From NCBI GenBank assembly GCA_944325835.1, contig CALVBO010000015.1:1-33063 (forward strand): DNA of 33,063 bases, in the 5' to 3' direction. Positions 1 through 33,063 of this stretch are shown piece by piece. Numbering within the stretch: the first letter of the stretch is position 1; each line of letters starts with the position of its first letter. The stretch comes from Candidatus Gastranaerophilales bacterium (GTDB lineage Bacteria; Cyanobacteriota; Vampirovibrionia; Gastranaerophilales; Gastranaerophilaceae). The notes below the pieces were generated by a model, which was not told where the DNA came from, made no database searches, and saw only the letters and a program-made list of their open reading frames with translations. The position numbers and the translations under genes were made by a program.

Positions 1-92
1 TTTGGCTCATACGCTCTCGGTAGCGATTGATACAAGTATGGCTCCGGCTCAGCCGGGCGCGAGTCTTTCTCGGACAATAAAGGAAGGTTTTT
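1..92. repeat. Repeat-like left edge of the window
   Basis: No gene is visible before the first ORF. The stretch holds a small hairpin, CCGGC-TCA-GCCGG at 44-56, and the motif TTTCTCGGACAATAA at 66-80. That motif resembles the distal end of the dispersed elements at 10.3 and 14.0 kb. The reverse complement of the hairpin region shares GCCCGGCTGAGCCG with the right edge near 32997-33009. Both edges therefore probably sit in related repeats. The SD for the first gene (AAGGAAGG) lies at its right end. Confidence 0.5.
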
Positions 93-1529
93 ATGCCAAA
101 ACTCAATGTTACAGAAGGTTTAACGTACGCATTAGCAGATTACGCAAAAAAATTCAACGGTAATCAAGAAATAAAACTAAGCAAAAAGCAATGGATAAAC
201 GTTATGGCAAAAGTTACGGAACTTAACCAGAAACGTTCAGCCGACAATAAAATTTTTACAAAAGGGTCAGATCTTTTCGGCTCTGTAAAAGATAATTTTG
301 TTGTAACGGGTAAAGAAGTTAATTTTACTGAGGAAGAGCTGAATATTATCCTTGCAGAAATGGGGTTTGGCAATATCAAAGGGCTTAGCATTGAACACGT
401 CGAACCTGAGGAAGATTACGATGCGGATTTTGCACAAGAGGAAGCATTAGAGAATGACTCTGCAGGAGTTCCACCCTTACTGGTTCCGGATGCGGAATTC
501 TCCGGATTGGAAATTCAGGATTTTAACTTGTTTTCTGATATGACACCGATAAACCTGCAACGATTTACCGGTAATACATCCCTGGAGGAAATATCCCCAG
601 TGATTCCTGATGGCGCAGGAGAAGCACCTTCTGCCAACCCGCCGGAAACACCGCAAGTTGAAAATGAGGAACCGGTTATGAACAATCCTTTTGCAGCCGG
701 TACATCCTCAACTGGAAACATTGTAACAACCCAAAGAGAATACAACCTTGAAGATTTGCTCAAAAACGATAAAACTTTACAGGACTTTATAGACATAAGG
801 ACTAATATTGAAGTTAAAAATAAAAAAGATAAAGTTATTGCAACTATTAAAGACGGAGTTTTTTATATTGACGATGAAGTTGTTGATGAAGAAAAATTCA
901 ATAAATATGTAAAAAGAAAGGGCGAAACAGTTAATATAATCAAGCAAGAATTGGCGCAAAGCCCTCTGCCAATGCCGTCAGATACACTGAGAGTTCAATC
1001 GACCCTAAATCTTGCTGAAATTAACAATCTTTCTCCGCTGAACATAGATCTTTCCCAGTATAACCTGCCGGGTGAAAATATAGTTGTAACAAATGCTCAA
1101 ATCAAGCAGTTCGTTAAAGATGCGTCTGAAAAATACGGCATTGATGAAGAACTTCTGCTTGCTGTAATAAAACAGGAGTCGCACTTTAAAAGTAATGCAA
1201 CCTCATACGCCGGCGCTCAGGGTTTAATGCAATTAATGCCGGCGACCGCCCGCGGACTTGGCGTTAAAGATCCTTTTGACCCTCAACAGAACATCAACGG
1301 CGGAACAAAACTTCTAAAAATATTATTAAAAACTTATGACGGAGATGTAAGACTGGCACTTGCGGCATACAATCACGGTATCGGAAACGTAAATCGCAAA
1401 CTTGCCGGCAAGCCGCAGGACATAAAATACATTTACGATTCCCTCCCGCGGGAAACCCGAAATTATGTAGACGAAGTTTACGCAAACTACATTACAACAA
1501 AGGCCTCCAATAGAGGCACTCTGTCATAA
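93..1529 (+). CDS. Lytic transglycosylase (SLT domain) protein with long N-terminal region
   Basis: The C-terminal third is a goose-type/Slt70-like lysozyme fold, expected to cleave peptidoglycan between MurNAc and GlcNAc to give 1,6-anhydro products. The catalytic Glu is E362 in the motif KQESHF. It is followed by GAQGLMQLMPATA (about 374-386) and the AAYNHGIGNV block, the usual SLT motif order. Residues 1-330 are acidic, with a Pro-rich linker near 185-200, and match no family I recognise. There is no N-terminal signal peptide or membrane segment, which is odd for a cell-wall enzyme. AAGGAAGG lies 5-10 bases before the ATG and supports the start. The gene converges on glgC. The domain call is firm; the substrate context and export route are inference. 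Confidence 0.85.
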   Translation: MPKLNVTEGLTYALADYAKKFNGNQEIKLSKKQWINVMAKVTELNQKRSADNKIFTKGSDLFGSVKDNFVVTGKEVNFTEEELNIILAEMGFGNIKGLSIEHVEPEEDYDADFAQEEALENDSAGVPPLLVPDAEFSGLEIQDFNLFSDMTPINLQRFTGNTSLEEISPVIPDGAGEAPSANPPETPQVENEEPVMNNPFAAGTSSTGNIVTTQREYNLEDLLKNDKTLQDFIDIRTNIEVKNKKDKVIATIKDGVFYIDDEVVDEEKFNKYVKRKGETVNIIKQELAQSPLPMPSDTLRVQSTLNLAEINNLSPLNIDLSQYNLPGENIVVTNAQIKQFVKDASEKYGIDEELLLAVIKQESHFKSNATSYAGAQGLMQLMPATARGLGVKDPFDPQQNINGGTKLLKILLKTYDGDVRLALAAYNHGIGNVNRKLAGKPQDIKYIYDSLPRETRNYVDEVYANYITTKASNRGTLS

Positions 1530-1576
1530 AAATTTACTGTCGGCTCTAAACTCTTTGGCTATATATAGTCAAGTAG

Positions 1577-1596
1577 GTTGGGCTTGCAAGCCCAAC
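1577..1596. terminator. Perfect 20-base palindrome between convergent genes
   Basis: GTTGGGCTTGCAAGCCCAAC is fully self-complementary. It lies 47 bases after the transglycosylase stop and 8 bases beyond the glgC stop. There is no T-run on either side, so termination is uncertain. It may instead be a dispersed palindromic repeat, since closely similar palindromes are common between genes in many bacteria. Confidence 0.5.
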
Positions 1597-1604
1597 TCAC
1601 AAAT

Positions 1605-2840
1605 TTATAATATAGCGCCTTTCGGAACAACCGTTACTCCGCCCGGCGAAACGTGGAACCCGCGTCGTTCATCTTCCGCACGGTCATAGCCTATTCTTGT
1701 GTTTGGCGGGATATAAACGTTTTTGTCGATGATTGCTTTCCTTATTCTGGAATATCTGCCGACTTCAACGTTTTCCATTAAAATACTTTCAAAGACCTGA
1801 GAATAGCTGTTAACCCGTACCTTAGGCGAAAGCACGCAGCGCGAAAGCCCGCCGCCTGATACAATACACCCTTCCGAAACCATTGAATTTGTAGCCATTC
1901 CAACCCTGTCGCCCTCCTGCCAGATAAATTTTGCAGGCGGATAGTTATAGTTAAAGGTTCTAATAGGCCATTCCTGAGAATACAAATTCAATTCCGGATT
2001 TGAGGAAAGCAAATCCATATTTGCCTGCCAGTAAGCGTCAATACTGCCTACATCCATCCAATAGCCTTTTTCAGCCTCTGACATGCCGGCGTGAGTGTTT
2101 TCCGCAAAATTGTAAACGAAAATATTTTTACCTTCCTTCAACAACATAGGAATAACGTTTTTACCGAAATCATGGCTTGAGTCAGAAATCGGCTGATCCT
2201 CTTCAAGAGCATCAAGAAGAATTTGTTTATTAAAAATATAATTCCCCATTGAGGCAAGACAATAATCCGGATTATTAGGTATAGATTTAGGCTTGTACTG
2301 CGGTTTTTCAACGAAATTAGTCAGCCGCCAGTTTTCATCAACCTCCATAATACCGAATTCCGAGGCTTCTTCAATCGGAATCGGAATTGCCGAAATAGTT
2401 AAATCCGCATTGTTTTCTTTATGGAAATCCAACATTTGCGAAACATCCATTTTGTAGATGTGGTCGCCGCCAAAAACGCAAACGTAATTAGGGTTTTCAT
2501 CTGTTATATGAAAAACATTCTGATAAATTGCATCGGCAGTACCGCGATACCAATCGTTGCCGGTTCTCATCTGTGCAGGACACAAATCAACAAACTGGTT
2601 CAAAAACGGGGACAGTGCCCACCCGCGTGTAATATGTTTATTCAAAGAATCAGACTTGTACTGCGTTAAAACCTTAATCTTATAAAACCCTGAATTAATA
2701 AAATTATTCAGTACAAAGTCGATAATCCGGTACCTTCCGCCAAACGGAACAGCCGGTTTCGCCCTGTCTTTTGTAAGCGGATACAATCTTTTCCCCTCTC
2801 CGCCTGCCATAATCATAACCAATGCGTCATCTACTGCCAT
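1605..2840 (-). CDS. glgC: Glucose-1-phosphate adenylyltransferase
   Basis: It makes ADP-glucose from glucose-1-phosphate and ATP, the committed step of bacterial glycogen synthesis, in the cytoplasm. The N-terminal nucleotidyltransferase motif AGGEGKRLYPLT (about 12-23) is followed by KPAVPFGGRYRIIDF, both diagnostic of GlgC. The ASMGNYIF and HDFGKNVIP segments and a C-terminal left-handed beta-helix region are also present. I start at 2840: GAGGGGGT sits 5 bases upstream, and 411 residues fits the family (about 400-430). The longer reading from 2876 adds 12 residues without support. A TATAAT box lies on the minus strand at 2865-2860. No other glycogen gene is in the window. Confidence 0.95.
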   Translation of the reverse strand: MAVDDALVMIMAGGEGKRLYPLTKDRAKPAVPFGGRYRIIDFVLNNFINSGFYKIKVLTQYKSDSLNKHITRGWALSPFLNQFVDLCPAQMRTGNDWYRGTADAIYQNVFHITDENPNYVCVFGGDHIYKMDVSQMLDFHKENNADLTISAIPIPIEEASEFGIMEVDENWRLTNFVEKPQYKPKSIPNNPDYCLASMGNYIFNKQILLDALEEDQPISDSSHDFGKNVIPMLLKEGKNIFVYNFAENTHAGMSEAEKGYWMDVGSIDAYWQANMDLLSSNPELNLYSQEWPIRTFNYNYPPAKFIWQEGDRVGMATNSMVSEGCIVSGGGLSRCVLSPKVRVNSYSQVFESILMENVEVGRYSRIRKAIIDKNVYIPPNTRIGYDRAEDERRGFHVSPGGVTVVPKGAIL

Positions 2841-2859
2841 TTTTACCCCCTCGGACTTT

Positions 2860-2865
2860 ATTATA
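2860..2865 (-). promoter_or_regulatory. Probable -10 box of glgC
   Basis: TATAAT on the minus strand lies 19 bases before the chosen glgC ATG, which leaves a short leader holding only the GAGGGGGT Shine-Dalgarno. No convincing -35 hexamer is visible. Confidence 0.5.
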
Positions 2866-2916
2866 CACTCAACCAAAAAAAATTACACTAATTCTTTTTA
2901 ACTAAATTTATATTTA

Positions 2917-2925
2917 TGTTAGAAT
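2917..2925 (+). promoter_or_regulatory. Extended -10 promoter of hom, placing the start at or next to the ATG
   Basis: TG-T-TAGAAT is an extended -10. The expected transcription start falls at about 2932, the A of the hom ATG. No Shine-Dalgarno is visible, so the mRNA may be leaderless. Confidence 0.5.
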
Positions 2926-2931
2926 AAAAAT

Positions 2932-4218
2932 ATGGAAAATAATAAGAAAATTAAAATCGGATTAATCGGCTTAGGAACTGTAGGTTCGGGCGTTTTTAAG
3001 ACTTTAGGCGGGTTTGACCACGTTGAAATAGTTAAAATCGCAGTAAAAAATAAAAATAAAAAACGCGATATTGAAAACTTAGATGAAGGTATTATTACGG
3101 ATAACCCGTACGAAATTGTCAACGACCCTTCGATTGACATTGTAGTCGAATTAATCGGCGGGATTGAGCCTGCATTTGACCTGATTAAAACGGCAATATC
3201 GAACGGTAAACACATTGTTACCGCGAATAAAGAACTGCTTGCAAAACATGGCGAAGAACTTTTCCGTCACGCAGAAGCGCACAATAGAGTTGTACTTTAC
3301 GAAGCGGCTGTTGCCGGCGGAATACCGATTATCACACCGGTAAAAACAATCCTTGCAGGCAACAACATCACAAAAATTGAAGCAATCTTGAACGGAACAA
3401 CAAACTATATTCTGACCAAAATGGACGTTGAAGGCGCGTCTTATGAAGATGTTCTGAAAGAAGCGCAAAAACTCGGCTACGCAGAAGCCGACCCGACAAG
3501 CGATGTGGAAGGCTACGATTCGGCGTATAAAATTGCAATCCTTTCCTCAATCTCTTTCAAAAAGAGAATTAATATAGATAATGTTTACAAAGAAGGGATT
3601 TCCAAAATCAAAGCACAGGACATCAAAGCTGCAAACGATTTAGGTTATAAAATTAAACTTGTTGCGCTTGCGCAAATTGATAAAGATGAAAAAGTTGATG
3701 TACGGGTTCACCCGATGCTTGTTTCAAAAGATTCGATTCTGGCGCACATTGACTATGTTAAAAATGCAATCAAACTTGAAGGCTATCCTGTTGGAAGTAT
3801 CGCGCTTTCAGGCGCCGGAGCAGGAGAATTCCCGACAGCAAGCTCTGTTATCGGCGACATTCTGGGGATTGCAGACGAACTCGGAACAACCGACTATCTT
3901 CTGCCGATGATGCGCTGCAAACACAAAGAATCCGCACAAATGATTAACATTATGGACACCGTTAATAAATACTACCTTTCAATTAACGCTAAAAACGAAA
4001 AAGGCGTTATCGGTAAAATCGGTGCTATCTGTGCAGAAAATAATATCAGTTTGGCAAGCATAGTTCAACGCGGGGTTGAAGAAAACAACACTGCAGACAT
4101 TGCGGTTATTACAGAAATGGCTCTTGAGCGGGATGTAAGAAAAACGATTGATATGCTGGAAGCAGACGAATCAATCAACACCGTTGCAAGCCTGATAAGA
4201 GTTCAAACAGATAAATAG
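2932..4218 (+). CDS. hom: Homoserine dehydrogenase
   Basis: It reduces aspartate semialdehyde to homoserine with NAD(P)H, at the branch to threonine and methionine. The N-terminal Rossmann motif GLGTVG is at 13-18. Catalytic-domain blocks AAVAGGIPII, NGTTNYIL and EADPTSDVEGYDSAYK follow in order. A C-terminal ACT domain (about 350-428, opening YYLSINAKNEKGVIGKIG) is the usual site of threonine feedback. The 428 residues match the standard monofunctional enzyme. The start is the first in-frame ATG; it has no SD and sits just below an extended -10. thrC follows after a hairpin terminator and carries its own -10, so the two pathway genes are adjacent but perhaps separately transcribed. Confidence 0.96.
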   Translation: MENNKKIKIGLIGLGTVGSGVFKTLGGFDHVEIVKIAVKNKNKKRDIENLDEGIITDNPYEIVNDPSIDIVVELIGGIEPAFDLIKTAISNGKHIVTANKELLAKHGEELFRHAEAHNRVVLYEAAVAGGIPIITPVKTILAGNNITKIEAILNGTTNYILTKMDVEGASYEDVLKEAQKLGYAEADPTSDVEGYDSAYKIAILSSISFKKRINIDNVYKEGISKIKAQDIKAANDLGYKIKLVALAQIDKDEKVDVRVHPMLVSKDSILAHIDYVKNAIKLEGYPVGSIALSGAGAGEFPTASSVIGDILGIADELGTTDYLLPMMRCKHKESAQMINIMDTVNKYYLSINAKNEKGVIGKIGAICAENNISLASIVQRGVEENNTADIAVITEMALERDVRKTIDMLEADESINTVASLIRVQTDK

Positions 4219-4229
4219 AAATAGAAAAC

Positions 4230-4253
4230 GGCGCTTAAAGAAGCGCCCTTTTT
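4230..4253 (+). terminator. Rho-independent terminator after hom
   Basis: GGCGCTT-AAAG-AAGCGCC forms a 7-bp stem with a 4-base loop and is followed by CTTTTT. It begins 11 bases after the hom stop codon. Confidence 0.85.
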
Positions 4254-4277
4254 ACAAACAGTTAAGTTGTGTGTTTA

Positions 4278-4286
4278 TGCTAAAAT
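4278..4286 (+). promoter_or_regulatory. Extended -10 promoter of thrC
   Basis: TG-C-TAAAAT lies just after the hom terminator and about 20 bases before the thrC ATG. No clear -35 is visible, as expected for an extended -10 promoter. Confidence 0.45.
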
Positions 4287-4305
4287 TATGTCAAAGGAGA
4301 ACGCT

Positions 4306-5358
4306 ATGTACTACCAAGGATTAATCAACAAATACAGAGAATACTTGCCGGTCAGCGACAAAACACCGGTTATTACGCTTAACGAAGGCAACACACCGCT
4401 AATCAAATGCGCAAATCTTGCAAAAAAAATCGGCGTGGATGCAGAAATTTATCTGAAATTTGAAGGCTGCAACCCGACCGGAAGCTTTAAAGACCGCGGC
4501 ATGACAATGGCTGTTTCAAAAGCGAAAGAAGCGGGTTCTGAAGCAATCATCTGTGCATCAACCGGCAACACCAGCGCATCTGCTGCCGCATACGGTGCAA
4601 AAGGCGGCTTAAAGACTTTTGTATTAATCCCTGACGGATACATTGCACTCGGAAAACTTTCACAAGCAATGATGTACGGTGCAGAAATCATTGCAATCAA
4701 CGGAAATTTTGACGTTGCGCTGGAAATGGTCAGAAAAATTTCTGCCGAATACCCGATTACACTTGTGAACTCCGTCAATCCGTATAGAATTGAGGGGCAG
4801 AAAACCGGTGCGTTTGAAATTATTGATGCACTCGGACAGGCGCCTGACTATCATTTTATCCCTGTCGGAAACGCCGGTAATATTACCGCATACTGGAAGG
4901 GTTACAAAGAGTTTCACACTCTTGGCAAAATCAAAGAATTACCTAAAATGATGGGATTTGAAGCGGAAGGCTCTGCGGCAATTGTTCGCGGGGAAAGAAT
5001 TTTAAAACCTGAAACCCTTGCAACAGCAATCCGTATCGGCAACCCTGCAAGCTGGAAACAGGCAGAAGCCGCACGTGACGAAAGCAACGGAATGATTAAC
5101 TGCGTCACAGACGACGAAATTGTAAAAGCCTATAAACTGCTTGCTTCAAGTGAAGGTATTCTGGCAGAACCGGCAAGTGCTGCGTCTGTTGCGGGATTGA
5201 TTAAAGTCAAAGACCAAATAAAAGCCGGCTCAAAAATCGTTTGTATTCTGACCGGAAACGGCTTGAAAGACCCTGACAACGCGATAAAATATTCAAATAC
5301 GGATGTTAAAAAGACCTCAAGCGAAATGACAGACATCTTAAAAGCCATGAATATTTAA
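4306..5358 (+). CDS. thrC: Threonine synthase
   Basis: This PLP enzyme converts O-phosphohomoserine to threonine, the last step of the pathway fed by the upstream hom. The PLP-binding Lys is K62 in [11 protein letters not shown]. The Ser/Thr-rich [18 protein letters not shown] loop and the late [16 protein letters not shown] and LTGNGLKDP motifs identify the fold-type II ThrC family. The start is set at 4306 because AAGGAG lies 6 bases before that ATG, giving 350 residues, the usual length of the short bacterial class. The reading from 4267 would add 13 residues and overlap the promoter. A strong hairpin terminator follows. Confidence 0.96.
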
Positions 5359-5385
5359 TATTCAACACGATTTTTAATACAATAA

Positions 5386-5416
5386 AAACATTACACGTTA
5401 TGTGTAATGTTTTTTT
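5386..5416 (+). terminator. Rho-independent terminator after thrC
   Basis: AAACATTACAC and GTGTAATGTTT pair over 11 bp around a GTTAT loop, and the T-run continues to 5416. Confidence 0.9.
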
Positions 5417-5645
5417 ATGATAAAGGAGAATTAGTCTAAGAATTAAGTACTTGATGCGTACATCAAAATATGAATTGTGTTGTTTATATCGGTATAACGC
5501 AAATTTAACTTTAATTTTCAGCCCGCATAACTTTACAAAAGTATACGTATATGCCCCGTTATCAAAGCTTGAAGTTCTTCATAGCAAAGGATTTTCGGCT
5601 TTTGTACAACACAATTCATAATATGTTGTACGAAAGGGAAAAATT
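5417..5645 (+). promoter_or_regulatory. Structured leader before the 604-residue protein
   Basis: This non-coding stretch contains a 15-base inverted repeat with arms 5469-5483 and 5606-5620. The 3' arm also overlaps a second hairpin, GTACAACA at 5604-5611 with TGTTGTAC at 5624-5631. The two pairings are mutually exclusive, and the second ends directly before the SD (GAAAGGG, 5633-5639) of the gene starting at 5646. A smaller hairpin, TTGATG-CGTA-CATCAA, lies at 5451-5466. It matches no riboswitch class I recognise. Confidence 0.5.
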
Positions 5646-7460
5646 ATGGGACTTTCAGCATCACAGGCAAGATTACTTAGTATTACAAGAAGGCTTAACA
5701 ACAACGAGCTTCAAAGTGAATTTATAGCTAATTCAAAAATCCGGTTGTCGAGCCAAAATGTTACGGCAAGTGAAAAGTATATTGCAGCTCTGGATGCAAC
5801 GAAATTGGATTACATTTCATATAACGACAGCGGAGTGGAACAAACTGTTGCGCTGACATTCAATGCGCTTAACAACTACGATCCGTTAAAAAATCAGTAT
5901 GCGATTTATAATGCAGAAGGACAATTATACGTAAGTGCAACTGATGCGGCAAACTTTAAAGCTGCAGACACATTATATGATTTTTTAGCACTATATGATT
6001 TATTTGATCAGAGTGACGCGGAAAACGATGCGGCAGATGCTGCATACGACGCTGATTTAGCATTATGGGAACAGGAAAGGGAGGCCTATTACGAGGCGCT
6101 TGAAGCATATCAAAACAAAACGAGTGAAGAATGGATACAATATGAAGCAGACAAAGCAGCGTGGATACAGCAACAATGGAACAACTACTATGCCAGCCCT
6201 GAATATCACAACTATCAAACGGAACTCGCAGCGTACGAACTGGCATCGCAGGCTGGCTCGCCTTATGACACCTGGGTCGGAATAGTCGGTACATCAGATA
6301 GCCCGCTGTCTTGTTATGCCGCGGCAAGAAGCAACCCCCTCGGGAACTGTTACAGACACGTACTCGGGTACCTTATCAATCCGGGAAGCTCACAAACGTT
6401 CCCTACAAGCGTTGGGGATTCTGTGGATGTTTCCTCCTCCGATGTAAGCGGTTCTACATTATCAAGTGACGGTAAAGGTGCACAATTAGCACCCGTCCAT
6501 GACATGATGGCGCTGCAATCCAACGGAGAATATATCATCAAATGTGACGGAGATGATGATCTGAACAGTGACGGGCAACAAAATTCTCTTCAAACAATCA
6601 TTGACGCCGGCGGCACTCCTTCAAAACTTGATCAACTGCTAAGTGATTATATCTATGACTCAACAACAAATACAGCAACAGAAGTCAAATCTTTAATGCA
6701 AAAAGCTATTGATATGATGTATATCATAAAACATCAAAGTGAATTTGGCAGCGAACTCACAGCTGACAAAATGCTCAACGTACTGGATAACTTTACGGAC
6801 GGAGATATGAAAAATCTTACGACTCCGCCGACACCACCTCCGGAACCGGATTTGAATTACCCGCAGCCGGAACCGACTTTTGAAGAAGTTCTCCGCGATA
6901 AACCCCAAAAACCGATTGATACAGACAGGATTTACGATAAACCTAAAGCCCAGTGGTATACAAACCTCTGGTACGCAATGAATGGTCAATCTACTTCAGA
7001 TGAAGTCTATTCGGTTTATGATGAAAACGCAGAATTCAGTTATTTTACAGTTACGGATACAGAAAAAACCTGTGACCCTGATACTTCTAACCAGAACTAT
7101 GTTGTTATTGATGACTCTCTTGCGTCAGATTCAAGCTGGCTGCAATTTGCACTCACCAACGGTATGGTTACGATATCGCAGACTACATTAAAAAATGATA
7201 CAAACAGCACAAATATAAGATGGGAAGGCATTGAATTCACCAGCACCAGCGATATCACCGAAGTCGCAGATGACAGCAAAATCGCCAAAGCAGAAGCCGA
7301 ATATGAAAAAACAATGCAGGAAATTCAGATTGAAGATAAAAAACTTGAACGACAAATGACCAAATTAGACACAGAACACAGCGCACTTGAAAAAGAACTT
7401 GAATCAATCAAAGGCGTTATGGACAAAAATACTGAACGCTCCTTCGCAGCATTTAGCTAA
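5646..7460 (+). CDS. Uncharacterised 604-residue protein with GLSASQARLL N-terminus and coiled-coil C-terminus
   Basis: The function is not recognised. The N-terminus (MGLSASQARLLSITRR, then ELQSEFIANSKIRLSSQN) is a conserved-looking amphipathic segment. From memory, it is typical of a multi-copy hypothetical family in gut Melainabacteria. Residues 110-200 are rich in Ala, Glu, Tyr and Trp and probably helical. A Pro-rich stretch near 395-440 (PPTPPPEPD) separates this from a later domain. The last 50 residues (about 552-600) are a heptad-type coiled coil ending in DKNTERSF. There is no signal peptide or membrane helix. The SD GAAAGGG is 6 bases upstream. It converges on the M16 peptidase gene and has an unusual structured leader. 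A surface, secreted or filament-associated role is possible but unproven. Confidence 0.75.
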   Translation: MGLSASQARLLSITRRLNNNELQSEFIANSKIRLSSQNVTASEKYIAALDATKLDYISYNDSGVEQTVALTFNALNNYDPLKNQYAIYNAEGQLYVSATDAANFKAADTLYDFLALYDLFDQSDAENDAADAAYDADLALWEQEREAYYEALEAYQNKTSEEWIQYEADKAAWIQQQWNNYYASPEYHNYQTELAAYELASQAGSPYDTWVGIVGTSDSPLSCYAAARSNPLGNCYRHVLGYLINPGSSQTFPTSVGDSVDVSSSDVSGSTLSSDGKGAQLAPVHDMMALQSNGEYIIKCDGDDDLNSDGQQNSLQTIIDAGGTPSKLDQLLSDYIYDSTTNTATEVKSLMQKAIDMMYIIKHQSEFGSELTADKMLNVLDNFTDGDMKNLTTPPTPPPEPDLNYPQPEPTFEEVLRDKPQKPIDTDRIYDKPKAQWYTNLWYAMNGQSTSDEVYSVYDENAEFSYFTVTDTEKTCDPDTSNQNYVVIDDSLASDSSWLQFALTNGMVTISQTTLKNDTNSTNIRWEGIEFTSTSDITEVADDSKIAKAEAEYEKTMQEIQIEDKKLERQMTKLDTEHSALEKELESIKGVMDKNTERSFAAFS

Positions 7461-7503
7461 TTGTCCGCCGGATTGCTGCGTCGCCTTCGGCTCCTCACAA
7501 TTA
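7458..7503. terminator. Hairpin/repeat remnant between convergent genes
   Basis: TAATTGT at 7458-7464 pairs with ACAATTA at 7497-7503, enclosing the small stem GCC-TTC-GGC. The enclosed GGATTGCTGCGTCGCC stretch resembles the widespread GC-rich dispersed repeats also seen at the right edge of the window. It could act as a bidirectional barrier for the two convergent genes. Confidence 0.45.
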
Positions 7504-7506
7504 TAT

Positions 7507-10326
7507 TTACCCTCCCTCAAGTGATTTAAAATATTCTTTGTTGTTTTCAAGAGTGTTTTTAGTCGCCAGCACCGAATAAAGCGGCTTGCCGCTGAAAACA
7601 TTCTTCGCAACATTCTGAATATCGTCCGCCGTAATTTTATCAATCATGGCAAATGTTTGGTTGACATTCGTCAGCCCGTAGAAGCTGTATAAACCGTCGT
7701 GTAAAAGCTCGCTTCTGCCAATCGGGTGCTCTGCGGCGTTAAGTAAATCGTTTTTAAGCGAAAGTTTTGCATTTTCCAATTCTTCCGCAGTAACTTTTTC
7801 ATTTTTCATGCGCTCAATATTTTCATTGAAACCGGCAATCGCTTTTTGAACATTGTCATAGCTGATTTCGCCTGTATCTGGATTATCTGTAGTTGTTCCG
7901 ATAGAAAGTTTTACCATGCCGGTATTGCCTTTATGGTCAAGAGTTGAGCGCACGGAATACGCAAGTTTACGTTCTTCGCGCAAATCCTGAAACAATCTTG
8001 ATGTTGCACCGCCGCCAAGAATTGTATTCATAAGCCGCAGCGTCAAAGCATCCTGCATATTACCGGAATGTTTATATGTAAAGGCCTCAATAATTTTAGC
8101 CTGATTAGTTGCATCATCATCAACCAGCACTTTTGTTTTTTCAACCGGCTTATAGTTGTTACGCAATGATACTGAAAATTTTTCAAAGTTATCAAACGTA
8201 TTCATCTTTTCAAAAAGGGTATTTTGAAGTTCAGGATTTTTCTCAAACGGTGCCGACATTACAATACTCGCCGCGGATTCCGACATAATCTGTTTATAGA
8301 GTGCTTTTACGTCGTCAAATGTTGCATCTTCTATGGATTTAAGAATTTGCTGCTTATTCATGCCGGCAGGTTCGTCCTTGAAAAGTTCCTCAAAAAGTTT
8401 ATCCGAAGCGGACTTATCGGAAATTTTTATGACGTCTGTGACAAACGCTTTTGCGTGTTTAAATTCTTCTTCTGTAAAACGAGGGTGATTAAGGACTTCT
8501 TTCATCAAATCAAGCGCTTTTGCGGTATCTTCCGAGGCAAAATCCATATTGGCGCCGATTGAGCGCAGAGAAGAGTGAAAATTCCCGCTGATACCGTTCT
8601 TTTCAAACTCTCTTGCCAGAGTTTGTTTATCCTTGCCCATTGTTCCCTGATTAAGCATATAGTCCAAAATCAGGCTTGCACCGAGGTTTTTGGAAATTTT
8701 GTCGTGCTGCGGGATATACATTTCCATCACAAGATTGGCTTGATTAGTATTAATATCATTTGTTACCACCTGCATATTGTTTGGAAGCACGTAAGATTTG
8801 ATATTTTCTTCGTTCAAAACGGTTTTGGCAGAACCGAAAGAAATTTTCTCGGCAGCAGCGTGGTTTGTTTTGATTTTATCGGCATTAGCCGTTGCAGGGT
8901 GAACAACCGTAATTGAGGCTTTATTCAGGTCGTAATATTTTTTAGCAGTATCCGCAATATCTTTAGAGGTTAAGCCGTCAACGATATCTTTAAACTTTGT
9001 GATTTCGTCAAAGCTGCTGTCTAAAAGGACTTCGCCTATTATGCTGTTTGTTCCGGCAGAGGTTTCAAAGACGGAAGAAAATAGTTTTGAAAGCTGTTTT
9101 TTTGCAATCCCGAGTTCTTCCTCAGTCGGCGGATTAACTTTGATATTTTCGATTTCCTGATAGAGGATTTTCAAAACTTTTTCGGAATTTTCCTCCGTAG
9201 TCTGACCGCCGATAATCATTGCACGCGGCGCGCCGGTTTTGCTTGAAATTTTCTCATCTTCAATAAACAAAGAAGTGTTATAATCCTTGAGTTTAGTTTC
9301 AAGCCGCGAACTGCTCAGGTTTGCCAGAATCATATCGAGGGCAAGGATTTTAACTTTATCCTCAATATTATTGCTTTCAGGACCGTTAAAGCCGACAAGA
9401 ATTGTTGTACCTTTTGCCTTATCGGAAATTATATCTTCGCGAACCGGTTTATCAATAGGTTTCAAGTCCTCGAAATGCCTGTCTTTTGGCGGGAGTTTAT
9501 CAGAAGTAAAATATTTTGAAACGAGTTCAATTGCCTCTTCCGGCTTGACGTCACCTGTTATAACCGTAGTCATATTTGCAGGATAGTAGTTCTGGTTAAA
9601 ATAATTGACTACATCTTCGCGCGTAAGATGATTGATATTATCAGTTGTTCCGCCGATTAAATCAACAGAAGTTGTTTTAATGTTATATAGATTTTTAAGC
9701 ATTTTATTAAGCCCGATATTAACAGGATCAGACGTAATCATGTTGATTTCGGAATTAACAATGCCTTTTTCTTTTTCAAGCATGTCTAGCGCAAATTTAG
9801 GCGTTTGAAGCATTGATGCGTGAATTTTCATCTGCTCTTCCAGATCTGTATCTTTCAGAAGATTAGATTTGATAAAGTAGTTTGTTTCCGCCATGCCTGT
9901 TGCGGCGTTGGTATAGGCACCCATTTTGTCAACAGTTTTGAAAAATTCGCCTTTTTCTAAGCCCTCAGACCCGTTAAAGAAATTATGCTCAAGATAGTGG
10001 GAAATCCCGCGTTTATTATCAGTTTCGTTCATTGAACCGGTATTCACGTACGTTTTAAGGACAGTTGCGCCTTCTTTCGGAACGATTACAACTTTCTGAC
10101 CGTTGGCAAGCTTGTAGTAATGCGCTTTAAGATCAAACGGAAGCTCTACTTCATAGAGTTTGTTATAAGCCATAGGCTTTTTAACATTATAATCCGGTGC
10201 GGGAGCCGCGCTCTGTACAGGAGTTTCCGTTTTATCCTCTACAGGAGCATTACCACGGAAAGTCGGACTCGTTACATATTTTATCTGATTATTGGGGTTA
10301 ACGCTTATACTATTTATTCGCAACAT
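7507..10326 (-). CDS. M16 (pitrilysin) family zinc metallopeptidase, double-domain
   Basis: This is a predicted zinc peptidase with two tandem M16 halves. The inverted zinc motif HxxEH is H110-YL-E113-H114 (ISHYLEHNFF), and the distal Glu is probably E193 in NSEINM. The C-terminal half has the inactive-domain signature SRLFQDLREERKLAYSV, which supplies the Arg/Tyr substrate contacts. At 939 residues it matches the one-chain clamshell enzymes. The first 50 residues (with the motif TSPTFRGN, then Ala/Pro-rich) precede the first domain and lack a signal peptide. The 5' region has two notable parts: a dispersed repeat starting 2 bases from the ATG that carries GGAG, and beyond it a promoter-like motif shared with the zincin gene at 17.7 kb. 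The substrate is unknown. Confidence 0.92.
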   Translation of the reverse strand: MLRINSISVNPNNQIKYVTSPTFRGNAPVEDKTETPVQSAAPAPDYNVKKPMAYNKLYEVELPFDLKAHYYKLANGQKVVIVPKEGATVLKTYVNTGSMNETDNKRGISHYLEHNFFNGSEGLEKGEFFKTVDKMGAYTNAATGMAETNYFIKSNLLKDTDLEEQMKIHASMLQTPKFALDMLEKEKGIVNSEINMITSDPVNIGLNKMLKNLYNIKTTSVDLIGGTTDNINHLTREDVVNYFNQNYYPANMTTVITGDVKPEEAIELVSKYFTSDKLPPKDRHFEDLKPIDKPVREDIISDKAKGTTILVGFNGPESNNIEDKVKILALDMILANLSSSRLETKLKDYNTSLFIEDEKISSKTGAPRAMIIGGQTTEENSEKVLKILYQEIENIKVNPPTEEELGIAKKQLSKLFSSVFETSAGTNSIIGEVLLDSSFDEITKFKDIVDGLTSKDIADTAKKYYDLNKASITVVHPATANADKIKTNHAAAEKISFGSAKTVLNEENIKSYVLPNNMQVVTNDINTNQANLVMEMYIPQHDKISKNLGASLILDYMLNQGTMGKDKQTLAREFEKNGISGNFHSSLRSIGANMDFASEDTAKALDLMKEVLNHPRFTEEEFKHAKAFVTDVIKISDKSASDKLFEELFKDEPAGMNKQQILKSIEDATFDDVKALYKQIMSESAASIVMSAPFEKNPELQNTLFEKMNTFDNFEKFSVSLRNNYKPVEKTKVLVDDDATNQAKIIEAFTYKHSGNMQDALTLRLMNTILGGGATSRLFQDLREERKLAYSVRSTLDHKGNTGMVKLSIGTTTDNPDTGEISYDNVQKAIAGFNENIERMKNEKVTAEELENAKLSLKNDLLNAAEHPIGRSELLHDGLYSFYGLTNVNQTFAMIDKITADDIQNVAKNVFSGKPLYSVLATKNTLENNKEYFKSLEGG

Positions 10327-10327
10327 G

Positions 10328-10436
10328 AAAAGCAGTTCTCCGCCATTTCCGCCCCGCTGAACCGCGGGTCGCGCATGGCTGCGCTGTCTAAACCGTCACT
10401 CCAAAATTTTGCATTTGCAAAATTTTCTCGGACAAC
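10328..10436 (-). repeat. Dispersed 5'-UTR repeat, copy A
   Basis: On the plus strand it starts AAAAGCAGTTCTCCGCC and ends TTTTCTCGGACAACA. It contains an 11-bp AT-rich hairpin (arms 10403-10413 and 10416-10426) and a CCCGC/GCGGG hairpin (10353-10357 with 10364-10368). Read on the minus strand it ends in GCGGAGAACTGCTTTT just before the M16 ATG, so GGAG can act as the SD. Confidence 0.8.
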
Positions 10437-10448
10437 ACTACCTTTTAT

Positions 10449-10488
10449 ATTATTTATAACGGGCGTACAGAGGAAAAATTGCGCATTT
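10449..10488 (-). promoter_or_regulatory. Upstream motif shared with the zincin gene, copy 1
   Basis: This 40-base stretch aligns without gaps to 17743-17782 at 32 of 40 positions, including a TTATAAATAAT-type core and GCGCAATTTTT on the minus strand. It lies beyond the repeat that separates it from the M16 start codon. It is likely a promoter or operator. Confidence 0.55.
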
Positions 10489-10504
10489 TACAGAAATTGT
10501 AAAC

Positions 10505-11212
10505 TTAGATTACAAGTAAAAGTTTTATTATCCCGAGCGTCAACAGACTCAAAACAACAAGCGCGCCCCACAGTCCAATTTTAACTTTACGCCTGAGGGT
10601 AAAAAACGGCGCAGGTTTGGATTTGGCAACGGTCGGATATTTGTCAAATTTTGAAAGTTTTTTCTCGGGCTTGCGGCTCTGAACCTTTTTTCGCCGCGCG
10701 ATTTCATCTTCTTTTGCCTGCATTTGAAGATATTTTTCCTTCAAGGTATTTTTATCCTTACTCCGCTTACCGGTTACAAGAAGCTCTTCGTCAAAAAGAA
10801 GCCTTGACACAGAAGCGTCCTGACCGTTTTTTGCCGAATAAAACATAACCGCAACTTCAAACGCCCGCTGCAGGCACTCTAACGCTTTTATTCCGTCCTT
10901 ATCCACCGCACGCGTGTGAACGGACTGATTTCCCGCTTTCTTCAAAAAATACAAATCGCTTATAAGTTCACGTTTTTCCGTACAATTAATCAGGTAATCG
11001 TCAAGGTTTGCAAGCATAGTATCAAACGTATCGTTTGGCTGATAATTCCCGTTGAGAAGCTCACGGCAGACATTCTCCGCAAAACATCTGGTCTGCGTCA
11101 TACACTGTTGAAAATATTCATCACGATAAAGCGCCTCCGCCTCTTTTGCAAGTTTAAAAATGTTGCGATTTATTTCTTTTATAAAGTAAAAATTGCTTTC
11201 GTTCTTTTTCAT
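10505..11212 (-). CDS. DUF4145-like protein with C-terminal membrane anchor
   Basis: The function is not known. The N-terminal 130 residues resemble the DUF4145 helical domain: a helix with CFAENVCRELL, then FLKKAGNQSVHT, reminiscent of the GN.(A)H pattern in that family. This domain occurs alone or fused to restriction and defence proteins. Residues 150-205 are highly charged and Lys/Arg-rich. The last 26 residues form a single hydrophobic helix (IGLWGALVVLSLLTLGIIKL), so the protein looks tail-anchored with the domain in the cytoplasm. The SD is modest (AGGG). It is flanked by the M16 gene and the sRNA-like unit, and no defence genes are nearby. The domain assignment is tentative. Confidence 0.7.
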   Translation of the reverse strand: MKKNESNFYFIKEINRNIFKLAKEAEALYRDEYFQQCMTQTRCFAENVCRELLNGNYQPNDTFDTMLANLDDYLINCTEKRELISDLYFLKKAGNQSVHTRAVDKDGIKALECLQRAFEVAVMFYSAKNGQDASVSRLLFDEELLVTGKRSKDKNTLKEKYLQMQAKEDEIARRKKVQSRKPEKKLSKFDKYPTVAKSKPAPFFTLRRKVKIGLWGALVVLSLLTLGIIKLLLVI

Positions 11213-11277
11213 AAAAACCCTGTTATATCAAGCCTTTTGCGTGGCAATTGTAACAATTTCTTAATATACTTGCCATT

Positions 11278-11306
11278 TTGTTACATGAATTGAAAAGTTG
11301 TAGTAT
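11278..11306 (+). promoter_or_regulatory. Promoter of the intergenic sRNA candidate
   Basis: TTGTTA (11278-11283), a 17-base spacer and TAGTAT (11301-11306) form a reasonable sigma-70 type promoter. The predicted start is near 11312. Confidence 0.55.
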
Positions 11307-11311
11307 CATGC

Positions 11312-11387
11312 ATGTACAACTATTCCAAAATCTCCTCCCAAGATTTTATGTATGAGTCCTCATGTCAGACATGGGACTTTTCTTTTT
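11312..11387 (+). ncRNA. Small RNA candidate with CCUCCC loop and intrinsic terminator
   Basis: A stand-alone transcription unit of about 75 bases lies between a minus gene on the left and the end of plsY on the right. After the promoter come a hairpin, AAAATCT/AGATTTT (11327-11333, 11341-11347), with the loop CCTCCCA, and a second, terminator-like hairpin. The second pairs AGTCC(T)CATGT with ACATGGGACT and is followed by TTTCTTTTT (11355-11387). An exposed CUCC-rich loop can pair with Shine-Dalgarno sequences, as in C-rich-loop sRNAs of Firmicutes and Yfr1 of cyanobacteria; that is analogy only. The longest ORF inside (15 codons from 11308) has no SD. Confidence 0.6.
11355..11387 (+). terminator. 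Intrinsic terminator of the sRNA candidate
   Basis: The stem is 10 bp with a bulged T at 11360 and a CAG loop at 11366-11368. It is followed by an interrupted T-run (TTTCTTTTT). No annotated plus-strand gene precedes it, which points to a short dedicated transcript. Confidence 0.75.
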
Positions 11388-11413
11388 GGCTAATTGCTGC
11401 CTGTCAAATTCGA

Positions 11414-12025
11414 TTAGAACTCAGTTTTATTTTCAACACCCTTGATTAAACGTTGGACGTTTTCGCGGTGGAGGTAAGTAATATAAATTGCACCGACAAC
11501 AGCGTAAACAATGTATGCAACGGGTGAATCCATAAGAAACATTGTTACCGGTGTGGACCAGATTGCAATAATTGAACCGAGTGAAACGTACTTACTTGCC
11601 TTTGTAATCACAATCCAGAGAAGCCCGAATACAAGCGCTGCAACCCAGTTCAAAGCCAAAATTGTACCAACGCCCGAGGCAACGGATTTTCCGCCGGTAA
11701 AGCCGAGAAAAATTGATTTACTGTGACCGAGCAGAACTGCAATGGCCGCAAGCACCGGCAGCAAACCTATTCCCATAAACGCGGTTGTAAAATGGTACGC
11801 AAGAAGTACCGGAATCATCCCTTTCATCATATCGAGGAACAGCGTGATAAAAAACCACTTTTTACCCATAACACGCTTAACGTTGGTGGCACCGGTAGAG
11901 CCGGAACCGATTTTGCGAATATCTTCGCCCTTAAAGTGCTTTACAATCAAATATCCGGTCGGAATTGAGCCGATAATATAAGCAATTATAACGGTTAACA
12001 CCAGTTGAATTATATCCGGTAACAT
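11414..12025 (-). CDS. plsY: Glycerol-3-phosphate acyltransferase PlsY
   Basis: This inner-membrane enzyme transfers an acyl group from acyl-phosphate to glycerol-3-phosphate, the first step of phospholipid synthesis. The diagnostic motifs are present: GSIPTGYLIVK near 19-29, GSGSTGATNVKR near 41-52, and GHSKSIFLGFTGGKSVASGVG near 98-118. Several hydrophobic helices give the usual polytopic topology, and 203 residues is typical. Only 3 bases separate its ATG from the stop of waaA, so the two are co-transcribed: envelope phospholipid and LPS-core genes together. The partner PlsX is not in the window. Confidence 0.95.
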   Translation of the reverse strand: MLPDIIQLVLTVIIAYIIGSIPTGYLIVKHFKGEDIRKIGSGSTGATNVKRVMGKKWFFITLFLDMMKGMIPVLLAYHFTTAFMGIGLLPVLAAIAVLLGHSKSIFLGFTGGKSVASGVGTILALNWVAALVFGLLWIVITKASKYVSLGSIIAIWSTPVTMFLMDSPVAYIVYAVVGAIYITYLHRENVQRLIKGVENKTEF

Positions 12026-12028
12026 TTT

Positions 12029-13273
12029 TTATACTCCTATTTGTTCTTTAATCCTGTCAATAACAAAGTTCAGTGCGCCCTGCTGCTGCGCAAAAACGGT
12101 TTTACAATCCTCACAGGCTTTTTTATAAAACTCTTTATCACCTAAAAGTTTTTCCATATAATCAGTAAGTTCTTCACCGTTTTGAACAATTTTCCCCGCA
12201 TTAGTCTGACTCAAAAGCCAGTAAATATCACGGAAATTATGAATAGACGGCCCTGTAATTGCAGGTTTATCATATACAACAGCTTCAAGCGGATTGTGCC
12301 CGCCGGTTTTATTGAAGCTTCCACCGATAAATGCAAAATCGCATATCGAATACATTTTGCCAAGTTCGCCCAGAGTGTCAAGGATTATGATTTCATTATC
12401 CTTAAACGTATCATTTTTAGAGCGGAATCCGTATTTTAATCCTGTTGACTTCACAAGCTCAGTAACCTGCGGAACCCTCTGCGGGTGACGCGGCGCAAGC
12501 AAAAGTTTTGCATCCGCAAACTTTTTCTTCACTTTGCCAAAAGCCTCAAGTACAATTTCATCTTCACCAGAATGCGTACTGCCTGCAATGATTACACGCC
12601 CGTATTTCTGCCCGATTTCAATATCGCATTCTTTGCGTTTAACATCAAACTTTAAATTCTTCATGACCTTTGTTGTTGCAGGGTTAGCACCAATACTTAT
12701 CATCTTGTCATTATCAATTTGGCTTTGCGTATAAATACCTGTATAGTTTTTCAGCATGCCGGCAAAGAAAAATTTGAAATTCTTATACGAGTTATAAGTA
12801 GAGTCAGAAATTCTTCCGTTGATAATAAAGAGCGGAATATTTCTCTTTTTACAGTAGTAAGAGAACGCGGGCCAGAGTTCGGTTTCAGCGATAAAAACCA
12901 TTGACGGTCTGATTTTTGAGAGAAAACTTCTCACAAACGCCGGAACATCATAAGGGAAATATGTTATAAAACTTGCGACCCCTGCATATTTTTTCTGCGC
13001 TATATCCTGTCCGGTTTTAGTGCCGGTGGTTACGATAATTTCGTAGTCAGGAAAAGTTTCCTTCGTTTTTTTAATAAGGTTTTCGAGCGCAATAACCTCA
13101 CCCACCGAAACCCCGTGAAACATAATTCTTTTTTCGCCCATTTCAGGCGGGGTTAAAATCCCGAATTTCTCACGCCAGCCATACATATATTTGCCTTTAG
13201 CGGCACGCACAACGTAAATAAACGGCAAGGCTGCAAAAAATAATACTGTAACAGCTATCTCATAAATCAACAT
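12029..13273 (-). CDS. waaA: 3-deoxy-D-manno-octulosonic acid (Kdo) transferase
   Basis: It transfers Kdo from CMP-Kdo to lipid A precursors at the inner membrane, so the organism should build an LPS-type outer membrane. An N-terminal hydrophobic anchor (IAVTVLFFAALPFIYVV) precedes the GT30 domain with FHGVSVGEV, VTTGTKTG and MVFIAETELWPAF. The C-terminal GT-B half shows IAGSTHSGEDEIV, LAPRHPQR and the donor-site-like GGHNPLEAVVYDKPAITGP. At 414 residues it has the usual length. A minus-strand TATAAT ends 8 bases before the ATG and no SD is seen, so the mRNA may be nearly leaderless. It leads a likely two-gene operon with plsY. Confidence 0.95.
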   Translation of the reverse strand: MLIYEIAVTVLFFAALPFIYVVRAAKGKYMYGWREKFGILTPPEMGEKRIMFHGVSVGEVIALENLIKKTKETFPDYEIIVTTGTKTGQDIAQKKYAGVASFITYFPYDVPAFVRSFLSKIRPSMVFIAETELWPAFSYYCKKRNIPLFIINGRISDSTYNSYKNFKFFFAGMLKNYTGIYTQSQIDNDKMISIGANPATTKVMKNLKFDVKRKECDIEIGQKYGRVIIAGSTHSGEDEIVLEAFGKVKKKFADAKLLLAPRHPQRVPQVTELVKSTGLKYGFRSKNDTFKDNEIIILDTLGELGKMYSICDFAFIGGSFNKTGGHNPLEAVVYDKPAITGPSIHNFRDIYWLLSQTNAGKIVQNGEELTDYMEKLLGDKEFYKKACEDCKTVFAQQQGALNFVIDRIKEQIGV

Positions 13274-13281
13274 AATAAACT

Positions 13282-13287
13282 ATTATA
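13282..13287 (-). promoter_or_regulatory. -10 box of waaA, very close to the start codon
   Basis: TATAAT on the minus strand leaves only 8 bases before the waaA ATG. The transcript is predicted to begin within a few bases of the start codon. No -35 match is visible. Confidence 0.5.
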
Positions 13288-13324
13288 CATCTAAAATATT
13301 TTTAGGGACGTAATTTTAAGTATT

Positions 13325-14044
13325 TTAACAAGATTTCAGTTTTGCGATTTCTACGTTAAATAAATATTGTACATCAACGTCCGTAATTATATTTGCAATA
13401 ACGTCATTAGGATTAACTTCAAACTCATCTTTAAGCTTATTGAAAATTCCGCAAACCCTGACGCCTGTATATTCCTGAATAAGCTTGATCGTAACGGATT
13501 CCTCGTCCACAAGCCCCGCGGAAGTCGATAGAACCACACCCCGCAGAGAAACACCGCTGTTTTGCGCCTGCTGAATTGCCATAATCGTATTGTTTATTGA
13601 AGAACTTTCTGCCGGAGCGACCAGTACAACCGGAAGCGAAAGATTTTTCACCAGATCAGCCTCAAGAAATTTTCGCGTTATAGGAGTAGATAGTCCAAGT
13701 GTTCCGTCTGTCACAATGCACTCAAAATTACGGGAAAACGTCATATAATCCTGATAAATTAAATCAACGTCAATCTCAACACCCTCAAGCGCCGCCGCAA
13801 TTACAGGACTGGAATCAGACTTGAAAAGATACGTGGAAAAAGTTTCCATATAAGAATCCACGTACTTCATAAACTCCAAATCACGTGATTTTAAAAGGTT
13901 ATCCTTTGTAACGGCAGCCCCCGTCTGAATCGGTTTATAAAGCGTTGTATAATACCCGAGCGCCTGCATGGTGCCCGCAAGCCCCGCCGAAAACACAATC
14001 TTCCCTGTATTTTTTTCTGTTTCCGTTACAAATAGTTCTAGCAT
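13325..14044 (-). CDS. Dethiobiotin synthetase-like protein with degenerate P-loop
   Basis: The overall layout follows BioD/CobQ-type P-loop proteins: an N-terminal strand and loop (LFVTETEKNTGKIVFSAGLA), then LYKPIQTGA, SSPVIAAALEG, IVTDGTLGLSTPI and LPVVLVAPAESSSINNTIMAI. However, the Walker A is altered. The first Gly of GT(D/E)T..GKT is Glu (E8), and the final Thr is Ile (I16), although G14-K15 are kept. The usual VEGAGG motif reads VTDGTLGL. True dethiobiotin synthetase activity is therefore doubtful. I start at 14044, giving 239 residues; the longer reading from 14173 translates a dispersed repeat. GGAG from that repeat lies 14 bases upstream. No other biotin gene is in view. Confidence 0.7.
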   Translation of the reverse strand: MLELFVTETEKNTGKIVFSAGLAGTMQALGYYTTLYKPIQTGAAVTKDNLLKSRDLEFMKYVDSYMETFSTYLFKSDSSPVIAAALEGVEIDVDLIYQDYMTFSRNFECIVTDGTLGLSTPITRKFLEADLVKNLSLPVVLVAPAESSSINNTIMAIQQAQNSGVSLRGVVLSTSAGLVDEESVTIKLIQEYTGVRVCGIFNKLKDEFEVNPNDVIANIITDVDVQYLFNVEIAKLKSC

Positions 14045-14048
14045 CGTT

Positions 14049-14155
14049 AAAAGCAGTTCTCCGCCACCTGCTTGGCAAACGCGGTTTGCCAACCCGTGGC
14101 TATGCTGTCTAATACGCCACTCAAAAATTTCGCTTGGCGAAATTTTCTCGGACAC
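14049..14155 (-). repeat. Dispersed 5'-UTR repeat, copy B
   Basis: It has the same ends as copy A (AAAAGCAGTTCTCCGCC and AAATTTTCTCGGACA). The hairpins are kept but their sequence has changed: TTGGCAAAC-GCG-GTTTGCCAA (14072-14092) and AAAATTTCGC-TTG-GCGAAATTTT (14124-14146). The stems differ from copy A while pairing is preserved. It lies 5 bases upstream of the BioD-like ATG. Confidence 0.8.
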
Positions 14156-14180
14156 ATTACAATCATAGCACAAAATCTAT

Positions 14181-15029
14181 CTAGCGCTCTATACTGAAAT
14201 AAACTTCTTTTAATCTTTTTTTACTTATATGTGTGTAAAGCTGCGTTGTCGCGACATCACTGTGCCCGAGCAGTTCCTGCACAACGCGCAAATCCGCCCC
14301 GTTTTCAAGCAGGTGCGTTGCAAAACTGTGACGCAGAGTGTGCGGCGAAATTGATTTATGAAGTTTAAGTCCCTGAGAGTGGATAAAGTTGTAAATATCC
14401 TGTCGTGTAAAGGGTTTCCCGCTATCGTGAAGGAGAATTTTTCCGGTATCCAAATTATACTTATTCACTATATACTCTCTTTCAGGGTAAAAACCTTTCA
14501 AAGCCTTAATCGCATTTTTATTCAGCGGGACAAGCCGTTCCTTAGAACCCTTACCGAAGCAGCGCAGATACTTTGCCCGAATATCAACATCATTAACGTT
14601 AAGCCCCGCAAGCTCCGATACCCGAAGCCCGCACCCGTACAAAAGCTCCATTATCACGCGCTGAACCGCGGTTAAATCCTCCGCCAGAATTGTATTAATT
14701 TCCTCGATACTTAGTACCTTCGGGAGTTTTTTAGGTAGTTTTTGCTGCTCTAAAAATTCTGTCGGATTACTTTTAAAATACCCGTTTGCGCATGCCCAGC
14801 GGAAAAAGCCCTTAATAGAAGCAATCTTACGTGCAATACTAGTTGCAGTGTACTTATTTTCCTTTAAATAATAAATATAAGAATTAATATTCTGCCTCGT
14901 AATATTTTCAACATTCCCGCCGAAATAGTCCGACAGTGCGCCAATATCGCGTTCATAAGCCATTATTGTATTTTGCGCCAGCCCCTTTTCAAGTTCCAAA
15001 TATTCCAGATATAAAGCAAGTTCCTGCAT
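14181..15029 (-). CDS. Tyrosine recombinase of the XerC/XerD type
   Basis: This is a site-specific recombinase, likely for chromosome dimer resolution at dif. The N-terminal SAM-like domain (1-100) precedes the catalytic domain. All catalytic residues are visible: R136 in GCGLRVSEL, K160 in FGKGSKER, H230 and R233 in SPHTLRHSFATHL, H256 in LLGHSDVATT, and Y265 in QLYTHIS. At 282 residues it is slightly shorter than E. coli XerD (about 298). XerC and XerD cannot be told apart by eye, and a genome may carry only one (XerH/XerS style). No SD is evident before the ATG. It is followed by repeat copy B and the BioD-like gene. Confidence 0.9.
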   Translation of the reverse strand: MQELALYLEYLELEKGLAQNTIMAYERDIGALSDYFGGNVENITRQNINSYIYYLKENKYTATSIARKIASIKGFFRWACANGYFKSNPTEFLEQQKLPKKLPKVLSIEEINTILAEDLTAVQRVIMELLYGCGLRVSELAGLNVNDVDIRAKYLRCFGKGSKERLVPLNKNAIKALKGFYPEREYIVNKYNLDTGKILLHDSGKPFTRQDIYNFIHSQGLKLHKSISPHTLRHSFATHLLENGADLRVVQELLGHSDVATTQLYTHISKKRLKEVYFSIER

Positions 15030-15177
15030 AAGCTAATTCTAGCATTTTTCGCGGCTTACCGCTCCCTTTGTAAAGAAGTATTAAGTATATATTTTATATA
15101 TACGCAATTCTTGCAGCAAAAAACCGTTTATAACTTCATAGAGGATGATGTGATAAAAGAGAAAGAAAGGAGTATAT
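15030..15177. promoter_or_regulatory. Divergent intergenic region between xer and the EF-hand-like gene
   Basis: It holds an AT-rich 7-bp palindrome, GTATATA and TATATAC, at 15085-15103. It also has a strong AAGGAG SD 6-7 bases before the ATG at 15178. No clear -35/-10 pair could be assigned in either direction. Confidence 0.4.
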
Positions 15178-15726
15178 ATGGTTGACGGAGTCGGAGCAAG
15201 CGGAGTAAATCCGAGGGACCTGTATAACAAAGTACAGGGCAGTAAAACAGAATTTGTCAAACAATGGCAGGCCGAATACAAAGGCAATCCGTTTATGGCC
15301 GAAAAGATTTACAACTATGTAGCGTCTATGGATACCGACGGCACACCCGGCCTGACACCTGATGAGTACAAGCAGGGTTTAAATGATAAAAAGGCGTTAG
15401 CCGAAATCAAACTTGACAAAATTTACGAACAATACGTGCCAAAGGAAGATGCCGAAGAATTTGCCAAAATGAATCAGGATGAGAAATTAGCCTATCTAGA
15501 AGGCAGAATTCCGCATGAGCCCGGACGTGAAGCCGAAGCGCATATTCAGGCAAGTCTTGTTCTTTCCTCAATAAACAGGCTTGATACTGAAATCGGACTG
15601 ATTGATGAGGAACTGGATATTATAAAAACTCAGGAAGAAACTGAAAAAGAAGTTGAAAAGACAAATCAGGAAGACAGAAAAGAACAAAATATGCATGAAA
15701 TCAAAAATTTTAATGGTTTAGGATAA
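15178..15726 (+). CDS. Hypothetical protein with an EF-hand-like loop
   Basis: The 182 residues match no family I can name. Residues 52-63 (DTDGTPGLTPDE) fit an EF-hand-type calcium loop, with D52, D54 and E63 at positions 1, 3 and 12, preceded by a helix (AEKIYNYVAS). Only one such loop is seen, and position 6 is Pro instead of Gly, so calcium binding is uncertain. From about residue 125 the chain is Glu/Lys-rich and predicted to be coiled coil (DTEIGLIDEELDIIKTQEE). There is no signal peptide. The start is well supported by AAAGGAGTATAT before the ATG. A strong terminator shared with prfB follows at once. Confidence 0.75.
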   Translation: MVDGVGASGVNPRDLYNKVQGSKTEFVKQWQAEYKGNPFMAEKIYNYVASMDTDGTPGLTPDEYKQGLNDKKALAEIKLDKIYEQYVPKEDAEEFAKMNQDEKLAYLEGRIPHEPGREAEAHIQASLVLSSINRLDTEIGLIDEELDIIKTQEETEKEVEKTNQEDRKEQNMHEIKNFNGLG

Positions 15727-15763
15727 AACAAGGCGGGTTCATTAAATGAACCCGCCTTGTTTT
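15725..15763. terminator. Bidirectional terminator between the EF-hand-like gene and prfB
   Basis: An 18-bp perfect stem (15725-15742 with 15746-15763, loop TAA) has a GC-rich core GGCGGGTTC, flanked by AAAAC and GTTTT. It can terminate both converging transcripts and includes the first two bases of the prfB stop codon. Confidence 0.9.
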
Positions 15764-16848
15764 ATAAACTCATTTCCTGTTTGAGATACGCTTCTACAAA
15801 TCCGTCAAGATCGCCGTCCATAACAGCATCAACGTTGCTAACTTCATATCCTGTACGGTGGTCTTTAACCATTTTATAAGGGTGGAAAACGTACGAGCGG
15901 ATTTGCGAACCGAAATTGATATCAACATTTTGCCCTTTAAGTTCGGCAAGTTTTTTTTCGTGCTCCTCCTGCTTCATTGCAAGAAGCTTTGAGATAAGGA
16001 TTTGCATGGCGTTTTCACGGTTCTGAAGCTGTGAGCGTTCCTGCTGGCATTTAACAACAATCCCTGTCGGTTTGTGTAAAATTCTAACGGCTGTTTCAAC
16101 TTTATTGACGTTCTGACCGCCCGCACCGCCCGAGCGCATTGTATCAATCTCCAAATCTTCCGGCGGAATTACGATATTTTTTTCAAAGTTTTCAATAATC
16201 GGTGACACTTCGAGTGACGCAAAACTTGTCTGACGTTTGCCGTTAGCGTTAAACGGAGAAATTCTGACCAATCTGTGAACCCCGCGTTCTGCCTTTGTAT
16301 AGCCGAAAGCGAATTTTCCCGAAATCTTTACTGTTGCAGATTTTATTCCGGCCTCTTCGCCGTCAAGTTTGTCAAGAAGCTCTGTTTTCCAGCCTTTTCG
16401 CTCTGCCCAGCGCAGATACATTCTAAGGAGCATACTTGCCCAATCCTGCGCATCCGTACCGCCGGCACCCGCAATTACGGTAATAATCGCGTCCGCATCA
16501 TCATATTCACCGTTAAGCATCTGACGGATTTCAAACTTTTCTATTTCACTTTGCGCATTTAAAAGAGCCGTTTCGCTCTCTGCAAGGAGTTCGGGATCCT
16601 CAATTTCAAGTGCCACATTTGCATCATCAATCACGCCTGCCCAAGAATCCAAAAGCCCAAGAACCTCTTTCAAATCCTTGATTTTAGCCCCGAGTTCAGA
16701 GGATTTATTTTTATCAGACCAAACATCAGGCGACTGCATTTCCTCTTCTAATTTTGACAGGTCAGTGCGAAGTTTGTCGGGGTCAAAGACACTCCTTCAA
16801 CGCAAGAAAACGTTTATTTACATCATTTAAAAGCTGCTTAATTTCCAT
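15762..16848 (-). CDS. prfB: Peptide chain release factor 2, with programmed +1 frameshift
   Basis: RF2 releases peptides at UGA and UAA. The first 21 codons from the ATG at 16848 ([14 protein letters not shown]...ECL) end at an in-frame TGA (16785-16783). The site CTT-TGA-C, with AAGGAG at 16797-16792 just before it, is the classical autoregulatory +1 frameshift. Reading then resumes at GAC ([15 protein letters not shown]) into the long frame, for a total of 361 residues. The stop-recognition tripeptide SPF is at about 197-199, and GGQ is at about 243-245 in [20 protein letters not shown] lies unusually close to the ATG. Gene finders that ignore the frameshift would start at 16739 and lose 36 residues. 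Confidence 0.96.
16782..16797 (-). promoter_or_regulatory. prfB programmed frameshift signal
   Basis: On the minus strand this reads AAGGAG-TGT-CTTTGAC: an internal SD-like stimulator three bases before the slippery CTT and the in-frame TGA stop. The layout matches the E. coli signal, AGGGGGTATCTTTGAC. Confidence 0.95.
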
Positions 16849-16886
16849 ACCTCTATGATAGCGAAAAAATAATATCACGCAACATG

Positions 16887-17729
16887 TTAAATATCAATTT
16901 TGACATCCGGCAAATCCGCTATTGCGAGCTTTGCAGCGACACCGGTACCTATTCCGGCAAGAAGGTAGGTCATCCACGCTAAGAAATAATTTTTCTTCAA
17001 CACTTTAAGATTTGCACCGGCACCAAGAGTTTTCTTCGCGGCATTAATGCCGCGGATTGACGCCGCCGCTTCCTCAATAATTGTAGGCAAGAACGCACAA
17101 AAACCTATTATACCGGCATTGCGCTCCCAAAAATTCTTTTTGCCGTCACGGCTGGCACCGGAAGCGCTATTTAATGCTGCAATAGCCACAGGCGCAAGCA
17201 TTCCGACAACACGCAATTTTTGCAAACCTTTCATAACCAAGCTTTTCTCAAAGTTAATGGCGTGTCCGAGTTCGTGCAAAATCAAGGAAGGTTTAGATTT
17301 CGGAGCTACAACAAAATTCCCCTGATTTGTATAAAATGCATTTCGTCCATCTGCAACAACATCCAAACTCTTAGACAATTCCGGGAACATATTTTGCAGC
17401 CCGGCTTTATTTTTGTGGTCAATATAATGAATATATGCACTCAAACCTTTTTCTTTTTTCATTGTGTTGGCAACTTTTTCCACATCCTCGCGCGGAGCAA
17501 ATTCCTTCCCTGCCATAAGTGCGGCCGAACAAACATCGGAAAGTTTTTCCAATCCGTACATCGAAAGACGCAATAAACCTGCAACACCTACTGCCTTCGC
17601 GGTCGTAGAAAGCTCCTCATCTTGCGGCAGATCCAAATAAACACGCATAGAATGCTGCGGCGCATTTTGCGTCGGAACAAACCGATAATCACGGTTATAA
17701 ACATTCGAATTTAACGTTACATTATTCAT
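16887..17729 (-). CDS. Putative membrane zinc metallopeptidase (HELGH zincin)
   Basis: The zincin motif H152-E-L-G-H156 (SLILHELGHAINFE) is followed about 63 residues later by EEAAAS (219-224), a plausible third zinc ligand. The order recalls M48-like and related membrane zincins. Hydrophobic stretches flank it (about 172-186, 206-218, 247-270), so the chain is probably anchored with two or three helices. The N-terminal 45 residues have no signal peptide and look disordered. The exact family is not recognised. The region before its ATG (GGTAGTGTGTC) and a 40-base motif are shared with the M16 peptidase gene, hinting at joint control of two metallopeptidases. It lies between prfB and the ABC gene. 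Confidence 0.75.
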   Translation of the reverse strand: MNNVTLNSNVYNRDYRFVPTQNAPQHSMRVYLDLPQDEELSTTAKAVGVAGLLRLSMYGLEKLSDVCSAALMAGKEFAPREDVEKVANTMKKEKGLSAYIHYIDHKNKAGLQNMFPELSKSLDVVADGRNAFYTNQGNFVVAPKSKPSLILHELGHAINFEKSLVMKGLQKLRVVGMLAPVAIAALNSASGASRDGKKNFWERNAGIIGFCAFLPTIIEEAAASIRGINAAKKTLGAGANLKVLKKNYFLAWMTYLLAGIGTGVAAKLAIADLPDVKIDI

Positions 17730-17742
17730 GACACACTACCAC

Positions 17743-17782
17743 ATTATCTATAACGTTATTTCAGAGAAAAAATTGCGCGTTT
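17743..17782 (-). promoter_or_regulatory. Upstream motif shared with the M16 peptidase gene, copy 2
   Basis: The motif is 32/40 identical, without gaps, to 10449-10488. On the minus strand it contains GCGCAATTTTTTCTCTG and, after a divergent 6-base block, CGTTATAGATAAT. It lies 13 bases from the zincin ATG. Confidence 0.55.
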
Positions 17783-17783
17783 A

Positions 17784-18770
17784 TTACAATCTTTTAAGCG
17801 TATCCCTGGAAAAGTAGTGCAAATCAGCTTTGTTAATACCAATTTCAATCGTTTTATCGACATCGCAGGAAGCGTCAATCTTTGCGCAAGCCTTATGCTC
17901 TCCGACAGAAAAATAAATAATCTTTTCAGAGCCTAAAAGTTCAACGGACTCAACCTCTGCGCTCAATTTAATATCCGTACCGCCAAACATTTTTTCCGGT
18001 CTGACGCCCAGAATAACATCCTCACGCCCGACAATAGACCCGTCAAGGAAATTCATAGGTAAAGAGCCGATAAAACCAGCGACAAATGTATTTGCCGGTT
18101 TGTTGTAAACATTTTCAGGCGTGTCAAACTGCTGAATTTTACCCTTATCCAGCACACAAATTCTGTCACCCATTGTCAAGGCTTCCGTCTGATCGTGGGT
18201 TACATAGATAAATGTTGCCTGCAATTTTTCGTGTAATTTTTTGATTTCACTGCGCATCTGAACACGTAACTTCGCGTCAAGATTAGAAAGCGGCTCATCC
18301 ATTAAGAAAACTTTAGGGTTTCTGACAATCGCCCTTCCGAGTGCAACCCGCTGGCGCTGCCCGCCTGAAAGTTCTTTCGGACGGCGGTCGAGGTATTCCG
18401 TCAGGTTTAAAATTTCAGCAGCCTCTTTGACTTTTTGCTCTATAATATCTTTTTTAACCCCGCGCATTTTCAAGCCAAACGCAATATTTTCCCTCACCGT
18501 CATGTGCGGATAAAGTGCGTAACTTTGAAAAACAAACGCAATATCACGGTCTTTAGGCGAAACTTCGTTCACGACCCTGCCGTCAATGGAAATCTCTCCG
18601 GAAGTAATATTTTCAAGCCCCGCAATCATTCTTAAAATCGTGGATTTGCCGCAGCCGGAAGCCCCGACAAGTACAACAAACTCACGGTCTTTGACCTCTA
18701 AGCTCACCTCATCTATTACTCTTTTTTTGTCGTATATTTTTACAATATTGTTTAAAACGACATTCCCCAT
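17784..18770 (-). CDS. Sugar-type ABC transporter ATP-binding protein (MalK/UgpC family)
   Basis: This is the cytoplasmic ATPase of a carbohydrate or glycerol-phosphate importer. Walker A is GASGCGKST (36-44), the Q-loop FQSYALYP follows, the signature LSGGQRQR begins at 134, Walker B is VFLMDEP (154-160) and the switch His is H192. The tail after about residue 230 (GFIGSLPMNFL, then GVRPEKM) is the MalK-type TOBE region. At 328 residues it is shorter than the usual 360-370, so only a reduced TOBE is present. No permease or binding-protein gene is nearby, so it may serve several transporters as MsmK does. Repeat copy C touches its ATG and supplies GGAG 10 bases upstream. Confidence 0.92.
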   Translation of the reverse strand: MGNVVLNNIVKIYDKKRVIDEVSLEVKDREFVVLVGASGCGKSTILRMIAGLENITSGEISIDGRVVNEVSPKDRDIAFVFQSYALYPHMTVRENIAFGLKMRGVKKDIIEQKVKEAAEILNLTEYLDRRPKELSGGQRQRVALGRAIVRNPKVFLMDEPLSNLDAKLRVQMRSEIKKLHEKLQATFIYVTHDQTEALTMGDRICVLDKGKIQQFDTPENVYNKPANTFVAGFIGSLPMNFLDGSIVGREDVILGVRPEKMFGGTDIKLSAEVESVELLGSEKIIYFSVGEHKACAKIDASCDVDKTIEIGINKADLHYFSRDTLKRL

Positions 18771-18808
18771 AAAAGCAGTTCTCCGCTATTTCCTCTGCCG
18801 CACACGGA
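18771..18808 (-). repeat. Dispersed 5'-UTR repeat, short copy C
   Basis: AAAAGCAGTTCTCCGC, then a truncated body ending CACACGGA, fills exactly the gap between the kinase-like gene stop and the ABC gene ATG. On the minus strand it provides GCGGAGAACTGCTTTT directly before the ATG. Confidence 0.7.
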
Positions 18809-19924
18809 CTATTCCTTTTCAATCGGCAAAATTATTGTGATAACGCAGCCCTGCATAACTTCAGAGCGGACTTCCCACGAACCGTTAAGAGCTTTAACCG
18901 CATTGCGCGCAGACCCCAAACCAAATGTTCTGACCAAATTCTTTCTGTTTGAGCGCAGCATGTGAACATAAGGCTCGGTCAAATCCTCTAAATCAGATTC
19001 GGTATAGCCGACGCCCGTGTCAATAACAGAAATTTTCAGATAAGAATTTTCTGTCTGCCCTTCTTTAACATTAATACCGCTTTTGCGAACCTCTACCAGA
19101 TCCGGATAGGTCAGTTTAATATCAATAAGCCCTAAATCCGTAAGCTTTACAGAAGCCTCAATAATATTTTGCAGAATAATTTTCAACAGATTTTCATCAG
19201 AATAAATCGCACGTTTTGTAATTTCCTCCGCATCAAAATTAACCTTGATATTTTTCATATCAAATAAATCTTCATTTGCTCTGATAATATTTTGAATAGC
19301 ATTTACAACGTCAAAAACCTGCAAATTCAACGGAGTGCACATTGATTCAGTCTGCGCGAATTCAATAAATTTATCAAGGAAATACAGATAATCCACCGCA
19401 TTTTTACTGATAATTCTTGCATATTTTGCCTGTTTTTCGGTCAACTCACCGCCCAGCCCGTCAAGAAGAGCCTTTGAAAAGCCTTGAATTGACTGGATAG
19501 GAGATTTTAATTCGGTCGCAATCTTGCAAATCATCTGGTTTTTATCTTTATTCAACCTGCCAGATTTTTCGGCAGTAGAAAGAAAATTCGTAATAGCAGT
19601 AGTGTCGCTGATTGAAATATAATACTTGTCGTCATTTTCAACCGCGCTGAGTTCAACGAAAAACTCTTCGTCAGAAAGCGAAATCGCCGCCGTAGCCACC
19701 GGCGCATCCTTTGCAATAGAACTTTTTACAGAATCCAGCCCGTTAATAATTAATTCATCAAGAGTATGTTTTCTGAGTGCGCTTTTTGTTCCCTCAAATA
19801 AAGCAGCAGTGTTTTCATTCAACCATAAAATATTGCCGCCTAAATCAGTAACAATAACGGCATTTGGCAAATGTTTAAGAATCAAATTCGGATTTAGTTT
19901 AGCTAGTAAATTAAAATTATTCAT
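18809..19924 (-). CDS. PAS-histidine-kinase-like protein lacking the phosphoacceptor His
   Basis: An N-terminal PAS domain (about 13-115, NAVIVTDLGGNILWLNENTA) precedes a HisKA-like two-helix region and a GHKL ATPase-like domain. The H-box reads KIATELKSPIQS, so the position of the autophosphorylated His (S-H-E-L-R-x-P) is Thr137. The N-box reads QNIIEASVKLT, with Ala257 where the Mg-binding Asn is expected. The G1 motif D302-T-G-V-G and a G2-like FGLGSA are kept. It may bind nucleotide but should not autophosphorylate in the usual way. There is no transmembrane segment and no adjacent response regulator. A TATAAT lies upstream next to repeat copy D. Its 37-base gap to the downstream ABC gene is filled by repeat copy C. 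Confidence 0.85.
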   Translation of the reverse strand: MNNFNLLAKLNPNLILKHLPNAVIVTDLGGNILWLNENTAALFEGTKSALRKHTLDELIINGLDSVKSSIAKDAPVATAAISLSDEEFFVELSAVENDDKYYISISDTTAITNFLSTAEKSGRLNKDKNQMICKIATELKSPIQSIQGFSKALLDGLGGELTEKQAKYARIISKNAVDYLYFLDKFIEFAQTESMCTPLNLQVFDVVNAIQNIIRANEDLFDMKNIKVNFDAEEITKRAIYSDENLLKIILQNIIEASVKLTDLGLIDIKLTYPDLVEVRKSGINVKEGQTENSYLKISVIDTGVGYTESDLEDLTEPYVHMLRSNRKNLVRTFGLGSARNAVKALNGSWEVRSEVMQGCVITIILPIEKE

Positions 19925-19960
19925 ACGGTTGCATTACTTTCTTGTTTACTGTATTATACT

Positions 19961-20008
19961 AAAAGCAGTTCGCCGTTCCGCGGATTGCGCAAGCTTCGCT
20001 GTTTCATA
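19961..20008 (-). repeat. Dispersed 5'-UTR repeat, divergent copy D
   Basis: AAAAGCAGTTCGCCG is followed by small palindromes (TTCCGCGGA, TTGCGCAA) and CTTCGCTGTTTCAT, which recalls the GCTGTCT linker of copies A and B. It lies 36 bases upstream of the kinase-like gene ATG. A minus-strand TATAAT follows it directly, and its SD-like GGAG is changed to GGCG. Confidence 0.6.
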
Positions 20009-20112
20009 AAGATAATATCATGAACAACCGTAAATAAGAAAGAGATTATAAATTTTTGTAATTTTTTCTTAACAAAGTAGCAAAAAAAAATTGTTTTGGG
20101 TTTTATATAAAT

Positions 20113-20210
20113 GGTGCAAACACGGGAAGAAGTGTTACACCGCCTTGAGCCAAGGGCTGTTGCGGGATTTTGCCGCGGCAAAAACGGCGAGTAGTAGAGG
20201 ATGAGGATAG
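20113..20210 (+). promoter_or_regulatory. Structured leader with three consecutive hairpins
   Basis: Hairpin 1 pairs GGTG and AACAC (20113-20123) with GTGTT and CACC (20132-20141). Hairpin 2 pairs GCCTTG with CAAGGGC (20142-20157). Hairpin 3 is the palindrome TTTTGCCGCGGCAAAA (20168-20183). A purine-rich SD region (GAGGATGAGGATAG) and the ATG at 20215 follow. It does not match a riboswitch I can name. Confidence 0.5.
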
Positions 20211-20214
20211 AACA

Positions 20215-20562
20215 ATGACAGAAATCAATCCAAACTTAAATCCGGTCCAACAGGTTAAACCTGCCACCGAACCAACCCCTAATCCGCCTGAAACTGAAAC
20301 TGACGTTAAAGTTTCAGAAAATCAGATGAACGAATACAGTCTTGCTAATATGCCGCAAGCCCGTATCGGTCAATCACAGGTACATTTCGCAGGTAATATT
20401 AATGCTGATGTTCAACAATTTATGAACAACCCTGTACTTTGCCAGCAGGCTATGGAAATCGGTGATCTGGCTGAAAGCAAATATCAGGCTCAAGGCGACA
20501 GCGAAGCTCCTTTGAAAGCTCTTAACGTTGAAAAAGCTTTTTTAGATGAATTTGCAAAGTAG
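20215..20562 (+). CDS. Small hypothetical protein
   Basis: The 115 residues match no family I recognise. It starts Asn/Pro/Thr-rich (about 1-35, PATEPTPNPPETETD), which looks disordered. A more ordered part follows: ARIGQSQVHFAGN near 55-67, then predicted helices around FMNNPVLCQQAMEIGDLAESKYQAQ and the C-terminal EKAFLDEFAK. There is no signal peptide or membrane helix. I start at 20215 because the GAGGATAG SD lies 6-10 bases upstream. The longer reading from 20170 would translate the leader hairpins. It is flanked on both sides by structured non-coding stretches. Confidence 0.65.
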   Translation: MTEINPNLNPVQQVKPATEPTPNPPETETDVKVSENQMNEYSLANMPQARIGQSQVHFAGNINADVQQFMNNPVLCQQAMEIGDLAESKYQAQGDSEAPLKALNVEKAFLDEFAK

Positions 20563-20682
20563 CGTCAGCCGATGCTCGCGGAGTCGGCTTGCAAGAGCAA
20601 GACGAGCAGGCGAGCATAATATCAGCGACGTTTCAATTTCCAACGAGATTGAATATCTCGGAAGGAAATTGTCAGGAGCAAA
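20563..20682 (+). other. Highly structured intergenic element before aroQ
   Basis: ATGCTCGC (20572-20579) pairs with GCGAGCAT (20610-20617), enclosing CTTGC-AAGA-GCAAG (20588-20601). A second hairpin pairs AATTTCC (20635-20641) with GGAAATT (20664-20670) around the inner stem CGAGAT/ATCTCG (20644-20649, 20655-20660). It may be a terminator/3' UTR, a dispersed repeat or a regulatory RNA. There is no T-run. Confidence 0.5.
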
Positions 20683-20695
20683 TAATGTTTGTTTA

Positions 20696-20704
20696 TGATA
20701 AAAT
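20696..20704 (+). promoter_or_regulatory. Extended -10 promoter of aroQ
   Basis: TG-A-TAAAAT lies 31 bases before the aroQ ATG. The predicted start is near 20711. The SD GAGGAT follows at 20724-20729. Confidence 0.5.
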
Positions 20705-20735
20705 CTGATTATTAAATCTAATATGAGGATTTTTA

Positions 20736-21176
20736 ATGAAACTATTAGTGATAAACGGAGTTAATTTAAACTTACTTGGAGTCAGAGAACCTGAAAAATA
20801 CGGCACCCTGACACTTAAAGACTTAGAAAAAAGTTTGTACGCATATTCATTTGAATTAGGAGTTGATCTGGAGATGTTCCGGAGCAACTTTGAGGGAGAG
20901 ATTGTCGAAAAAATCCATTCAGCACGCGGAAATATCGACGGAATAGTCATAAACGCCGGCGCCTATACGCACACCAGCGTTGCAATCCGTGACGCGCTTG
21001 CAGGCGTTGATATTCCGACAGTTGAAGTTCACCTGACAAATATCTATAAACGCGAAGAATTCCGTCACCACTCATACATTGCACCGGTTGCAATCGGACA
21101 AATTTCGGGGCTTGGCTTTGACGGCTACAAATTCGCTATTTCCGCATTGAAAAATTTGATTGAGGAGAAAAAATAA
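20736..21176 (+). CDS. aroQ: 3-dehydroquinate dehydratase, type II
   Basis: It converts 3-dehydroquinate to 3-dehydroshikimate in the shikimate pathway as a cytoplasmic dodecamer. The type II hallmarks are clear: [19 protein letters not shown] with the catalytic Tyr22, the [16 protein letters not shown] block (about 74-88), and [17 protein letters not shown] with the catalytic His99. The 146 residues match the family. The SD GAGGAT is 6 bases upstream. Its stop codon overlaps the deoB start by one base (TAATG), so the two are translationally coupled although the pathways are unrelated. Confidence 0.97.
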
Positions 21177-22351
21177 TGAAAAGAGCTGTCATTATTGTAA
21201 TAGATTCCATGGGAATAGGCGCAATGCCTGATTGCCGCGACTTCAACGATGTGCCGGAATGCAACACCCTTAAACACGTTTGCGAATTTAATAACGGCCT
21301 AAATGTTCCGAACCTCGAAAAAATGGGGCTTGGAAATATTCAGAATTTCAAGGGGATTTCACCTGTGGGGAACCCTATTGCACAATACGGCACAATGAAA
21401 GAAAACGCAAAAGGCAAAGACACCACAACCGGCCACTGGGAAATCGCCGGCTACACGCTGGAAACGCCGTTTGCGACTTTCCCGAAAGGTTTTCCTAAAG
21501 ACTTGATTGAAGAATTTGTCACCAAAACCAATTGCGGCGGGGTTCTGGCAAACCGTCCGGCAAGCGGAACCGCAATAATCGCAGAACTTAATGAAGAACA
21601 CCACAAAACAAAATTCCCGATTGTTTACACAAGCGCAGACAGCGTTTTTCAAATCGCGGTCGATACAGACCTTATTCCGCTTGAAACGCTTTACTCGTGG
21701 TGCGAAACCGCAAGAAAAATACTTGATGAAGGCAACCGGAATGTTTCGCGCGTAATCGCAAGACCTTACAAAATTATTGACGGCAAACCGACAAGAATTT
21801 CTAAAGATCGCCGCGATTATTCAATGCTTCCGAAAAACACAATCCTTGACGAAATCAAAGCCAAAGGCGGACAGGTTATCGGTATCGGCAAAATCGAAGA
21901 TATTTTCGCCAAAGCCGGCATAACCCACGCTATCCATACAGGTTCCAACAAAGAAGGGCTGGAACTTACTTTGAAGGCAGTAAAAAGCGAACTTGATTTA
22001 GATAAAATTGCCTACCCTGACTATAAAAGCGAAAACCCGTTTGCAAGCCTGATTTTTACAAACCTTGTGGATACGGATATGTTATACGGACACAGGAACG
22101 ATGCAAAAGGCTACGGCAGGGCAATTGAAGAAATTGACACCTATCTGACGCCGATAATGAATGCTATGCGTGATGAAGATTTATTGATAATCACAGCCGA
22201 TCACGGCTGCGACCCGTGCGTAGAAGGTACAGATCATACCCGCGAATATGTACCGCTTGTGGTTTGGCACAGAGGGATTGCGCCAAAAGACCTCGGAATG
22301 CTGGTCGGGTTTGATAACGTGGCTAAAATTATAAAAGAGTGGATAAAATAG
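21176..22351 (+). CDS. deoB: Phosphopentomutase
   Basis: It interconverts (deoxy)ribose-1-phosphate and -5-phosphate, linking nucleoside salvage to the pentose pathway. It belongs to the alkaline-phosphatase-like metalloenzymes. The N-terminal metal motif is VIDSMGIGAMPD (D10). The segment GKDTTTGHWEIAG holds the catalytic Thr region, and the C-terminal metal ligands appear in DTDMLYGHRND and TADHGCDP. The 391 residues match the family. The SD GAGGAG lies in the end of aroQ, and the genes overlap by one base. No nucleoside phosphorylase gene is nearby. Confidence 0.96.
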   Translation: MKRAVIIVIDSMGIGAMPDCRDFNDVPECNTLKHVCEFNNGLNVPNLEKMGLGNIQNFKGISPVGNPIAQYGTMKENAKGKDTTTGHWEIAGYTLETPFATFPKGFPKDLIEEFVTKTNCGGVLANRPASGTAIIAELNEEHHKTKFPIVYTSADSVFQIAVDTDLIPLETLYSWCETARKILDEGNRNVSRVIARPYKIIDGKPTRISKDRRDYSMLPKNTILDEIKAKGGQVIGIGKIEDIFAKAGITHAIHTGSNKEGLELTLKAVKSELDLDKIAYPDYKSENPFASLIFTNLVDTDMLYGHRNDAKGYGRAIEEIDTYLTPIMNAMRDEDLLIITADHGCDPCVEGTDHTREYVPLVVWHRGIAPKDLGMLVGFDNVAKIIKEWIK

Positions 22352-22362
22352 AAATTTTATTA

Positions 22363-22368
22363 TATAAT
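22363..22368 (+). promoter_or_regulatory. -10 box of the ferredoxin gene
   Basis: TATAAT lies 12 bases after the deoB stop and 43 bases before the ferredoxin ATG. No good -35 is visible. Confidence 0.4.
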
Positions 22369-22411
22369 AATTTTGCGGCGATAAGTCGTAACAAAAAGAA
22401 GGAGAAAAAAC

Positions 22412-22588
22412 ATGTCAGTAAAAATTAACGAAAATTGCATAGGCTGCGGCGCTTGCGAATCAATTTGCGAAGCAGTATTTTCAGTAGATGGCGTTGCTAC
22501 AGTAAACGAATCAGAAGTAGCAGCAAACATGGCTGCTGTAAAAGAAGCAGCAGAAGCTTGCCCTGTTGGCGCAATCGAAGTAGCGTAA
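22412..22588 (+). CDS. Small ferredoxin, single [4Fe-4S] type
   Basis: This 58-residue electron carrier is below the length cut-off of many gene finders. The first cysteine group is C9-x2-C12-x2-C15-x3-C19 (NCIGCGACESIC). The distal group keeps only C50-P (EACPVGAIEV) instead of a second CxxCxxC. This pattern fits a monocluster ferredoxin with ligands C9, C12, C15 and C50. C19 may be free or structural, although the three-residue spacing could also suggest a degenerate two-cluster protein. The N-terminal half is followed by an Ala/Glu-rich helix (34-48). AAGGAG lies 7 bases before the ATG. It probably accepts electrons from anaerobic oxidoreductases, which fits a fermenter. A strong terminator follows. 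Confidence 0.93.
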   Translation: MSVKINENCIGCGACESICEAVFSVDGVATVNESEVAANMAAVKEAAEACPVGAIEVA

Positions 22589-22665
22589 GCCGGTGCCGGT
22601 ACACATAAGTGTGAAAAGCATGCTGTGAAACATATCGTCAGCAATGCTTCAAATAAATAGGCATA

Positions 22666-22699
22666 AAAAAACGACCTGTTAAATTCAGGTCGTTTTTTT
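22666..22699. terminator. Bidirectional terminator between ferredoxin and xre
   Basis: AAAAAACGACCTG (22666-22678) pairs with CAGGTCGTTTTTT (22686-22698) around TTAAATT. The A-run and T-run at its two ends allow termination of both convergent transcripts. Confidence 0.9.
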
Positions 22700-22701
22700 T
22701 A

Positions 22702-22914
22702 TCAAAAATTCAAAAATTCGGACAAAGAAAGCTCAAATGCATCCGCAAGTTGTTTAATTTTACTAAACACTACATCATTCTTTGCAGTTTCAATATTTCC
22801 CAGGGTTGAACGGGCAATACCCGAGCGATACGAGAGGTCATCTTGCGTAAACCCCTTTTCTTTCCTCAATTCTTTTATCCTTTTTGCAAGTTTTTGTAAC
22901 AATTCCTTGTCCAT
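22702..22914 (-). CDS. XRE-family transcriptional regulator
   Basis: This is a minimal Cro/CI-type DNA-binding protein of 70 residues that is almost entirely the HTH_3 domain. The motif is RIKELRKEKGFTQDDLSYRSGIARSTLGNIETAKNDV, with the helix-turn-helix at about 21-42, and it ends SEFLNF. I start at 22914 (MDKELLQKLAKR). The reading from 22986 would run through the divergent promoter and an inverted repeat. Its promoter overlaps that of the divergent HAD gene, so it probably represses itself and its neighbour. No partner toxin or phage gene is seen. Confidence 0.88.
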   Translation of the reverse strand: MDKELLQKLAKRIKELRKEKGFTQDDLSYRSGIARSTLGNIETAKNDVVFSKIKQLADAFELSLSEFLNF

Positions 22915-22964
22915 AACATAATTGTCCGTTATAATGACAAAGTCACAAACCGTCACACGGACAA
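22907..22964. promoter_or_regulatory. Overlapping divergent promoters and operator-like repeats of xre/HAD
   Basis: On the plus strand, TTGTCC (22907-22912) and TATAAT (22930-22935) are 17 bases apart. On the minus strand, GTGACG (22956-22951) and TATAAC (22933-22928) are also 17 apart, so the two -10 boxes overlap. An 8-base inverted repeat, TTGTCCGT (22922-22929) and ACGGACAA (22957-22964), and the palindrome TGAC-AAA-GTCA (22935-22945) are candidate operators. Confidence 0.6.
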
Positions 22965-22977
22965 AATGGAGGCTAAA

Positions 22978-23325
22978 ATGACGCATAAGACATTTAAAAG
23001 AAAACTACTTATAGACCTTGACGGCGTACTAAATGAGTATACGGGTAATTACGAGGAAAATGTAATTCCACCAATAAAAAGAGGGGCAAAGGAATTTCTA
23101 GAAAAATGTTTTGAAGAAAACTATGAAATAAAGATTTTTACCACACGCAACAGGTTGCGGGCAACTAAATGGTTAATTGACAACGGTTTAGATAAGGTTA
23201 TTAGCGACGTTACAAATGTAAAAGAGCCGGCATACTTATATATTGATGACAGATGTATACTTTTTAACGGCGATTTCAACAAAACCCTTCAACAAATTGA
23301 TAGTTTTATAGTTCATTGGAAATAA
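22978..23325 (+). CDS. HAD-superfamily phosphatase-like protein
   Basis: This compact HAD fold of 115 residues has no cap domain. Motif I is LLIDLDGVLNEY (D13 and D15), motif II is IKIFTTRN with its Thr, and the acidic motif IV is LYIDDRCI. The segments IPPIKRGAKEFLEKC and WLIDNGLDKVISDVTNVKEPA are typical of a small HAD group often carried by phages and accessory regions. From memory these are annotated only as hydrolases. The motif III Lys is probably K82 in NVKEPA. I start at 22978 because GGAGG lies 5-6 bases before that ATG; starting four codons earlier would put the SD inside the gene. The substrate is unknown. It is divergent from xre. Confidence 0.85.
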   Translation: MTHKTFKRKLLIDLDGVLNEYTGNYEENVIPPIKRGAKEFLEKCFEENYEIKIFTTRNRLRATKWLIDNGLDKVISDVTNVKEPAYLYIDDRCILFNGDFNKTLQQIDSFIVHWK

Positions 23326-23364
23326 TATCATCTTATATGTATATCTATAACCGCAAGCCATTTA

Positions 23365-23958
23365 CTAAATATGGATGTCGCTCAGCGACCCCTGGCGGAA
23401 GATTTTGTAGTTTTCGTCATCCAGAATTCCGACAACGGTTGATTCCAGTCCTTTGCAGGTGCAGCCGTAATCCTCTATCACTAAATCCGCCAGACCGGAC
23501 ATATTTTCAAGCGCCTGTTCATAACTCTTTGCGCTCGGCTGGTGTGACAAATTCGCGCTCGTAGTTGCCAGTACATGACCCGGTGTAATTTCACAAATTT
23601 CACGGAAAACTTCGTTATCCGGAACCCGTATCCCGACAGTTTCCATGCCGGAAGTTATGTAGTCCGGCGTTGCTGCAGCGTTTTTCTTCGTCACAACCGT
23701 CAGCGCACCAGGCAAGTATTTCTTAATAAGCTTCTGCCCGACTTTCGGAATAACCTCAACATAGCGCAAAAGGTGATAAACTTCATTCGACATCAAAATC
23801 AAAGGTTTTTGTGCTTCGCGTTTTTTAATTTCGTAAATCTTTTTAACCGCTTTTTCACTCTCCGGCAGGCAGCCAAGCCCCCAGACGGTGTCTGTCACAT
23901 ACACGATTACTCCGTCATTTTTCAAAACTTCTACGATTTCATCTTTATTTTTTAGCAT
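23365..23958 (-). CDS. tsaC: L-threonylcarbamoyladenylate synthase (TsaC/Sua5 family)
   Basis: It makes threonylcarbamoyl-AMP from Thr, bicarbonate and ATP for the t6A37 modification of ANN-decoding tRNAs. The YrdC-domain signatures are present: VIVYVTDTVWGLGC (about 17-30), KKREAQKPLILM with the KR..KP substrate motif, the LPGALTVV block, VGIRVPDN, and ATTSANLSHQPS. At 197 residues it has a single YrdC domain, without the C-terminal Sua5 domain. Its ATG lies inside the end of murJ (14-base overlap), so it is the last gene of the cysS-spoIID-murJ-tsaC operon. Confidence 0.94.
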   Translation of the reverse strand: MLKNKDEIVEVLKNDGVIVYVTDTVWGLGCLPESEKAVKKIYEIKKREAQKPLILMSNEVYHLLRYVEVIPKVGQKLIKKYLPGALTVVTKKNAAATPDYITSGMETVGIRVPDNEVFREICEITPGHVLATTSANLSHQPSAKSYEQALENMSGLADLVIEDYGCTCKGLESTVVGILDDENYKIFRQGSLSDIHI

Positions 23959-25537
23959 AAGACATCACCTTTCCTTTTAATCTATCAAAGAGGATTTCGC
24001 AGTATTCCATTTTTAGCAGAAGATTCATTCCAATATAAGTTGCGAGGCAGACAACGGACACAAGCGCTACTTTCAGTGCCAGAAGCACCTTTGTATCCCC
24101 TTTGAATAACAGAACCACGCCCCAGCATATAAGCCCCGAAACAACGCCGGATAAAATCATCTTCCAGGAATTTTTCCATAATCTTCCGTACTGCAGGTCA
24201 ATTTTATCCTTAATCAACCACCCGAGGAGTATCGCGTTAAAACAGGTTACAACGGCGTGTGATAATGTAATCCCGCTGATTTGCATACCCAGAACATTTA
24301 TAAAGAGGAAGTTTGCGGCATATTTAAGCACAATTGACGAAAACGCGACCACAAACGGGGTTTTGGAATCGTTAAATGCGTAATAAACACGCGTAATTGA
24401 ATCCCTGAAAACATACGGAACGATTACGAGCGAGAGAAAAATCAATGCTTCCGTAACCATTTTTGTCGACTCAGCGTCAAATGTTCCGCGTTCAAAAACA
24501 AGTCTTATGCAATCTTCGCCCACCGTCAAAATTCCGATAATTATAGGGATTGAACAGAAGAAAAGCACCCCGACGCCTTTATTAAAATAGTTTCTTATAC
24601 CGTCAAAATCCTTATCGGCAACGAGTCTTGAGAATATAGGGAAAAGCGGTACAAGAAACGCCGTCACTAAAATTCCGACAGGAAATTGAAAAATTCTGTT
24701 TGCATAGCCGATTGCCGTCCACGCACCCGCCATAAGGCAGGAGGCAAAAAACATATCCACATAAACGTGAAGCTGGCCGACAGTAGAGCTTAACGCCGCA
24801 GGAAAAAGCAGTTCCATAAGGTTTTTAAATTCGTGATTACCATTTATTTCCAAATTCGGCTTGAATTTAAACCCGAGTTTTCTAATCTGGGGAAACTGGA
24901 GCAAAAACTGTGCCACCGCACCGATTGTCGTTGCCCACGCAAGAACTATTCCTGACGGGTCATTTTTCACAAGCGTTATCATTATGATTATGGCCAGACT
25001 CATCAAAATCGGAGAAAAATTCGGAAGCATAAACTTCTTATACGTAATCAAAATTCCGTAATAAATCCCGATAATCCCGCCGATAATAAATACGGGCGTC
25101 ATTATCTGCAAATGTTTTGCGGCAAGTGAAATAAGTTCAGGGTTTCCCTCTGATACAATCAGCGCCATTATCTTATCCGCAAAGACAAAAAACAGCACGC
25201 CCAGAACAGTAAACGCAAGCAAGCTTACCGTGATAAATGTACTGTATAATTTATTTACTTTTTCTGAAGGTTTTTCGCTCAAATCGGGAATGATTTTAGA
25301 GAAAACCGCAACCGTTGCGCTGTGGAACGGCCCGCCGACACCGCCAAGAAGGATTATCGCAAGCGCCGGAATCTGGTATGCGTAGAAATAAGCGTCTGAA
25401 ACAAGCGATGTACCGTATCCGTTTGCAATTACTATATCGCGGATAAAACCTATTAATTTACTAAAAATTGTCACAAGTGCGATAAGCCACGCCGCTTTTA
25501 AAACTCCGGTTGAAAAATCTTTTTTAGTTGCTTCCAC
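23945..25537 (-). CDS. murJ: Lipid II flippase MurJ (MviN family)
   Basis: This inner-membrane flippase moves lipid II to the periplasmic face for peptidoglycan synthesis. The chain (530 residues) is hydrophobic throughout, with about 14 predicted helices. It shows MurJ family marks: SKLIGFIRDIVIANGYGTSLVSDAYFYAYQIP at the N-terminus, GGVGGPFHSATVAVFS, and GILVTAFLVPLFPIFSRL with RIFQFPVG before it. The start is GTG at 25537, with GAGG about 6 bases upstream, inside the end of the spoIID-like gene (14-base overlap). Coupling to a SpoIID-type peptidoglycan protein places both in cell-wall assembly. Confidence 0.95.
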   Translation of the reverse strand: MEATKKDFSTGVLKAAWLIALVTIFSKLIGFIRDIVIANGYGTSLVSDAYFYAYQIPALAIILLGGVGGPFHSATVAVFSKIIPDLSEKPSEKVNKLYSTFITVSLLAFTVLGVLFFVFADKIMALIVSEGNPELISLAAKHLQIMTPVFIIGGIIGIYYGILITYKKFMLPNFSPILMSLAIIIMITLVKNDPSGIVLAWATTIGAVAQFLLQFPQIRKLGFKFKPNLEINGNHEFKNLMELLFPAALSSTVGQLHVYVDMFFASCLMAGAWTAIGYANRIFQFPVGILVTAFLVPLFPIFSRLVADKDFDGIRNYFNKGVGVLFFCSIPIIIGILTVGEDCIRLVFERGTFDAESTKMVTEALIFLSLVIVPYVFRDSITRVYYAFNDSKTPFVVAFSSIVLKYAANFLFINVLGMQISGITLSHAVVTCFNAILLGWLIKDKIDLQYGRLWKNSWKMILSGVVSGLICWGVVLLFKGDTKVLLALKVALVSVVCLATYIGMNLLLKMEYCEILFDRLKGKVMSYAKK

Positions 25538-27245
25538 GCCCTACCTCAATATATACTCTTAATTCCTTGCCTTTAACCTTGCTTTCAGCGTCAGAATAAA
25601 CATAAATTACTTTATTTTTGCCAGCATTAATATATTTTGAAATATCAATTCTATTCAAAGCCTCGCTAAAAAGGTGGCTTTCAAGCGGAAAAATTCTGTC
25701 TTTTCCGTTGATATTCAGTATAATACTCGGCACGCTGTCTTTGTTTTCCACAACAAGAAAAACCTTATCCTTATCAGCATAGAAACTTTGCGCAACAAAG
25801 TCATTATCTTTTGAAAGCGTAACCGGTTTTGTTGCAAGCACAATGCCGGTGTAGTAATGGAAAAGAATATCTTTATAGGATTTGCCCAGTTCCTGCGCCA
25901 TAAATCCCGCGCCGAACTGGCTCATTCCGACGCCATGCCCGTAGCCGCCGCCATAAGCCTTAATTGAAATAAGTTTTCCATTCTCATCCGCTGACGGAAC
26001 AAAAACAACATTCGCAGACGGCAAAGCTTTACCGTCTTTTATAAATGCACGGCGGATTACAAGTTCTTTATACAGATGAATTTGTTTTTTATCGGTTTCA
26101 ATGACAAGTTCAATAATTTTACCGGATTTGCCGCGCTGTTTAACATAAATATTTTTAATCGTCCCGAGGCTTTCACCCTTGGCAAATTCCGGAGTTACAA
26201 AACCGGTAAGACTTTGCGTCGGAAGCGTTGTTTCCAGATTATTTTTTAATTCTTCAACGGTCCACTCGCGCGTCCAGCGGTAATACGGCGATTTCAAATC
26301 AAAAGAATCCGGAACCGTGCTGTAAAAATTCAATGCGTTTTCTTCTATTTCCAGGGACGGCTGTTCCGGAATATCAGGTTTTGCGACAAGATACGGTTTT
26401 ACAATCGAAGGGAAAGCTTTTGTTTTCGGGTCAGAAAAAACATAAGCGAAATCCTCTGTATAACCGCCTGCGGTCGAACAGTACTGGGCAAGAATCAATT
26501 CCCCGTTATGCAGGGCAACAATACCCTCTGTTTCCTGAACCGCACGGGTTGCGATTTCCTTTTCGGTATTTGCGCCGTAATAAACCTGACTTGCAACGGA
26601 ATCCACAACATCATAATTAGGCGACGATTTAACCCGCGGCGAAAGAACATAGTTTCTTGCCGTAACACTCTGTGCCTTCAAAGCCTCCAGCCCGAAACGC
26701 ACAGGCATCTCGTTCGGCACGACGCCTTTTAAATACTCTTCAACCTCAACCATATTTACAAGGTTAAAAAATCCGTTATTTATACTCTTCACAATCTCAA
26801 ACGCGCCGTGATAAAGCGCAGGTTTTCCGGCACGTTTTAAATCCGTTACACCCAAAAGCCCCTTATCACATACGAAATGAACAGGTCCGTCAACTTCCTC
26901 CAACAGCTTTCCGCCGGAAGAAATCTCAAACGTACCCTTTGGCGTCAGACGTACTTTTACCGGAATGTTCGCGCCTACCGTTGTTATAAATTTATTCCCG
27001 TCATAAATACCAAGCGTATCTGTGCCGTAAACAGAAATTTCCTTGTAATTATACGAATTAAACGCCTGATTGCCGATACCGACACGAATAACTTCCGAGT
27101 CCGGCCCTTTCTGCTCAACGGCTTCGACCATTCTCTGACGTGCAATTTGAAGCGTCTTTTCAGGAATCTGATACGCAGCGGCACTCAAGCCCATAAACCC
27201 CACAAGCAATGACGCCGTTAGAACTTTGCCTATTTTACTTCCCAC
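25524..27245 (-). CDS. SpoIID/LytB-domain exported protein
   Basis: This is a probable peptidoglycan-acting protein. In sporulating Firmicutes SpoIID is a lytic transglycosylase, and LytB is an amidase enhancer. Non-sporulating relatives, including cyanobacteria, also carry the domain. A signal peptide covers about residues 1-24 (VLTASLLVGFMGLSAAA). The SpoIID core spans about 165-465: NMVEVEEYLKGVVPNEMP, LEALKAQSVTARNYVLS, an AQYCSTAGGYTED block, and GGGYGHGVGMSQFGA near the end. About 100 further residues form a beta-rich extension. The start is GTG at 27245, overlapping the cysS end by 16 bases. The role in this organism is inferred from the family and from adjacency to murJ. Confidence 0.88.
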   Translation of the reverse strand: MGSKIGKVLTASLLVGFMGLSAAAYQIPEKTLQIARQRMVEAVEQKGPDSEVIRVGIGNQAFNSYNYKEISVYGTDTLGIYDGNKFITTVGANIPVKVRLTPKGTFEISSGGKLLEEVDGPVHFVCDKGLLGVTDLKRAGKPALYHGAFEIVKSINNGFFNLVNMVEVEEYLKGVVPNEMPVRFGLEALKAQSVTARNYVLSPRVKSSPNYDVVDSVASQVYYGANTEKEIATRAVQETEGIVALHNGELILAQYCSTAGGYTEDFAYVFSDPKTKAFPSIVKPYLVAKPDIPEQPSLEIEENALNFYSTVPDSFDLKSPYYRWTREWTVEELKNNLETTLPTQSLTGFVTPEFAKGESLGTIKNIYVKQRGKSGKIIELVIETDKKQIHLYKELVIRRAFIKDGKALPSANVVFVPSADENGKLISIKAYGGGYGHGVGMSQFGAGFMAQELGKSYKDILFHYYTGIVLATKPVTLSKDNDFVAQSFYADKDKVFLVVENKDSVPSIILNINGKDRIFPLESHLFSEALNRIDISKYINAGKNKVIYVYSDAESKVKGKELRVYIEVGRGSN

Positions 27246-28603
27246 ACCGTACCGTCCTTAGTGTCTTTAAGTACAATATTCTCTTCATCCAGAGCAACCC
27301 GAATAGCATCCGCGACTGCCCAGTTTTTAGCGTCACGCGCTTCTTTACGATATGCAATCAGCTCCTCCATTGACGCAAAATCTTTACCGAGTTTCCCGCC
27401 AACGGTTTTCAATGCCGTTTTAAGTTCCTCCTCGCTCAATTTTGCCTTTTCAAAGCTAAAGCCCAGAACACTTGCCAATTTATATAGGATTGTGAAAGCG
27501 TTTTCCTCATCCTTATTTGCACGGGTCGCAAGGTCGAACAGTACAGCCATTGCTTTAGAAGTATTCAAATCCTCATCCATAGCTTCAACAAAAGCCTTGT
27601 ATTCCGGCGTTTCCTCAAGTTTCAGCGAGTCATTAATTTTTGTTTGCTTTGCATTAACCATTCTTTTGACACCGCTTGCCGCAGCACTCAAAGCTTCATC
27701 AGAAAACTCAACCGGCATACGGTAGTGGTTTGTCAGGATAAAGAAACGAATTGTATTCGCATCATAATTTTTCAACAAATCATCAATTGTAAGGAAATTA
27801 CCCAGAGATTTTGACATTTTTTCTTTGTTAATCGTAACAAATCCGTTGTGAAGCCAGTAATTAACAAACTTACATCCGTTAGCGCATTCAGATTGTGCGA
27901 TTTCATTTTCATGGTGAGGGAAAATCAAATCCGCGCCGCCTGCGTGAATATCAATGGTTTTTCCCAAATACTTGCGGCTCATGGCAGAGCATTCAATATG
28001 CCAGCCGGGACGCCCGACGCCCCAAGGGGATTTGTAGCCAAACTTTTCATCTTTTTTCCAGAGCGCGAAATCAAGCGCATCCTCTTTAACCTCGCCGACC
28101 TCAACACGCGCACCGCTTTCAAGCTGGTCAATCGGCTGCTTTGAAAGCATTCCGTACTGAGGGAACTTTTTCACGCGGAAATAAACATCCCCGTTAACCT
28201 CATAAGCAAAGCCTTTATTAATCAAATCTTTAATAATAGAAATCATCTCACCCAGCGTCTTGGTGGCAAAAGGTTCAATGTCGGGTTTTAGCGTGTTGAG
28301 CTTCTTCATACTTTCCGCAAAAGCTTTGTACCAGTAAGTAGAAACCTCTTCCGGCGTTTTGCCTTCTTTTTCGGCTTTTTTAAGAATTTTATCATCCACA
28401 TCCGTAACGTTACGGCAATAAGTCACATCATAACCCTTGAATTTTAAATACCTGTAAAGCACATCCCACGTAATATAGCAGCGTGCATGCCCGAGGTGCG
28501 CATAATCATAAACCGTAGGCCCGCAAACATACATTTTAACTTTATTTTCTTCAATAGGCTTAAACTCTTCTATCTTGTTTGTGAATGAATTAAATAATTT
28601 CAT
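27230..28603 (-). CDS. cysS: Cysteine--tRNA ligase
   Basis: This class I synthetase charges tRNA-Cys. The HIGH motif is HLGH (36-39) in CGPTVYDYAHLGHAR, and KMSKS is at 262-266 in EKMSKSLGNF. Zinc ligands C27, C205 (GWHIECSAMS), H230 and E234 are all present. At 457 residues from the chosen ATG it matches the family. The start at 28603 has GAGGAT 6 bases upstream; the longer reading from 28624 includes that SD. It is the first gene of a four-gene operon and has an extended -10 (TGT-TAAAAT) about 25 bases before its ATG on the minus strand. Confidence 0.97.
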   Translation of the reverse strand: MKLFNSFTNKIEEFKPIEENKVKMYVCGPTVYDYAHLGHARCYITWDVLYRYLKFKGYDVTYCRNVTDVDDKILKKAEKEGKTPEEVSTYWYKAFAESMKKLNTLKPDIEPFATKTLGEMISIIKDLINKGFAYEVNGDVYFRVKKFPQYGMLSKQPIDQLESGARVEVGEVKEDALDFALWKKDEKFGYKSPWGVGRPGWHIECSAMSRKYLGKTIDIHAGGADLIFPHHENEIAQSECANGCKFVNYWLHNGFVTINKEKMSKSLGNFLTIDDLLKNYDANTIRFFILTNHYRMPVEFSDEALSAAASGVKRMVNAKQTKINDSLKLEETPEYKAFVEAMDEDLNTSKAMAVLFDLATRANKDEENAFTILYKLASVLGFSFEKAKLSEEELKTALKTVGGKLGKDFASMEELIAYRKEARDAKNWAVADAIRVALDEENIVLKDTKDGTVWEVK

Positions 28604-28628
28604 AAAAATATCCTCATATAACACGGAT

Positions 28629-28637
28629 ATTTTAACA
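28629..28637 (-). promoter_or_regulatory. Extended -10 promoter of the cysS operon
   Basis: On the minus strand this reads TGT-TAAAAT. It leaves a leader of about 19 bases that holds the GAGGAT SD. Confidence 0.45.
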
Positions 28638-28669
28638 TAAAAAGGGTAAATAATACATTATCTTTATGA

Positions 28670-28697
28670 TTGACACGAAACGTATTTAACATAAGAT
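28670..28697 (+). promoter_or_regulatory. Promoter of the small hydrophobic peptide gene
   Basis: A perfect TTGACA (28670-28675), a 16-base spacer and TAAGAT (28692-28697) predict a start near 28704. This gives a leader of about 70 bases before the ATG. Confidence 0.5.
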
Positions 28698-28774
28698 AAA
28701 AACAAGGGTAAGTCCAATCACCGCCCCGAACTGATGTTTTCGGCATCAAAGTTTCAGAGAGGAGGTGATGCAAG

Positions 28775-28849
28775 ATGATTTTCGCAATAAGCGAAAAAGC
28801 GTTAATCATAATCTGGTTGATACTGATAACGCTTTTATTCATCAAATAA
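28775..28849 (+). CDS. 24-residue single-helix hydrophobic peptide, candidate type I toxin
   Basis: The 25-codon frame encodes a short N-terminus (MIFAISEKA), a membrane helix (LIIIWLILITLLFI) and a final Lys. AGGAGGTGAT (28760-28769) is complementary to ten bases of the usual 16S rRNA 3' end and lies 5 bases before the ATG. This unusually strong SD is typical of holin-like and TxpA/BsrG-type toxin peptides. The leader contains ATCACC (28717-28722), which can pair with GGTGAT of the SD. GAGAGGA occurs both in the SD region (28757-28763) and in the 3' hairpin (28864-28870), so TCCTCTC (28877-28883) could mask either. No homologue is recognised; the call rests on architecture. An overlapping 70-residue frame from 28765 is less plausible. 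Confidence 0.55.
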   Translation: MIFAISEKALIIIWLILITLLFIK

Positions 28850-28890
28850 CGGGGCTATTTAAAGAGAGGACGGCAATCCTCTCGCCCTGT
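28850..28890 (+). terminator. 3' hairpin of the small peptide transcript
   Basis: GAGAGGA-CGGCAA-TCCTCTC (28864-28883) sits inside a weaker outer pairing of ACGGGGC with GCCCTGT. The following bases are AT-rich but not a clean T-run, so termination is probable rather than certain. Confidence 0.5.
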
Positions 28891-28892
28891 CA

Positions 28893-28926
28893 TTTATATT
28901 ATTTACGATTTACGAAACTTTGTCAA
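28893..28926 (-). promoter_or_regulatory. Minus-strand promoter facing into the small peptide gene
   Basis: TTGACA on the minus strand (28926-28921) is followed by AT-rich -10 candidates: AATAAT at a 17-base spacing, or TAATAT at 19. Transcription would start near 28890, run antisense to the peptide mRNA 3' hairpin and ORF, and could continue to cysS. Confidence 0.4.
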
Positions 28927-28987
28927 GTCTTTTTAATTACAGCTGTCCATGGCAGCTCCATCAGCCGAAATTTTTAGACATGTTACA

Positions 28988-30871
28988 TTACGCTACAAGC
29001 TGGCGGACATAGGCAGCGCTGTAACCCATTTTCGGCATTATGTCAGCAACAATCTTTTTAGCACTGTCAGAAATATAAACTTCTTTGCGAACTTTAGATT
29101 CTGGCACTTCTGCTTGTCCTTGTGAACCCTGAACCATTGCAACTATAGAACCTGCTAGCTGCATTGCCTGACCGACATTTGCAAGACCTTCTTTTGAGAA
29201 TATCTTACGTAAAGTAGATTTTGCTCTTGATTCCGTTCTTGCTCTAACCTCAGCGGCATCTTTCTTTGCAGTTTTCACATCCGCAACGTCATCTGTTTCA
29301 ACATCTTTCCCTTTAGCACCTTCAGTGCCTTTCGCTTCAGGGGTTTCTTCGGTACCTTCCACGCCTTCGGTACCTTTTGCACCATCGGCACCTTCGGTAC
29401 CTTCAACTCCTGCGGTATCACCCGTTTCGGCAGCAGGGTCTGTTCCCTCTGCCGGCGCAGTATCATCAGGAGCCTGTGTAGAATCCGTAGCTTCGGTACC
29501 TTCTTTACCTTCAACCTTGCCTGCATCATCCGCATCTTTTGCGCCCTGTGTTTCTTCCAGTTCATCGGCCTTATCTGCCGCTGCTGTTCCTTTTGTATTA
29601 GCGGCATCAGCTTGTTCTCTAATTGATTTCAACTCGTTATCCAAATTCTTCCATTGGGAAGTCATTTGTTTAGTAGATTGAACGGCTGACATACCGGATT
29701 GAACTGCACTTGCTGCAGACATAAAGGCAGCCTGAACCATACCGGCAGACGCATAAGCTACCGTTTGTGTGAGTTTTGCAGCAGTTTTACCCCATTGACC
29801 CACAGTCTTACCCGTTGTACCAATAGGTTCCATAACCGCACCGGCTGCCGCCAGTGCAGCACCCACAAACGGGATACCCGCACACGCTTTAAAGACACGG
29901 CCTAAATTTTCAATAATAGAACCGGTTGTCTCAACGATTGTTGAAATTTCTTCAATATCCTGTGCAACTTCAAGTGTTTTTTCAAGTTTTGTTTGATTTT
30001 TGTCTAAATCTTTCTGGTTAGCCTTGTTGGTTTTAACATAAGCCTTAGCGGTTCTGTTCATCTCATTGACCAACGCTTTGGAAGAGCGGCCTATAACGTT
30101 AATCTTTGATTGTCCGATTGTAATTGTAGAGCTTTTTTCACGGATTGCATTTCTTAATGTAGCTATTTTTTCAAAATTGCCGGAACCTGATGCTATTTCA
30201 GCTTCCAATTCCGCAGAATATTCATCAATGGATTTATTGGCAGCATCCATTTCCATCATAACCGCACGGCGTTCTTCCTCTAATTTCTTAAATTCTGCCT
30301 GTTGTTTAGCATCTTTTTCCTTAAATTTATCATCATTTTTCTTGATTGATTTTTGTAATTTTACACTTTTTTTACTGATAGAAGAAGCCTCATCTTCGCG
30401 GCTTTCAACATCATTAATGCCGCCTTTCAAATCAGAAGTTTGAGTATCTAATTCTTCAGCAGCGGCACGGCCTTTGGTAGCGTCACGGCCAATGCCTAAA
30501 TCGTCAGTTTCGGCAGCATCATTTCCGCCGATCATACTTGTATCAAGACCGGAAGTAAGTGTATTAATTCCGCCGGAAGTACCGCCTGTAGAAGAAGTAC
30601 CGTTAGTTCCGCCGGAAACAAAATTCATCTGACCGTTAAAAATACTATTACCGCCGCGTTGACCGGTGGTTGTTGCACGGCGTGAATTTCTGAGCGATAA
30701 AATTGACGGCTGATTATTTGTTGAGAAAATATTCGGGTCATTAAAAACGGAACCGTCTTTAGTCATATCGACAGGAGTACGCGCAGTCGTAGTCTTTTGA
30801 CTTACGCCTTTCTTCGGACGTATATAATTCGCGCCGTTCGCCGAATTAATATCCACGCTGAACATACTCAT
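28988..30871 (-). CDS. Large hypothetical coiled-coil protein with EGT/EGA low-complexity tract
   Basis: The function is not recognised. At 627 residues it is built of distinct zones. The N-terminus is Gly/Ser/Thr-rich and probably disordered (about 1-125). Long helices with coiled-coil character cover about 150-320 (KFKEKDAKQQAEFKKLEEERRAV). A small-residue hydrophobic stretch lies near 330-400 (ACAGIPFVGAALAAAGAVMEPIG). An acidic low-complexity tract of EGTE/EGAD/AKG triplets spans about 450-527, and the C-terminal domain ends GYSAAYVRQLVA. No signal peptide is seen. I start at 30871, with GGAGAG about 8 bases upstream; the 30925 reading has no support. The alternation of coiled coils with a hydrophobic core loosely recalls secreted translocator proteins, but nothing nearby supports that. 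Confidence 0.72.
   Translation of the reverse strand: MSMFSVDINSANGANYIRPKKGVSQKTTTARTPVDMTKDGSVFNDPNIFSTNNQPSILSLRNSRRATTTGQRGGNSIFNGQMNFVSGGTNGTSSTGGTSGGINTLTSGLDTSMIGGNDAAETDDLGIGRDATKGRAAAEELDTQTSDLKGGINDVESREDEASSISKKSVKLQKSIKKNDDKFKEKDAKQQAEFKKLEEERRAVMMEMDAANKSIDEYSAELEAEIASGSGNFEKIATLRNAIREKSSTITIGQSKINVIGRSSKALVNEMNRTAKAYVKTNKANQKDLDKNQTKLEKTLEVAQDIEEISTIVETTGSIIENLGRVFKACAGIPFVGAALAAAGAVMEPIGTTGKTVGQWGKTAAKLTQTVAYASAGMVQAAFMSAASAVQSGMSAVQSTKQMTSQWKNLDNELKSIREQADAANTKGTAAADKADELEETQGAKDADDAGKVEGKEGTEATDSTQAPDDTAPAEGTDPAAETGDTAGVEGTEGADGAKGTEGVEGTEETPEAKGTEGAKGKDVETDDVADVKTAKKDAAEVRARTESRAKSTLRKIFSKEGLANVGQAMQLAGSIVAMVQGSQGQAEVPESKVRKEVYISDSAKKIVADIMPKMGYSAAYVRQLVA
29290..29520. repeat. 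Low-complexity coding tract (EGT/EGA/AKG triplets)
   Basis: On the plus strand this appears as repeated TTCGGTACCTTC-like and GCACCTTC units. It encodes the acidic Gly-Thr-Glu-rich stretch of the large coiled-coil protein. The near-direct repeats are prone to length change by slippage. Confidence 0.7.
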
Positions 30872-30917
30872 GATATAAGCTCTCCGTTTTTTGCTCTCTA
30901 AATATATAAAGAGTTTT

Positions 30918-30933
30918 GAAATCAACGGATTTC
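30918..30933. terminator. Small hairpin between anmK and the coiled-coil protein gene
   Basis: GAAATC-AACG-GATTTC is a 6-bp stem with a tetraloop. On the plus strand a GTTTTT run follows a few bases later. On the minus strand, the direction of both flanking genes, the T-run is weak, so its role after anmK is uncertain. Confidence 0.35.
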
Positions 30934-30965
30934 AGCGTTTTTAATATTCGTTACAAATGTTAATA

Positions 30966-32090
30966 TTAACTTATCTTGCCAAGGACAACCCTTCTTTTTG
31001 CCCCGGTACAGCTTGGAAGATTAGAAGGGATTCCGTAATATTTACAGTACCCCAGAAGCGCAAATGCCATTACTTCCTTAAAATTATTGGAAATTTTGTA
31101 ATCCTCGTGGGTTTTAAGCACAATTTTTTCGGGTAAATATTTTCTTATCAAGCGCATTAATTCAGGGTTATAAGCCCCGCCGCCGCCAATAATGACTTCA
31201 TCAACAGATATGGCCGGAAAAATAAATCTTTCATACGCATCTACAATCGTTCTTGCTGTAAGCGCCGTAACTGTTGCGATAACGTCTTTTTTATCTGCAG
31301 GCGCAAAACGCAGGGCATTTTCAATATAAAAATTTGAAAAATATTCACGACCCGTTGTCTTTGGCGGCTCCTTGAAATAATATTCATCCTGCAATAATAA
31401 ATTAAGCCACCCGTCGTCAATTATTCCTTCGTGCGCAACTTTCCCGTCCTCATCATAAGGTTTATTAAAAAACTTATTCATGCAGTAATCAATCATTATA
31501 TTCCCGAGTCCCGTATCAAACCCGAAAGTGTCACGCTCGCGGGTAACCACAGTAACATTTGAAATTCCGCCGATATTCTGCACTAAAACATTTTTGCGCA
31601 AAGGTTTAAACCATTTTTCATCCGCAAAACACACCAGCGGTGCCCCCTCACCGCCCGCTGCAATGTCTGCCTCTCTGAAATTTGAAACTACCATACATCC
31701 CGTTTTTTCAGAGATAACAGAACTTTCACCGATTTGCAGCGTACTTTTTAAGGATACACCATCCAACTTCTCCTCCCGCGGACTGTGAAATACAGTCTGA
31801 CCATGACTTGCTATCAAGTCAGGTTTCCCGTGCTCTGATATCAATATATTGCAAGCATTTGCAAAACATTCCCCAATCGCAAAGTTCATCTGGCACACGT
31901 CCTTGATTGAACTTTCTCCCCTAAACATCTGAAAAATCTTTTCTCTAATATGCACCGGATACTTATAATTTATTCCTGCAACCAACTCGCAGCTTAAATC
32001 AGGATGAACCAGACATAAACCCGCATCAATACTATCGCAGGAAGTTCCCGACATTAAACCTATAATCTTTTTTGTTTCCAGTTCGCACAT
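30966..32090 (-). CDS. anmK: Anhydro-N-acetylmuramic acid kinase
   Basis: It phosphorylates and hydrolyses 1,6-anhydro-MurNAc to MurNAc-6-phosphate during peptidoglycan recycling. Lytic transglycosylases such as the one encoded at the left end release that substrate. The N-terminal ATP motif is GLMSGTSCDSIDAGL (11-25); the usual MSGTSxDGID reads DSID here. DLIASHGQTVFHSP, VLVQNIGGISNVTV and DTGLGNIMIDYC follow, with EVIIGGGGAYNPELM near the C-terminus, as in the ASKHA-fold AnmK family. The 374 residues match. The SD is weak and distant. No murQ or nagZ gene is nearby. Confidence 0.95.
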   Translation of the reverse strand: MCELETKKIIGLMSGTSCDSIDAGLCLVHPDLSCELVAGINYKYPVHIREKIFQMFRGESSIKDVCQMNFAIGECFANACNILISEHGKPDLIASHGQTVFHSPREEKLDGVSLKSTLQIGESSVISEKTGCMVVSNFREADIAAGGEGAPLVCFADEKWFKPLRKNVLVQNIGGISNVTVVTRERDTFGFDTGLGNIMIDYCMNKFFNKPYDEDGKVAHEGIIDDGWLNLLLQDEYYFKEPPKTTGREYFSNFYIENALRFAPADKKDVIATVTALTARTIVDAYERFIFPAISVDEVIIGGGGAYNPELMRLIRKYLPEKIVLKTHEDYKISNNFKEVMAFALLGYCKYYGIPSNLPSCTGAKRRVVLGKIS

Positions 32091-32478
32091 AAACTTTTAT
32101 TAAATCCTGATATCCGGCATCCAAGCCGAAGAAAAATCCCTAATCAATCTTTTTTCACCTAAATTACATTTTTTCTTTCTCAACTTCCGTGTCCAAGCCA
32201 CTCCCAAGTTTTATGTTAAGCCATCACCTCTATCTCTTTAATACTTTATCCTGTTCACAGTTTTAAATCTAAATCTTAGTAACGGTTTTATCAAGTAACA
32301 AAACCGCCAAAATTTGTTACAATTGCCCATGCCCTTTGAAACAAGTGACTAAAAAAAATATTTACAATTTTAATGAAGGAAATTTAATGAAATAACGTAA
32401 CATTTAAGACTTTTCATGATTGACAAAGGAATGTATTCTGTGAAATCGGCAATAAAAAAGGAGCATGGGTTTCTTACA
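32091..32478. other. Non-coding stretch upstream of anmK
   Basis: I see no credible gene. It holds a palindrome, CGGTTTT (32283-32289) with AAAACCG (32300-32306), a small CGGC/GCCG hairpin near 32115, and very short frames such as ATG-AAA-TAA (32387-32395). A 22-codon frame at 32431 (MYSVKSAIKK...) has an SD-like AAAGGA touching its ATG and was not accepted. Confidence 0.4.
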
Positions 32479-32507
32479 TTGACAAACACAGAAGTATAGT
32501 TTAAAAT
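32479..32507 (+). promoter_or_regulatory. Strong sigma-70-like promoter before a broken gene
   Basis: Consensus TTGACA (32479-32484), a 17-base spacer and TAAAAT (32502-32507) make one of the best promoter matches in the window. Confidence 0.7.
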
Positions 32508-32543
32508 ATAAATATATCAATAAAAAAAGAAAGGATAGAACTC

Positions 32544-32590
32544 ATGAAAAAATTAGAAGCTGAAAAATGCTTGTAGTATTGGCATTCTGA
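32544..32590 (+). pseudogene. Start of a broken gene, probably with a signal peptide
   Basis: A good promoter and SD (GAAAGGAT) lead to ATG, then MKKLEAEKCL and a stop at 32576. In the +1 frame the same region reads KMLVVLAF before a stop, which resembles a Lys-rich start and hydrophobic core of a signal peptide. A one-base change would join them. Just after it, a run of 12 G and repeat sequence replace any coding continuation. It is either a real remnant cut by repeat insertion or an assembly/sequencing error. Confidence 0.45.
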
Positions 32591-32593
32591 CCA

Positions 32594-32605
32594 GGGGGGG
32601 GGGGG
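32594..32605. repeat. Homopolymer of 12 G
   Basis: Twelve consecutive G occur in an otherwise AT-rich region, at the junction between the broken ORF and the repeat mosaic. It could be a slippage-prone tract or a sequencing artefact. Confidence 0.8.
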
Positions 32606-32659
32606 CAAGATGAGCCGGTTCTACAAACAGAATCCGTGCTCACGGACAACGTAAAATTT

Positions 32660-32824
32660 AACTGTCATGCTGAACTTGATTCAGCATCTGGCCAGCGTTG
32701 CGTACTACCGGTGTCGTTGAACAGATCCCGAAACAGTCTTGCTCGACTCGCGAAAAACGGCACCGCGAAAAGCGTGGTTTTCGCTTTGTGCCTCCGCTCG
32801 CTCGCGCAATTCGGAATGACAGTT
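32660..32824. repeat. Repeat bounded by the inverted ends AACTGTCAT / ATGACAGTT
   Basis: A unit of about 165 bases has 9-base perfect terminal inverted repeats. It starts CTGTCATGCTGAACTTG and ends CGCAATTCGGAATGACAG. Sequences of this style are common non-coding dispersed repeats in many bacterial genomes. No ORF lies inside. Confidence 0.65.
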
Positions 32825-32834
32825 AAGAGAATAC

Positions 32835-32929
32835 CGTCATTGCGAGCGGTCGCAGACCGCGTGGCAATCCCGTTGGGTAGGAGTCATTGTTTGACTGGAT
32901 CGCCACGGGCTTCCGCCCTCGCGATGACA
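32835..32929. repeat. Second repeat unit (CGTCATTGCGAG ... CTCGCGATGACA)
   Basis: This unit of about 95 bases has imperfect terminal inverted repeats and the internal motif CCGCGTGGCAATCCC. It resembles the widespread intergenic TCATTGCGAG repeats. It abuts the previous unit with 10 bases between. Confidence 0.65.
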
Positions 32930-33063
32930 CCGACTGAGTCGGTTCTATGTTTGGTCAACAGGCTGTCGGTCAAGAAATGTGCCTTCACCATGGCCGCCCG
33001 GCTGAGCCGCTCGACTGAGTCGAGAGCCATAAAGGGTTTACGGGCTCACGGACGACGAATAGC
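32930..33063. repeat. Right-edge mosaic of TGA-triloop hairpins
   Basis: Three small hairpins share a TGA loop: CGAC-TGA-GTCG (32931-32941), CGGC-TGA-GCCG (32999-33009) and CTCGAC-TGA-GTCGAG (33010-33024). The motif GCTCACGGACGAC near 33045 resembles GCTCACGGACAAC near 32639 and, more loosely, the CTCGGACA end of the 5'-UTR repeats. No gene is present. Confidence 0.5.

Follow-up and report, generated by a model that had tools for sequence, protein, structure and literature searches.

A structured mobile element probably inserted between a promoter-like block and the start codon of an M16 metallopeptidase gene in a Gastranaerophilales genome

Two genes in the stretch of DNA analysed here, a window of 33,063 nucleotides from a Gastranaerophilales (Melainabacteria) MAG, are preceded by closely similar sequence, and in one of them a repeat stands between that sequence and the start codon. 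Was the repeat inserted into a leader that had been without it, and, if so, how does such an element move and what does it do to the gene that it precedes? The host lineage is a gut relative of the cyanobacteria. The first gene encodes an M16 metallopeptidase (7507-10326, PF00675 and PF05193; minus strand, as are all genes, motifs and element copies located in the window below), the top database match of which, at 95% identity, is in a Gastranaerophilales MAG; M16 relatives are encoded in all 59 sampled genomes. The second gene (16887-17729) is zincin-like by the HELGH motif read in its translation, and gave no Pfam match at E <= 1e-3. The comparisons within the genus cover seven genomes, namely the one from which the window comes (G000, below the own genome; 1.95 Mb in 44 contigs) and six congeners (G001-G006).

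The sequence-only reading of the window had claimed an ungapped match of 32 in 40 positions between 10449-10488, upstream of the M16 gene, and 17743-17782, upstream of the zincin-like gene, and our recount gave the same figure. Elsewhere in the window the score was at most 23/40, in other own-genome DNA at most 25/40 over 766,000 strand positions, and in 100 Markov-simulated windows at most 27/40. When the own assembly was searched with 10400-10620, the zincin place was the only match besides the query itself (E = 6.8e-4). The promoter-like block common to both leaders and conserved between them consists of GCAATTTTT, 13 nt and a GTTATAAATAAT-like part; in the M16 leader the upstream part, GCAATTTTT, occupies 10474-10482 and the -10-like block, GTTATAAATAATAT, 10447-10460, and in the zincin leader GCAATTTTT lies at 17768-17776. 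The zincin leader of G002 retains both blocks and their spacing, with a diverged spacer. Conservation also reaches beyond the genus: many M16 orthologues of the family carry GCAATTTTT, about 11-13 nt, and GTTTTTAT or GTTATAAAT, often followed by AGGTAG and the ATG, and the exact word GCAATTTT is absent from 12 of the 30 M16 loci compared. With a matrix derived solely from M16 leaders, the zincin site scored 23.6 and its closest rival in 416 kb of own-genome DNA 14.0. We infer that the block is a promoter because of where it lies and because its -10-like part is rich in AT. By eye, a weaker form of the motif is present 5' of two other genes, G000:C2:32715 and G002:C1:91521. A wider regulon was considered and is not established, since the M16 and zincin genes are the sole outliers in the 416 kb.

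It had further been claimed that about 105 bases of a repeat, copy A, intervene between the motif and the M16 start codon, and that the likeness of the two leaders continues as GGTAGTGT(T)GTC. The first claim was borne out: copy A measures 106 nt (10329-10434; TGTCCGAG...GAACTGCTTT), and its 3' end is two bases short of the ATG at 10326. The second survives in its first half only. The GGTAGTGT part is real (10435-10442 at the M16 gene, 17733-17740 at the zincin-like gene) and represents the final native bases ahead of the insertion, the AAAGG in it being the native Shine-Dalgarno-like site. There the likeness stops; the TGTC that follows is the left end of copy A (TGTCCGAG), and the proposed extension therefore holds three to four chance letters.

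Insertion between motif and start codon is supported by the comparison proposed along with it, an alignment of M16 upstream regions across relatives in search of a repeat-free allele: the site is empty in all six congeners. In these genomes the motif, with GCAATTTTT in place, is kept 52-55 nt 5' of the ATG, as against 156 nt in the window, where the spacing is explained by the inserted 106-nt element; the difference, 101-104 nt, is about the element size. Neither end of the repeat occurs within 300 nt 5' of the M16 gene in any of the six, and both occur in the window. In the closest sister, with 95% protein identity, the leader sequence is GTTATAAATAATATAAAAGGTAGTAGTGTTTACATG. The own genome is thus the only one of the seven with the element between promoter block and ATG, and none was seen at the orthologous place in more distant relatives among the M16 leaders compared. 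The -10-like block and its spacing are what suggests that the insertion lies in a 5' UTR.

Copy A belongs to an abundant family. At least 40 places in the own genome, copy A included, match the element at E <= 1.9e-11, a count that comes from scoring 40 of 120 first-look candidates, and the family, with tens of copies, is represented in all seven genomes of the genus by the form TGTCCGAGAAA...GAACTGCTTTATT, with TGTCC and CTTTATT as the ends. Queried with a canonical copy, 9 of 59 relatives gave matches: the seven of the genus (own genome included), and G011 and G017 with half-matches. The conserved loop GCGATAAGGAACGTGAGC, with at most one mismatch, occurs in 15 of 191 sampled genomes of the family, its reversed control in none, and viral contigs gave no exact match to it. 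Cousin elements in four other genera (L158, L166-L173, L182-L185) have the left half in common and a different right end, ACACTAGATTA. The element folds as two covarying compound hairpins, in which the unpaired stretches are nearly invariant. In an alignment of 21 copies of up to 126 nt, picked from a set of 73, 94.7% of cells were paired and 13 of 28 pairs had changed on both sides, which none of 500 shuffles equalled; slid alignments gave 35-44% pairing, and further pair types did not exceed shuffles (455/500 as high). The 3' end, GGAGAACTG, is invariant and carries GGAG. Rfam 15, including introns and HEARO, returned nothing at the gathering threshold for copy A, the canonical copy or a cousin; its best match, to a microRNA family (E = 1.9e-4, on the cousin), was far below the gathering score of that family. 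No paper naming this element was found in a literature search that lay largely outside the subscription journals.

Filled and empty alleles at other sites indicate how the element inserts. Four clean pairs (L058/L103, L103/L133, L103/L058 and L100/L138) show that TG...ATT (or AAT) was inserted precisely, no base being duplicated; the pair search covered 35 copies of the own genome and 15 of sisters, the majority without a counterpart in the DNA compared. Terminal inverted repeats are lacking, TGTCCGAGAAA being unlike AATAAAGCAGTTC, the reverse complement of the right end. Over 41 copies the left flank is strongly A/T-rich and mostly ends in AT and the right flank has no clear preference, so that AT-richness is one-sided, and no fixed target tetra- or pentanucleotide is evident among these copies. 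TATAAT-like words adjoin the left end in modest excess (27/73 vs 18.4 +/- 3.3), which overlaps with the AT preference.

The window itself holds a second case. Copy B (14050-14154) is directly 5' of the ATG, at 14044, of an AAA_26 gene (13325-14044, PF13500), and G002 also has the element at this site, whereas G004 and G001 lack it. In G002 (L003:170-430) the right arm differs, with a nested palindrome, and the element is longer, 144 vs 103 nt by trimmed count; this difference at the orthologous site of two sister species suggests exchange of arms between copies. Elsewhere, the element lies between promoter and ATG of gene G000:C2:32715 (filled in G000 and G002, empty in G001, G003, G004 and G006) and of gene G002:C1:91521 (filled in G002, empty in G000), the putative promoters of both consisting of GCAAT..TT and an AT-rich part.

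Gene leaders are over-represented among the sites. In 22 of 73 copies a gene start in the sense direction follows within 45 nt of the end of the element, and three of 73 have an antisense start within that distance; random intergenic sites, weighted for target, would lead one to expect 11.9% and 10.6%, respectively. For the sense excess p = 2.6e-5 (6.7e-5 when site B is counted once), and for the antisense deficit p = 0.04; all three values treat the sites as independent, which is only roughly true, and the copies had been collected by similarity. The cousins show 5/15 sense and 1/15 antisense, a small sample. Only one of 50 copies was inside an ORF according to our crude gene caller, and two more were found by eye, in the G002 RAYT-like gene and at L140; other copies lie between convergent genes. 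The L140 copy (10282-10386, G000:C5) is old and in frame, forming the C-terminus of a gene that precedes what we take to be a FliP/SctR-like gene. Separately, the window contains direct repeats at 9-base spacing in a long minus-strand ORF (29286-29512).

What the insertion would do to M16 expression can be read from the leader. If transcription begins immediately after the -10-like block, the leader would measure about 121 nt in the filled form, compared with 17-20 nt in the empty one. Predicted pairing of the element GGAG with the anti-Shine-Dalgarno sequence is -6.6 kcal/mol, and that of the native AAAGG region -4.6 to -7.1 kcal/mol; at copy B the filled allele has -6.6 kcal/mol and the empty alleles -1.7 and -3.1 kcal/mol. 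Predicted accessibility of the M16 start region is 0.34 when filled, not above the 0.37-0.52 of the empty forms. The invariant 3' end with its GGAG may supply a replacement ribosome-binding site, as judged from sequence and calculated pairing.

The explanation that we consider likely is that a mobile non-coding element inserted between the M16 promoter block and the ATG, by a mechanism of the following kind. The element would be non-autonomous and moved one strand at a time by a recombinase that reads the folded strand, and would thus work like the ends of IS200/IS605. It would land in, or survive in, AT-rich transcription-start regions. At M16, a leader of about 20 bases would have become a structured one of about 120, and the lost AAAGG would have been replaced by the invariant GGAGAA of the element, 11 nt 5' of the ATG; the gene can thus probably still be translated, though at a different strength.

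Leaders may be sought out or only spared. The enrichment could be a by-product, in that insertions into genes and promoters are purged, leaders are tolerant, and the element GGAG rescues translation when in sense; the invariant GGAGAACTG, the replacement pairing energies at M16 and copy B and the intergenic bias all fit this account. The tendency is also seen, albeit in a small sample, in cousins that lack GGAG, and several sense copies retain a native Shine-Dalgarno sequence between element and ATG, where rescue is unneeded. We regard the by-product account as quite plausible, if not as the one to be expected. Alternatively, the element may act as a mobile riboregulator or attenuator, its hairpins, once transcribed, controlling the gene downstream; selection for this function, and not targeting or tolerance, would then retain it in leaders and produce the enrichment. 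The sense-only enrichment, a covarying structure with invariant unpaired stretches, and the position of cousins before start codons in spite of their different 3' end speak for regulation; the sites are polymorphic between close sisters, the downstream genes have no common function that we could see, and the element also sits inside a transposase gene and between convergent genes, which makes this alternative improbable. That the element was ancestral at M16 and lost six times is highly improbable: precise excision would look identical at one site, but six of six congeners, the 95%-identity sister included, are empty with native spacing, and a single gain is far simpler.

Mobile insertion upstream of the M16 ATG thus remains our preferred reading, and it has a bolder form, which we put forward tentatively and think rather unlikely to hold in full: the element might be a mobile 5' leader with its own ribosome-binding site, spreading by one-strand, duplication-free insertion into transcription-start bubbles, changing translation with promoter and protein intact, and moved by a class of enzyme not yet linked to such elements. 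The M16 site is a natural before-and-after pair for insertion between a putative promoter and a start codon, a situation seen at three genes whose promoters are similarly built. The element is abundant and structured, and inserts without duplication in genomes that lack the expected transposases. Its wider family, duplication-free insertion and bias towards leaders set it apart from a routine repeat. If leaders are truly targeted, mobile DNA would have a way to alter expression that leaves genes unbroken, and the search for the mobiliser would gain a definite object.

Several known systems offer partial likenesses. At integron attC sites, integrase-dependent recombination takes place at R boxes on a folded strand, without duplication. 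The element is unlike a MITE, having no terminal inverted repeats and, in the four clean pairs, no target-site duplication. It shares with GTAG REPs and REPINs the character of an abundant palindromic repeat of one lineage; unlike those that accompany a RAYT, it has no GTAG at its ends, and the RAYT of G002 is interrupted by a copy rather than flanked by copies. IS200/IS605 elements and their ends-only derivatives, PATEs, are described in the accessible part of PMC7290912 as having no terminal inverted repeats, no target duplication, end hairpins and a left-side target, and the present element resembles them in lacking inverted repeats and duplication, in the hairpin near each end and in its left-side preference. 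It differs in its sense-leader bias and its invariant internal-loop bases, in that the own genome has neither Y1 nor TnpB, and in that no fixed tetra- or pentanucleotide was evident beside the 41 copies. Rickettsia palindromic elements and CGTC-tagged REPs, according to the portions consulted of PMC2229807 and PMC3733652, are folded, lineage-specific repeats of 105-146 bp, some in genes, with no dedicated transposase known there; our element is likewise a folded repeat of that size range and of one lineage, with some copies in genes, but without a terminal CGTC or a 12-bp terminal inverted repeat, and enriched in leaders, not genes. Like the pneumococcal BOX, RUP and SPRITE elements, as far as the accessible text of PMC3049150 describes them, it is a small, structured, partly modular and probably transcribed repeat of one species group; it lacks the terminal inverted repeats and the target duplications that characterise BOX and RUP, and SPRITE is enriched near gene ends, whereas it is enriched before gene starts, in sense.

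Three candidates for the mobiliser were considered. Y1_Tnp (PF01797) is absent from the own genome and five of the six congeners as assembled, MAGs being liable to lose repeated genes. The only Y1/RAYT-like gene of the genus, in G002, has GTAG-type repeats of its own nearby and is itself broken by the element (L145:1383-1502, G002:C23), and Y1/RAYT was rejected on that ground. TnpB was rejected as well, none of 30 genomes being over the cut-off. Reverse transcriptase is present in 7/7 genomes of the genus, 3/8 other carriers and 4/15 non-carriers, a distribution that seemed promising at first; it was dropped because of its diversity-generating retroelement features, and because G011, with seven loop matches, has no reverse transcriptase. 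We take the enzyme of the genus to resemble that of a diversity-generating retroelement from its GLPIGNLTSQ motif and the template-like region upstream. Reverse transcriptase and template-like upstream sequence occur together in all seven genomes of the genus (L206:2210-3412 in G000:C9, and L207-L212), and in G006 (L211) a copy of the element lies within the reverse transcriptase leader.

Follow-up and report, generated by a model that had tools for sequence, protein, structure and literature searches.

A conserved small RNA gene with an anti-Shine-Dalgarno motif in the order Candidatus Gastranaerophilales

Introduction

The window, by which we mean the whole stretch of 33,063 nucleotides analysed here, contains a previously uncatalogued small RNA (sRNA) gene for an RNA of about 70 nt. 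The gene is real: it is a conserved non-coding plus-strand unit with a promoter and a terminator that occurs order-wide, independently of its neighbours and nearly always in single copy, its transcription being deduced from the sequence. The family it represents is new, while functionally the sRNA is of a kind already known; we consider it probable that the RNA regulates a limited set of mRNAs in trans by pairing with their Shine-Dalgarno (SD) regions. The genome in question, 1.95 Mb in size, belongs to a non-photosynthetic gut lineage of Cyanobacteriota, and its contig C15 is the window. No family in Rfam 15 matched it at gathering cut-offs, permissive Rfam scans of homologs gave sub-threshold matches only, and the literature searched contained no earlier description of such an sRNA in Gastranaerophilales or Melainabacteria.

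Results

Layout of the sRNA gene

As modelled, the sRNA gene occupies positions 11311-11387 (+), with a match to our covariance model R1 (see below) at 11311-11386. A consensus scan places a promoter-like sequence directly upstream on the same strand, consisting of a -35-like GTTACA (11280-11285), an 18-nt spacer and a -10-like TATCAT (11304-11309). A TAnnnT hexamer is found in the matching position in 173 of 181 homologous copies, most commonly as TATCAT, TATAAT or TATTAT, and transcription is predicted to start at about 11314-11318. The near-invariant core TATTCCAAAATCTCCTCCCAAGATTT at 11322-11347 (+), defined by invariant alignment columns and corresponding to the order consensus TATCCCCAAATCTCCTCCCAAGATTAT, encloses the anti-SD motif CTCCTCCC (11332-11339, +), which is complementary to GGGAGGAG and present in essentially all copies. 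In the predicted fold, AAAATCT at 11327-11333 pairs with AGATTTT at 11341-11347 on the plus strand to form a small, optional and lineage-specific hairpin with the loop CCTCCCA at 11334-11340. Folding and scanning both identify an intrinsic terminator at 11354-11387 (+), with the stem GAGTCC.CATGT/ACATGGGACTT at 11354-11379 and the U tract TTTTCTTTTT ending at 11387. Promoter, 7-pair hairpin with its CCTCCCA loop and terminator, as described in an earlier note on this DNA, are hence all present in the window.

Taken alone, the window sequence has a folding z-score of -1.7, with 10 of 200 shuffles folding equally well, and its promoter and terminator matches in the consensus scan are close to chance counts; the doubt raised by these weak single-sequence statistics is removed by the conservation of the element. 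Since a terminator hairpin with a U tract occurs in 181/181 copies and covaries, the plus strand is fixed, and a minus-strand transcript was ruled out because U tract and terminator belong to the plus strand.

In copies from family f1, repeated CATG and TGTAACA words surround the promoter some 20-60 nt before the core (for example ATGTAACAAA...CATGCTTG..TATCATGCATGTACAAC), and they are possibly a regulator binding site. A separate 24-bp match of the upstream region at C5:96381 was put down to probable chance.

The sRNA is found throughout one order

Homologs were gathered starting with a 114-base query, which gave matches across the family and the order; 47 of them were aligned and used to build R1, a home-made model whose E-values are rough. 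The genomes sampled were species representatives, mostly metagenome-assembled. R1 matched 234 of 382 class genomes, all of them within the order of the window, Candidatus Gastranaerophilales, which corresponds to 234 of the 286 genomes sampled from this order and to 0/96 from the other orders of the class. The phylum sample (n=292) yielded 114 matches, again in this order only, and the exact core pattern showed the same distribution, with 0 matches for the reversed control. When 40 chosen genomes were searched more laxly, clear matches were confined to families f3 and f4 of the order and scores elsewhere were at chance level. Very divergent versions may exist outside the order, where absence rests on samples. 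The term 'orphan', which the earlier note had used, does not fit an sRNA with such a distribution.

Nearly all sRNA-bearing genomes have one copy. G285 is among the few genomes with two (C13:11-77 and C24:13774-13840), one of which lies at a contig edge, and the second copy may be an assembly effect. Several genera of the window's family (g21, g26, g36, g9, g37 and g3) are without the sRNA, apparently through loss, and the sRNA is therefore not indispensable. A few of the matching records carry titles that look like misnamed bins, for example Fusobacterium sp. CAG:439. In the sole match from a viral collection (IMGVR_UViG_3300010163_003650; L189:1820-3465), tRNA-Arg(acg) and a phage integrase come after the sRNA, an order that points to a provirus inserted at the tRNA, outside of which the sRNA would lie in host DNA; a phage origin of the sRNA was rejected, as this single IMG/VR contig carries it in apparent host flank.

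The sRNA gene is free-standing

In the window, the sRNA gene lies between two minus-strand genes: a divergent upstream gene (10505-11212) for a 235-aa protein without a Pfam match, and the convergent downstream gene plsY (11414-12025), encoding glycerol-3-phosphate acyltransferase (PF02660, E 3.4e-50). In NCBIfam, the 235-aa protein weakly resembles a type I restriction enzyme model over the N-terminal part of that model, at E 2.5e-11 and far below cut-off. Both genes are conserved neighbours of the sRNA in the window's genus only. We compared 187 loci, a number in which some genomes are counted twice because two collections were combined. In one subclade (82/187 loci), a divergent aroQ lies about 120 bp from the sRNA. 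In the window, aroQ (20736-21176, +) is 9.4 kb away on the same contig, and the region has therefore been rearranged in the window's genus.

Instead of acting in trans, could the element belong to the next gene as its 5' leader or attenuator, or be translated itself as a short, leaderless frame? A predicted Sm-like gene follows on the same strand at 34 loci, and in many family f1 copies an ATG stands close to the predicted transcription start, as either version would have it. Against this, the downstream neighbour is on the same strand at 74 loci and on the opposite strand at 71, and the upstream neighbour is mostly divergent (107 loci, with 37 co-directional). As neighbours differ by clade and point either way, a cis-acting leader is unlikely and the gene is best regarded as free-standing. 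With respect to coding, no SD-led ORF crosses the core in any frame among the 181 homologous copies, in line with the earlier claim of an sRNA without an SD-supported ORF; the copies share no SD, common start or common stop, and the core is equally invariant at every codon position. Reading frames on both strands were rejected. We regard the idea of a leader or reading frame as largely refuted and barely credible. Conservation and varying neighbours together support the view of an independent sRNA gene with a CU-rich anti-SD motif, as first proposed from the window.

Selection acts on the core sequence and not on the small hairpin

Among 181 distinct copies, the majority frequency averaged over the core CCCCAAAUCUCCUCCCAAGAUU, counted from -10 to +13 relative to CTCCTCC, is 0.98, compared with 0.53-0.54 for the flanking DNA on either side. 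Some copies were collected with the exact core pattern, which inflates the value of 0.98 for the middle of the block; copies from whole-element DNA or model searches show the same core conservation. The terminator hairpin, found with a T run in every copy, covaries at 7/7 pairs, with 121 two-sided changes (counted as cells) compared with 25 in shuffles, and the signal is lost when the pairing partners are slid. The alignment behind these counts was fitted to the structure and is somewhat favourable, and the raw sequences show the same.

The small hairpin behaves differently. It has 7 contiguous pairs in 6 of the 181 copies, 6 pairs in 1 and 5 pairs in 156, and is broken in 18; the 7-bp form is restricted to the window's genus. 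In an alignment of 56 sequences, four pairs are constant and the only variation at the fifth is loss of pairing, and neither compensatory change nor covariation was detected in the stem among the homologs. The sequence of the copies in families f3 and f4, CCCCCAAATCTCCTCCCAAAATATTT or similar, does not allow the hairpin to form. Across seven representatives, CUCCUCCC is predicted to be mostly unpaired (mean 0.65-0.99) with or without the hairpin. From these alignments and folds we conclude that selection acts on the core sequence and not on the small hairpin.

These data bear on the proposal that CCUCCCA is displayed in a structured loop by the 7-bp hairpin and that translation of most SD-led genes comes under broad regulation by the RNA. 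Folding does predict the hairpin for the window, and most copies could form its 5-bp version, but the stem shows no covariation and the broken copies are spread over several lineages. As for broad regulation, few SDs match the motif well: among 1,899 start regions of the own genome, 126 contain GGAGG, 9 GGGAGG and 4 GGAGGAG, which does not fit a global SD blocker. We therefore find the proposal improbable, and the displaying hairpin, which the earlier note had treated as an essential feature, is not supported as such. That note had asked for conservation of both stems and the loop in relatives and had named lack of stem conservation as its refutation; the terminator and the CU-rich sequence are conserved as expected, but the small stem is not.

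A proposed action in trans on selected mRNAs

The sequence CUCCUCCC is complementary to GGGAGGAG, an extended SD. In the mechanism that we favour, the gene's own promoter and intrinsic terminator would give rise to an RNA of about 70 nt, in which the largely unpaired invariant element CCCCAAAUCUCCUCCCAAGAU would present the anti-SD core CUCCUCCC. This core would base-pair in trans with ribosome-binding sites rich in purines on a limited number of mRNAs; pairing would keep translation from starting and may also leave the mRNA open to decay, and the terminator stem and U tract would both end and protect the RNA. Yfr1 and alpha-r14/NfeR1, two known groups whose invariant motifs are nearly identical to this one, pair with mRNAs or are predicted to do so. 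By analogy to them, the sRNA most likely blocks translation initiation of selected mRNAs; we infer mRNA pairing, repression and target identity alike. A conserved, predicted-accessible SD-complementary sequence in a free-standing unit places the gene, with its presumed transcript, in the functional class of anti-SD sRNAs.

We looked for targets in the own genome, rebuilt from 44 contigs (1,945,477 of 1,948,967 bases), using simple ORF calls and scoring about 1,900 start regions. No conserved mRNA target was found in this search, in which only the own genome was scanned in full. In RNAduplex calculations, a 42-nt RNA did no better against the roughly 1,900 start regions than reversed or shuffled controls. 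The 25-nt core gave about twice as many strong pairings with the 1,899 start regions as full shuffles, with 8% of shuffles equalling the core, and its conserved flanks gave no pairing excess over shuffled flanks. Two example targets named in the earlier note did not stand out: the SD near 22968 was ordinary, ranking 277-1106 of 1894 by three scorings, and that of the ORF at 1605-2840, the glgC of that note, ranked 10-131, within the range of shuffled controls.

A bipartite site, AATCTTN{1,2}GGGAGG, had more matches than controls in family f1, and was rejected as a target signature because the matches are not at orthologous genes. The best single candidate in the own genome was a gene at C1:198914-199849 (-), with 14 bp over its SD; it was rejected as a conserved target since the site is not kept in orthologs beyond a sister species. 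The product is a secreted protein of about 311 aa without a Pfam match, which forms a tandem pair with a diverged copy in 50 of 53 order genomes searched. In a family f4 genome (G096:C198), this secreted-protein pair adjoins the sRNA on the same contig.

The near-total invariance of about 24 nt exceeds the needs of an 8-nt anti-SD, and SD pairing alone is no explanation for it. One way to account for so long an invariant block is that the sRNA pairs mainly with another RNA, for instance a second sRNA, and not with SD regions, for which the mutual pairing of Yfr1 and Yfr2 in Prochlorococcus is a precedent (PMC6778093). However, an 18-nt complement of the core with up to 3 mismatches occurred only at the sRNA gene itself in the own genome (the reversed control matched 4 places). 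Any RNA partner must therefore pair over a shorter or gapped stretch, and we consider an RNA as the main partner highly improbable.

A predicted Sm-like protein is encoded near the sRNA in some clades

At 60/187 loci (for example L011, L014 and L034), a conserved protein of about 83 aa is encoded no more than 1 kb from the sRNA, on either strand. The protein belongs to no Pfam or NCBIfam family at cut-off. AlphaFold2 predicts a helix, five strands and a helix (mean pLDDT 88.5), and the structural matches listed by Foldseek are Sm and LSm proteins at E of about 1e-3. Realignment added Hfq, including Synechocystis Hfq, with Z up to 8.4 over 55-65 residues and an rmsd of 1.7-2.9, where a Z near 8 can reflect a common arrangement and two of the listed matches are not Sm proteins, yet the Sm fold dominates the list. 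On the strength of these models, the protein is possibly an unrecognised Sm-like RNA-binding protein of Gastranaerophilales. The Pfam Hfq model had a match in 1 of 142 relatives; as it also missed a cyanobacterial control, absence of Hfq is not proven.

The invariant block might accordingly be a protein site, for example for the nearby Sm/Hfq-fold protein, with the RNA being a sponge, regulator or client. The length of the invariance (about 24 nt, in which the flanks bring no gain in SD pairing) and the presence of the predicted Sm-like gene at most 1 kb away at 60 loci speak for such a site, as does the co-transcription of alpha-proteobacterial CcsR with the small RNA-binding protein CcaF1 (PMC10253847). 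However, the linkage is seen only in some clades and is not universal, since the own genome carries the gene on another contig (L337:12374-12628 (-), equivalent to G000:C1:192374-192628), and co-expression is not general, because the gene lies in either orientation. We therefore judge a protein site unlikely as the main function of the block. There is also a small chance that the sRNA has in the Sm/Hfq-fold protein its own dedicated riboregulatory partner and that, in these non-photosynthetic bacteria related to cyanobacteria, the two take the place of control by Hfq and Yfr1.

Comparison with known anti-SD RNAs

Yfr1 (RF01116) is an sRNA of photosynthetic cyanobacteria, 54-69 nt long, in which two stem-loops are separated by 16-20 unpaired nt holding the perfectly conserved motif ACUCCUCACAC; its gene lies near guaB and/or trxA in most, not all, cyanobacteria, and Yfr10 shares the motif (PMC2190773, PMC6778093). 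The sRNA described here comes from the same phylum, is of similar size (about 70 nt) and likewise has one invariant CU-rich motif with CUCCUC followed by an intrinsic terminator; by our own comparison, ACUCCUCACAC of Yfr1 and UCUCCUCCCAA are alike at 8/11 positions. However, UCUCCUCCCAA is found in nearly all 181 copies and differs from ACUCCUCACAC at invariant positions, the alignment and the predicted folds of seven representatives show no conserved 5' stem-loop, and the neighbours are aroQ, the small Sm-like gene, plsY and others. Neither a CxxC thioredoxin nor an IMP dehydrogenase signature was seen in the nearest flanking ORFs. In the own genome, the best score of the Yfr1 model was 13.2 bits, elsewhere than at the sRNA and compared with a gathering score of 38 bits, and at E 0.01 the model found nothing in 194 class genomes (0/194), with a positive Synechococcus elongatus control; nor did Yfr1 appear among the permissive Rfam matches of a homolog. 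The earlier description of the RNA as Yfr1-like in concept and different in sequence is thus borne out. On present evidence the sRNA would work like Yfr1 without belonging to its family, although the two might still descend from a common ancestor and have drifted far apart.

In alpha-proteobacteria, the ultraconserved anti-SD motif CCUCCUCCC of alpha-r14 (NfeR1) is found in each of three hairpins and lies in unpaired regions (PMC10746234), and the CcsR or 'cuckoo' RNAs are linked to the gene for the small RNA-binding protein CcaF1 (PMC10253847). CCUCCUCCC has 8/9 letters in common with UCUCCUCCC of the new sRNA. In contrast to alpha-r14, the latter has a single motif, and its one conserved helix is the terminator. 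CcaF1 is a DUF1127 protein, whereas the neighbour of about 83 aa is predicted to be Sm-like. The likeness to alpha-r14 and CcsR of another phylum is likely convergence, and the sRNA is a member of neither Yfr1 nor alpha-r14. The Betaproteobacteria toxic small RNA (RF02278) resembles it in a full-length covariance alignment, with UCUCCUC in a loop followed by a terminator, but homolog L014 scored 22.6 bits against a gathering score of 50 and the window was unmatched. RF02278 belongs to a distant phylum and has a strong hairpin, whereas the hairpin here is weak or broken.

A second element with the same motif

The own genome has a second intergenic CTCCTCCC with a terminator at C18:18631-18697, within the stretch C18:18600-18697 (+) (L305). 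A thioredoxin-fold gene and a DsbD/CcdA-like gene follow 50 bp downstream. It has CTCCTCCCCnAGTCTnGT and the terminator in common with an element in three f3 genomes (L254, L256 and L257), where this second element exists beside the main sRNA. Its predicted fold in the own genome is very stable (z -5.2) and ties up CUCCUCCC in the pairs of a long hairpin; the element may be a second anti-SD RNA or an attenuator.

Significance

With this gene, the Gastranaerophilales, common gut bacteria known mostly from metagenomes, gain a strongly conserved sRNA family that is missing from Rfam; the covariance model is suited to annotation and open to a direct check in gut metatranscriptomes. A sister class of the photosynthetic cyanobacteria, in which we found no Yfr1, keeps an sRNA with the same kind of motif. 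This raises the testable question of whether anti-SD riboregulation goes back to the ancestor of the phylum, its motif having turned over since, or arose repeatedly.
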